NCBI GenBank assembly: GCA_028688575.1
Contig: JAQTXW010000010.1
Span: forward strand, 1 to 53,276
Origin: Methylotenera sp.
GTDB lineage: Bacteria > Pseudomonadota > Gammaproteobacteria > Burkholderiales > Methylophilaceae
Length of the DNA: 53,276 nucleotides
Direction of reading: 5' to 3'
Below, piece by piece: positions 1-53,276 of the stretch (within the stretch, counting starts at the first letter, position 1; each line of letters begins with the position of its first letter). Both the position numbers and the translations under genes were made by a program. The notes below the pieces were generated by a model that worked only from the letters and a program-made list of their open reading frames with translations, was not told the origin of the DNA and ran no database searches.

Positions 1-2
1 TA

Positions 3-287
3 ATCTGCACGCCTAATATGCACCGAGTGCATCACTCAACAGCACGCGATGAAATGGACACTAACTTCGGTTTTTTTCTTTCAATATGGGATAGGTTCTG
101 CGGTACAGCGCATCATCCACCGCCCCGTGCGGGACACGAAAAAGTCGCACTTGGCTTGCCTTACCTCAGAGATCAATCACGGCTTGGTTTGTGGCAACTG
201 CTCATCTTGCCGTTCCGTGTGTCCAGGCAAACGGCGAGTTTAGGCTTGTCGCCTGATAAAATTGAAGGTCAGACTGCAGAAAAATAA
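3..287 (+). CDS. Sterol desaturase / fatty acid hydroxylase family protein, C-terminal part (5' end outside window)
   Basis: ORF is open to the window edge. HRVHHS...E.DTNFGFFLSIWDRFCGT matches the family's terminal HxxHH and 'NFGF...WDRxFGT' signature. Confidence 0.75.
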   Translation: MCTPNMHRVHHSTARDEMDTNFGFFLSIWDRFCGTAHHPPPRAGHEKVALGLPYLRDQSRLGLWQLLILPFRVSRQTASLGLSPDKIEGQTAEK

Positions 288-403
288 CCAATTTTTGTGA
301 CGCCATTTTAAAAAATGCGTCTATACAACTTTTATGTAAGAATTTTGGGGTTGTAACGACTAATGCCAAGCATGATTGATGCGATAAATTGCGAGATTAA
401 ACA

Positions 404-1396
404 ATGAACGTACTTGCGGGCGATATTGGTGGCACAAAATCTGAACTGGCTATTTACGATATTGAGCAATTAAAACTAAATCCTACCTCGGCACCGTTGT
501 TTGGCATGCGTTTTTTAAATCGCGATCAAAGCGGTTTTTTAGCAATGTTGCAGTCATTTTTAGATCAGGCGCAAATTTTAGTTAATTCGGCTTGTTTTGC
601 TGTTGCAGGCACCGTGCGAGATGGACGCTGTCGCATGCCAAATCTATCTTGGGAAATTTCAGCGCAGGAAGTGCGCACGCATTTAGCGATTAATCACGTC
701 GAACTCATCAATGACCTGGCAGCAACAGCGCACGGCATGCTGGTGCTGCCCGCCGACCAGTTAAAAACTATCAATGCAGGTGCGTCATTGGCTAATGGCA
801 ATTTTGCATTAATCGCAGCAGGTACAGGTTTAGGTGAAGCCATTGTTTTTGCAGATAGCCATGGGGGTTATCACGTATCGGCTTCAGAAGGCGGGCACGT
901 CGATTACGCACCAAATGCCGAAAGTGATCTTGTATTGTTACATTTTTTAAAATCCAAATTTGATCATGTAAGCTGGGAGCGCGTGGTTTCGGGTTATGGT
1001 CTAACCAATATTTATGCGTTCTTACTTGCATCAGGCCATTATTTCGAGCCTCATGCAGTGACTGAAAATATCCAGGCCGCAAGTGATCATGCCGCCGCAA
1101 TTACGCTAGCAGCCCAATCAGGCGAATCTCCACTATGTATTGAAGCCTTGGATATTTTTATACGCAACTACGGAGCGGCAGCGGGTAATCTTGCATTAAA
1201 GGCGCTGGCAACAGGTGGTTTATATATTGGTGGTGGTATTGCGCCCAAACTTGCCGAACATTTGATTAAAGGTGGTTTTATGCAGGCATTTACGCACAAG
1301 GGAAGATTTTCAGAATTAATGAAAAGTATTCCTGTTAAATTGATATTAGAACCTAAAACGGCGCTTATTGGGGCGGCCATTTATTCAATAAATTAA
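404..1396 (+). CDS. glk: Glucokinase (Glk, bacterial-type ASKHA)
   Basis: N-terminal LAGDIGGTKSELAIY phosphate-binding motif, AVAGTVRDGRCRMPNLSWEI, INDLAATAHG, AAGTGLGEA, SEGGHVDYAP. Confidence 0.93.
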   Translation: MNVLAGDIGGTKSELAIYDIEQLKLNPTSAPLFGMRFLNRDQSGFLAMLQSFLDQAQILVNSACFAVAGTVRDGRCRMPNLSWEISAQEVRTHLAINHVELINDLAATAHGMLVLPADQLKTINAGASLANGNFALIAAGTGLGEAIVFADSHGGYHVSASEGGHVDYAPNAESDLVLLHFLKSKFDHVSWERVVSGYGLTNIYAFLLASGHYFEPHAVTENIQAASDHAAAITLAAQSGESPLCIEALDIFIRNYGAAAGNLALKALATGGLYIGGGIAPKLAEHLIKGGFMQAFTHKGRFSELMKSIPVKLILEPKTALIGAAIYSIN

Positions 1397-1423
1397 ATTA
1401 ATTAAATAATTTAATTTATTGAA
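1384..1423. terminator. AT-only perfect inverted repeat between convergent glk and msrB
   Basis: TTCAATAAATTAAATTA (1384-1400) / TAATTTAATTTATTGAA (1407-1423), 6-nt loop; overlaps the glk stop codon. Confidence 0.5.
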
Positions 1424-1425
1424 TT

Positions 1426-1845
1426 TTATATATTTATTACCTCAGGAAGAGGGGCGTCTTCTGGAATAAACTGCAATGCAACACCATTGTTGCAATAGCG
1501 CAACCCTGTTGGTGCAGGACCATCTGTAAAGACATGTCCTTGATGACCTCCACAATGTGCACAGTGATATTCAGTACGTGGCCATATTAACTTGTAATCA
1601 CTTTTCGTTACTAGTGCGTCAGGTAGGGCATCGCAGAAGCTAGGCCAGCCCGTGCCACTTTCATATTTTTGACTAGATTTAAATAGGGGGGATAAGCAGG
1701 CTGCGCAAACAAAGGTGCCAGTGCGGTGCTCATGATTTAACTCACTTGAACCAGCGCGCTCAGTTGCCTCTCGAAACAAAACATCGTAACGCTCAGGAGG
1801 CAGCAAGGCTTCCCACGCAGTTAATTTTTCTTTTACCAATGGCAT
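1426..1845 (-). CDS. msrB: Peptide-methionine (R)-S-oxide reductase MsrB
   Basis: HEHRTGTFVCAACLSPLF, SGTGWPSFCDAL, CAHCGGHQGHVFTDGPAPTGLRYCNNGVALQF; Zn CxxC pairs and catalytic RYCxN. Confidence 0.96.
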   Translation of the reverse strand: MPLVKEKLTAWEALLPPERYDVLFREATERAGSSELNHEHRTGTFVCAACLSPLFKSSQKYESGTGWPSFCDALPDALVTKSDYKLIWPRTEYHCAHCGGHQGHVFTDGPAPTGLRYCNNGVALQFIPEDAPLPEVINI

Positions 1846-1986
1846 GTCGCATTTTCCATACAGAATAATCTAAAAAAATAGCTAGCTATCCTTAAATGGC
1901 CAGTTTATTAAAATGACCAATTTCTTAGTGGGATGATTCGATTTCAAGTTGGTTAGTCTTTTTAAAACGTCCTGCATCGGCTAGCC

Positions 1987-2865
1987 TCAAGAGAGTATAT
2001 GATACTTTTCATCCATATACTCAGAGATAACCACGTGTTTGCTGCTTTCTAATACCAGCTCGTTCAATAATTGATTATCTACCAATGGCTCCAGATTTTT
2101 TGCGCTGCCTTTGCGACCCGTTGGTGTGATGGAGAGTTGCCATGCCTGCTTGTTTACCAGCGCTTCGCTTCCACACGACCTGCAATAAACATGGTCACCA
2201 TGTAAATTATTTTTTGTAATGACAATAGTAGGGCCGCAAATTGGACATTCCTGTAATGGAATGCCTGGCTCGCTGTGGCCGATAATTTCATCCAAGACAC
2301 CTGCATTACCCAATTGAATAAACCGATATCCCCAATCAGCATGGAACTGTGAGCCAAGATTTTCTTGTATGATGGCTAGCGCTTGCTCTTTAGGCATACC
2401 TTTGCGATAAGGCCTTGTACTAGTCATTGCATCAAACGCGTCACAAATGCCAACAATACTTGCATCTAAGCTAATCGCAGCACCAGACAAGCCGTTAGGA
2501 TAGCCATTGCCATCAGGCATTTCATGATGCGCAAGCACAGCGCTTTTCACTAGTTCAGCTAATGGGTGATTGGAGAGCAAACGATGTCCGACATCAGGGT
2601 GCGTCTTGATAAGTTCATACTCATCATCAGTTAGTTTACCTGGCTTATTTAAAATTGCATCTGAAACTGCAATTTTGCCTATATCGTGTAGAAAGCCACC
2701 AATTGCAATGCGCGCAACTGTACTAAGTGGCAACTCACTATCATTCGCCAAAATTCTACAATATTGTGAAACGCGCCATAAATGTCCGCCTGTGTAAGGA
2801 TCTTTAGCTTCGACCATAGAGGCCATTACAAAAAGGCTTTTAATCAAATGCTCAACATATGTCAT
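1987..2865 (-). CDS. HD-GYP domain protein (putative c-di-GMP phosphodiesterase)
   Basis: HLWRVSQYCRIL, GGFLHDIGKIAV, HPDVGH, HHEMPDGNGYPNGL. ATG at 2865 (MTYVEHL) has an AAAGG upstream and is preferred over the TTG at 2922, which lies in the dif-like repeat. Confidence 0.9.
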   Translation of the reverse strand: MTYVEHLIKSLFVMASMVEAKDPYTGGHLWRVSQYCRILANDSELPLSTVARIAIGGFLHDIGKIAVSDAILNKPGKLTDDEYELIKTHPDVGHRLLSNHPLAELVKSAVLAHHEMPDGNGYPNGLSGAAISLDASIVGICDAFDAMTSTRPYRKGMPKEQALAIIQENLGSQFHADWGYRFIQLGNAGVLDEIIGHSEPGIPLQECPICGPTIVITKNNLHGDHVYCRSCGSEALVNKQAWQLSITPTGRKGSAKNLEPLVDNQLLNELVLESSKHVVISEYMDEKYHILS

Positions 2866-2900
2866 TACACGACCTTTCAGTATTGATGTAACAGATGTTC

Positions 2901-2929
2901 TATTTCGTATAATGTATAGCAAATCAAGT
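2901..2929 (+). other. dif-like attachment site with intact XerC arm and centre, degenerate XerD arm
   Basis: TATTTCGTATAA-TGTATA-GCAAATCAAGT; identical to the 4420-4437 copy through the central region, then only 5/11 matches to the XerD arm. Confidence 0.8.
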
Positions 2930-2998
2930 AATGGCGCGGTTTCCAGCCATTTTTACAGTTAAAAATTTGAGTTGTAGATTTTCTAAAATCAGAAAAAA

Positions 2999-3007
2999 TT
3001 ATCCACA
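2999..3007 (+). promoter_or_regulatory. DnaA-box consensus sequence TTATCCACA
   Basis: Exact match to TTATNCACA inside the putative IMEX; could be chance. Confidence 0.3.
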
Positions 3008-3063
3008 GGCTCGCTAAGCCTTATCTAGCCTAGCTTTTACGGGGTTTCAGCCCATTTTCCGAA

Positions 3064-3675
3064 TTACTGTGCCTCCCATTCTAAAGCGTCGTTTGCCGCT
3101 TCTGCAATACCTGTAAATTTACGGTATTTTTCAGGCTTAGCCGAGCTGAAGGTTTTTTCTTGCAGACTAGCAACGCCTGCACCTCTTAACATTAAGTTTC
3201 GATGCCCTTGGGCGCCCAATCGCGCGGTCGCGCGACTTGGGGCATCGCTAGCGGACGTCTCAATCTCAACGGTAGCAAGGTTTTGCTTTTTACTGGCTTT
3301 TGCCTCTGCACGCTCTTTCAACCACTGCTTAGCCATCCATAAATAATTGCTGAGGTAAAGTAACTGGTAAGGCTCAAAAGCACGTCCAGCAGGGCTGTAT
3401 AGTGCGCCTTTGTAAATGCTCCATCCTTCCCACTGTTTGCCAACCAATGCATAGCCACCAAACAAGCGCATGAGCCGAAATGCTGAATAAGGGATAGTGC
3501 TGGATCCATTCTCCCAATTTCTAACTGTCTTAGTCGTGACGTTGAGCATATCAGCTGCCTGTTTGATGTCTAAACCAGCACGTTTGCGGCAGGTGTGGAA
3601 TACCTCTGGGTCGTTCCACCTGCGCTTAGTTTTCTGGGTTCGCATAACAGTTTGGCCGGTGGATAAATCCACCAT
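3064..3675 (-). CDS. VC1465/XafT-family (DUF3653, XRE-like HTH) putative Xer recombination activation factor
   Basis: KQAADMLNVTTKTVRNWENGSSTIPYSAFRLMRLFGGYALVGKQWEGWSIYKGALYSPAGRAFEPYQLLYLSNYLWMAKQW matches the HTH-'WExG..IPY.AF.L.R...G'-'W.GW......L.SP.G..F.P..L..LS' layout of this phage family. Start may be 3645 (MRTQKT). Confidence 0.8.
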   Translation of the reverse strand: MVDLSTGQTVMRTQKTKRRWNDPEVFHTCRKRAGLDIKQAADMLNVTTKTVRNWENGSSTIPYSAFRLMRLFGGYALVGKQWEGWSIYKGALYSPAGRAFEPYQLLYLSNYLWMAKQWLKERAEAKASKKQNLATVEIETSASDAPSRATARLGAQGHRNLMLRGAGVASLQEKTFSSAKPEKYRKFTGIAEAANDALEWEAQ

Positions 3676-3824
3676 GATTTGGTGAGAGGGTGCTTAGACG
3701 CGCCAAAGATTTTGCCTTGTCGACAAAGGGACTGCACGTAGCCAACGCCCAGCCCCATTTGTTCCGCAAACTGTCTTAATGGCAAGCCTTTTCTTGAGAT
3801 TCCATCGAAGTAAGGTTTAGGCAT
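3570..3824 (-). CDS. Small HTH/excisionase-like protein of the putative IMEX
   Basis: MPKPYFDGISRKGLPLRQFAEQMGLGVGYVQSLCRQGKIFGASKHPLTKSWWIYPP: wHTH excisionase-like pattern; overlaps the XafT-like ORF in another frame. Confidence 0.55.
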   Translation of the reverse strand: MPKPYFDGISRKGLPLRQFAEQMGLGVGYVQSLCRQGKIFGASKHPLTKSWWIYPPAKLLCEPRKLSAGGTTQRYSTPAANVLV

Positions 3825-4161
3825 TTTGCACCTCGACTTCAAAATGAAAGCTTTCTGTACCTGGCGCATTCAGATTGGAAGGGGGCGTGTTAAAAAACTC
3901 TTTTTCCATCTCCACCACATCTGCCAGGAATTGCTGCTGCTCTTTGGCTCGTTCGTTTTCTGACTTGTGTTTATACAGTTGGTCAAAAAATGCATCTATG
4001 AGGCTTTGGAGCGTTTTTTTATCATGTTGGCTATCACCACATTCAACAGCATTTAATTCTGCGTCTATGAGGCTATACAGCAGTTTGATTTGACCTTTGG
4101 TTAAATCAATATTGATGATGCTTGAATCGCATGTATCGGTTGGTTTGTAATCCGTACTCAT
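3817..4161 (-). CDS. Small hypothetical protein of the putative IMEX
   Basis: 114-aa ORF overlapping the start of the next ORF, preceded by CTAGGAGAATGAC (good SD). No family recognised. Confidence 0.55.
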   Translation of the reverse strand: MSTDYKPTDTCDSSIINIDLTKGQIKLLYSLIDAELNAVECGDSQHDKKTLQSLIDAFFDQLYKHKSENERAKEQQQFLADVVEMEKEFFNTPPSNLNAPGTESFHFEVEVQNA

Positions 4162-4250
4162 GTCATTCTCCTAGGGTTGATGTTTTCACAAACAACCTGC
4201 GGAAAATTTTTCCCACTACGCTTCAAAAAAAACCTTGAATTTTAAAATTA

Positions 4251-4283
4251 AAAAAGGGGCCCCCGCGTGCGGGGTATTGTTTT
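4251..4283. terminator. GC-rich hairpin with flanking A/T tracts, possible bidirectional terminator at the IMEX right end
   Basis: CCCCGC-GT-GCGGGG (4261-4274), preceded by an A-rich/GGGGC run and followed by TATTGTTTTTAT. Confidence 0.5.
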
Positions 4284-4420
4284 TATATTTTAAAATCTAG
4301 GTTAAAAATTCAACTGCAAGCTACAAACTACACGGTTATTTCAAATTGACCACTTTAGACTTTACGTACCAGTTACACGTAAAGTATCGCTCAAAAGTGA
4401 GCAAAAATAGCCAAGTTCGT

Positions 4421-4448
4421 ATTTCGTATAATGTATATTATGTAAAAT
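4421..4448 (+). other. dif: dif site (XerC/XerD chromosome dimer resolution site)
   Basis: ATTTCGTATAA-TGTATA-TTATGTAAAAT. Central hexamer and 10/11 of the XerD arm match E. coli dif (GGTGCGCATAA-TGTATA-TTATGTTAAAT); XerC arm 7/11. Confidence 0.93.
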
Positions 4449-4646
4449 TATAAATATACCATAATATGCTGGGTCAGCATGTCTGAAGTTAAAGCATGAA
4501 ATGAATAGCGAGTCACTCACTTTACCCCCCTTATAAATGCCCCATAATAAATTCAAAAAAACAACAGTTTGTCGAGAAAGCTTTCAGTTAGTCGACACAC
4601 CAAGCTTAAACTTACATTTATTTTAAATAGATAAGTTACAGAAAAA

Positions 4647-5261
4647 CTAGCGCTGCTTGTAATGATGAAAATAAATTCTGATTCCCAGAAAAATTGCCAG
4701 TACACCGCAAAAAAACAAGGGCTCCCTGATGTCAAGTTTAACTAACCACAAAAAATGAACAACACCTAAAACTGCAATGAGATAAACCAATTGGTGTAAT
4801 TTTTTCCATTTTTCACGTAGGCATTTTATTGCTGCGTTGTTGGAGGTGGCGGCAAGTGGTACTAACATCACAAAAGCAGCAAAGCCCACTAAAATCCTTG
4901 GGTGTTTAATAATATCCTTGGTAATTTCACTCCAGTCAAAAGAGAAATCCAGCCATGTATAAATAACGACATGTAAACATGCATAAAAAAATGTGAATAA
5001 ACCAAACATACGCCTTAATTGAAGTTGCCAGACCCTACCTGCTAATAACCTTATTGGCGTGAGACTTAGGGTTGTTAGCAGCATAAATAAAGCCCAGAAA
5101 CCCGTTGAGCGCTCGATAAACTCAATCGGGTTGGCGGTTAAATCATCCCTAATGCCCAAGAAAATAAGCCTGAAAAAAGGCATGAAGCAGAGGATGAAAA
5201 CAACTCGCTTAATCCGTGTGATTTGGTGTTTGGGGGGGGCTTTACTTAAAAAAGCGAGCAT
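4647..5261 (-). CDS. msrQ: Protein-methionine-sulfoxide reductase heme-binding subunit MsrQ (YedZ-like)
   Basis: Ferric-reductase-like TM protein (RSTGFWALFMLLTTLSLTPIRLL, RRMFGLFTFFYACLHVVIYTWLD, WKKLHQLVYLIAVLGVVHFLW) directly downstream of msrP. Confidence 0.92.
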   Translation of the reverse strand: MLAFLSKAPPKHQITRIKRVVFILCFMPFFRLIFLGIRDDLTANPIEFIERSTGFWALFMLLTTLSLTPIRLLAGRVWQLQLRRMFGLFTFFYACLHVVIYTWLDFSFDWSEITKDIIKHPRILVGFAAFVMLVPLAATSNNAAIKCLREKWKKLHQLVYLIAVLGVVHFLWLVKLDIREPLFFCGVLAIFLGIRIYFHHYKQR

Positions 5262-5267
5262 GATTGC

Positions 5268-6266
5268 CTAGAAGTTTTTGCGTAAGTCCATGCCCGCATA
5301 CATTTGCCCTACTTGCTCAGCGTAGCCGTTAAACAACTGCGTTTTGATGCGACCTGCAAACAAGCCTGAACCAATGCGCTTTTCAGTGGATTGTGACCAG
5401 CGCGGGTGTTCGACTTGCGGATTCACATTGGCATAAAAACCATATTCTCTAGGTCCTGCTTTCATCCATGTGGTTTGTGGCATTTTTTCTGTAAAGCGTA
5501 TTTTAACTATCGATTTTGCGCCTTTAAAGCCATATTTCCATGGCACGACTAAGCGCATGGGGGCGCCATTTTGGTTGGGTAAATGCTCTCCGTAAAGGCC
5601 AACAGCCATGATGGTAAGCGGATGCATGGCTTCATCCATGCGCAAGCCCTCTGTATAGGGCCAGTCCAGAATTGGCAAATTAACGCCTGGCATCTGCTGT
5701 TTATCTGCGAGTGAAATGAATTCCACATATTTTGCATTGGCTGTGGGTTCCGCCCATTTAATCAACTGTGCGAGTGGAAAACCCAGCCAAGGGATGACCA
5801 TGGACCAGCCTTCCACACAGCGCATGCGGTAAATGCGCTCTTCTAACGGGGCTAATTTGTAAATTTCTTCTATGCTTATGGTTTTGTTTTTCTTCACTTC
5901 ACCCTCAATGCTAACCGTCCATGGGTAAGGTTTAAATAATTTAGACTCAATGGCAGGTTCGCTCTTACCTGTGCCAAACTCGTAAAAATTGTTGTAGCTT
6001 GTTACGTCATCATATGGGGTGAGTTTTTCATCTTTGCCATATTGGGTTTTATTGATGATGGGAAGTTTAGGCAAAGTGTTGGTAGTTACAACCGCTTTTT
6101 TGGGCTGGCCAAGCCCATTTTCAGCATGCAAAATTTTGCTGTATCCAAGCGTTGATGCCGTAAGTAAGCCGAAACCAGCTGTTTGTATAAAATACCTGCG
6201 ATTTTCAAACACCTCTTTGGGTGTAATTTCTGAAGGGGGGTTATCAAATTGTTTTAGAAAAATCAT
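5268..6266 (-). CDS. msrP: Protein-methionine-sulfoxide reductase catalytic subunit MsrP (YedY-like molybdoprotein)
   Basis: Tat-like [68 protein letters not shown]. Confidence 0.95.
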
Positions 6267-6332
6267 CTCGACTCCTTTGAGACTGGTATGACTTTCAGCG
6301 CATGTTTTAGTTGCTTACATGATAATTATTTA

Positions 6333-7235
6333 TCAAAACAAACCCTGCGTTTCTTTGGTGATTTCCTCAGCCAACTGTGTGTCATTAATGGCTTGTGCAA
6401 TGCCTTTGGCATAGTCAACTAGAGTTTTGGCAGCAGGAGTGTCACCTCTTGCGGCTTTTGACAGCGCCAGCACATAACTGCCTTTGGCTTCGTAGTATTG
6501 TCCGCCCTGTTCTTTTGCGAATTTAATGATTTTATTCAGCACATTTTCTGCGCTGTCATATTTTTTTGCGATGACATAGTAACGCCCCAGCTCAACGCTG
6601 GAATGTGCGTATTGGTCTAATGTCCCTGCTTTTTCATGCATCAAAAAAGCTTTCACCTGATTCTCTAACGCTAACTCATCCTGTTTGAGCGTGTGATAGG
6701 TAAAGGCAATTTTTTCATAACTTTCGCCACGTTCATTGTCGTTAGCGTCAAGCTCATTGGCTTTTTTATAAAACGCTAAGGCTAAATCATATTTTTGCAG
6801 TTGAAAGTGAATGTCGCCAATCGCTATGTCACTCATGCGCTCAAAACCAGGGTATTTTGCCTGCCGTGAATAAGTAATGGCTTGTTGGTAACTGGCTAAA
6901 GCCTGTTCAAGTTGATTCTCGGCCTTGTATGCATGGCTGGTGATCAGCGCGATGACAGTTTTATCAAATGCATCAACAGACAAAGCATCGGCCTTGTTAA
7001 ACGCAAGCAATGCTCCGTTTAAATCATGATGGGCGCTTAGCGTGCGTCCCTGACAAATTAACGCATCCCGATCTTGGTCGTTAGCTCTCAGCGCCTTGGA
7101 TGACAAGGTAGCAGAAGTGCTTAGATCTCCCCTATCAAATGCTTTGTAGCACGCTGCAGCATCTTCTGATATTGCATAAACATTATTATTAAACAATAAG
7201 ATAAATGATAAAATTAAAGTATTTTGTAGTTTCAT
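6333..7235 (-). CDS. Tetratricopeptide repeat protein, probably exported
   Basis: Signal-peptide-like N terminus and repeated TPR-like helices (e.g. GDIHFQLQKYDLALAFYKKANELDANDNERGESYEKIAFTYHTLKQDELALENQ). Confidence 0.75.
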   Translation of the reverse strand: MKLQNTLILSFILLFNNNVYAISEDAAACYKAFDRGDLSTSATLSSKALRANDQDRDALICQGRTLSAHHDLNGALLAFNKADALSVDAFDKTVIALITSHAYKAENQLEQALASYQQAITYSRQAKYPGFERMSDIAIGDIHFQLQKYDLALAFYKKANELDANDNERGESYEKIAFTYHTLKQDELALENQVKAFLMHEKAGTLDQYAHSSVELGRYYVIAKKYDSAENVLNKIIKFAKEQGGQYYEAKGSYVLALSKAARGDTPAAKTLVDYAKGIAQAINDTQLAEEITKETQGLF

Positions 7236-7294
7236 TTTTAGTGGCTTTTTTAGATAATTTAGTGATGAGTGAGTTGAATGAAATCAAGCAGGAT

Positions 7295-8113
7295 TTACTG
7301 CAGAAAATCAGCCCAGTTTATTGTGTGCGTATTAGTTGCAAAAAAAGTGGGGTTTAATAGCGATTGTTTACGATTGTAACCGAGTGAGTTTGTGGTTTCA
7401 TCCAGAATCTCGCCACCGGCTTCTCGCAAAATGCAGTGTGCGGCAGCCGTATCCCACTCGTATGTAGGCCCAATTCTAGGATATACATCCGCCTTACCCT
7501 CAGCCACTAAGCAAATCTTAAGAGAGCTGCCCATGCTAATTAGTTCAGGAATAGCACCTGTAAGCTGGTGAAGCCTGTTTAAAAACTGCTGATATTTTTG
7601 ATCAGTATGTGAACGACTGCCCGCAACAACAAGCTTGCCAATATCAAACGGCCTTACAGAAATTTCTGATGCTGCTCCCTGACTTACCTGCTTAAAAGCC
7701 CCCTGCCCTTTGGTGCCATAGTACAGCAAGTCACTGGCTGGTGCATAAACCACTCCCAACACTGGCTGATACTGGTCAATCAATGCAATATTCACCGTAA
7801 ACTCACCATTGCGCTTCACAAATTCGCGCGTGCCATCCAGCGGGTCAATCAGCCAGTATTGCTGCCATTGGTTACGCGTTTCAGGCGAGATGCTTTCTGA
7901 TTCCTCAGAAAGAATAGGCACCTCTGGTGTGAGCTCAGATAATCGACTGACAATCAAATGGTGTGCGGCTAAATCAGCCTGAGTCAACGGTGAGTTGTCT
8001 GATTTTCTTTCAATATGAAAATCCGTTTGATATATCTCCATAATTGCCTCTCCCGCAGCTTTGGCAATTTGGATTACATCAGGTAGGTATTTTGAATAAT
8101 CGCAGTTGTTCAT
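7295..8113 (-). CDS. cysQ: 3'(2'),5'-bisphosphate nucleotidase CysQ
   Basis: DNSPLTQADLAAH, ILSEESE, WLIDPLDGTREFVKRNGEFTVNIALI, WDTAAAHCILREAGG. Confidence 0.93.
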   Translation of the reverse strand: MNNCDYSKYLPDVIQIAKAAGEAIMEIYQTDFHIERKSDNSPLTQADLAAHHLIVSRLSELTPEVPILSEESESISPETRNQWQQYWLIDPLDGTREFVKRNGEFTVNIALIDQYQPVLGVVYAPASDLLYYGTKGQGAFKQVSQGAASEISVRPFDIGKLVVAGSRSHTDQKYQQFLNRLHQLTGAIPELISMGSSLKICLVAEGKADVYPRIGPTYEWDTAAAHCILREAGGEILDETTNSLGYNRKQSLLNPTFFATNTHTINWADFLQ

Positions 8114-8119
8114 GTTGTT

Positions 8120-10129
<2,010 letters not shown>

Positions 10130-10140
10130 TCAACCACCTG

Positions 10141-11661
10141 CTAGGAGAATAATCTAAGCGCGCTATCTGAGCCTGGCATAATGCCACGCACCAGCAGTTT
10201 GGCGTGAATCACTTTGAGTTGATGCCTAATCATTTCGATTTGCATATCGCCGAGTGGCCTGTTGTTGTCGTCCACGAGCACTGCATTCAAGCCTATTGCC
10301 ATTTGTTTGGCAGTCTGTACCATTTGATTAAAAGCCTCTGTGCAATGTTTAACATGTGGAATATCCAGCTGAAAGGTAATGCCTTTGACTACACTTGTCC
10401 TGAGCATTTCGTTACTGAATGGGTGCTGATCACGGTTAAACATGGTAAAAGCCGCAGGCGGTTTTGATGTGGGATTTGACTGCAGTAACTTGGTGGCGTA
10501 CTCATCATAAAATTTAAACGTGCCATCTGCGTCCAATCTCATGCCTTGCGCCTCAGCCAGGCCTCTAAGTTTGGTTCCAGTAAACGCGCCGCTCTCACCA
10601 TGCACTAAATGGAACCCCATGGTTTTATCAACATCAATGCAAAATGCATCTAACTCTGTAGCTGTGGCGATTGCATCACCATGACTTTGCCATTCCACAT
10701 GGGCATTGACATCTAAACCTAAAGTTTCAACCGCAAGTTGGAAGCGATTTAATACGCTGCGAGAAACCGCCCCCCCCCTGTCTGCAAGTTGTAAACTGCA
10801 AGCGATACGTGAGACTTTTTGCTCAGCTAAACTAACATCAGAAACAACAGATGCCAGTAGGAGCCATTGTTCGTTTTCATTCAACAGGTGAATATGTAAA
10901 GGCTTGTTGTATTCTTCAAATAAGCCACTGACATGTTTGGCTACTTGTGCGATTGTTTTTTCTGAAGCTAAATATAACAATGCTGTTAAATCCATTTGCG
11001 TATGCAACATTGCAGGTAGGCTATGCATGCTGTCTTCAGTGGAGGTGCCTGTGTTTAGTTTAACATCTGACTCAACACCCCAGACAGCATCAGGATGTGC
11101 GTTGAGGTTGTCTGGCTGATTTAGCTCTTTTGGCTTTGCTGTACGTGTTTGACTGAAGGCTTCATTGAAAATTGATTTAATTTCCTCACTCTGCTGAGTG
11201 TTGATCGGGACAATGTTGCCCTGTTGGGTTTCTAAGGCAACTTCATCCAGCATTTCTGGTGTGGCATCAATGTTGTCAGGCAAAGCGTTATGTTCGTGTT
11301 TAAGCTCATGCTTGTGCTGGTAGTTGACCACATCGGTGAACACCTTGTCCAAATCCTCTTCTGCACGGTTAATTTCTACATCTTGATCCAGCCTTAGAAA
11401 CCTGTCATCGTTAAGACTGTTATCAGTTTCAGTCAACACTTGTGAAGCATTCATTGAGAAGTTATCCTCAATAAAGCCTATATCCTCTTTGGAGTCAGCA
11501 TCTGCAGATGCTGCATCATCTAGTAAAACGTCCCCCTGCACATCAGAAAAGCTACGTTCAACCTGCTGGTTAAATTTTCTTTCCTGCCACCAATTGAACA
11601 CCATCACAGCTAGAATAATGATGGCACCAATGATCATTAGGGCTATTTGCAACTCACTCAT
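10141..11661 (-). CDS. zipA: Cell division protein ZipA (ZipA C-terminal FtsZ-binding domain)
   Basis: N-terminal single TM (LQIALMIIGAIIILAVMVFNWW), long acidic linker, ZipA-like C-terminal domain, position between smc and ligA. Confidence 0.82.
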   Translation of the reverse strand: MSELQIALMIIGAIIILAVMVFNWWQERKFNQQVERSFSDVQGDVLLDDAASADADSKEDIGFIEDNFSMNASQVLTETDNSLNDDRFLRLDQDVEINRAEEDLDKVFTDVVNYQHKHELKHEHNALPDNIDATPEMLDEVALETQQGNIVPINTQQSEEIKSIFNEAFSQTRTAKPKELNQPDNLNAHPDAVWGVESDVKLNTGTSTEDSMHSLPAMLHTQMDLTALLYLASEKTIAQVAKHVSGLFEEYNKPLHIHLLNENEQWLLLASVVSDVSLAEQKVSRIACSLQLADRGGAVSRSVLNRFQLAVETLGLDVNAHVEWQSHGDAIATATELDAFCIDVDKTMGFHLVHGESGAFTGTKLRGLAEAQGMRLDADGTFKFYDEYATKLLQSNPTSKPPAAFTMFNRDQHPFSNEMLRTSVVKGITFQLDIPHVKHCTEAFNQMVQTAKQMAIGLNAVLVDDNNRPLGDMQIEMIRHQLKVIHAKLLVRGIMPGSDSALRLFS

Positions 11662-11690
11662 TTACATTTAACTTTCTTGTTCTGTATGCA

Positions 11691-14600
11691 TCAAGAGATT
11701 GATTCAACCATTCTTACTGCAGCTTCCATATCGACATCTACAATGCGCGACACACCTGACTCCTGCATGGTAACACCAATCAGCTGCTGCGCCATTTCCA
11801 TTGTAATTTTATTATGACTCACATATAAAAACTGAGTTCTTTCTGACATTTTTTTGACCATGGCACAAAAACGCTCTGTGTTACTGTCATCAAGAGGGGC
11901 ATCCACCTCATCCATCAGGCAAAAAGGCGCAGGATTTAACCTAAATAACGCAAATACCAGCGCTAATGCGGTGAGCGCTTTTTCCCCACCCGATAACAAA
12001 TGAATAGTGCTGTTCTTTTTTCCTGGCGGTTGAGCAAATACTTGAATGCCTGTGTCCAGTATTTCTTCACCCAACAACTCTAGCTTAGCCTGGCCACCGC
12101 CAAACAAAGTGGTAAAAAGTTCATTAAAGTGTTTATTTGCTTCGTCAAATGTAAGCTGCAAGCGGCTTCTTGTTTCACGGTCAATCTTGCGGATTGCATC
12201 TTCCAGTGTTTGGCTGGCCTCGGAAAGGTCTTGATGCTGGCTGTCCAAATATTGCTTGCGTGCCTGTTCGTTCGCTAACTCTTCGATTGCGGCAAGATTT
12301 ACGGCGCCTAATGTCTCGATGTTAAATTCCAGCAGCTCTTTTTTGCGTTCTAGCTGGCTGACTTTAATTTCACCACCTAACGCAACCAGACTATTCACTA
12401 ACGCTTGTTCCTGCAAGCTAGAAGATGCCAGCGCCGCCTGGCATTGCTCAAAATGCAGCCTAGCCTCTTGTTCCGCGAGCCTGCCAGCTTCTAATTGATC
12501 GCGCAGCGGGTGTAAAAGCTGCTCTTGCTGCATGCGCGTACGCTCATGTTGTAACAGGCCTTCTTGTGATTCGCTCAAGGTATTGCGTGCATTTGCCAAA
12601 GACTGCTCGCAGGTTTGTTTAACATTCAAGGCGGCTTCAAGGTTAGCCTTTAGCGTTTCCATTTTTGTTGCCGACAAAGTAGTTTTCACGTCATTGCAGC
12701 GCAACTTCAAATTGGTTTTTTCTTCATTTAAAAACTCAACTCTAGATTTTAATTCATTGATTTTATTGTCTATTAATTTTATATTAAAGTGAATCTCCTG
12801 ATGCGCTCGTTCGCTAGATTGTAATTTCGCTCTCAACTCGTTGAGCAGCGCTTCTGCTGCATTTTTGTGCGACTCATTCGCTGATTTTTGTTCTTGCATT
12901 TGCAGTAAATCTGCAGCAAGGTGACTGATCAATCCCTGTTTATGGTCTTTTTCCTCTTGCAGTAATTGTAACTTTTGTTCCGCATGCGCAATATCCGCCT
13001 CTAACTGCGATTTGCGCTGCAAGGCATTCGCTTGTTGCTGCTTGAGTTGCTGCAACGCTAAATCAAGCTGATGTGCTTGCTGCGTCAGGCGTTTCAAATG
13101 GTCCTGCTGCGCATGTTGCTGTTTGCGTAATTCACTAAGTTTTGCATCCAGTTGCAATACTTCCTGCTGCGAGGCTTTAAACGCATCTTTAGTAGTGGGC
13201 AACTGCGCTTCTAAAGCCGCCAGGCGGGCTTGGCGCTCCAATATACCATGCGTGAAAGACTGCGCACCGTAATACGTCACGCTGTAACGCGTATAAATAT
13301 CTCCTTGCTGATTGACTAAACATTCGCCCTCATGCAACTTCAAGCTGGTATTCGCCGGGTCTGTATCGGAATCCAGCAAATAAACCCCCGTAAGCCAGTC
13401 TTGAATAACTGCCGTTAGCCCTGCCTCCATGTGCTCAATTTTTGCGCACAAAGGCTGTAACGCGCTATTTGAGTTTGCGACCAAGCGACCTCTGTCCAGC
13501 CTCTCGGTCAGCGCCAGGGATGCCGCCGCGGGTGGTCGTATGTCAGGCTTGATGCCCTCGTGCGTAATTGCATTGAGTCTGGTGCCTAACACTGCCTCAA
13601 GTGCAGTTTCCCAGCCAGATTGAATCCGTAAAGATTGCCAGATTCGAGGGTTGTGGTGCAGCCCCTGCTGCTTGATCCACATTGAAAGGTTGTTTTGATT
13701 ATCCTCTCGCATGGATTGCTGAATTTTGCTGAGTGAGCTGATTTCCGCTTCCAGTACGTGTAATTCACGCTGCAATAAATGTGCATGTTCACGTGCTGTT
13801 TTTAATGCATGTGCACTGCTGCGCTCATCTTCCAATGTTTGCTTACTCTGCGCTTCTGCCTGCGCGATACTTAACTCGACATCTGATAACTGCAACACTT
13901 TTTCCTGCACAGCATCATCTTTAGGTGTTTGCAACGTGCTTAAATTCTGTTGTAAGCGTTTGATTTGCTCAGTCGTTTCAACTATGGTGCGCGTAATGTG
14001 CGTAATATTGGCGGTTTCCAAGCGCGAGCGTTGCTCAACGTTTAACCAGGCCGCTTGGCTTGCGTTAAAACTAGTGAGAGTGGCCTGATATGCCTGCAAC
14101 TGTGATGCCACCGCCTGCCGCGCACGCTCGATATCAGTCTCTGAATCAGTGAGCTCAGCGTGCGTTTTTGTTAAATTCCTCTGCGTGGCTTTCAGCGTTT
14201 CGTCCACGTCTATCTGCTGCGCATGGTTTTTTTCCAATTGAGTATTAAGCTGCTGTAGCTGTAGCTGCAAACGCTCTCTGGCATCAGCTGTATTTTTAAC
14301 CTGATTTTCCAGATTAGATACCACGGCGTTGGCTTCATAATAGCTAGCCTGAGCTGTGTTGAGCGCTTCAGTTGTCAGGGTGTGCTGTTGCCGAACTGTT
14401 TCAAGTAGGTTTTCACTATGACGCAGGTCAGCCATTTGTGACTCAAGCGCATTAACAAGCTTTTCAACTTGTCGCTGTGCTTTCTCCCAAAGTGCACCAG
14501 CCTCCCGTTTTTTTAACACCCAAACCTGACCTATGGTCAGGTTTAAACTCTCCTGCATACGATGAAACTCTTCTGCAACTGCCGCTTGTGATTGCAAACG

Positions 14601-15218
14601 TAATATCTGCTTATCCAGTTCACGCAGGATATCCTCTACCCGCGTTAAGTTGTCGCGTGTATCTCGCAAGCGCAGCTCGGTTTCGCGCCGCCGTTCTTTA
14701 TATTTGCTAACGCCAGCGGCCTCTTCAAGAAAAACGCGCATTTCTTCAGGTTTGGCTTCTACAATACGGCTGATGGTATTTTGTCCGATGATGGCATAGG
14801 CACGACCGCCCAAGCCTGTGCCTAAAAAAAGATCTGCCACATCACGCCGCCGTACGACTGAATTGTTAATGTAGTAGGTTGAACCTTTATCACGCTCAAT
14901 CACGCGCTTTACCGAGATTTCTGCATATTGAGACCATGCACCTGATGCACCCCCCAAGCTATTGTCAAACACCAGTTCCACACTTGCGCGTGAGATAGGT
15001 TTGCGGTTGCCAGAACCGTTAAAAATCACGGCATCCATGGCATCTGCACGCATTTCTTTGGCAGAAGACTCACCCAGTACCCAGCGTACAGATTCCATGA
15101 CATTCGATTTTCCACAACCGTTAGGACCAACAACCCCTACGCGCTGCCCATGAATGTGCAGTGTTGTTGGATCAACAAATGATTTAAATCCGGCAAGCTT
15201 TAAATGAGTTAGACGCAA
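11691..15218 (-). CDS. smc: Chromosome segregation protein SMC
   Basis: GVVGPNGCGKSNVMESVRWVLGE Walker A, long coiled coils with hinge, HLLSGGEKALTALALVFALFRLNPAPFCLMDEVDAPLDDSN signature/Walker B. Confidence 0.98.
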   Translation of the reverse strand: MRLTHLKLAGFKSFVDPTTLHIHGQRVGVVGPNGCGKSNVMESVRWVLGESSAKEMRADAMDAVIFNGSGNRKPISRASVELVFDNSLGGASGAWSQYAEISVKRVIERDKGSTYYINNSVVRRRDVADLFLGTGLGGRAYAIIGQNTISRIVEAKPEEMRVFLEEAAGVSKYKERRRETELRLRDTRDNLTRVEDILRELDKQILRLQSQAAVAEEFHRMQESLNLTIGQVWVLKKREAGALWEKAQRQVEKLVNALESQMADLRHSENLLETVRQQHTLTTEALNTAQASYYEANAVVSNLENQVKNTADARERLQLQLQQLNTQLEKNHAQQIDVDETLKATQRNLTKTHAELTDSETDIERARQAVASQLQAYQATLTSFNASQAAWLNVEQRSRLETANITHITRTIVETTEQIKRLQQNLSTLQTPKDDAVQEKVLQLSDVELSIAQAEAQSKQTLEDERSSAHALKTAREHAHLLQRELHVLEAEISSLSKIQQSMREDNQNNLSMWIKQQGLHHNPRIWQSLRIQSGWETALEAVLGTRLNAITHEGIKPDIRPPAAASLALTERLDRGRLVANSNSALQPLCAKIEHMEAGLTAVIQDWLTGVYLLDSDTDPANTSLKLHEGECLVNQQGDIYTRYSVTYYGAQSFTHGILERQARLAALEAQLPTTKDAFKASQQEVLQLDAKLSELRKQQHAQQDHLKRLTQQAHQLDLALQQLKQQQANALQRKSQLEADIAHAEQKLQLLQEEKDHKQGLISHLAADLLQMQEQKSANESHKNAAEALLNELRAKLQSSERAHQEIHFNIKLIDNKINELKSRVEFLNEEKTNLKLRCNDVKTTLSATKMETLKANLEAALNVKQTCEQSLANARNTLSESQEGLLQHERTRMQQEQLLHPLRDQLEAGRLAEQEARLHFEQCQAALASSSLQEQALVNSLVALGGEIKVSQLERKKELLEFNIETLGAVNLAAIEELANEQARKQYLDSQHQDLSEASQTLEDAIRKIDRETRSRLQLTFDEANKHFNELFTTLFGGGQAKLELLGEEILDTGIQVFAQPPGKKNSTIHLLSGGEKALTALALVFALFRLNPAPFCLMDEVDAPLDDSNTERFCAMVKKMSERTQFLYVSHNKITMEMAQQLIGVTMQESGVSRIVDVDMEAAVRMVESIS

Positions 15219-15310
15219 AGTGAATTGTTATAAAGTGAATTTTTTATTAATGAGGCATGACTTAGAACGCTATAATAACGTTTTTTAAGCGATAAATTCC
15301 AGCATCCATC

Positions 15311-15757
15311 ATGACAGAACAATCTTTAGGTGCAAAACCTACTGCACAACCCTCTAAAACCTTAGAAACTTTTGACAACCCGAACACGTCGCGTGACTTT
15401 CATATTCATATGGAAATCCCAGAATTCACCTGTCTCTGCCCCAAAACAGGTCAGCCAGACTTTGCGGTGATATATCTGGATTATATTCCTGACCAATTAT
15501 GTGTAGAGCTTAAAAGCTTAAAACTCTACATGTGGTCATTTCGTGACGAGGGCTGCTTCCATGAAGCCGTCACCAACCGAATTTTAGACGATTTGGTGGC
15601 GGTAACGGAGCCAAAGTTCATGCGGGTTACTGCCAAATTTTATGTGCGCGGTGGTGTTTTCACCAATGTAGTGGCCGAACACCGAAAAAATGGCTGGCAG
15701 CCACAACCCAGAGTTGAGCTAACGCAATTTGAGTTTCAATCTAACATTCGCGGTTAG
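15311..15757 (+). CDS. queF: NADPH-dependent 7-cyano-7-deazaguanine reductase QueF
   Basis: [58 protein letters not shown]. Confidence 0.97.
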
Positions 15758-15830
15758 GCGGCTGGGTTTAATGTCAAGGGGTAAGAATTAATCATGTTGC
15801 ACTTTTTTAATAAAATTATCCTAAAAATGA

Positions 15831-15859
15831 TTGACAACCAGCACCGCCATCTTTAATAT
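15831..15859 (+). promoter_or_regulatory. Sigma70-like promoter for tRNA-Ala
   Basis: TTGACA (15831-15836), 17-nt spacer, TAATAT (15854-15859), GC-rich discriminator. Confidence 0.7.
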
Positions 15860-15908
15860 AGCGCCTCGCTAACAACGCAACAATCTGAAAGCGAATGTTG
15901 TGGGTTTT

Positions 15909-15984
<76 letters not shown>

Positions 15985-16063
15985 AAAAAGCTAATATTTT
16001 TAACAAAAATATTAGCGAACTGTAGTAAAATGTTGCACTTGTTATACGGTAGTAATTTCTTAG

Positions 16064-16139
16064 GTCCCCATCGTCTAGAGGCCTAGGACACCTCCCTTTC
16101 ACGGAGGCGACCGGGGTTCGAATCCCCGTGGGGACGCCA
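16064..16139 (+). tRNA. tRNA-Glu(TTC)
   Basis: Acceptor GTCCCCA/TGGGGAC, anticodon stem CCTCC-CTTTCAC-GGAGG (anticodon TTC), GGTTCGAATCC T-loop, encoded CCA. Confidence 0.96.
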
Positions 16140-16203
16140 TCAAGGCACTAAGTTGTTGATTTATTTCAACTTAGACGTAATTCAAAGTGAATCAAGCATC
16201 AAA

Positions 16204-16227
16204 GTGGTACTGCTAAGTGGTACTGAT
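16204..16227 (+). repeat. GTGGTACTGCTAAGTGGTACTGAT, left copy
   Basis: Identical 24-bp sequence at 19014-19037; each holds two GTGGTACTG units. Confidence 0.85.
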
Positions 16228-16349
16228 ACACAATGCGACTCGATTCTCGGCTTCAAAAATCACGTCATGGCATATATTATTTACGTGTTCAACGTCACTC
16301 TTGCATTGCGTTGATACTCTATCCGTATCATCTATAATTTTTATCAATT

Positions 16350-16667
16350 TTATCTGTGGTCAAATGCTCGCTTAAATTTCTTTAAATCTTTCACTGCAAA
16401 CATCTGATTTCGTCCAACATTAGAACTTGGGGTTAAGTTACCTGAATTCACATAACGCCTAAAGGTTGACATTGAAATTTCTAAATACTCAACAGCTTCT
16501 TGTGCAGTGAATTCATCACCGGCCAGGTGACCGAATAACTGCTCATGACTCATGTCCTCATCACGAAAAGCATTCGTTGATAAAATAACGAAGAACTTCT
16601 GCCGCTCTGTGGCTGGCATATGTTTTAGATCTTGAAATAGATCTTCCGCTGTCATTGTGTGTGCCAT
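16350..16667 (-). CDS. HTH (excisionase/MerR-like) DNA-binding protein, putative antitoxin
   Basis: EFTAQEAVEYLEISMSTFRRYVNSGNLTPSSNVGRNQMFAVKDLKKFKRA; directly follows a RelE/ParE-like toxin gene. Confidence 0.75.
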   Translation of the reverse strand: MAHTMTAEDLFQDLKHMPATERQKFFVILSTNAFRDEDMSHEQLFGHLAGDEFTAQEAVEYLEISMSTFRRYVNSGNLTPSSNVGRNQMFAVKDLKKFKRAFDHR

Positions 16668-16671
16668 TTTT

Positions 16672-17016
16672 CTACTCCTCTGTTTTCAAATATCGCTTGA
16701 GTTCTTCATAAAAGTTCTCATGCGAACCTATTTGATAGAAGTCAATCAACAAAAATTCCAGATCAAAGCCCTTATCAACCGCCTCCGGCAATGGAGGTCG
16801 ATACGCAACAAGGTACTCTTGACGGTTGAAGCGAAACTTATATACGCTTATTCCATTGAGATCACCTACCTTAGCCTCACCAATTTCTGGATTCGCACAA
16901 ACCTCTTCCGTTGCATCTTCGATAGCAAGTTGCAACGGCTTATGCGCCTTCTTAACAAACTTGCTAAATGGAGGCTTGTAGTTTGGCTTCATCTTCATGA
17001 CGTTATATTGAATCAT
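16672..17016 (-). CDS. RelE/ParE-superfamily toxin-like protein
   Basis: PFSKFVKKAHKPLQLAIEDATEEVCANPEIGEAKVGDLNGISVYKFRFNRQEYLVAYR...LEFLLIDFYQIGSHENFYEELKRYL; paired gene starts 4 nt downstream. Confidence 0.8.
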   Translation of the reverse strand: MIQYNVMKMKPNYKPPFSKFVKKAHKPLQLAIEDATEEVCANPEIGEAKVGDLNGISVYKFRFNRQEYLVAYRPPLPEAVDKGFDLEFLLIDFYQIGSHENFYEELKRYLKTEE

Positions 17017-17120
17017 TTTTGATTAAATAACAAGTCATTTAAGTAGCGTTATTGAGGTTTTTTACCTACAATTAAAGTAAGCACCCGCCCAGCACCATCT
17101 AGCCTTCTTCCTTAAATCTC

Positions 17121-17518
17121 GTAAGATAGGTGTCCACCTAAATTAAGTGTACACCTATTTTATGACTGACTTTCTTCCTGTCACTTTAACCCCGGCTTCT
17201 TTAGCTAGGCAGCGATATTCGCACGAATTCAAACGCCAGATTGTTGAGGCATCTCTGGCAGTTGGTGCTTCGATAGCGGCAGTCGCACAGACTCACGGCA
17301 TCAATGCCAACTTATTACATAAATGGCGCTGGAATTATCGCCGTGGAGAATTTGGTGCAGCTTCCGCACCACCTACGCTAACGGCGCTACAAATGGTCAA
17401 GCCTACAAGATTAGCCGCAACCAACCCCAGTCAGACGACAAATATCAGTGCGGATACCATGCCGTCTGGCTATATTGAACTATATTTTAACGATACACGC
17501 ATAATAGCCATAACGTAA
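17121..17518 (+). pseudogene. IS66-family remnant (left end plus TnpA-like accessory ORF, truncated)
   Basis: ORF 17147-17518 contains RYSHEFKRQIVEASLAVGASIAAVAQTHGINANLLHKWRWNYRRGE (IS66 Orf1/TnpA HTH). No TnpB or TnpC follows. Confidence 0.75.
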
Positions 17519-17700
17519 ATTCTGCTTTGTTTAAATGACTTCCGACACTACTTGAGAAATGATATGAAAATAATTTAACGTAATAAGTCAGCAAAATTTC
17601 ACCACAAATGGGGTTGTTTTATGCGTGAAAATTTATCTGGGACAGCAGTGAGACTCATTCAATTAATTTAGCTGTTTATCTGACTGCTATCAATCACAAT

Positions 17701-17722
17701 AAAGTAAAGTTTGCTTTACTTT
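17701..17722. promoter_or_regulatory. Inverted repeat, putative operator of the XRE/AbiEii operon
   Basis: AAAGTAAAG-TTTG-CTTTACTTT, perfect 9-bp arms, 30 nt upstream of the XRE ATG; TATAGT -10-like at 17739-17744. Confidence 0.55.
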
Positions 17723-17751
17723 TATTTATTGCATGCGTTATAGTATTAGCC

Positions 17752-18237
17752 ATGAATATTTTAACCATTGGTGCAATCATCAAGAAAGAACGGACGGCAT
17801 GTGGCCTAACTCAAAAGGCACTAGCCGAGGCTTCGCACGTATCTAGGGTCACAATTGTGAATCTGGAAAGAGGTCAGGTTGGCGATATAGGCGCTATTAA
17901 GCTCGCTGAGATTGCAGAGAATGTCGGCACCCCAATGTTCTCGACTGGAAAAAAAATGGATTTTATTAAAATAACACTCAGTAACATCAATACCAGTTAC
18001 AAAAAATCCATGTCAGTGTTGGATCTGGAAAAGTTTATGCTGAGCGGAAAAATCCAGCCAGGACTTGAAGGGCAGGTGATGCATTTAATCGATGAAACGC
18101 CCACCTCTTTGGTTGCTGGAGCAATCAAGCAGCTTTCTGCAAAGAAGAGTATCAATGCTAAGCTAGTCTGGAAGAACCTAGCGCACGTTGCTACTGAGAT
18201 CAAGTCTCCGAACAAGTTCTGGAATGCTGTCGGCTAA
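17752..18237 (+). CDS. XRE-family HTH regulator, putative antitoxin of an AbiEii-type toxin
   Basis: IIKKERTACGLTQKALAEASHVSRVTIVNLERGQVGDIGAIKLAEIAENVG; overlaps the downstream nucleotidyltransferase. Confidence 0.85.
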   Translation: MNILTIGAIIKKERTACGLTQKALAEASHVSRVTIVNLERGQVGDIGAIKLAEIAENVGTPMFSTGKKMDFIKITLSNINTSYKKSMSVLDLEKFMLSGKIQPGLEGQVMHLIDETPTSLVAGAIKQLSAKKSINAKLVWKNLAHVATEIKSPNKFWNAVG

Positions 18238-18904
18238 GCCTGAACTGAACTTTCCAGAAGGTCCATGGAAAACTCTGCTTGAGAAGGCATATGGCCTTTT
18301 CGATTCTGTGACTTCCGATGGTTTTACACCTCCCATCTGGAGCTTAGGCGGAGGCACAGTGCTAATGTTCCACTTTGCCCACCGTAAGAGCAAAGATATC
18401 GATATTTTTATTCCTGATCCGCAGTTCCTAGCTTACATCAACCCAAGGACAGGTGGTCGCGGTGAGGATATTACATCTGAGTACAAGGATGCTGCGGAAT
18501 ACGTAAAGCTGTTTCTCCCTGAGGGGGAAATTGACTTCGTTGCTTCATCAACGCTGACCAAGAGTCCTTTTGAAGAGTATGAAGTGCTTGGCAGAAACAT
18601 CTTGCTGGAAACACCGATTGAGATTGTGGCAAAGAAGATTTGGCATCGTGGCGACAGAGCAACCCCTCGTGATTTGCTTGATCTAGCAATGGTGATAGAT
18701 CATCATTACACTGAGATATTGGATTATCGTGAGATATTCATAAAGAACATCGAAGTTTTCACAAAACAATGTGAGTTACGAAAATCAATCATGGTGCCAG
18801 CGTTTGACGCAATTGAAAAAATCAAATTCAATCTGAGTTTCGATGAATGCTTGGAACGAGCAAATGGACTTAAGGCGGATCTGCTTAAGGGTTCATCGGC
18901 GTGA
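18224..18904 (+). CDS. AbiEii/AbiGii-like nucleotidyltransferase toxin
   Basis: WSLGGGTVLMFHFAHRKSKDIDIFI (GG..xDxD nucleotidyltransferase), LETPIEIVAKKIWHRGDRATPRDLLDLAMV. ATG at 18224 overlaps the upstream stop. Confidence 0.87.
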   Translation: MLSAKPELNFPEGPWKTLLEKAYGLFDSVTSDGFTPPIWSLGGGTVLMFHFAHRKSKDIDIFIPDPQFLAYINPRTGGRGEDITSEYKDAAEYVKLFLPEGEIDFVASSTLTKSPFEEYEVLGRNILLETPIEIVAKKIWHRGDRATPRDLLDLAMVIDHHYTEILDYREIFIKNIEVFTKQCELRKSIMVPAFDAIEKIKFNLSFDECLERANGLKADLLKGSSA

Positions 18905-18920
18905 CCTTACTGCCTGGAAC

Positions 18921-18979
18921 ATGCTCTTTTGAATTTCTTTAAATCTTTCACTGCATACATCTGTTTTCTCCCAACATTA
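18921..18979 (-). pseudogene. Remnant matching the 3' end of the HTH gene at 16350-16667
   Basis: Ungapped hand alignment to 16364-16422, about 52/59 identical; no intact ORF. Confidence 0.75.
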
Positions 18980-19013
18980 TACGTATAATTCAATCTTCAT
19001 TAATCACGAAGAG

Positions 19014-19037
19014 GTGGTACTGCTAAGTGGTACTGAT
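19014..19037 (+). repeat. GTGGTACTGCTAAGTGGTACTGAT, right copy
   Basis: Identical to 16204-16227. Confidence 0.85.
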
Positions 19038-19111
19038 TTTGTGAGATTCGCTGAACTAGCATTGCTGGAAGCCTCATGGATGCTGGGGGTGATAATTTTT
19101 TGGCGTCGAAC

Positions 19112-19134
19112 TTCGAATCCCCGTGGGGACGCCA
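19112..19134 (+). repeat. Right attachment repeat (copy of tRNA-Glu 3' end)
   Basis: TTCGAATCCCCGTGGGGACGCCA, exact copy of 16117-16139. Confidence 0.92.
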
Positions 19135-19382
19135 ATACTACCTTAACTGGTTGATTCGCTATAAAAATCACACGATTGAATGACTTGCAGAAACCTTTTT
19201 GGATACAAAGCTGGATACACTCGGCTCAATTGACTGTACCTGCAAGCTTTGAGTGTTTTTGAGCTTGAGTTTTATCAAGCCAATGCTTATGGCGGGTATT
19301 CTAGACCTTTTTAATTTTCTCGTTATGCTCAGGTGATTGGTGTAAAATTTATACATTCTAATCCAATCATTAATGCAGGTTA

Positions 19383-22300
19383 ATGTTGCTTAATAAACGC
19401 CTCAATAGCATCAAAGAATCCAAGCTGTTGCCATGGTTGCTGGCAGCTGTCGTAATGTTGGCTGGCATTACTATCATTCATCATTTTTGGCGCAATGCAC
19501 AACATGAGAATGAAAAAAAATTATATGCGGCATTAGAATCTTCTGCGGATGTTGCCAAGAGTAATATTATCAGCCGTTTTGACGCCATTTTTACTATTAT
19601 GCGGGGGGTTAAAGGGTTTGTGGATGGTTCAACACACGTTGAGCCAGAAGAGTTTCATCGCTATATAGAGGCGCTTAAACTTGACCAGCGATTTGGCGTG
19701 AGAGGGGTCGCCTTGGTTGAGTTGGTTTCTCATACAGAAAAAGAGCGCCATCTTGTGCATATGCTTAGCCAGGGTTTTGCGGGCTATGCAATCAAACCTG
19801 AAGGTGTGCGTAAACAATACGCCCCGATCACACTGATTGAACCGCTGGATGAAGACAACATCAAGGCAATTGGTCTGGATGTATTCACTGTCCCTGCTGC
19901 ACTTCAGGCAATGGAATTATCCAGAGACTTGAATCAGCCAAGATTATCTTCTCGCTTGAAGTTGGTGCAGGATGCTGATAAGGCTGATCAATACGCTTTT
20001 GTGATTTATCTCCCCATTTATAAAGAAGCTGCTCAGCTAGAAACATTAGCCGCCAGACGTAATGCCATTTCAGGATGGGTGGATGTCCCCTTTCGCATCA
20101 ATGACTTTATGGCTGGCCTCGCAGGCCAACTTGATACGGATGTTGACATCGAAATCCACCAAGATGAACCGCCATTCACTGCACAATCGTTATTGTTTCA
20201 TTCTAATCAGCTTGCTTACAATACTAGGTTGGAAGCAAATAGTTTATTCAGTGAACGTAAATTAGAGATTGGCGGTAGCCAGTGGACGCTACGCCTTAAT
20301 AGCACCCCAGCCTTTGAGGCACGATTACTCGCACTGGATAGATCCCTGCAGTTGGCAGGATTGGGCTTGGCAATTACATTCTTGTTAAGCTTGCTCGCGT
20401 GGTTTTTAGTCAAGCAAAAACAATATGCCGAGGGGCGCTACCGCGCTTTATTTGAACAAGCGGGCGATGGCGTTTTAATATTAAATCATCAGCATCAGTT
20501 TGTTGATGCCAATCATGCAGCCTTAAATTTATTAGGATATGAGCATCATGCTTTGATGCAAATGCAGTTATCAGAAGTATTGGTGCATGACGCGCAATTC
20601 GAGCCATCCTCAGCCACCCACCAATCAGAGCCTGCGCATCTGGAAGAGTGGCATTTTGTATGCAAAAATGGTGAGCATTTGCCAACAGAAGTGAGTTGCA
20701 GAAGTTTAACGGCAAATAGTGCCTACTTCGTGATTATTCGCGACCTGACTGAGCGCAAACAGTCTGAACAGAAAGTGCAGCGATTAACGCATTTGTATCA
20801 GGCACTGAGCGAGATTAACCAAGCCATTGTACGCATGGCGGATGAGCGTGATTTATTTCCGCTGGTTTGTCGCTGTGCTGTTGATTTTGGCGGAATGAAA
20901 ATGGCATGGATTGGTCAACTGGATGCCTCTAGTCAGCGTATACTGCCTGTTGCTGCGCATGGTGACGGTGTTGATTACGTCAACAATCTCAACCTCTCGG
21001 CAGATGTATCATTGCCCGAAGGCAGAGGCCCGACAGGCAAAGCGTTGCGTGAAAATCGCATGGTGATTATTAATGACTATACGCAGGATGAAATGACCCT
21101 GCTTTGGCATGAAAAGGTGAAAAACTACCATTGGAATGCAGCGGCGGCCTTCCCTATTCAGCGCACTAACATGCCGTTCGCAGTCATGAATATTTACCAT
21201 GATGTTGAGAACGCATTTGATGATGAGGCAATTGCTTTATTTAAAGAGATTGCGAGTGACATTAGTTTTGCCTTAGACAACTTTGACCGTGAAGCAAGAC
21301 GCAAACAATTAAGCAATGATTTAAAAGACACGCATGAACAGGTGCAGTTTTTGAGTAATTTTGACCCTTTAACCAAATTACCCAACCGTAGCCTGTTAGC
21401 TGACCGCAGTGAGTCGGCGTTAGCCATGGCGAAACGTGCTCAGAGCCATGCAGTGCTAATGTATCTTGATCTTGACCGCTTTAAAATTGTGAATGAATCA
21501 TTAGGCCCCACGGCTGGAGATATGCTGCTTAAAGCACTTTCTGAGCGTCTACTGGCTGCCATCAAGCCTGAAGACACACTCAGCCGTCAGGGCGGCGATG
21601 AGTTTGTTTTGCTGCTTCCCCACGCTGATGCTGAGGCCGCTGCGCATATTGCACAAAATTTGTTAAACACCATTTCCAGACCGTTTAACCATGATGGTCA
21701 GCGCATTACACTCACGGCCAGCATCGGCATTGCTGAATACCCGCAAGATGGTAAAACTTTTGAACAGCTATCGCAATCTGCCGATGCTGCATTATTTAGA
21801 GCGAAAAAAGCGGGTCGAAATAACTTCCAGTTTTTTGCGCAGCAGATGCATGAGCAAGCCAATGAAATGCTGCAAATTGAGAATGATTTACGGCATGCCC
21901 TGGAAAACAACGAGTTAATCCTGCATTATCAGCCGCAGTTTGATGCCAAAACATCCGGCATGATTGGCATGGAGGCACTTATCCGCTGGCAGCACCCGCA
22001 CAAGGGGCTCATCCCCCCGAATCGTTTCATTCCGATTGCGGAAGAAAGCGGGCTGATTACAGAAATCGGTGACTGGGTACTTCTCACCGCATTGCAGCAA
22101 TTAGCCTCATGGCAGGCGCAAGGTCTTGCGATTGTGCCTGTGGCCGTCAACTTATCTGTTGTGCAATTTAGGCAAGATACGCTGTATCTGAGTGTAAGTC
22201 AGGCACTGCGCACTACCAAACTAGCACCTGATATGCTGGAACTGGAGATGACCGAAGGCATCGCGATGGAAGACTCCGAGCGTACGATCGCTATATTAAA

Positions 22301-22637
22301 CGAACTCGATCAATTAGGGGTCAGGCTTTCAATTGATGATTTTGGTACAGGCTACTCGTCTTTAAGTTACTTGAAGCGCTTTAAAATAGACAAGCTTAAG
22401 ATAGACCAGTCATTTATCCGTGATTTAAAAAATAATACCGAAGATGCAGCGATTGTCGTTGCCATTATTGGCATGGCTAAAGGTCTAGGCTTCAAAACCA
22501 TCGCTGAAGGGGTTGAAACTCAGGATCAACTGACGTTTCTACAAGAAAACGAATGTGATGAGATTCAAGGCTATTTCTTTAGCAAACCACTTCCTGCAGA
22601 AGCAATTCAATCACTATTGCGGGCACAAACCAACTAA
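19383..22637 (+). CDS. CHASE-PAS-GAF-GGDEF-EAL membrane signalling protein
   Basis: Two TM segments flank a CHASE-like sensor (RFGVRGVALVE); PAS (RALFEQAGDGVLILN), GAF, SRQGGDEFVLLL, GMEALIRWQHP and DDFGTGYSSLSYLKRF motifs. Confidence 0.93.
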   Translation: MLLNKRLNSIKESKLLPWLLAAVVMLAGITIIHHFWRNAQHENEKKLYAALESSADVAKSNIISRFDAIFTIMRGVKGFVDGSTHVEPEEFHRYIEALKLDQRFGVRGVALVELVSHTEKERHLVHMLSQGFAGYAIKPEGVRKQYAPITLIEPLDEDNIKAIGLDVFTVPAALQAMELSRDLNQPRLSSRLKLVQDADKADQYAFVIYLPIYKEAAQLETLAARRNAISGWVDVPFRINDFMAGLAGQLDTDVDIEIHQDEPPFTAQSLLFHSNQLAYNTRLEANSLFSERKLEIGGSQWTLRLNSTPAFEARLLALDRSLQLAGLGLAITFLLSLLAWFLVKQKQYAEGRYRALFEQAGDGVLILNHQHQFVDANHAALNLLGYEHHALMQMQLSEVLVHDAQFEPSSATHQSEPAHLEEWHFVCKNGEHLPTEVSCRSLTANSAYFVIIRDLTERKQSEQKVQRLTHLYQALSEINQAIVRMADERDLFPLVCRCAVDFGGMKMAWIGQLDASSQRILPVAAHGDGVDYVNNLNLSADVSLPEGRGPTGKALRENRMVIINDYTQDEMTLLWHEKVKNYHWNAAAAFPIQRTNMPFAVMNIYHDVENAFDDEAIALFKEIASDISFALDNFDREARRKQLSNDLKDTHEQVQFLSNFDPLTKLPNRSLLADRSESALAMAKRAQSHAVLMYLDLDRFKIVNESLGPTAGDMLLKALSERLLAAIKPEDTLSRQGGDEFVLLLPHADAEAAAHIAQNLLNTISRPFNHDGQRITLTASIGIAEYPQDGKTFEQLSQSADAALFRAKKAGRNNFQFFAQQMHEQANEMLQIENDLRHALENNELILHYQPQFDAKTSGMIGMEALIRWQHPHKGLIPPNRFIPIAEESGLITEIGDWVLLTALQQLASWQAQGLAIVPVAVNLSVVQFRQDTLYLSVSQALRTTKLAPDMLELEMTEGIAMEDSERTIAILNELDQLGVRLSIDDFGTGYSSLSYLKRFKIDKLKIDQSFIRDLKNNTEDAAIVVAIIGMAKGLGFKTIAEGVETQDQLTFLQENECDEIQGYFFSKPLPAEAIQSLLRAQTN

Positions 22638-22649
22638 TTCCCTATCACG

Positions 22650-23495
22650 ATGAGCATTTCATTAATTTTGATATTTTTATCACTAGGCGCTTTTGTTGGC
22701 TTAATGGCAGGCTTATTAGGCATTGGCGGAGGTGGCATTTTAGTGCCTTTGCTCACTACTATTTTTTTAAGTCAACATATACCGACTGAAAATGTTGTCC
22801 ATATCGCGCTGGGCACTTCTATGGCATGTATTGCTTTTACATCGTTTGCCAGTTTTCGCGCGCATCATGCCAATCGTGCGGTAGATTGGTCTTTGGTGAA
22901 ATACATGGCGCCAGGCATTGTTATTGGAACTTTTTCAGCAACATTTATTGCTGCCATGGTGAGTTCTAAAGTGCTGGCAATATTTTTTGTGTGTTTTATG
23001 GCCTATGTTTCCATGCAGATGATGTTTAAATTGCAAGTCAGACCAAGTTCAAACACGTACTTCACCACCCAAAGCCTGGTGCATCGCGTTGAGCTGTTGT
23101 TCGCTGCTTTACTCATAGGTGCAATCTCTGCTCTGGTGTCCATCGGCGGTGGCTCGCTCACTGTGCCCTATTTAGGCTGGCGCGGGATTGATATTAAAAA
23201 GGCCATTGGCACATCTGCTGCCGTTGGCTTTCCATTGTCGGTGGCAGGTAGTCTGGGCTACTTGCTCAATGGATGGTGGTATGCCGAATCCAACACCCCT
23301 TTTGTATTTGGATTTATTCACCTGCCAGCAGTGTTGCTGATCTCATTGGTCAGTATTTTCACAGCACCTATCGGCGCGAATCTCACAAAGAAATTGCCCG
23401 TTAACACCATCAAAAAAATATTTGCCTTGCTGCTTTTGAGTCTGAGTTTAAAAATGCTGCTGAGCTTGGATTTATTGCCAATAGTCACCTGGTGA
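22650..23495 (+). CDS. TauE/SafE family sulfite/anion exporter
   Basis: Multi-TM; GLMAGLLGIGGGGILVPLL and ALVSIGGGSLTVPYL duplicated family motifs. Confidence 0.92.
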   Translation: MSISLILIFLSLGAFVGLMAGLLGIGGGGILVPLLTTIFLSQHIPTENVVHIALGTSMACIAFTSFASFRAHHANRAVDWSLVKYMAPGIVIGTFSATFIAAMVSSKVLAIFFVCFMAYVSMQMMFKLQVRPSSNTYFTTQSLVHRVELLFAALLIGAISALVSIGGGSLTVPYLGWRGIDIKKAIGTSAAVGFPLSVAGSLGYLLNGWWYAESNTPFVFGFIHLPAVLLISLVSIFTAPIGANLTKKLPVNTIKKIFALLLLSLSLKMLLSLDLLPIVTW

Positions 23496-23578
23496 CTCGG
23501 TGATAATGTCACAATATCACTTATAATTGAGCCTTGTTAAAAACGGATATTCTGTGAATATAGTGAGCAATAGCCCGC

Positions 23579-26050
23579 ATGCGTAACCACTACCATATTA
23601 TCATTATCGGTGCAGGTCCTAGCGGACTTTCAGCGGCAGCACGTGCTGCTGAGCAAAAATTGCCATACCTGTTACTTGAAGCGTCGGAAGCGCCAGCTAA
23701 CACCATTCGCAATTATCAGCGCCGAAAATTGGTGATGGCAGAGCCGCGCGGTCTTCCCTTGCGTAGTCCGCTGCCTTTTTCTGCATCCCTGCGCGAGAAC
23801 GTACTCGCAACGTGGGAAAAAGTCATTGTAGATTATAAAATAAATGTGCGTTATGGCGCCAAAGTCACGGGTATCACCTCTCAAGAACCCAAGAAAAAGT
23901 CTGGCAGGCTACAAGTTACACTGAGTGATGGAAGCGTATTCACGGCAGATAATGTTGTGCTGGCCATCGGCGTGCAAGGAAATTTGCGTAAACTTGAAAT
24001 TCCAGGCGGCGACTTGCCACAGATTCAATATCAGTTGGATGATCCTGACGCTTACCAGAATGAAACCATCATTGTGGTCGGTGGTGGCGATACTGGCGTA
24101 GAAAACGCGCTGGCACTGACACCGCACAACCAGGTAATTATTTTAAACCGCGCTGAAGACTTTAGTAATTGTAAAGAAAATAACTTAATTCAGCTCACTG
24201 AGGCTAAACAGAAAAATACGCTAGATTGGCTGCTTCAAACCCGTCCAGTTTCAATTGAGGCCAATGCAGATGGTGAGTTCCCAATTACTTTATTTGCAGA
24301 TACGCCTAAAGGCATTGAGCGCATCCCCTGCCACCGCGTTATTGCGCGTCTAGGCGCACTGCCTTCCCGCCCATTGCTTGAAAGTTTTGGCATTGCATTC
24401 CCTACTGCCGACCTGGCCGCACTGCCAGAGCTCAGCTCACAATACGAATCTAACGTACCAGGTTTATATATTATAGGTGCTCTTGCTGGTTACCCTTTGA
24501 TTAAACAAGGTATTAATCAGGGTTATGAAGTCATCGAACATATTCTGGGCAACCCTGTTGAGGCTGCAGATACCTCATTATTGCGAGAGAAGTTCGCCAG
24601 CTTCTGTTCTGACCGAGGCATTGAGGATGTGTTAGATAAAATCAAGCGCAGCGTACCTCTGCTAAGGCTACTCAACACCCTGCAACTCAGAGAGCTGATA
24701 TTAGAAAGCAATATTTTGCTGCCTGCGGCTGGGGATATTATTTTTGAGCGTAACGACTACAGCACTTCGTTCTTTTTTGTCATCGAAGGTGAGTTGGAAA
24801 TGCTCATTGATGAAGATAATATTCCAGATGACACTTTTAAAAGTGGTGAGTTTTTTGGTGAAATGGGCTTACTCTCTGGCCGCCGCCGCATTGCAACGGT
24901 GCGCGCAAAAATACCGTGTGCACTCATTGAAACCCCCAGACGCTTCATGCTTAAGTTGATTAACTCAGTTCAAGCAATGCGTAAAGCGCTAGATGATGTG
25001 GCTATTAAACGCGTGATTCATGCCTGCATCGGACTCACACTGAGTGAGGATGACCTCAATAACCTGGCTCAAAATGCGACAATCAAAGAGTTTGCTGCAG
25101 GAGAAGTACTGTTCCGCGAGGGCGATGCCGCTGATGGTTTGTATCTGATACGTCGCGGCTCAGTGACGGTATCGCGCATGATGGCAGGTCGTGAGGTCGT
25201 GTTGTTTTATGTGGCTGCGGGTAATTACGTGGGAGAAATGTCACTTATTTCAGGTGAGCCTCGATACGCCAGCGTGACCGCCGCCATTGCAACAGAAACC
25301 ATTTTGATTGATACCGCGCGTATGCAGGACATTATTGCGCGTAACCCTGAGGTGCGCGCGGCTCTGGATGCGCGTTATTTACAGCACTTGCAGGAACAGG
25401 AAAAACGCCAGCAAATAGAATCGTCGTCAGAAAGCAACAACAGATTTTCTGCGCAATCTTCGCAATCAAGCCTGATTTCGTTTTTAATACAGCAAGGAGT
25501 GGGCGAAGCAACCGATGTGCTGCTGATTGATGAGTCCCTCTGTGTGCGATGTAACCATTGTGAGCAGGCTTGTGCAGACACGCATGGCGGCACTTCCCGT
25601 TTGGATCGCGATACTGGTCCAATTTATGCCAATATTCGCGTGCCTACCTCATGCCGCCACTGCGAACATCCGCACTGCATGAAAGATTGCCCGCCAGATG
25701 CTATTCATCGCGCACCACATGGCGAGGTTTATATAGATGACAGCTGCATAGGCTGCGGCAATTGCCAGCAGAACTGCCCTTATGATGTGATTCAAATGGC
25801 GGTGATTCAAGATCAGCCCGAACAAACTCTATGGCAAATGCTGTTAGGCATTAAGCCCAAACTTGTGCCCGCTAAAAATGCCAGCAAGGTGGCCGTTAAG
25901 TGCGATATGTGCAAGGATATTGCTGATGGGCCGTTGTGCGTGCGTGCGTGTCCAGTTGGCGCGGCTTTGCGTGTCAATCCAGAACAGTTGTTAGGCTACG
26001 CCAGCGGTAATGCAGATGAACCCACCCTGTTCGGCCTCAATGAAGACTAG
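23579..26050 (+). CDS. FAD/NAD(P)-dependent oxidoreductase fused to two cNMP-binding domains and a multi-[4Fe-4S] ferredoxin domain
   Basis: IIIIGAGPSGLSAAARA and IIVVGGGDTGVENAL Rossmann motifs; FGEMGLLSGRRRIATV and VGEMSLISGEPRYASV cNMP motifs; repeated Cys motifs (CVRCNHCEQAC, CRHCEHPHCMKDCP, CIGCGNCQQNCP, CDMCKDIADGPLCVRACP). Confidence 0.92.
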   Translation: MRNHYHIIIIGAGPSGLSAAARAAEQKLPYLLLEASEAPANTIRNYQRRKLVMAEPRGLPLRSPLPFSASLRENVLATWEKVIVDYKINVRYGAKVTGITSQEPKKKSGRLQVTLSDGSVFTADNVVLAIGVQGNLRKLEIPGGDLPQIQYQLDDPDAYQNETIIVVGGGDTGVENALALTPHNQVIILNRAEDFSNCKENNLIQLTEAKQKNTLDWLLQTRPVSIEANADGEFPITLFADTPKGIERIPCHRVIARLGALPSRPLLESFGIAFPTADLAALPELSSQYESNVPGLYIIGALAGYPLIKQGINQGYEVIEHILGNPVEAADTSLLREKFASFCSDRGIEDVLDKIKRSVPLLRLLNTLQLRELILESNILLPAAGDIIFERNDYSTSFFFVIEGELEMLIDEDNIPDDTFKSGEFFGEMGLLSGRRRIATVRAKIPCALIETPRRFMLKLINSVQAMRKALDDVAIKRVIHACIGLTLSEDDLNNLAQNATIKEFAAGEVLFREGDAADGLYLIRRGSVTVSRMMAGREVVLFYVAAGNYVGEMSLISGEPRYASVTAAIATETILIDTARMQDIIARNPEVRAALDARYLQHLQEQEKRQQIESSSESNNRFSAQSSQSSLISFLIQQGVGEATDVLLIDESLCVRCNHCEQACADTHGGTSRLDRDTGPIYANIRVPTSCRHCEHPHCMKDCPPDAIHRAPHGEVYIDDSCIGCGNCQQNCPYDVIQMAVIQDQPEQTLWQMLLGIKPKLVPAKNASKVAVKCDMCKDIADGPLCVRACPVGAALRVNPEQLLGYASGNADEPTLFGLNED

Positions 26051-26077
26051 CTAAACAGCCACCAGAAAGAATCATTC

Positions 26078-26908
26078 ATGCAGCATAGTAATATCTTTGA
26101 TTATAAAAATTATCGCTACTTCAAATTGGCCGTTGTGATCATTCTGATTGCCTTTGCCGCTTTTCTTGTGTTTGAACCTGTTGTCGGTCATTACGGCGGT
26201 AGCTGGTATGGTTACACATTGGGCACTATTTCAGCCTTGATGGTGCTGTGGATGACATGGTACGGCATTCGCAAACGCCGTTATCGCGGCACAGGCGCAA
26301 CACAAGGCTGGCTGTCGGCTCATATCTACTTAGGCACCGCGTTGACCGTATTGGTCACATTGCATAGCGGATTTAACTTTGGCTTTAATGTGCATACCGT
26401 GGCATATGGTTTTTTGCTGATTGTGGTCGCCAGTGGCTTTTTTGGCAACTACACTTACATGATTTACCCACGTCAGATGACAGAAAATATGGGCGAAGAA
26501 AGCCTGGATGGCGTGTTATTGAGAATTGCCGAGGCTGATAAATTGGCAAGACAGATCGCCCTGCTCATGCCTGATGACATTAATAACACGGTACTGCGTG
26601 CCTGCCGTGAAACCTCAATCGGCCTGGGGCTGCTAGACCAGCTTCGAGGTTTTCAACCCAACTGCCCATCGGCACTTGCTGTGAAGGAATTAACAGCCTT
26701 GGGTGATCAGGTGTCAACAGACCAACGCAAGCTTTACCGTGAATTGTATTCAATTATGGTGCGTCGTGAGTCACTGGTCAGGCGGGCAAGGCAAGATTTA
26801 ATGTATCGCGCGCGCTTAGGCATATGGCTCTATCTGCACGTGCCTTTCACCATTGCTTTATTAGTGGCCATGGTCGCGCATATTATTTCTGTCTTTGTTT
26901 ATTGGTGA
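26078..26908 (+). CDS. Membrane b-type cytochrome-like electron transfer protein
   Basis: Multiple TM helices with conserved His (WLSAHIYLG, VTLHSGF, YLHVPFTIALLVAMVAHIISVF), between the ferredoxin fusion and the multiheme gene. Confidence 0.75.
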   Translation: MQHSNIFDYKNYRYFKLAVVIILIAFAAFLVFEPVVGHYGGSWYGYTLGTISALMVLWMTWYGIRKRRYRGTGATQGWLSAHIYLGTALTVLVTLHSGFNFGFNVHTVAYGFLLIVVASGFFGNYTYMIYPRQMTENMGEESLDGVLLRIAEADKLARQIALLMPDDINNTVLRACRETSIGLGLLDQLRGFQPNCPSALAVKELTALGDQVSTDQRKLYRELYSIMVRRESLVRRARQDLMYRARLGIWLYLHVPFTIALLVAMVAHIISVFVYW

Positions 26909-26967
26909 TGCGGGCTTGAAGTGAAGCATCCCACCCTGCAAAAAATAAAAATCAGTGGAAACGCTTA

Positions 26968-28620
26968 ATGATTAATTGTTTATTCATAAAAATAACGCAA
27001 AACTCACGCGGCATTCCCGCGCGCAGTTACCGCACGCTCAGCGCGACTGAGCTCACGATCGGCCGTGGTACTGAGAGCAATATACACTTGGCCGATCCGC
27101 GTATTGCGATGCACCATGCTGTTATCAAAGAGCTGGATGACGGGCAACTCTATTTAGTCAGTGTCAATGGCGAGCTTGAGGTTGAGGGTGCAATATTACA
27201 GAACATTGCGCTAAGCCAAGGCAAGCAGGTGATGGTAGGGCCGTATCAACTCAATGTAGAACCTGCGCCACCAGACGTTAATCTCTCGGTTTCATTAATG
27301 CTTGCCAACCAGTTGCCTGATGACTATCAGGATCTTAAGACACGCACGCACGCCCCTTTACCGAACGCATTCAAAGTGAAGTGGCATTTGTCGGTATGGC
27401 TTGCTGCGCTGGCTGCGCTGATATTTCTAGTGCTGCCCCTCGCGCAGAACTTTATCCCCCAGCTACACACAAAAATGGCTGAACTCCCTTATGGTTTCGA
27501 CCGCGTATGGAGTCCTGGACGCATATCGGCTTCGCATCGTCAATTTGGCTCGCAATGTGTGAATTGTCATCAAACGCCATTTGAAAAAGTCACAGATAAA
27601 GCCTGCATGACCTGCCATCAAGATATCGCGCCCCACCTCGCCGACCCAGACTTGCAATCGCGTGCACTCAAGGCGGCACATCGCTTTATCGGTAGCATGC
27701 GCTGTGCAGAGTGCCACCAAGAGCACAAATCTCCGCATCCGCTTGCCAAGCAGGATAACGCTATGTGCATTAAGTGTCACGGAAAAATCAAAGAAATTAA
27801 TCCAGAAACCGCACTGCCTAATATCACTGATTTTGAGAAAAAACACCCTGAATTTAAACTCAGCGTTAAAACAGGTCCCAATCTAACGGATATTGAACGT
27901 ATTGTGCAAACAGACAAGGCTCTTACGCAGGATCAGTCTGGGCTGATTTTTCCACATGATCAGCACATAGGCAAAGTGCAAGGGCCCAATGGTATGTTGG
28001 ATGTGCGTGAGCTTACCTGCACCAGCTGCCACCAGCCTGAAGGCAAGGAAATGCGATTCAAACCATTATCCTTTAAAACAAACTGCATCACTTGTCATGC
28101 TAATTTACTGGAGCTAGGCGATAAAGAAAATCCACTCAAAGTACCTCACGGCGATGAGCAAAATGTATTTAACACAGTAAAACTTAACGCGCCTAAAGCA
28201 TTTGACCGTTACTCAGACAGTCTTAAAGACAATGGCTGTGCCTACTGCCATGAGATTGAAAAAAACCCAAAGAAAGAAGGTTTTGCCTGGCGCATTATGC
28301 CACTGCGGCTCAATGTCGATTGGTTTACCAAGGCTCAGTTTAACCATGCGGCACACCGCACACAGCAGTGCGTGTCTTGTCACAAGATTGAAGAATCTGT
28401 ATCAAGTGCTGATATTGCGATTCCAGATAAACAATCTTGCCTATTGTGCCACTCAGGCAACAAACCCAAACACAAACGCATCGCCAGCAACTGCATGTCT
28501 TGTCACAACTTTCATCAAGCGCACCAAGGGCTGAATTTGGTGACAGGTGCAATCGTTGAAAGTAAAGATGTGGATGTTTTACTCTCAATCCCCGATCACG
28601 CTGATTCGTCTCATCATTAA
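26968..28620 (+). CDS. FHA domain - TM - decaheme c-type cytochrome fusion
   Basis: N-terminal FHA (LTIGRGTESNIHLADPRIAMHHAVI), TM WLAALAALIFLVLPLAQNF, then ten CXXCH motifs. Confidence 0.9.
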   Translation: MINCLFIKITQNSRGIPARSYRTLSATELTIGRGTESNIHLADPRIAMHHAVIKELDDGQLYLVSVNGELEVEGAILQNIALSQGKQVMVGPYQLNVEPAPPDVNLSVSLMLANQLPDDYQDLKTRTHAPLPNAFKVKWHLSVWLAALAALIFLVLPLAQNFIPQLHTKMAELPYGFDRVWSPGRISASHRQFGSQCVNCHQTPFEKVTDKACMTCHQDIAPHLADPDLQSRALKAAHRFIGSMRCAECHQEHKSPHPLAKQDNAMCIKCHGKIKEINPETALPNITDFEKKHPEFKLSVKTGPNLTDIERIVQTDKALTQDQSGLIFPHDQHIGKVQGPNGMLDVRELTCTSCHQPEGKEMRFKPLSFKTNCITCHANLLELGDKENPLKVPHGDEQNVFNTVKLNAPKAFDRYSDSLKDNGCAYCHEIEKNPKKEGFAWRIMPLRLNVDWFTKAQFNHAAHRTQQCVSCHKIEESVSSADIAIPDKQSCLLCHSGNKPKHKRIASNCMSCHNFHQAHQGLNLVTGAIVESKDVDVLLSIPDHADSSHH

Positions 28621-28625
28621 TCCAT

Positions 28626-30110
28626 ATGACCCATCAAAAAGTAGATGTATTAGTCGTTGGCAGTGGCATCATGAGTGCCACACTCGCCACCTTACTCAAT
28701 GCCTTGGATCACACGCTGAGTATCCAGATGGTGGAGCGACTCACGAGTGTCGCTTCTGAAAGCACAGATGCCTGGAATAACGCAGGCACAGGTCATGCTG
28801 GTTACTGTGAGTTGAACTACACCCCAACCAACACCGATGGGCAAATAGAAATTGACCGCGCGCTGGCGATTAATGCCTCATTTGAAGTCTCTCTGCAGTT
28901 TTGGTCATCTTTGGTTGAGCAAAACATATTGCCAGCACCTGAACATTTCATTAACCCCACACCGCATTTAAGTTTTGTTTGGGGTGACGACAATGTTGCG
29001 TTTCTTAAAAAACGCTATCAACTGCTCAAGGCGCATCATTTGTTTGCGGATATGGAATTTAGTGACGATTTCAACACCTTAAAACAATGGATGCCACTCA
29101 TGATGCATGCGCGAGATAATCAACAAAGTGTGGCTGCAACCAAGGTTGCCTACGGCACAGATGTAGATTTTGGCAGCCTGACGCGAAGCCTAGTGGAGCA
29201 CTTATCATCACAAGAGCACTTTACACTTAACTTGCACACAGAAGTTAAAAAATTAAGGCATCTTGATAATGGTCACTGGCAAGTCAGCTTGCTGAATAAG
29301 CAAACCAAAAAACACACACAAGTTGAAGCTGGCTTTGTGTTTTTAGGTGCAGGTGGTGGTGCACTTAAATTACTGCAAAAATCAGGCATTCCTGAAAGCA
29401 AAGGTTATGGTGGCTTTCCCGTCAGTGGTCAATGGCTGGTGTGTCATGACCCAAAGGTGATTAACCAACATCACAGCAAAGTTTATGGCAAAGCGGCCAT
29501 CGGCGCACCACCTATGTCAGTTCCCCATCTGGATACTAGAGTCATTCATGGTCAAAAGGCCTTGCTTTTTGGCCCTTATGCGGGCTTTACCACCAAATTC
29601 CTGAAGCAAGGCTCGTTTGTGGATTTGTTGCAGTCAGTACGTGTGCATAATCTTAAACCCATGTTCAGTGTGGCACGCCATCATGGCGATTTAACACGAT
29701 ACTTGATTAAAGAGGCCATGCAATCTCCCATGGCGCGCCTGCAAACGTTGCGCCAGTTTTACCCAGAAGCCAATGCGAGTGACTGGACATTGGCACACGC
29801 AGGCAAGCGCGTGCAGGTCATCAAGAAATGTGGTCAAAAAGGGGGAAAGCTTGAGTTTGGCACCGAAATCGTCACCTCAAACAACGGCAATATCGCAGCC
29901 TTGCTTGGTGCTTCACCTGGGGCTTCTGTCTCCGTGCAAGCCATGCTTAGCGTGATTGAGCGCTGTTTTAAACAACCATTGCAAACCCAGGGTTGGCAGC
30001 AAAAACTAAAAACACTGATCCCCAGCTATGGTGAGTCGTTGATAGATGATAAACAGCTATTATCCACTGTTAGAAAAAAAACGCTGGCTACGCTCAAGCT
30101 AAGCACCTGA
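28626..30110 (+). CDS. mqo: Malate:quinone oxidoreductase
   Basis: VLVVGSGIMSATLATLLNALD, ESTDAWNNAGTGHAGYCELNYTP, GYGGFPVSGQWLVC, FGPYAGFTTKFLK, LLGASPGASVSVQAML. Confidence 0.96.
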   Translation: MTHQKVDVLVVGSGIMSATLATLLNALDHTLSIQMVERLTSVASESTDAWNNAGTGHAGYCELNYTPTNTDGQIEIDRALAINASFEVSLQFWSSLVEQNILPAPEHFINPTPHLSFVWGDDNVAFLKKRYQLLKAHHLFADMEFSDDFNTLKQWMPLMMHARDNQQSVAATKVAYGTDVDFGSLTRSLVEHLSSQEHFTLNLHTEVKKLRHLDNGHWQVSLLNKQTKKHTQVEAGFVFLGAGGGALKLLQKSGIPESKGYGGFPVSGQWLVCHDPKVINQHHSKVYGKAAIGAPPMSVPHLDTRVIHGQKALLFGPYAGFTTKFLKQGSFVDLLQSVRVHNLKPMFSVARHHGDLTRYLIKEAMQSPMARLQTLRQFYPEANASDWTLAHAGKRVQVIKKCGQKGGKLEFGTEIVTSNNGNIAALLGASPGASVSVQAMLSVIERCFKQPLQTQGWQQKLKTLIPSYGESLIDDKQLLSTVRKKTLATLKLST

Positions 30111-30118
30111 TTTCAAAA

Positions 30119-30148
30119 ATCAACCGCTAGCTCATTCTGGCGGTTGAT
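30119..30148. terminator. Hairpin between convergent mqo and rlmB
   Basis: ATCAACCGC (30119-30127) / GCGGTTGAT (30140-30148), followed by GTGTTTTAT. Confidence 0.6.
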
Positions 30149-30153
30149 GTGTT

Positions 30154-30909
30154 TTATCGTGTTGCCAATGTGCGCTGGCGTCGCACTTCATACAGACAAA
30201 TGCCGCTGGCTACACTCACATTTAAACTTTCAACTGAGCCAAACATGGGGATCGTCATCAAGGCGTCGCAGGTTTCAACCGTGAGGCGACGCATACCGTC
30301 CCCTTCCGCGCCTAAAACTACTGCAATAGGCCCTTCTAATTTTGTATTCAGCAAGGTACCAGGTGCATCCATGGTGGTACCAACGACAAACACGCCTGCT
30401 TCTTTTAATTCTCGAATCGTTCTTGCTAAGTTGGTCACAGCAATAAAGGGGACGGTTTCAGCTGCGCCACAAGCCACTTTGCGCACGGTAGCATTGAGGC
30501 CAACTGCACGATCTTTAGGTGCGATGACTGCGTGCACGCCCATGGCATCTGCCACGCGTAAGCAGGCACCTAGGTTATGCGGGTCTTCTACTCCATCTAA
30601 AATTAAAAAGAATGGTGGTTCAGTTAAGTCGGATTCTAAAATATCGTGTATATCTTTATACGGGATGGGCGTATCGATAACGCGCGCAATCACCCCTTGA
30701 TGGCGGCCATTCACGCCTGCCATCCCATCTAAACGGCTACGTTCTACCTGCATGACGCGCACGCCCGCAGATTCTGCCATATTTAGCAGGTCTTTCATGC
30801 GGGCATCAATGCGGTCACGGTCAATTAAAATTTCTTGAACGCTTGCACCATGTTGGCGCAAACGACTTAATACAGCATGAAAGCCGAATAAGATACGGGC
30901 ATCACTCAT
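30154..30909 (-). CDS. rlmB: 23S rRNA (guanosine-2'-O-)-methyltransferase RlmB (SpoU family)
   Basis: [68 protein letters not shown]. Confidence 0.96.
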
Positions 30910-33356
30910 TATTTCACCTTATGTCGTGTTGGTTTTTTAGCGGCTTTATGTGGTTTGGTCGCTTTTTTTATGGATTTTGATTTTGTTGCCACTGGTAGTG
31001 TCAGGGTTTTACCCTTGGCTTTGGGTTTTGAGCCAGAAGCCCCCTCAAACTTGTTTACTTCAAATTGAGGGGGGGATTTTACATGAGTTTTACTCACTGC
31101 GCTTGGTTTGGCTGTTGCTGATGCAGAATTTGAAATTACATTAGATATGTTATCTAACCCTTTATTTTTATTCACTAGTGTAAAATCAATTTTCGTAGTT
31201 TCCAAATCTACACGCGTGACCTTGATCGTCAATCTGTCACCTAGTCGATAACGTACACCTGTGCGCTCACCTGCCATTTCGTGGCGTGCCTTGTCATAAT
31301 GAAAATAATCATTGCCTAATTCTGTGACGTGCAACAGGCCTTCCACATAAACGCCATCAAGCGCAACAAACAAACCAAAGCTGGTCACACCTGCCACCGT
31401 ACCCTCAAACTCTTCGCCTATCTTATCCTGCATATAAAAACACTTGAGCCAATTAGTGACATCGCGCGTTGCGTCATCGGCACGCCTTTCAGTCATCGAG
31501 CATTGCTCTCCTAGGCTATTCCAATCGCCTGCTTTATAGCGATCACCTTTGAGCACAGCTTTAATGGCACGATGTATGAGTAAGTCAGGATAGCGGCGTA
31601 TAGGCGAAGTAAAGTGCGCATAAGCTTCATATGCTAAGCCAAAGTGCCCTACATTGTCTGGGCTATAGACAGCCTGTTGCATAGAGCGCAATAATACCGT
31701 TTGCAGCAGCTGTGCGTCTGGGCGGTCTTTAATGCGTGCAAGCAGCTTGCCATAATCTTTGGCATGCGGTGAATCACCACCGCCAACGCCGAACCCAAAC
31801 TCTCCCATAAATGTACGCAATAACTCCAGCTTCTCAGGGGTGGGGCCTTCATGGATGCGATACAAAGCAGGATGCTCATGTTTTTGCAGAAACTCAGCTG
31901 CACAAACATTGGCGGCCAACATACATTCTTCAATTAGTTTGTGCGCTTCATTGCGTGTGCTGGGTTCTATACGCTCTATTTTGCCATGTTCATTAAAAAC
32001 CATGATGGTTTCAGACGACTCAAATTCAATCGCCCCACGTTTTTCACGTTGCGTTTGCAGTAGTTGATACACGTTGTAGAGATGATTCAAATGCGGCTTT
32101 AACCATGCACATTCTTGTGCAAGCTCACCTTGCGGATTTTGCAGAATTTCATACACTTGCGTGTAAGTCATACGTGCTTTTGAGCGCATGACAGATGGAT
32201 AAAATTTGTATTGCTTCACAATGCCTGAGCCATCTAACTGCATATCACAAATCATGCACAAGCGCTCAACATCAGGGTTAAGCGAACATAGCCCGTTTGA
32301 TAATGCCTCAGGCAACATAGGGATCACACGTCGTGGAAAATACACCGAGTTCCCACGCTCAATTGCGCCTTTATCCAGAGCATCCCCTGGGTTTACATAA
32401 AAACTCACATCAGCAATCGCCACCACCAAACGCCACCCCTTACCCTGAGGCTCGGCAAATACTGCATCGTCAAAGTCACGTGCGGTTTCTCCGTCAATGG
32501 TAATCAGTGGCATTTCTCGGCAATCGATACGACCTTGATAATCTGCTGGCTGCACTAGCTTAGGATACGACTCTGCAAGCTTGATGGCTTCGGCGCTAAA
32601 CTCATAAGGCAAATTGTGTTTACGTAACGCGATTTCAATTTCCATGCCGCTATCGGCATAATTACCGAGAATCTCTGTCACCTCGCCCATCGGCTGCGCA
32701 TGGCTTGAAGGCTGCGTGGTCAGCTTTACCATCACCACTTGGCCAGGCTTGGCGCCCTTGTCTAAATGATAGGGAATTAGAATGTCTAGATTAATGCGCT
32801 TATCTTCAGCAGCCACAATGGTCACGCCTGCACTTTGAATAACGCGCCCTACCAGCTGCTGGGTTCGATGTTCTAATACTTCAACGATCTTACCCTCAGG
32901 TCGCCCTCTTCTATCCAGCCCGCTGATGCGTACCATGGCACGGTCACCGTGCATGACCTGCGACATCTCTTTGGGGCTTAAAAATAAATCCTCTCCATTG
33001 GTTTTGGTCTTGTCGTCAGGAATCAAAAAGCCAAAACCATCAGAGTGACCTTGTATCACACCAGCAATTAAATCCAGCTTATCTACAATGCATAATGCAC
33101 CTTTACGATTCTGAATAATCTGCCCATCACGCTCCATGGCGTTTAAGCGCTTATTAAATACCTCGCGTTCCTGGTCGCTAATATCCAGCAAAAGATAAAG
33201 CTGCTCAACGCTGAGAGGGATGCCTTGCTCCGCCATGGTTGATAAAATCAACTCCCGGCTAGGTAACGGCGTTTCATAGCGACTCGCCTCTCGCGCCGCA
33301 TGTGGATCATTATTTCTTTTAGTTTTATGACTATTTCTGTGTTTTGTCATTGACAA
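30909..33356 (-). CDS. rnr: Ribonuclease R
   Basis: [22 protein letters not shown] catalytic domain, [19 protein letters not shown]1 domain, basic C-terminal tail. Confidence 0.96.
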
Positions 33357-33409
33357 ATATAACCTTTAATATAAAATTCAACGCCTCAATTAGCTTGTAT
33401 AGTTAATGA

Positions 33410-33494
33410 GCCCAGATGGCGGAATTGGTAGACGCGCTAGTTTCAGGTACTAGTATCGAAAGATGTGGAGATTCGAGTTCTCTTCTGGGCACCA
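33410..33494 (+). tRNA. tRNA-Leu(CAG)
   Basis: 85 nt; acceptor GCCCAGA/TCTGGGC, anticodon loop TTCAGGT (CAG), long variable arm, encoded CCA. Confidence 0.93.
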
Positions 33495-33725
33495 TCTATA
33501 ATTGTGCCAATTTATTGTTTTTTCAATAGATGACCAGCAATTAACGCTTAACAACACCCTACTTTTAACTCTAAGCTTGACGCATTAAGTTCGCAAGAGC
33601 GCATAGTGCTTGCGATACCAAGTGTGACATCACTCTCACCCCAGACATTATAGGCGTGTATTGCTGTTATATCTACCGATGTTAGATGCTATGGTTAAAT
33701 ATAGACGTGATAACAACAAAGACTA

Positions 33726-34526
33726 CTATTCTGAAGTTGCAGGAAGCTCATGATTTGAATTTAACAGCAGGGCAACAGCTTGTGCACGCCTGCCTACATT
33801 GAGTTTTTGGAAGATGCGTTTCAGATGGCTTTTAACAGTGTTTTGGCTAATATTTAAAATCATGCCAATTTCCTGATTGGTCTTGCCTGCTTTAATCCAA
33901 CTGACTACCTCAAGCTCACGGTCACTTAAACCATATATCCCAGCCGAGAACACGGGTCTTTCAGTTTCTACAACCTGTGTCAGCAGCTTGATTTTTCTCA
34001 GTACATGGTCTATATGCGGAATGATTAAATTAATCAAATGCGGTTTTGCATTAATACGTTCTGCTTGGTAAAAAAACAAGTATAGACACTCGGTCTCACT
34101 GCGGGTATCAATGACACCGTGCACTAATAATGCACTTGACTCCGCAGCCAAATCAGGAAGTAGCCCAGAAATTTCACGGCCTAATAAAGTTTGATTGAAC
34201 TGATCTATCGCAAAGCACTGCCTGTCATTAGCCACCCAGCGCTGATAAAGATTCAGCATCACATTATCTAATTTTGTAGACTGTGCTGTAATAATCCGCG
34301 TGCCTACTCCTTCTATATTTGAAGCGGCATCATAATGTAATGCTCGATCATTTTGCTGGCTAAAATCTCCCCACACAGCAATCATCAAGTTGTGTGGAAT
34401 AAATTCAGCCACACTGTTCTGTAGCCAAACAAAATAATCCCAGTGGGTCTGAATTTTTTGTGACTGGCCAATAGCCGAAAATAAAACATCCCAATCTTGA
34501 TGAGTCTGGTTCACTGTTGCATCCAT
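33726..34526 (-). CDS. LuxR-type transcriptional regulator, EpsA-like (PEP-CTERM/exopolysaccharide-associated)
   Basis: C-terminal LSDRELEVVSWIKAGKTNQEIGMILNISQNTVKSHLKRIFQKLNVGRRAQAVAL; N-terminal region resembles EpsA-type regulators. Confidence 0.8.
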   Translation of the reverse strand: MDATVNQTHQDWDVLFSAIGQSQKIQTHWDYFVWLQNSVAEFIPHNLMIAVWGDFSQQNDRALHYDAASNIEGVGTRIITAQSTKLDNVMLNLYQRWVANDRQCFAIDQFNQTLLGREISGLLPDLAAESSALLVHGVIDTRSETECLYLFFYQAERINAKPHLINLIIPHIDHVLRKIKLLTQVVETERPVFSAGIYGLSDRELEVVSWIKAGKTNQEIGMILNISQNTVKSHLKRIFQKLNVGRRAQAVALLLNSNHELPATSE

Positions 34527-34726
34527 AATTTAAGCACCATAATGATAAGCAGGTTAGCTCTCAATGTTGTAGGTGCAAAATGAATGCCACTAAATTTAAA
34601 CCATAAAAATCAATTGGTTGTACATATTTCCAATAAAAGAAAGCCCTATATTTGTTATGTTGTCAACTGCAGTGTCAATTTTACGACACCTATTAGTGCG
34701 CTAAGTACGTTGAATGATTGATTGTA

Positions 34727-35269
34727 TTAATTGTTCAATGCATAAATCGCTGGCAAATTACGCCACCAGCCATAAACATCCATGCCATAACCAAACACAT
34801 AGCGATTGGGTACCTCAACACCGATAAAATCAGCAGCAATCGGTTTGGGGTGATCTAACCTTTTTTCAACCAACACCGCTGAAAACACCTTGGCTGCGCC
34901 TAATGCCAGACATTTTTCCTGAATTGCTTTTAAAGTAATCCCCTCATCAAGAATGTCATCTAACAAGAGAACATTACGTCCAGTTAAATCAAGTTTTGGC
35001 AACGATTTCCATTCCAAAGTGCTACCTACAGTTTCATTTTGATAGCGGCTCGCATGCACATAATCCAACTCAAGCGGAAAGTTTAAACGAGTAAGCAACT
35101 GTCCCGCAAAAACAACCCCTCCTCCCATTACACAAATAACAACAGGTTCTGAATTCTCAAGCACTTGTGTGACTTGTTGGCTTAATCTATCAATCGCCTC
35201 GGCAACTCGGCTTGATGAGTAAATGAGCTCTGACTGCGCGAGCAATTGTTTTGGGTTGTGTCTGTCCAT
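34727..35269 (-). CDS. hpt: Hypoxanthine-guanine phosphoribosyltransferase family
   Basis: VICVMGGGVVFAGQLL, NVLLLDDILDEGITLKAI PRPP-binding motif. Confidence 0.88.
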   Translation of the reverse strand: MDRHNPKQLLAQSELIYSSSRVAEAIDRLSQQVTQVLENSEPVVICVMGGGVVFAGQLLTRLNFPLELDYVHASRYQNETVGSTLEWKSLPKLDLTGRNVLLLDDILDEGITLKAIQEKCLALGAAKVFSAVLVEKRLDHPKPIAADFIGVEVPNRYVFGYGMDVYGWWRNLPAIYALNN

Positions 35270-35488
35270 TGTTTGACCATTACTGAATGAATGAGATATT
35301 TATAAAATACTTGTTGTTGCTGACTTAGTCTAGCTTAGACATCGTAAATGTCCTTAGAATATATTGGATTAACTGTTCACGCAAATCCCTTGGTTGAAAA
35401 TCACATAAGGCGGAGCGCTGGTTTAAACAACGGGATGAGGAAGTCTTCGACCCACGAAAACTGAGAAAATCAAGGTCGTGATTCTGAG

Positions 35489-35520
35489 TAGGCTAACACA
35501 GCGAAGCGATGTTAAGCCTA
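35489..35520. repeat. REP-like imperfect palindrome in the hpt / ROK intergenic region
   Basis: TAGGCTAACACAGCGAAGCGATGTTAAGCCTA; arms TAGGCT(T)AACA with one bulged base. Confidence 0.55.
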
Positions 35521-35557
35521 GATTTAACATACATAGAAGTATTTCAAAAGTCCCATG

Positions 35558-36490
35558 CTACCGAGTTGCCAACATGGCGGCACCTAACATGCCCGCCTGA
35601 TCTCCCACAGCAGAAAGCCGTACGTTCACACGCCCACGCAACACGGGGATCAAATCTGCATCCAATTGTGCAATAAAGGCTGTTTGCATATTAGCCCAGC
35701 CTGCACTCATGCCGCCACCAATCATAATTTCTGTCACATCAATCACTTTTAAAATATGCGCCAATGCCTGCGCCAACATTTTTCCCGCAATTTGATAGGC
35801 CCGTATCGCACTTTGATCACCCGCATCGGCGCGTAACGCAATTTCTGCCGCAGTCAATTGTTGCTGAGTGGCATCAAAATAACTTTTTACTACACCGCTG
35901 GCAGAAGCATACTGCTCCATGCACCCGCGATTACCACAACCACACAGCCTGCCGTTCTCTTCAACAATGAGGTGCCCCACTTCCATCGCCACGCCATGCT
36001 GCCCCTGAAATGGCCTGCCATTGAGAATTAATCCACCGCCCACCCCTGTGCCTAAACCAAGGTAAATCAAGTTACCCGTGTGATTAGGCTGCAAGACATA
36101 TTCACCAAAAGCGGCAGCCAGCGCATCATTTTCCACCACAACTGGCAAATGAATTAAAGCGCTCAAATCCGCATTTAAATCAACATCATGCAAGCCCGGC
36201 AAATTAGGCGAGAGCGCAATACGTTGCGTTAATGGATCAATAAAGCCAGGAAAACCAATGCCAATCGCGGCCACTGACGGGTGCTGGCTACGTACAGTGT
36301 CAATAGCATCAGCCATCACCGTCAATATCTCGCGCCAGGCACGCTCTGGCGGGTGTGCTTTACACAAACCAGAAAAGTCAGCCTGAAAGCGCATCTCATC
36401 CACCACTTGCGGCGTGGCTGATGACGCACACTCAACCACCCCAACGCGTAAATTAGTTCCGCCTACATCAATCCCGATGCGCTTCACCAT
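35558..36490 (-). CDS. ROK family sugar kinase
   Basis: IGIDVGGTNLRVGVVE, GLGTGVGGGLILNG, GHLIVEENGRLCGCGNRGCMEQYAS (ROK zinc motif). Confidence 0.93.
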   Translation of the reverse strand: MVKRIGIDVGGTNLRVGVVECASSATPQVVDEMRFQADFSGLCKAHPPERAWREILTVMADAIDTVRSQHPSVAAIGIGFPGFIDPLTQRIALSPNLPGLHDVDLNADLSALIHLPVVVENDALAAAFGEYVLQPNHTGNLIYLGLGTGVGGGLILNGRPFQGQHGVAMEVGHLIVEENGRLCGCGNRGCMEQYASASGVVKSYFDATQQQLTAAEIALRADAGDQSAIRAYQIAGKMLAQALAHILKVIDVTEIMIGGGMSAGWANMQTAFIAQLDADLIPVLRGRVNVRLSAVGDQAGMLGAAMLATR

Positions 36491-36492
36491 GG

Positions 36493-37986
36493 TTAATGAG
36501 CTCGCCCTGTGCGCAGAATTGCCACACTGATATTAGCGACTTGTTCAGGGCGCAACTGTTGCCAGCTAAATCGCCAATGCCAATTTCCAGTAGCTGTGCC
36601 TGGCGTATTCATCCGATGTTCGCCATCTAACTGCAAAATATCCTGCATGGGAATAATGGCCAAATTAGCCTGGGTTGCCAAGGCCATGTCTATCAGATCA
36701 TTTGGCATCTTAGGCGTGTAGTCTTCAGCATGCGTAGCATACAAATAGGCATGCACATGCTCACGCTGCTGCTCATCCAGCGCATCATACCAGCCTAGCG
36801 TCGTGTCATTGTCATGCGTGCCAGTGTATACCACGCTATTAGGTGTAATATGTTGCGGCAAATAAGGGTTGTCACTTGTGCCACTAAAAGCAAACTGCAA
36901 TATCTTCATGCCAGGCATATTGTACTTATTTCTCAAGGCATCCACCTCTACCGTGATAATGCCCAGATCTTCTGCAACAAGATTGATATCAGGCTGGGCC
37001 TGCATAACTGCCGCTAGCAATGCATCGCCTGGCGCCAGCACCCAAGTGCCATTAATCGCGGTTTCTTCATTTGCGGGGATTTCCCAGGCGGCTTCCAACC
37101 CCCTGAAATGATCTATACGTACGATATCAAACAAAGCACTCTGAGTTGCCATGCGTGAAACCCACCAGGCAAAATGATCAGCCGCCATTGCCTCCCAATT
37201 GTAATGCGGGTTACCCCAGCGCTGCCCTGTTTCTGAAAAGTAATCTGGCGGCACGCCCGCTACCACCGTCATATTTTTGTCTTCATCTAGCTTAAATAAA
37301 TGCGGCTGCGCCCACACATCAGCGCTGTCATAAGCCACAAATATTGGAATATCACCAAACAAGGCCACTTGCTGACTTTTTGCATATTGTTTGAGCTGAT
37401 GCCATTGCTTAAAAAACACATACTGCGTAAATTTAATCGCCACAATCTGCTCAGCAAGTTCGACCTGCGCATGCTTTAAGGTTTTTTTATCCCGATTTTT
37501 ATATAACGCAGGCCAGGTAGACCAACCTGCCTGATTAAACTTTTCGCGCAAGGCCAAAAACAGGGCAAAATCATCTAGCCAATCGCTTTGGTTCTTGCAA
37601 AAAGCCCCAAACTGCTGCTGTGCCCTTTTGTCCGCTTGTGCTAAATGCTTTGCATAAGCCTTAACAAGTAATGCCGTTTTACTGGTGAGAAGTCCACTTA
37701 CATCTTCTTTGGATAAAAGCCCCTCCGCTTGCAGGGCTTCTAAACTGATAAAATCAGGATTGCCCGCATGCGCCGATAAACACTGATAAGGCGAGTTATC
37801 AGCGTGTGGCATGTTTATGGGCAGCGTTTGCCAGACACGCGCACCTATCTGATGCAGAAAATCCACAAACTGATAGGCACTCGCGCCTAAGTCGCCCGTG
37901 TAAAAAGCACTGGGTAATGAGCTGATATGGAGCAACACACCCGCGCAACGCTGATCTAAAATTGATGCCTTTTTTTGTACCGTCAT
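36493..37986 (-). CDS. malQ: 4-alpha-glucanotransferase (amylomaltase)
   Basis: GVLLHISSLPSAFYTGDLG, LFGDIPIFVAYDSADVW, GVPPDYFSETGQRWGNPHYNW, VRIDHFRGLEAAWEIP, TGTHDNDTTLGW. Confidence 0.96.
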   Translation of the reverse strand: MTVQKKASILDQRCAGVLLHISSLPSAFYTGDLGASAYQFVDFLHQIGARVWQTLPINMPHADNSPYQCLSAHAGNPDFISLEALQAEGLLSKEDVSGLLTSKTALLVKAYAKHLAQADKRAQQQFGAFCKNQSDWLDDFALFLALREKFNQAGWSTWPALYKNRDKKTLKHAQVELAEQIVAIKFTQYVFFKQWHQLKQYAKSQQVALFGDIPIFVAYDSADVWAQPHLFKLDEDKNMTVVAGVPPDYFSETGQRWGNPHYNWEAMAADHFAWWVSRMATQSALFDIVRIDHFRGLEAAWEIPANEETAINGTWVLAPGDALLAAVMQAQPDINLVAEDLGIITVEVDALRNKYNMPGMKILQFAFSGTSDNPYLPQHITPNSVVYTGTHDNDTTLGWYDALDEQQREHVHAYLYATHAEDYTPKMPNDLIDMALATQANLAIIPMQDILQLDGEHRMNTPGTATGNWHWRFSWQQLRPEQVANISVAILRTGRAH

Positions 37987-38147
37987 AACACCCTATTCCA
38001 TAATGCCAACAAGACATCAACTACCTATTCCCATGCACTTATCAACAAGCGAGGGCAAACTTTGACTGCATCATTTAACTAATTACCGCATCATAAGTAC
38101 CACATAAAATGTAGCTTTTTTGACATGAAACTTTAAGTTTCATCACC

Positions 38148-39881
38148 TTATGATTGACCACGCCGCATGGTGCCAGCATTTTCAGCATGACCACCGCCCA
38201 GGCTAATCGCAACATGTAACGCTTCTGGTACAGGTTGCCCCAGCAACACATAAAGATTAATCAGATTTCGGCGGTAGAGTAAATCAAAACTTGCCACACT
38301 ATCTGATGAGTTGTAATCGCCAAACCACCAAAACCAGTCCGAGCCCTCGCAAATAGCCAATTGATGCTCACAGGCCTCAAGCTGATTGGCATCCAATCGC
38401 CCGTCTGCCACCACCTTGTCGTAAACTTTTTTAGCCTCACATAATAAGTCCCAGGCTAAATTCTTGTCCTGACTGCCTATCCATGTGCTAAAAGTCCCAT
38501 ACACCCAGCTGCCAGCTGCCACCTGAGGCAGAATTGGCGCTGAAAGTCCAGCTTTCTCTGCATTTTCAGACTTATAAAAATCCACGATATCACTAAAAGT
38601 AGTCATTTCAATATCAGGGTGATTGACCAAGGCCTCATATAACTCACTAATAAAGTGATAACCATTGTATGGATAGTATTCCCAGGCATTTTCACCATCC
38701 AGAATCACACTCACCACTTGCGCACCTTGGCCAGGATTAGACTGGTGTATTTGCTCTAAACTTTGTACAAAATCATTTACTGCATCTCGTGCAAACATCC
38801 CAGAATACTCAAAGCCTATTTTGTCTGAAAGATTATCATCTCTAAAGAAACATAAAATATCGTGCTTGCCATTCGTTACCCGATAGGGCTGGTATAGATA
38901 AGCATGTTTATCTTCTGCACTTAAATGTGACTTTCTCAGGCTATTGGCTAACACAGCCTGACCTGTCGCTGCCCACTCTACGCCGTTCTCTGCCATAAGT
39001 GAGAGTGCAGCATGAGAAACAGCACCTTCAGCTGGCCACATACCGCGGGACTCCTTACCAAAATGCGCTTTATGGTAGGCATTGGCTGACTCCACATGCG
39101 CTACCGCTCTGCGATACCCACCTTTATATTGCGGATTGTCAGGCAGCGGAGCATCAGGCATTGCATCTAAAGTGGATTTAAAATCCAGCAACAAAGGCAA
39201 AATCGGATGATAGTAAGGTGTCGTAGAGATCTCAACCTGCTTGGAATCCATTAACGCTTTATAACGTGGAATAAGCGCTGCTACCGTTTCCCCGACCACT
39301 TTGGACAGTGCCAGTCGCTCTTCAAAAGTAAAAAGCACGCCTTTGTTCATCAAGGCCTGCACGGTGAGATTATTGCGACGCAAGCTCTCACCGCACCAAG
39401 CCAGGTGGTACCACACCAGCAAGTCTGCTTTGTACTGTACATCTAGATAATGCAAGCTGTCGTGGCCATTAATCGTATCAACAAGCTTATAAAGTTGATG
39501 TAAGCGCTGATAATGCGGGAACGGACTCAGCATCTTTTCATGGTGACTTTTAAAGCAGCTTTCCACAATTAAACGGCACTGCTCATTACTGATGCCACTT
39601 AAATCTTCCTCGGCCAGCAAAGCCAGTAGCGGATCACGAATTTTATTTTGTCTGAACTGCATTGTGTAATCTTCAAGCTGCTCGATCAGAATAGGCACAA
39701 AATTAAATGTCACACGTGCTTTGGGGTTGGCTTCAAGATGAAAAGCCATATCACTATAATCTTTAATTGCATGCAGATACGTCCAGGGCAACACATACTC
39801 ATTAGTGGCCAGGTCGCGATAATCTGGCTGATGCATATGCCAGTAAAGATTGAGGTATAACTTGGAACGTGTAGTAATCAC
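38148..39881 (-). CDS. Glycoside hydrolase family 57 protein
   Basis: LYWHMHQPDYRD, GMWPAEGAVSHAAL, SVILDGENAWEYYPYNG. Confidence 0.9.
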   Translation of the reverse strand: MITTRSKLYLNLYWHMHQPDYRDLATNEYVLPWTYLHAIKDYSDMAFHLEANPKARVTFNFVPILIEQLEDYTMQFRQNKIRDPLLALLAEEDLSGISNEQCRLIVESCFKSHHEKMLSPFPHYQRLHQLYKLVDTINGHDSLHYLDVQYKADLLVWYHLAWCGESLRRNNLTVQALMNKGVLFTFEERLALSKVVGETVAALIPRYKALMDSKQVEISTTPYYHPILPLLLDFKSTLDAMPDAPLPDNPQYKGGYRRAVAHVESANAYHKAHFGKESRGMWPAEGAVSHAALSLMAENGVEWAATGQAVLANSLRKSHLSAEDKHAYLYQPYRVTNGKHDILCFFRDDNLSDKIGFEYSGMFARDAVNDFVQSLEQIHQSNPGQGAQVVSVILDGENAWEYYPYNGYHFISELYEALVNHPDIEMTTFSDIVDFYKSENAEKAGLSAPILPQVAAGSWVYGTFSTWIGSQDKNLAWDLLCEAKKVYDKVVADGRLDANQLEACEHQLAICEGSDWFWWFGDYNSSDSVASFDLLYRRNLINLYVLLGQPVPEALHVAISLGGGHAENAGTMRRGQS

Positions 39882-39990
39882 TTATAAAAAACCTTGATTA
39901 AAATTAAACACCATTTTAGAGATAGCCATGACAAGAAAGCCTGAAGCAAACGCCCCAGCGCCCAGCCACTCAAAAATCAATCGACAACAA

Positions 39991-41283
39991 TCAAACAACG
40001 CGATATAAATCCTGCCCCAGCATATCGGGCGTCACCAATACGATGCCTTTTTCTGAAACATAAAATCGCTTGGCATCCAAGGCAAGATCCACGCCAATCG
40101 CCATGCCTTCAGGAATCACGCACCCACGGTCTAACACCACGTTTTTTAATGTCACATTACGGTTCACCGTAACTTTTGGCAAAATCACCGCACCTGAAAT
40201 TTCGCAATAGCTATGCACACGCACATCAGAAAATAGCACTGTGCTGGTAACCGCTGAACCGCTAATCAAGCACCCACCAGACACTAAGGAATCAGTGGCC
40301 TTGCCTGTACGACCTTCGTCATTAAATACAAACTTAGCTGGAGGCAACTGCTCTTGATAGGTCCAGATCGGCCAATCTCTATCGTATAGATTAAGCTCTG
40401 GAATCACCTTGGTGAGTTCCATATTTGCTTCCCAGTAAGCGTCTATCGTACCCACGTCACGCCAATAGAAATTGCCATTTTTTGCACCTACACAACTATC
40501 AGTAAAGCGATGCGCCTGCACTTTATATTTATTGATGATATAAGGGATAATGTCGCCACCAAAATCATGGCTTGAGTGCGGGTCATCTGCATCGCGTATC
40601 AATTGTTCATACAAGAACTTTGCATTAAACACATAAATGCCCATGCTGGCAAAAGCCTTGCTAGGGTCGTCTGGCATATGCTTAGGGTTGGCAGGCTTCT
40701 CGGCAAACTCCACCACGCGGTCTGTACCATCCACCGCCAGCACACCAAAACCTTTGGCGTCTTCCAATGGCACATTAATACAGGCCACTGTCATATCTGC
40801 ATTGTTGCGCACGTGCGTGGCCAGCATCTTACCGTAGTCCATTTTGTAAATATGATCACCTGCCAGAATCAGCACATATTCACCCCCGCTTTCACGTAAT
40901 AAATCAATGTTCTGATACACCGCATCAGCAGTGCCTTTATACCAGTCTTCAGAAATACGCTGCTGCGCAGGAATAATATTGACGTACTCGTTGAACTCAC
41001 CACGCAAAAAACCCCAGCCGCGCTGAATATGCTGGATTAAGCTTTGTGCTTTATACTGTGTTGCCACATTAATGCGACGGATGCCTGAATTGATACAATT
41101 GGATAATGGAAAATCAATGATACGGAACTTGCCGCCGAACTGCACTGCTGGTTTTGCACGCCAGTCTGTTAAATTCTTTAAGCGGCTACCGCGGCCACCT
41201 GCTAGAATGATTGCAACGGTATTTTTGGTTAATGTACTAATAAAACGATCTGAATGCTGGTCTGTATGTGGTTGCTGAGACAT
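39991..41283 (-). CDS. glgC: Glucose-1-phosphate adenylyltransferase
   Basis: [69 protein letters not shown]. Confidence 0.97.
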
Positions 41284-41456
41284 GATGCCCTCCTGAAGTT
41301 TTTATTTAGTTGCGATTATCTTGCTAGCTGGGCAAACTAGCTTTTTTTACTACGACTGCCATCGATTACATTATAATCAGCTTAAAGCACTATAATCTAG
41401 CTAAAACAGTTTAAATTTAATAAATAGCTAAAAAATAATTGGGGGGAAGAGATATT

Positions 41457-43679
41457 TTGGCCAAATCAAAAACAACTCAGGCACCATCAAATATGCACAA
41501 TCTGGCATTAAATCGCATATTGGAGGCTCGTCATCACGACCCGTTTAGCTTTTTAGGGCAGCATGTCACGCACATTGATGACGAAAAATACTATGTTTAT
41601 CGCGCATTCCTGCCTTACGCAAGCAATGTCAAAATCAAAACCGAAGATGACTGGGTGGATTTGGAAAAGACACACCCAGATGGCCTGTTCGAATACACCA
41701 GCCCCGTTGCATTCAAGACCCCATGCCTACTGAAAATTAGTACTGGCGAGCATCACTATGAAACGCATGACCCCTACACATTTAGCTCCAGCATCACACA
41801 AGATGAGCTATATTTATTTGGTGAAGGTCGCCTTAAATTAGCCTACAAAATGCTAGGCGCTCAGCTAATGACACAAGAAGGCGTGACAGGTGTGCGCTTT
41901 GCCGTATGGGCGCCTAATGCTGAACGCGTTAGCGTAACAGGCAGCTTTAACAACTGGGATGGTCGCATCCACCCATTGCGCGCGCATGGCTCAAGCGGTG
42001 TATGGGATATTTTTATCCCCGCGCTCACCACCAGTGACACCTATAAATTTGAAATTCGCAATCGCCATACTGGCGCCGTTTTAGTTAAAACCGATCCTTA
42101 TGGCTTAGAGTTTGAGCCTAGACCTGGCACTGCTGCTAGAATTAGTGACAGCCACCACCAATGGGAAGACCGTCAGTGGCTGGAAGCGCGCAAACATCGT
42201 GATTGGCTACACGCACCGTTCAACTGCTATGAAGTGCACCTGGGCTCATGGCAGCGCAATAAAAAAGGACATTTTCTTACCTACCGTGAATTGGCAAAAA
42301 CACTGGTGCCACATGTGGCTGCCATGGGTTACACCCACGTTGAACTGTTACCTATTTCAGAGCATCCTCTTAATGAGTCATGGGGCTACCAGACCACTGG
42401 CTACTTTGGCGTTACCAACAGATTTGGCTCACCCGATGATTTACGTTTCCTGATAGACGCATTTCACCAGGCTAATATCGGTGTGATTCTAGACTGGGTA
42501 CCAGGCCATTTTCCTAAAGACGACTGGGCGCTAGCACGCTTTGACGGCACTGCACTATATGAACATGAGGACCCTCGCCTAGGCGAACATCAAGACTGGG
42601 GTACTTATATATTCAATTACGGCCGCAACGAAGTACGTAATTTCCTGATTTCAAACGCCTATTACTGGTTGCAAGAGTTCCACATTGATGGCTTGCGTGT
42701 CGATGCCGTCGCCTCTATGCTCTATCTGGACTACTCACGCAATCCTGGTGAGTGGATTCCCAACAAGTTTGGCGGACGCGAAAACCTTGATGTCATTGAC
42801 TTTTTGAAACAACTGAATGTAATGGTCGGTGAAGATTTTACAGGAGTGCTTACTATCGCTGAAGAATCCACTGCATGGCCTATGGTTTCTCGCCCTGTCT
42901 ACCTTGGCGGCTTGGGCTTTAGTATGAAGTGGAACATGGGCTGGATGAATGACACGCTTAGCTACATCGAAAACGACCCAGTGCACAGACGCTACTACCA
43001 CGACAAGCTCACCTTTGGGCAACTGTATGCCTACTCTGAAAACTTTGTATTACCCTTCTCTCACGATGAAGTGGTACATGGCAAAAAATCACTGTTAGAC
43101 AAAATGCCTGGCGATGCCTGGCAAAAATTTGCCAATTTGCGCTTGCTAACGACTTACCAAATGACCTCTCCTGGTAAAAAACTTAACTTCATGGGCAATG
43201 AAATAGGTCAGGGTCGCGAATGGAATGTTAACACCAGCCTGGATTGGCACTTGGTTAACAATGATTATGAAGGCCATGAGTGGCATCAGGGCATACAAAA
43301 AACCCATACCGATTTAAACAATCTATACAAAACGTTACCCGCGCTCCACACCCTAGACTTTGAACACCAGGGGTTCGAGTGGATAGACTGTCATGACACC
43401 GAACAATCTATTATCAGCTACGTTAGACGCGGACTTGATAATAGTTTTGTTATAATAGTGTTGAACTTCACACCAGTGTTGCGCAATCAGTATCGCATTG
43501 GCGTGCCTCAGGCTGGCATCTATCATGAAATTTTTAACAGTGATGCAAGCTGTTACGGTGGCAGCAATCAAGGCAATAGTGATAATCTACACACAGAGAA
43601 TGCACCTTGGATGCACCATGCGCAATCACTTGTGATTACATTACCACCGCTCGCTGCAATCATTTTACAAATAAAATAA
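41457..43679 (+). CDS. glgB: 1,4-alpha-glucan branching enzyme
   Basis: CBM48 plus GH13: FAVWAPNAERVSVTGSFNNWDGR, DGLRVDAVASMLYLDYSRNPGEWIPN, FSHDEVVHGKKSL. TTG start at 41457 after GGGGGGAAGAG. Confidence 0.96.
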   Translation: MAKSKTTQAPSNMHNLALNRILEARHHDPFSFLGQHVTHIDDEKYYVYRAFLPYASNVKIKTEDDWVDLEKTHPDGLFEYTSPVAFKTPCLLKISTGEHHYETHDPYTFSSSITQDELYLFGEGRLKLAYKMLGAQLMTQEGVTGVRFAVWAPNAERVSVTGSFNNWDGRIHPLRAHGSSGVWDIFIPALTTSDTYKFEIRNRHTGAVLVKTDPYGLEFEPRPGTAARISDSHHQWEDRQWLEARKHRDWLHAPFNCYEVHLGSWQRNKKGHFLTYRELAKTLVPHVAAMGYTHVELLPISEHPLNESWGYQTTGYFGVTNRFGSPDDLRFLIDAFHQANIGVILDWVPGHFPKDDWALARFDGTALYEHEDPRLGEHQDWGTYIFNYGRNEVRNFLISNAYYWLQEFHIDGLRVDAVASMLYLDYSRNPGEWIPNKFGGRENLDVIDFLKQLNVMVGEDFTGVLTIAEESTAWPMVSRPVYLGGLGFSMKWNMGWMNDTLSYIENDPVHRRYYHDKLTFGQLYAYSENFVLPFSHDEVVHGKKSLLDKMPGDAWQKFANLRLLTTYQMTSPGKKLNFMGNEIGQGREWNVNTSLDWHLVNNDYEGHEWHQGIQKTHTDLNNLYKTLPALHTLDFEHQGFEWIDCHDTEQSIISYVRRGLDNSFVIIVLNFTPVLRNQYRIGVPQAGIYHEIFNSDASCYGGSNQGNSDNLHTENAPWMHHAQSLVITLPPLAAIILQIK

Positions 43680-43707
43680 CTTAAACACATAAAGCTCGAT
43701 CATCAAC

Positions 43708-45366
43708 ATGGCTAGACTTAATCAATTACCAGTGTGGCAAAAACTTTGCCAACACGAACAAGAAATTGCTGATTTACACATGCGGGATATTTTTGCAAAT
43801 GACCCCAATCGTTTTGACAAATATCACCTGAAATTTTCCGACATACTGTTTGATTACTCTAAGCATCGTATAACCGATGAAACCTTGCCGCTGTTATTTC
43901 AGTTGGCACGTGAAGCTAATATCGAACAATGGCGCGATAAAATGTTTTCGGGTGAAAAAATCAACATCACAGAAAACCGCGCGGTATTGCACACTGCATT
44001 GCGTAACCGTGCTAATACACCTGTCTATGTAGATGGTCATGATGTCATGCCGGATGTCAATGCCGTGTTAGCACAGATGCGTGAATTTACAAACAAAGTA
44101 CGTAGCGGCAAATGGATGGGCTACACTGGCAAACGCATTACCGACATCATCAATATTGGCATTGGCGGCTCTGACTTGGGCCCTGTGATGGTATGCGACG
44201 CATTAAAACCCTACGCAAACCCTGATTTAAAAGTACATTTTGTTTCAAATATTGATGGCGCACATTTGATGCGCGCTTTAAATGTATGCAACCCTGAAAC
44301 CACCCTGTTTATTGTGGCTTCAAAAACCTTTACCACACAAGAAACCATGACCAATGCCATGTCTGCCCGTGCATGGTTCTTGAACTCAGCTAAGGACAAT
44401 GCGTTTGTCGCCAAACATTTTGTTGCGCTATCAACCAACACCAAAGCCGTTCAGGATTTTGGCATCGATACCGTCAATATGTTTGCCTTCTGGGATTGGG
44501 TGGGCGGTCGTTATTCACTGTGGTCCGCGATTGGGCTATCAATCGCCTTGTATGTTGGCATGGATAACTTTGAAGAGCTGCTCCAAGGTGCCTTTGAGAT
44601 GGACGAGCATTTCAAAACCGCACCATTAGAGCAAAATATGCCTGTCATCATGGCGCTGATCGGCGTCTGGTATAACAATTTCTTCCATGTTGACTCACAA
44701 GCCATATTGCCCTATGACCAGGGACTGTCGCGCTTTCCTGCCTATTTACAACAAGCCGACATGGAAAGTAACGGTAAATTCATATGCCGTGATGGCAGCC
44801 GAGTCACCTACAAAACAGGCCCTGTTATCTGGGGTGAGGCTGGCACCAATGGTCAGCATGCTTTTTACCAGCTCATTCATCAGGGCACGCAAATCGTACC
44901 TGCCGACTTTTTGATACCAGTGCATAGTCATTACAAAGTGAGCAGTAATGGGCATGCGCATCATAAAATTCTTTTAGCCAACTTTTTAGCACAGACCCAA
45001 TCACTCATGCTCGGCAAAACCAAAGAACAAGCGCGAGCAGAGCTTGAAAAACAAGGTTTATCTGGTGAGGCCCTTGAGAGTCTTCTGCCACATAAAATGT
45101 TTGAAGGTAACCGCCCCACTACTTCTATTCTGTTTGACAAATTAACACCCAATACACTGGGTAAATTGATTGCGCTATATGAGCACAAAATATTTGTGCA
45201 AGGCATCATCTGGGACATTAACAGTTACGACCAATGGGGGGTGGAATATGGCAAGCAGATTGCACAACAAATCTTGCCACAATTAAGCAATGAGGAGATT
45301 GTCACTAACTATGACAGCTCAACTAATGGTCTCATCAACTATACCAAAGCACTTAAAATTGAATAA
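43708..45366 (+). CDS. pgi: Glucose-6-phosphate isomerase
   Basis: [57 protein letters not shown]. Confidence 0.98.
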
Positions 45367-45397
45367 CGCATGATGAGGTAATTGAAGTCTCAACCTT

Positions 45398-45429
45398 AAG
45401 CCCGATGAAAAAACGCATTGGGCTTTTTT
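45398..45429 (+). terminator. Rho-independent terminator after pgi
   Basis: AAGCCCGAT ... ATTGGGCTT followed by a T run. Confidence 0.85.
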
Positions 45430-45457
45430 ATCATGCAATACTTAACCATATTAAAAA

Positions 45458-46276
45458 ATGAACATGCCTAATTTAGACCGGTATAAAGTGAATCCTAAAA
45501 AATTCTCGCTCCAGGATTATGATGCAAGAGATAAATCTGAACGCACTGGCACTAAGGAGCAGAATGCTACAGACCTGACGGCATTAGCGGCTGAAATTAA
45601 TCAATTGCAAGATATCCTGCATGCAGAAGGCAAGCGCAAAGTGCTGCTTGTACTGCAAGGCATGGATGCAAGCGGCAAAGATGGAATAGTGCGCCATGTG
45701 TTTCGCGAAACCGACCCCTTAGGCATACGCCTGGCAAGTTTTAAAGCCCCAAGCAAGAATGAACTGGCACACGATTATTTATGGCGCGTACATCAGCAGG
45801 TGCCGAGTGCGGGGGAGCTGGTTATTTTCAACCGCAGTCACTATGAAGACGTACTGATTGTAAAAGTACACCACTGGATTGATGATGCAGAATGCAAACG
45901 CCGCTATGCACAAATCAACGACTTTGAACGACTCTTGTCAGAAACAGGCACGACTATCATCAAGTGTTTTCTGCACATCACCAAAGAAGAGCAAAAAAAG
46001 CGCATGCAGGAACGCTTGGATAACCCAGAAAAAAGTTGGAAATTCAACCCTGCAGATCTTGATGAACGTGCCTTATGGCCTGATTACATGCAAGCCTATG
46101 AGCAAGCAATCAAAGCCACCTCTACTGACTACGCGCCTTGGTATATTATCCCTGCAGACTCAAAAACCAGTCGCAATCTGCTGGTGTCAAGACTATTGCT
46201 CAACACCTTAAAAAACATGAAGCTCAAGTATCCAGCCACACCGCCAGATTACCAGTCGATAGTGATTCAAGATTAG
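45458..46276 (+). CDS. Polyphosphate kinase 2 family protein
   Basis: LLVLQGMDASGKDGIVRHVF, FKAPSKNELAHDYLWRVHQQVP, IFNRSHYEDVL, KCFLHITKEEQKKRMQERLDNPEKSWKF. Confidence 0.95.
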   Translation: MNMPNLDRYKVNPKKFSLQDYDARDKSERTGTKEQNATDLTALAAEINQLQDILHAEGKRKVLLVLQGMDASGKDGIVRHVFRETDPLGIRLASFKAPSKNELAHDYLWRVHQQVPSAGELVIFNRSHYEDVLIVKVHHWIDDAECKRRYAQINDFERLLSETGTTIIKCFLHITKEEQKKRMQERLDNPEKSWKFNPADLDERALWPDYMQAYEQAIKATSTDYAPWYIIPADSKTSRNLLVSRLLLNTLKNMKLKYPATPPDYQSIVIQD

Positions 46277-46347
46277 GGGTACACAAGGTTACTGGTGCGT
46301 ACCCAAAAGCAGCAAAACAGACCAGTTGCCAAACTTTCTAAGCAAGA

Positions 46348-47361
46348 TTAGCGCAGCTTTACTTCACCCGCATTCACAAGCTGCCTGGCAAGCACATCGC
46401 CTATTGTGGCACTGACACTCGCGCCGATACGCTTTGCAATTCGGCTGGCAAGGTCATCCTGATAAGTAAAATCAACCATATTTTCCTGTTTGATGACCTC
46501 GCGTGCGACATAGTCTGCACTGCCAATCGCATCGGCTAAGCCAATCTTGATACTTTGCTCGCCGCTCCAGAACAAGCCGCTGAATGTTTCATCATTCTCT
46601 TTAAGTCGAGCACCACGCCCCTCTCTGACAACCGTTTTAAATTGTTCGTGAATTTCATTCAACATCGTTTGCGCCAAAGCTTGGTGTTTAGGATTAACAG
46701 GAGAAAATGGATCCAGCATGGCTTTATTTTCGCCCGCTGTCATCAGGCGACGCTCAACCCCCACCTTCTCCATCGCCTCTGTAAAGCCATAACCATCCAT
46801 GAGCACACCGATAGAGCCCACAATGCTGGCTTTATCGACATAGATTTTATCCGCTGCGGCGGCGATGTAGTAGCCACCTGATGCACAAATATCCTCTACC
46901 ACGGCATACACAGGAATATCCGCATGCAATTTCTTTTGGCGCTTGATTTCATCATTAATAATACCCGCCTGCACAGGGCTGCCACCTGGACTGTTAATCC
47001 GCAGAATAATGCCCTTGGTGCCCTTGTTCTCATAGGCATCGCGCAAACTGCTCATCACCGCATCAGCGTTTACATCTCCACCTGCCTGAATAACACCTGA
47101 AATATCAATCAGTGCAGTGTGTTCTTTAAAGTCTTTTTTCGCGCCACCAACCAGACCCAGCGCCACCAGCATCAGCACAAAAAGATAAAGAAATGTCAGA
47201 CTTTTAAAAAATACACTCCAGCGCCTGGCAGTGCGCTGCTCCGTCAATGCGCTGGAAGCAAGACGCTCTAGCGCATCACGTTGCCATTGCGTGTCTTGAG
47301 ATTTATCAGCACTGGGGGCCGCATGCATGTTTGCGGTATTCTGTTGGTTTTCTTCTGCCAT
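46348..47361 (-). CDS. sppA: Signal peptide peptidase SppA-like S49 protease
   Basis: GIILRINSPGGSPVQAG, VYAVVEDICASGGYYIAAAADKIYVDKASIVGSIGVLMDGYGF. Confidence 0.95.
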   Translation of the reverse strand: MAEENQQNTANMHAAPSADKSQDTQWQRDALERLASSALTEQRTARRWSVFFKSLTFLYLFVLMLVALGLVGGAKKDFKEHTALIDISGVIQAGGDVNADAVMSSLRDAYENKGTKGIILRINSPGGSPVQAGIINDEIKRQKKLHADIPVYAVVEDICASGGYYIAAAADKIYVDKASIVGSIGVLMDGYGFTEAMEKVGVERRLMTAGENKAMLDPFSPVNPKHQALAQTMLNEIHEQFKTVVREGRGARLKENDETFSGLFWSGEQSIKIGLADAIGSADYVAREVIKQENMVDFTYQDDLASRIAKRIGASVSATIGDVLARQLVNAGEVKLR

Positions 47362-47380
47362 CTTGCTTACTTTCCTATAA

Positions 47381-47749
47381 TTAAATTACAGAGGCTGTAT
47401 TGATCATGATTTTTTGATTTTGTTCAACCACTTCAATCGGTTTAAGGCTTTTTCCTTTACATGGTCCCAGCACGCAAAAGCCGTTATCAGGGCGATAATG
47501 TGCACCATGTGTAGAACATACCAAAAAATCCTGCTGAGCGGTAAAAAAATCCCCTTCATTCCAATCCAACTCGACTGAAACATGCGCACATTGATTCACG
47601 TAAGCATAGGGTTTACCTTGATAACGTACTACAAAACCCGTGACATGTTCACCCAGTATTGGCAGTGAAAATCTCAAGCCTTTACCGCCTTCTATCAACG
47701 CCGCACTCTCTATGATAATGAGACTTTCGTTCACTTCAATCTCAAGCAT
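47381..47749 (-). CDS. Rieske [2Fe-2S] domain protein
   Basis: CAHVSVELDW...CSTHGAHYRPDNGFCVLGPCKGKSL: CxH / CxxH pair. Confidence 0.88.
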   Translation of the reverse strand: MLEIEVNESLIIIESAALIEGGKGLRFSLPILGEHVTGFVVRYQGKPYAYVNQCAHVSVELDWNEGDFFTAQQDFLVCSTHGAHYRPDNGFCVLGPCKGKSLKPIEVVEQNQKIMINTASVI

Positions 47750-48398
47750 GTGTCAATAGCCATGCACTTAAGCTATTAAAATCATCAAACTGCTGTATCG
47801 GATTCAAATGCTGCCATTGCAACGCAGGCTGCGCACCATAACTCACCCCGATGGCACTCACCCCTGCATTTTTTGCCATATGCAAGTCATAGCTGGTATC
47901 CCCTATCATCAGGGTGCGTGCTGGCAAGGCAATTAAATCATCCATTAATTCATCCAGCATCTGCGGATGCGGTTTTGAAAAACACTCATCCACCGTGCGC
48001 GTTGCATGAAAATAGCGCCCCAATCCAGTGTGTTCGAGTGCAAAATTAAGCCCTCGCCTGCTTTTTCCTGTCGCAACTGCCAGCTTATAGCCACGTTTAT
48101 TGAGCTCAACAATAGTACTTGCCGCTTCAGCAAATAGTGGGATCTCATGTTCGCCCGCATAATAATTTAGATTATATTGCTGAGCGAGTGCCTGCGCCTG
48201 GGCGGTAGGCAGATCTCCATACAACGCCTCTATAGACTCTCGCAAACCCAACCCGATAATACTGCTTGCTTTTTGTGCACTCAGTGCAGGCAAACCCACT
48301 TGTTCTGCCGCCTTTAAAATTGCATTGGTAATCATGCCTGTGGAATCAGCCAATGTGCCATCCCAGTCCCAGACAATTAAATCAAACTGCTTCGCCAT
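47742..48398 (-). CDS. HAD-superfamily hydrolase (phosphoglycolate phosphatase-like)
   Basis: LIVWDWDGTLADSTG, VATGKSRRGLNFALEHTGL, KPHPQMLDELM, LMIGDTSYDLHMAKNAGV. Confidence 0.92.
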   Translation of the reverse strand: MAKQFDLIVWDWDGTLADSTGMITNAILKAAEQVGLPALSAQKASSIIGLGLRESIEALYGDLPTAQAQALAQQYNLNYYAGEHEIPLFAEAASTIVELNKRGYKLAVATGKSRRGLNFALEHTGLGRYFHATRTVDECFSKPHPQMLDELMDDLIALPARTLMIGDTSYDLHMAKNAGVSAIGVSYGAQPALQWQHLNPIQQFDDFNSLSAWLLTHA

Positions 48399-48415
48399 AC
48401 TTAAATCGTTCTCTC

Positions 48416-49435
48416 TTATTGTGCTAAATTTTGTAAAAACTTGTTTAACTCTGGTGGCATCGGTGCGGTAAGTTCCAGTTTTTCATCGGTCAGTGGGTGA
48501 CGTATTTTGGTGACGGATGAATGTAAAAACATGCGCTTCAGCCCATGCTTAACCAACGCCTTATTTAAAGCAAAATCGCCATATTTATCATCTCCAACGA
48601 TAGGATAACCCAAGTGTGCCAACTGTACGCGCAATTGATGCGTGCGGCCTGTGACCAATTGAGCCTCTAATAGACTGAATTTGCCAATATGGGGGCTATT
48701 ATAATGTTTTAACAATCTAAATAAGGTTTCTGAAGTCTGACGTTCACCAAATTTGTCTTTTGATGCGTCGGTGACCACGTTCACACGGCGCTCACCATTT
48801 GGCAGCACATACTTCTGCAAATCCAGCACCACGCGTTTATTAGCTTCGGTCCATTCACCCTGCACCAGCATCAAGTAACGTTTGTCGGTTTGATTATTAC
48901 GGATTGCTTCATGTAACGCGACCAGAGCGCTTCTTTTTTTAGCAAGCATCAACACGCCTGATGTTTCCCTATCCAGACGATGCACCAGTTCCAGGAATTT
49001 GGCACGTGGGCGCTCAAGGCGTAGTTGCTCAATGACCCCACGGCTAACGCCACTCCCGCCATGAACAGCAAATCCAGCAGGTTTATCAATCACCAGCATT
49101 GCATCATCTTCATAGATAATGGCCTGATCAAACTTAGCACTTACTGCCATCGCAGATTCCGGTTTATCAATAGCAGAAGAACGTGTGGGCGGCACGCGCA
49201 CCTCATCGCCTAGACTTAATCGAAAATCGGCATCAATCCGTTTTTTATTCACACGCACTTCGCCACTACGCAAAATTCGATAAACATGGCTTTTAGGCAC
49301 GCCTTTGAGTGTTTTCGTAAGAAAATTATCAACACGCTGACCTTCACTGGCTTCATCTACTGTCAAAAAAGACGCCGCAGACTCACTCACTTTATTCGGT
49401 TTATTGATCGATTTTGTTGCAATTAAATTATTCAT
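48416..49435 (-). CDS. rluC: 23S rRNA pseudouridine synthase RluC family
   Basis: S4-like N terminus (GQRVDNFLTKTLKGVPKSHVYRILRSGEVRVNKKRI), ELVHRLDRETSGVLMLAKK. Confidence 0.94.
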   Translation of the reverse strand: MNNLIATKSINKPNKVSESAASFLTVDEASEGQRVDNFLTKTLKGVPKSHVYRILRSGEVRVNKKRIDADFRLSLGDEVRVPPTRSSAIDKPESAMAVSAKFDQAIIYEDDAMLVIDKPAGFAVHGGSGVSRGVIEQLRLERPRAKFLELVHRLDRETSGVLMLAKKRSALVALHEAIRNNQTDKRYLMLVQGEWTEANKRVVLDLQKYVLPNGERRVNVVTDASKDKFGERQTSETLFRLLKHYNSPHIGKFSLLEAQLVTGRTHQLRVQLAHLGYPIVGDDKYGDFALNKALVKHGLKRMFLHSSVTKIRHPLTDEKLELTAPMPPELNKFLQNLAQ

Positions 49436-50220
49436 GCGTAGCTTTTATGAAAGATGTAGCTTATACTCTGCGGATTCTTGTTAGGTTGCGATTGAATGAG
49501 CACTTAAATTCCTGATAAGGATACACTTAATTATGATAATCACATCACATTGTGACAATTATTTATGTCGCATGTGTTTATCCTAAACATAGATTTAAGT
49601 GAAAAAATACTTGGCTAATACCGCTCGCCACTAACAAAGTAGCGGTAAGTAGAATTAGCGCTCAAGCCGCCGCAGACAAATAAACACAAAGCGCGACTTA
49701 ACGTGATAGTTACATTTGACATGCTACTCAATCAACTAAATTTAAAGTAATTGATTAGACTATCAAATGGAAATGACTTAAAGAATAGAATTTTAACGAA
49801 TTTAAGTGACAAGTGGCTAACAATAAACCACTTTAATCATAAATTTAGCAATTAACTTGCTTTAACGAATATTTTACTCAAGTAAGATACAGGCCACGCC
49901 TTAACGCTACTTGAATAATCTAGGATGATTGACTTTGCCTAGCCACAGTGCAATATACGCCACTGGTCTAACAAGGAACAATTAAGTGCGCGCATAAACA
50001 CATGCTGTGTTTAATTCGCCCTGACATGGCTACAATCACCCGTTAATCGCAACATTGTTAACCACACCTTCGTTAAAATGTTAATTGCATAGGCCAATCA
50101 TTTTCCTGTGCAACTCTCTACAGGCATATCCTGTATTCTTAGTCATTTAGCCTGAATAATGGCACTCTCACCTTAAAACTCGCCTGTTTTTGATACGTAG
50201 CAATGGTATCTCGCTGGCTT

Positions 50221-50237
50221 TCCTGAGCGCTTCAGGA
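50221..50237 (+). promoter_or_regulatory. Hairpin sequestering the rne Shine-Dalgarno
   Basis: TCCTGA-GCGCT-TCAGGA; the right arm contains the AGGAG SD, 7 nt before the ATG at 50245. Confidence 0.6.
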
Positions 50238-50244
50238 GCAAACA

Positions 50245-52893
50245 ATGAAACGCATGTTATTTAATGCAACGCAGTCGGAAGAATTGCGCGTTGCCATCGT
50301 TGATGGCCAAAAACTAATCGATTTAGATATCGAACACGCTGGTAAAGAACAGCGCAAAAGTAATATTTACAAAGGTGTGATTACCCGCATCGAACCCTCA
50401 CTCGAGGCCGCATTTGTGGACTACGGTCAAGATCGTCACGGTTTTTTACCCTTTAAGGAAGTTGCACGCAGCTATTACAAAGAAGGGGCAGATGGCCGTG
50501 CGCGTATCCAGGATGCCTTAAAAGAAGGCCAGGAGCTCATCGTTCAGGTGGATAAAGATGAACGTGGCAATAAAGGCGCCGCGCTCACGACTTTCATCTC
50601 ACTAGCAGGACGCTATTTAGTCCTTATGCCAAACAACCCTCGCGGAGGCGGCGTATCACGTCGCATCGAAGGTGAAGATCGCAACGAATTACGCGACGTA
50701 CTCGCCCAACTGGAAGTTCCACAAGGCATGAGCATCATCGCACGCACTGCAGGGATAGGTCGCTCGGCAGAAGAGCTGCAATGGGACTTAAACTACCTTA
50801 CGCAATTATGGGCCGCTATTGATGGCGCATCTGCGATGCAGGCTGGTGCTTACTTGATTTATCAGGAAGGCAGCTTGGTTATTCGCGCAATCCGCGATTA
50901 TTTCAGCTCAGATATCGGTGAAATTCTCATTGATACGCCTGATATTCACGAACAGGCAGTGCAGTTCATGAATCATGTAATGCCAGGCAATGTAGCCAGA
51001 GTTAAGTTGTATCAAGATGAAATCCCACTTTTCACGCGCTTCCAAATTGAACACCAAATTGAATCTGCTTTTGCACGTGAAGTACGCCTCCCTTCTGGCG
51101 GTGCTATTGTCATTGACCATACAGAAGCGTTAGTGTCTGTTGATGTCAACTCAGGCCGTGCCACACGTGGCACTGATATTGAGCAAACCGCGTTTAATAC
51201 CAATCTTGAAGCGGCAGAAGAAGTTGCCCGTCAACTACGTTTACGTGACTTGGGCGGTCTGGTTGTGATTGATTTTATTGATATGGAAAGCCAGCGCAAC
51301 CAGCGAGAAGTTGAAAATGCACTGCGCGATGCTTTGCATGCAGACCGTGCACGCGTACAAACGGGCAAAATATCACGCTTTGGCTTACTTGAGCTATCAC
51401 GCCAGCGCCTGCGCCCCAGCTTGGGCGAGTCAAATCACATTCCATGCCCGCGCTGCCATGGCACAGGCCACATCCGAGGCATAGAATCAACCGCGTTGCA
51501 CATCCTGCGCATCACACAAGAAGATGCAATGAAAGAAAATAGTGCCATTATTCAGGTGCAATTACCTGTGGAGGTTGCGACATTCTTGCTCAATGAAAAA
51601 CGTGCTGATATACACAAAATTGAACAGCGCATGGGAGTTGAGGTGGTGTTAATCCCTAATATCCACCTGGAAACACCTAACTACAATATCGTGCGTGTTA
51701 AGCATGATGACGTCAACGATGAAACAAATCGCGTAAGCTACCAGTTGGTTGAACTGCCTACAGAAATCAATTATGTAGCAAACGCGGCTGAAGAAGCAAA
51801 AGCAGTTAAACCAGTTGCCGCTGTGAAAGGCATTACACCCACAGCACCAGCACCAGTTTCTGTAGAAAAAACCGCCAATGAAGACTCTATTTTTGCGCGT
51901 GTCAAAAAATTCTTCTCTGGCTTATTTGCATCCAGCCAAGATGAAGCTGCCAAAGATCACAAAAAGGCAAATGACGCCCGTCGCGAAAATGGCCGTACCC
52001 GCAACCGTAATGAGCGCAATCGCAGCCGTAATGAACGCAACCGCAACGAGCGTACAGATAAAAGTGCTAATAGCGAGCAGCGTCAACCTCGCCCACAGGA
52101 GGCGCGCCCAGCAGATAGCAAAACACATGACGCTCGTCCGCAAAAAGCACAGCAACGTCCTGAGCAACCGCGTAATCCGCAGGCTGTTAACGTAGCGCAA
52201 ACGCCTGAAACAAACGCGAATGAGACCTCAGAACAACGTGGCAGCCGTCGTAATCGTAACAATCGCCGTGGCCGTCGAGACCGTGATGAAACACGCGCGT
52301 TTGTACCTGTTGAAGAAATCAACGCCAGTCAAACTACTGTATCTGCAAGTGCGGTGTCCGATGTTGTCAAGACAACTGACAAGCCCGCTGAAAAAACTTT
52401 GCTTGAAGCAGTCTTTGAAAACAATGATGTCACCGCCCAACAAACGGTTGATAGCGCTAAACAATCGAAAACAACAGCAAATTCGCAAGAGACTGCTGAA
52501 GTTCAAGAAACGACTGAAGTTCCAGTAGCGCCACCTAAAGAAACCAAACAAAAAGCGCAGCGTAATTCAGCGAGCAAAGCTTCGGCAAATAACAATGCAA
52601 CTGAGGCAGTTACAGAACATGCAGAACCTCAAGTTATTGAAACTGAAACCAAAGCTAAATCAGAGAAAAAACGCCCTGCACGCACGCGTAAGCCGAAAGC
52701 TGAGGCCAAAACTGTAGATTTAGCAGCCTCTGGTTTGCAGCTTGTAGAAACTAAGGCTGATGCGCCTAAAGTGACTGCACCAGTTGAAACAGAAAAGCCA
52801 CGTGCACCACGCAGAGCGGCTTCCTGGCAAAAACAGGCGGCAGAAGGTGCTGCTGCTGAGCCTTTAGTGATGGTTGAAACACAAAATAAATAA
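50245..52893 (+). CDS. rne: Ribonuclease E
   Basis: [31 protein letters not shown]1 domain, [35 protein letters not shown] (Zn-link), Arg-rich disordered C terminus. Confidence 0.97.
51996..52060 (+). repeat. In-frame tandem repeat encoding an (R)NERNR-rich tract of RNase E
   Basis: Repeats of CGTAATGARCGCAAYCGC encode [19 protein letters not shown]. Confidence 0.75.
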
Positions 52894-52905
52894 CCGCTCA
52901 TGTTC

Positions 52906-52935
52906 AAAAAAGCCTGGATATACTCAGGCTTTTTT
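52906..52935 (+). terminator. Rho-independent terminator after rne
   Basis: AAAAAAGCCTG-GATATACT-CAGGCTTTTTT. Confidence 0.88.
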
Positions 52936-53276
52936 GTCATTGCAGTTTAACCCAGTTTTTTCAATCCATATTTTCCATACATGGACGCGCACACTATGCC
53001 AAGCTTTCAATGGATGATTTTAAGTAGGTAAAGATTGCAGCCATACACCCGAATTTTAAGTGAAGCGCATTGCTTCTATCCCTGATAATGGAAAATCTGG
53101 GTTCAAGACTAGACGGCGTTACCGCTACTTTAGAGTCAATTTGTCAGCGACATGTACTTCTTGCACACAGTTACCAATTGGCGATTGTTCATGAGTTTTT
53201 TGAAAAAAAACGTTAAACTGTGCGATGTTAGCTGGCCATACCCCAAAGTCCACTCTACGCAGATGCCAAGCACTGA

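Follow-up and report, generated by a model that had tools for sequence, protein, structure and literature searches.

A 1.5-kb Xer-exploiting element at the dif site of a Methylotenera genome, probably a replicase-less satellite of filamentous phages

Features of the dif locus

The window analysed here (the whole 53,276-nt stretch of DNA) comes from a genome of the same genus as the Methylotenera records to which it was compared, e.g., M. mobilis 13. It carries a 1519-bp insert whose flanks are the full 28-bp dif site (4421–4448) and a copy of the XerC arm and central region of dif (2902–2918), and whose interior consists of three genes on the minus strand plus some 400 bp of non-coding sequence. 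The features are, in window positions:

2902–2929, plus strand: left junction; XerC arm ATTTCGTATAA (2902–2912) and central TGTATA (2913–2918) as in dif, then GCAAATCAAGT
2999–3007, plus strand: perfect DnaA-box sequence, TTATCCACA, 98 bp inside the left end
3064–3675, minus strand: VC1465/XafT-family Xer activation factor (HTH plus DUF3653), by NF040522, PF12375 and VC1465 alignment
3570–3824, minus strand: ORF2, small winged-HTH protein (SLRxFA..WWIYPPAK), kept in related elements; overlaps both neighbours
3817–4161, minus strand: ORF3, which opens the operon and encodes a small, mostly helical protein; position and motif recur in related elements
4261–4274, plus strand: hairpin CCCCGCGTGCGGGG, rich in GC, within the ORF3–dif leader; a stem in the predicted single-strand fold
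4359–4385, plus strand: hairpin 1, ACTTTACGTaccagttACACGTAAAGT, with CCAGTT in its loop, shared with filamentous phages; candidate origin or packaging hairpin
4389–4402, plus strand: hairpin 2, GCTCAaaagTGAGC, whose pairing is kept while its stem sequence varies between elements and phages
4421–4448, plus strand: right junction, intact dif, the sole copy in the genome

The window holds exactly two copies of the 18-mer TATTTCGTATAATGTATA, at 2901–2918 and 4420–4437, both on the plus strand and 1519 bp apart (the expectation from shuffled sequence, allowing up to 3 mismatches, is 0.03). This agrees with the preliminary description of the locus, which gave these coordinates and this period, a full dif at 4421–4448 with an identical 18-bp copy in the same orientation, and three minus-strand ORFs between them. 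The repeat ends precisely where the 6-bp central region ends, and at 2919–2929 the XerD arm is replaced by GCAAATCAAGT; the left and right sites match at 17 of 17 positions and then at 4 of 11. The full dif sequence, ATTTCGTATAATGTATATTATGTAAAAT, is present once in the 2.25-Mb genome, whose only intact dif this is, and it is composite, the element having supplied the XerC arm and the chromosome the XerD arm.

Relatives do not all have an insert at this place. Genome G014 has a single dif without an element (locus L073) in the same gene order as here, Glk-MsrB-HD-GYP-dif-MsrQ, and its HD-GYP, MsrB and glucokinase are 92.5%, 88% and 87% identical, respectively, to those of this genome; HD-GYP and MsrQ lie about 0.35 kb apart in G014 and about 1.8 kb apart in this genome, and the excess is roughly the length of one element. 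Host XerD (389.5 bits) and XerC (360.5 bits) were both found over cut-off in a search of the genome, and the Pfam/NCBIfam profile search gave no recombinase match among the three ORFs of the element. The element is thus integrated exactly at dif, between a full dif and a dif-like site, in a host that has both XerC and XerD, and it has no integrase of its own. Integration at dif is well supported, and the earlier reading of the locus as a minimal Xer-exploiting element (IMEX) is borne out by the junctions, the empty site and the activator described below. A further XerD-like match in this genome lies in two pieces in a 338-aa frame (G000:C78:16962–17837), scores below the XerC and XerD cut-offs, and is another tyrosine recombinase.

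Genes of the element

The ORF at 3064–3675, previously described as DUF3653/VC1465-like, exceeds the curated cut-offs of both relevant profiles: it scores 108 bits (cut-off 70) against NCBIfam NF040522, "VC1465 family Xer recombination activation factor", and 36.9 bits (cut-off 22.4) against Pfam DUF3653 (PF12375). Compared singly with VC1465 of the TLC-Kn1 record it is 35% identical over 82 aa (E 1e-12 in that one comparison). The activator of TLCphi has been named XafT (PMC9765430).

Judging from its sequence, 3824 is a likelier start for ORF2 than 3869; an ATG at 3824 would overlap the end of ORF3. Its AlphaFold2 model is a winged HTH with pLDDT of about 80 in residues 10–60, and the best PDB fold matches are the phage P2 DNA-binding protein 4lhf, BldC and Pukovnik Xis, with E values of 0.2–0.8 that are not significant, so that a Cox/Xis/BldC-like nature of the modelled protein is suggestive only. 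A search for ORF2 in 369 genomes sampled across the class found it here, and elsewhere gave just two weak partial matches. The model of ORF3 has three helices at low confidence, too poor for a useful fold search, and the Pfam/NCBIfam profile search gave ORF3 no family above cut-off. Both ORF2 and ORF3 recur in related elements with dN/dS values of 0.12–0.43 wherever these could be computed, and by these sequence comparisons they are real genes. For the three element genes together pairwise dN/dS is 0.04–0.47 in all non-saturated pairs, which indicates that the genes are maintained. The same profile searches recognised no replication, Zot or coat gene among the three ORFs, as the preliminary description had stated.

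A family of related elements

Activation-factor matches over cut-off were found in 10 of 52 Methylotenera genomes, most of them at dif, and a wider search for this factor gave 71 loci and six viral contigs. Thirty elements, mostly of Methylotenera and Gallionellaceae and with sequences mostly from metagenome bins, could be delimited at both ends and are 1125–2716 bp long. Their left and right sites agree at positions 5–6 and 9–17 in 30 of 30 cases, and from position 18 on in 3–16 of 30; since left ends were searched for with at most 2–3 mismatches to the dif consensus, their uniformity is partly due to selection, but the drop after position 17 is not. The element described here is therefore one member of a family that reaches down to 1.1 kb, and not an isolated remnant. 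Among known phages and plasmids, DNA matches to the element were limited to dif-like or marginal pieces, and relatives of its activation factor to distant ones from Vibrio and Xanthomonas.

Many of these elements have the gene order ORF3-ORF2-activator when followed outward from dif, and some add a second ORF2-like gene at the end farthest from it. Those of G034, L086 and a few others have extra genes, and in our own reading of their sequences a ribbon-helix-helix-like protein seemingly stands in the place of ORF2. A 332-aa protein encoded in G034 (L061, 11917–12915) is apparently a membrane-anchored coiled coil, with no Pfam match over cut-off and no PADLOC match, and the larger L086 element has an extra 212-aa ORF; none of six cargo or neighbouring proteins was identified by PADLOC as the product of a defence gene.

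G041 contains two different elements in tandem, and L133 also has a tandem pair. An element of G041 and that of G022 are 85.4% identical over 1753 bp, that is, over their full length, coding and non-coding, whereas in the 18 kb around them just one 917-bp stretch of flank could be aligned (68%); this pattern shows that the element moved between species. A copy labelled Latescibacterota (L079) has a flank 88% identical to that of L084 and is probably mis-binned.

Several further observations concern individual members. In G039 (L067, 1429–3678) a transposase-like ORF of 462 aa lies between the activator gene and dif, and this copy is thus disrupted. In G051 (L072, upstream of 5651) and G027 (L074, upstream of 7597, minus strand) the sequence ahead of dif resembles the right end of a mini element, but no element gene or left end was seen; by this resemblance both are probable scars of lost elements. 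In M. mobilis 13 (G003, L060) four large plus-strand genes at 7556–12920, which we take to resemble a Tn7-like transposition set, lie directly beside the activator operon of a mini element; no dif was found in the 18-kb L060 stretch, and Pfam, NCBIfam and PADLOC gave no names for the genes tested. A similar-looking gene lies near the element at G030:C82 (L066, 4400–5092). In Gallionella elements (e.g., L087, L093 and L096) the left end has a short conserved leader, KIMNMAKLGTVS, that is read outward in the direction of the junction, and a motif like AAACYGTWCCG, a candidate protein-binding site by its sequence, recurs near both ends of the elements. A gene completed only in the circular form was sought in all elements without a convincing case: long ORFs cross attP in several Gallionella elements, with a short conserved leader as their first part and a continuation that is not conserved.

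Hairpin DNA shared with filamentous phages

The predicted single-strand fold of the whole non-coding region at 4162–4420 has z = −4.25 relative to shuffles. Within it, positions 4369–4393 are identical at 25 of 25 bases to filamentous phage L166 (found at dif in G012) and at 21 of 21 to filamentous phage L167, and the L079 element has 35 identical bases in common with the former; none of 33 control segments from the window matches those phages over more than 15 bases. Hairpin 1 hardly varies in stem or loop across elements and phages, as one would expect of a site recognised by a protein. In hairpin 2, four of the five pairs show double changes among the elements and phages compared, and the whole twin-hairpin structure has 14 double-change cells, a value reached in none of 500 shuffles. 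Across the 52 Methylotenera genomes the 26-bp palindromic core occurs only in G012, G030, G035 and G039 (3 mismatches), each time within a dif element or phage, and this genome (G000) has a variant 2 bp shorter. In IMG/VR the pattern is found in exactly two contigs, L166 and L167, both of them filamentous phages with Zot and G2P-type replication proteins and dif-like sites. The DnaA-box sequence TTATCCACA lies at element positions 98–100 in L079, L081 and L084 as well (four elements of the group) and occurs once in each of the two phages on the matching side of the att site; on sequence grounds it would act as a DnaA box.

Other phages, assigned like these from metagenome contigs, lie next to elements. 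In L168, a contig with a 17-bp terminal repeat, a mini element that has the activator and ORF3 directly abuts a filamentous phage that looks complete, and this element shares a 127-bp stretch (64%) with the region after Zot; the G034 and L086 elements have 19–20 exact bases in common with an intergenic region of this phage. In the Gallionellales contigs L169 and L170 the element adjoins a phage that encodes replication, Zot and secretin proteins, and element and phage both carry the hairpin TCCGGGT[A/C]CGTATGTAATACCCGGACAA (27 of 28 bases), which in the phage lies just upstream of Rep; the phage version is matched exactly in L091 (28 of 28) and over 20 bp in L097 and 16 bp in L096. About two-thirds of the 30 elements, those of Xanthomonadales included, have no exact match longer than 15 bp to the five phages compared, and for the Xanthomonadales and several Gallionellaceae elements there is no proven helper match. 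A repressor-like phage gene spans the att site in L166 (93–434), L168 (1546–1965) and L169 (7571–7990), so phage integration alters the 3′ end of that gene.

Discussion

The element resembles TLCphi of Vibrio cholerae in its attP, where the XerC arm and central region match dif but a XerD arm is lacking, in having an XafT-family gene last, beside the left dif junction (as in the TLC-Kn1 record), and in its lack of structural genes. The TLCphi attP has a dif1-like XerC arm and central region with a degenerate XerD arm, and is recombined XerD-first without FtsK (PMC4246890); TLCphi also has an autonomous replication module (PMC4246890, PMC4439123), whereas no replication gene was recognised in the three ORFs here, and for this reason we do not file the element as a TLCphi. 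ORF2 and ORF3 are absent from the partial TLC-Kn1 record that was compared, whose VC1466 fragment looks unlike ORF2. Given the same att parts and an XafT-family gene, the same integration route is the natural inference. By analogy, the activation factor would switch host XerD on without FtsK, the XerD-less left half and the right XerC arm would form attP in the circle, and XerCD would recombine attP with dif to integrate the element and, in reverse, to excise it, with ORF2 possibly acting as a directionality factor or repressor.

The element has no coat or Zot genes of its own and shares cis-acting DNA with filamentous phages, as a filamentous-phage satellite would, and this DNA would presumably serve as an origin or packaging signal. 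The ori(+) of CTXphi consists of stem-loops, and RstA nicks an apical loop there, between a G and a T (PMC4439123). The invariant CCAGTT loop of hairpin 1 would fit such a nick site, and the Rep of the phages is of a broadly RstA-like kind; from these two facts we infer helper-driven rolling-circle replication. The G2P/RstA-type nickase of an incoming helper phage would fire the hairpin origin on the satellite, the single strand would, in a further step, be coated and exported with helper proteins, and the circle would re-enter dif in a new cell. The shared hairpins could alternatively be regulatory sites or terminators, not origins. Taken together, we consider it likely that this is a TLC-type IMEX that is a replicase-less satellite of filamentous phages, one that carries its own XerCD activator and borrows phage replication and probably packaging; dependence on a helper would follow from this reading.

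Other small or Xer-mobilised elements offer partial parallels. RS1 of CTXphi is also a small dif-associated filamentous-phage satellite that stacks in tandem with its phage; it encodes its own replication protein RstA, a repressor and an antirepressor, and to our knowledge no Xer activation factor. The VGJphi-type dif-using phages L166/G012 and L167, our candidate helpers, have the same twin hairpin and, across the att site from it, a DnaA box, but are full phage genomes with Zot and a G2P-type replication protein; the central regions of their att sites, TGGGGC and TGTGCC, differ from that of dif, and they would integrate by a different strand-exchange order. Like this element, the pdif modules of Acinetobacter plasmids, GGI and EludIMEX-1 are DNA moved by host XerC/XerD. 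The pdif modules differ in being plasmid-borne cassettes, and we know of no Xer activation factor in them. GGI and EludIMEX-1 are 57 kb and 29.1 kb long, respectively (PMC5357621).

Could the element move without filamentous phages, as a Xer-exploiting circle spread by transformation, vesicles or conjugative plasmids, with hairpins that are general regulatory sites of dif-dwelling elements? In this genome (98% complete, 93 contigs) no filamentous phage Zot or G2P-type Rep was found (other Rep families would escape this search), so the element is at best dormant here, and Zot is clear in only 2 of the 52 genus genomes as against 10 with the activation factor over cut-off; both facts would suit such independence. 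However, the shared DNA is specific to filamentous phages and involves at least two unrelated sequences, and elements adjoin filamentous phages in two cases, so we regard phage-independent mobility as unlikely.

We give still less credence to decay from a larger filamentous prophage or TLC-like satellite into an immobile remnant. The absence of a replication gene, and of a helper from the genome, would be expected of a remnant, and broken relatives do exist (G039 with its transposase ORF, G027 and G051 with right-end-like sequence only), but many species have elements of this size with such ends and gene order, dN/dS lies far below 1, both junctions are intact and an element has passed between species. 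The preliminary description had left the choice between reliance on a helper and decay undecided; shared gene order, purifying selection and the hairpin DNA in common with filamentous phages favour the former. A domesticated module that serves the host, e.g., by tuning chromosome dimer resolution, would suit the location exactly at dif and the encoded XerCD activator, but is very improbable: the elements occur patchily, dif is empty in a near relative of the same synteny, and different elements stack in tandem, all of which fit a parasite better.

Returning to the satellite reading, we found no description of such elements among the open-licence papers on filamentous-phage satellites, and we lean, with some reserve, toward the broader view that they are a widespread, unrecognised class: filamentous-phage satellites of 1–3 kb in which even the replication gene has been lost, which use a XerCD switch in place of an integrase and a helper's hairpin origin in place of a replicase, and whose lineages track different phage replication systems. 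If this is right, a mobile element could get by on an activator for a housekeeping recombinase of its host, a pair of small proteins and an origin that it borrows, and the recurrent unannotated 1–2 kb inserts at dif in these genomes would be explained. The family would also provide natural XafT variants with matched attP sites for dissecting FtsK-independent XerCD switching, and would extend filamentous-phage satellites from Vibrio to common betaproteobacteria of freshwater and groundwater.
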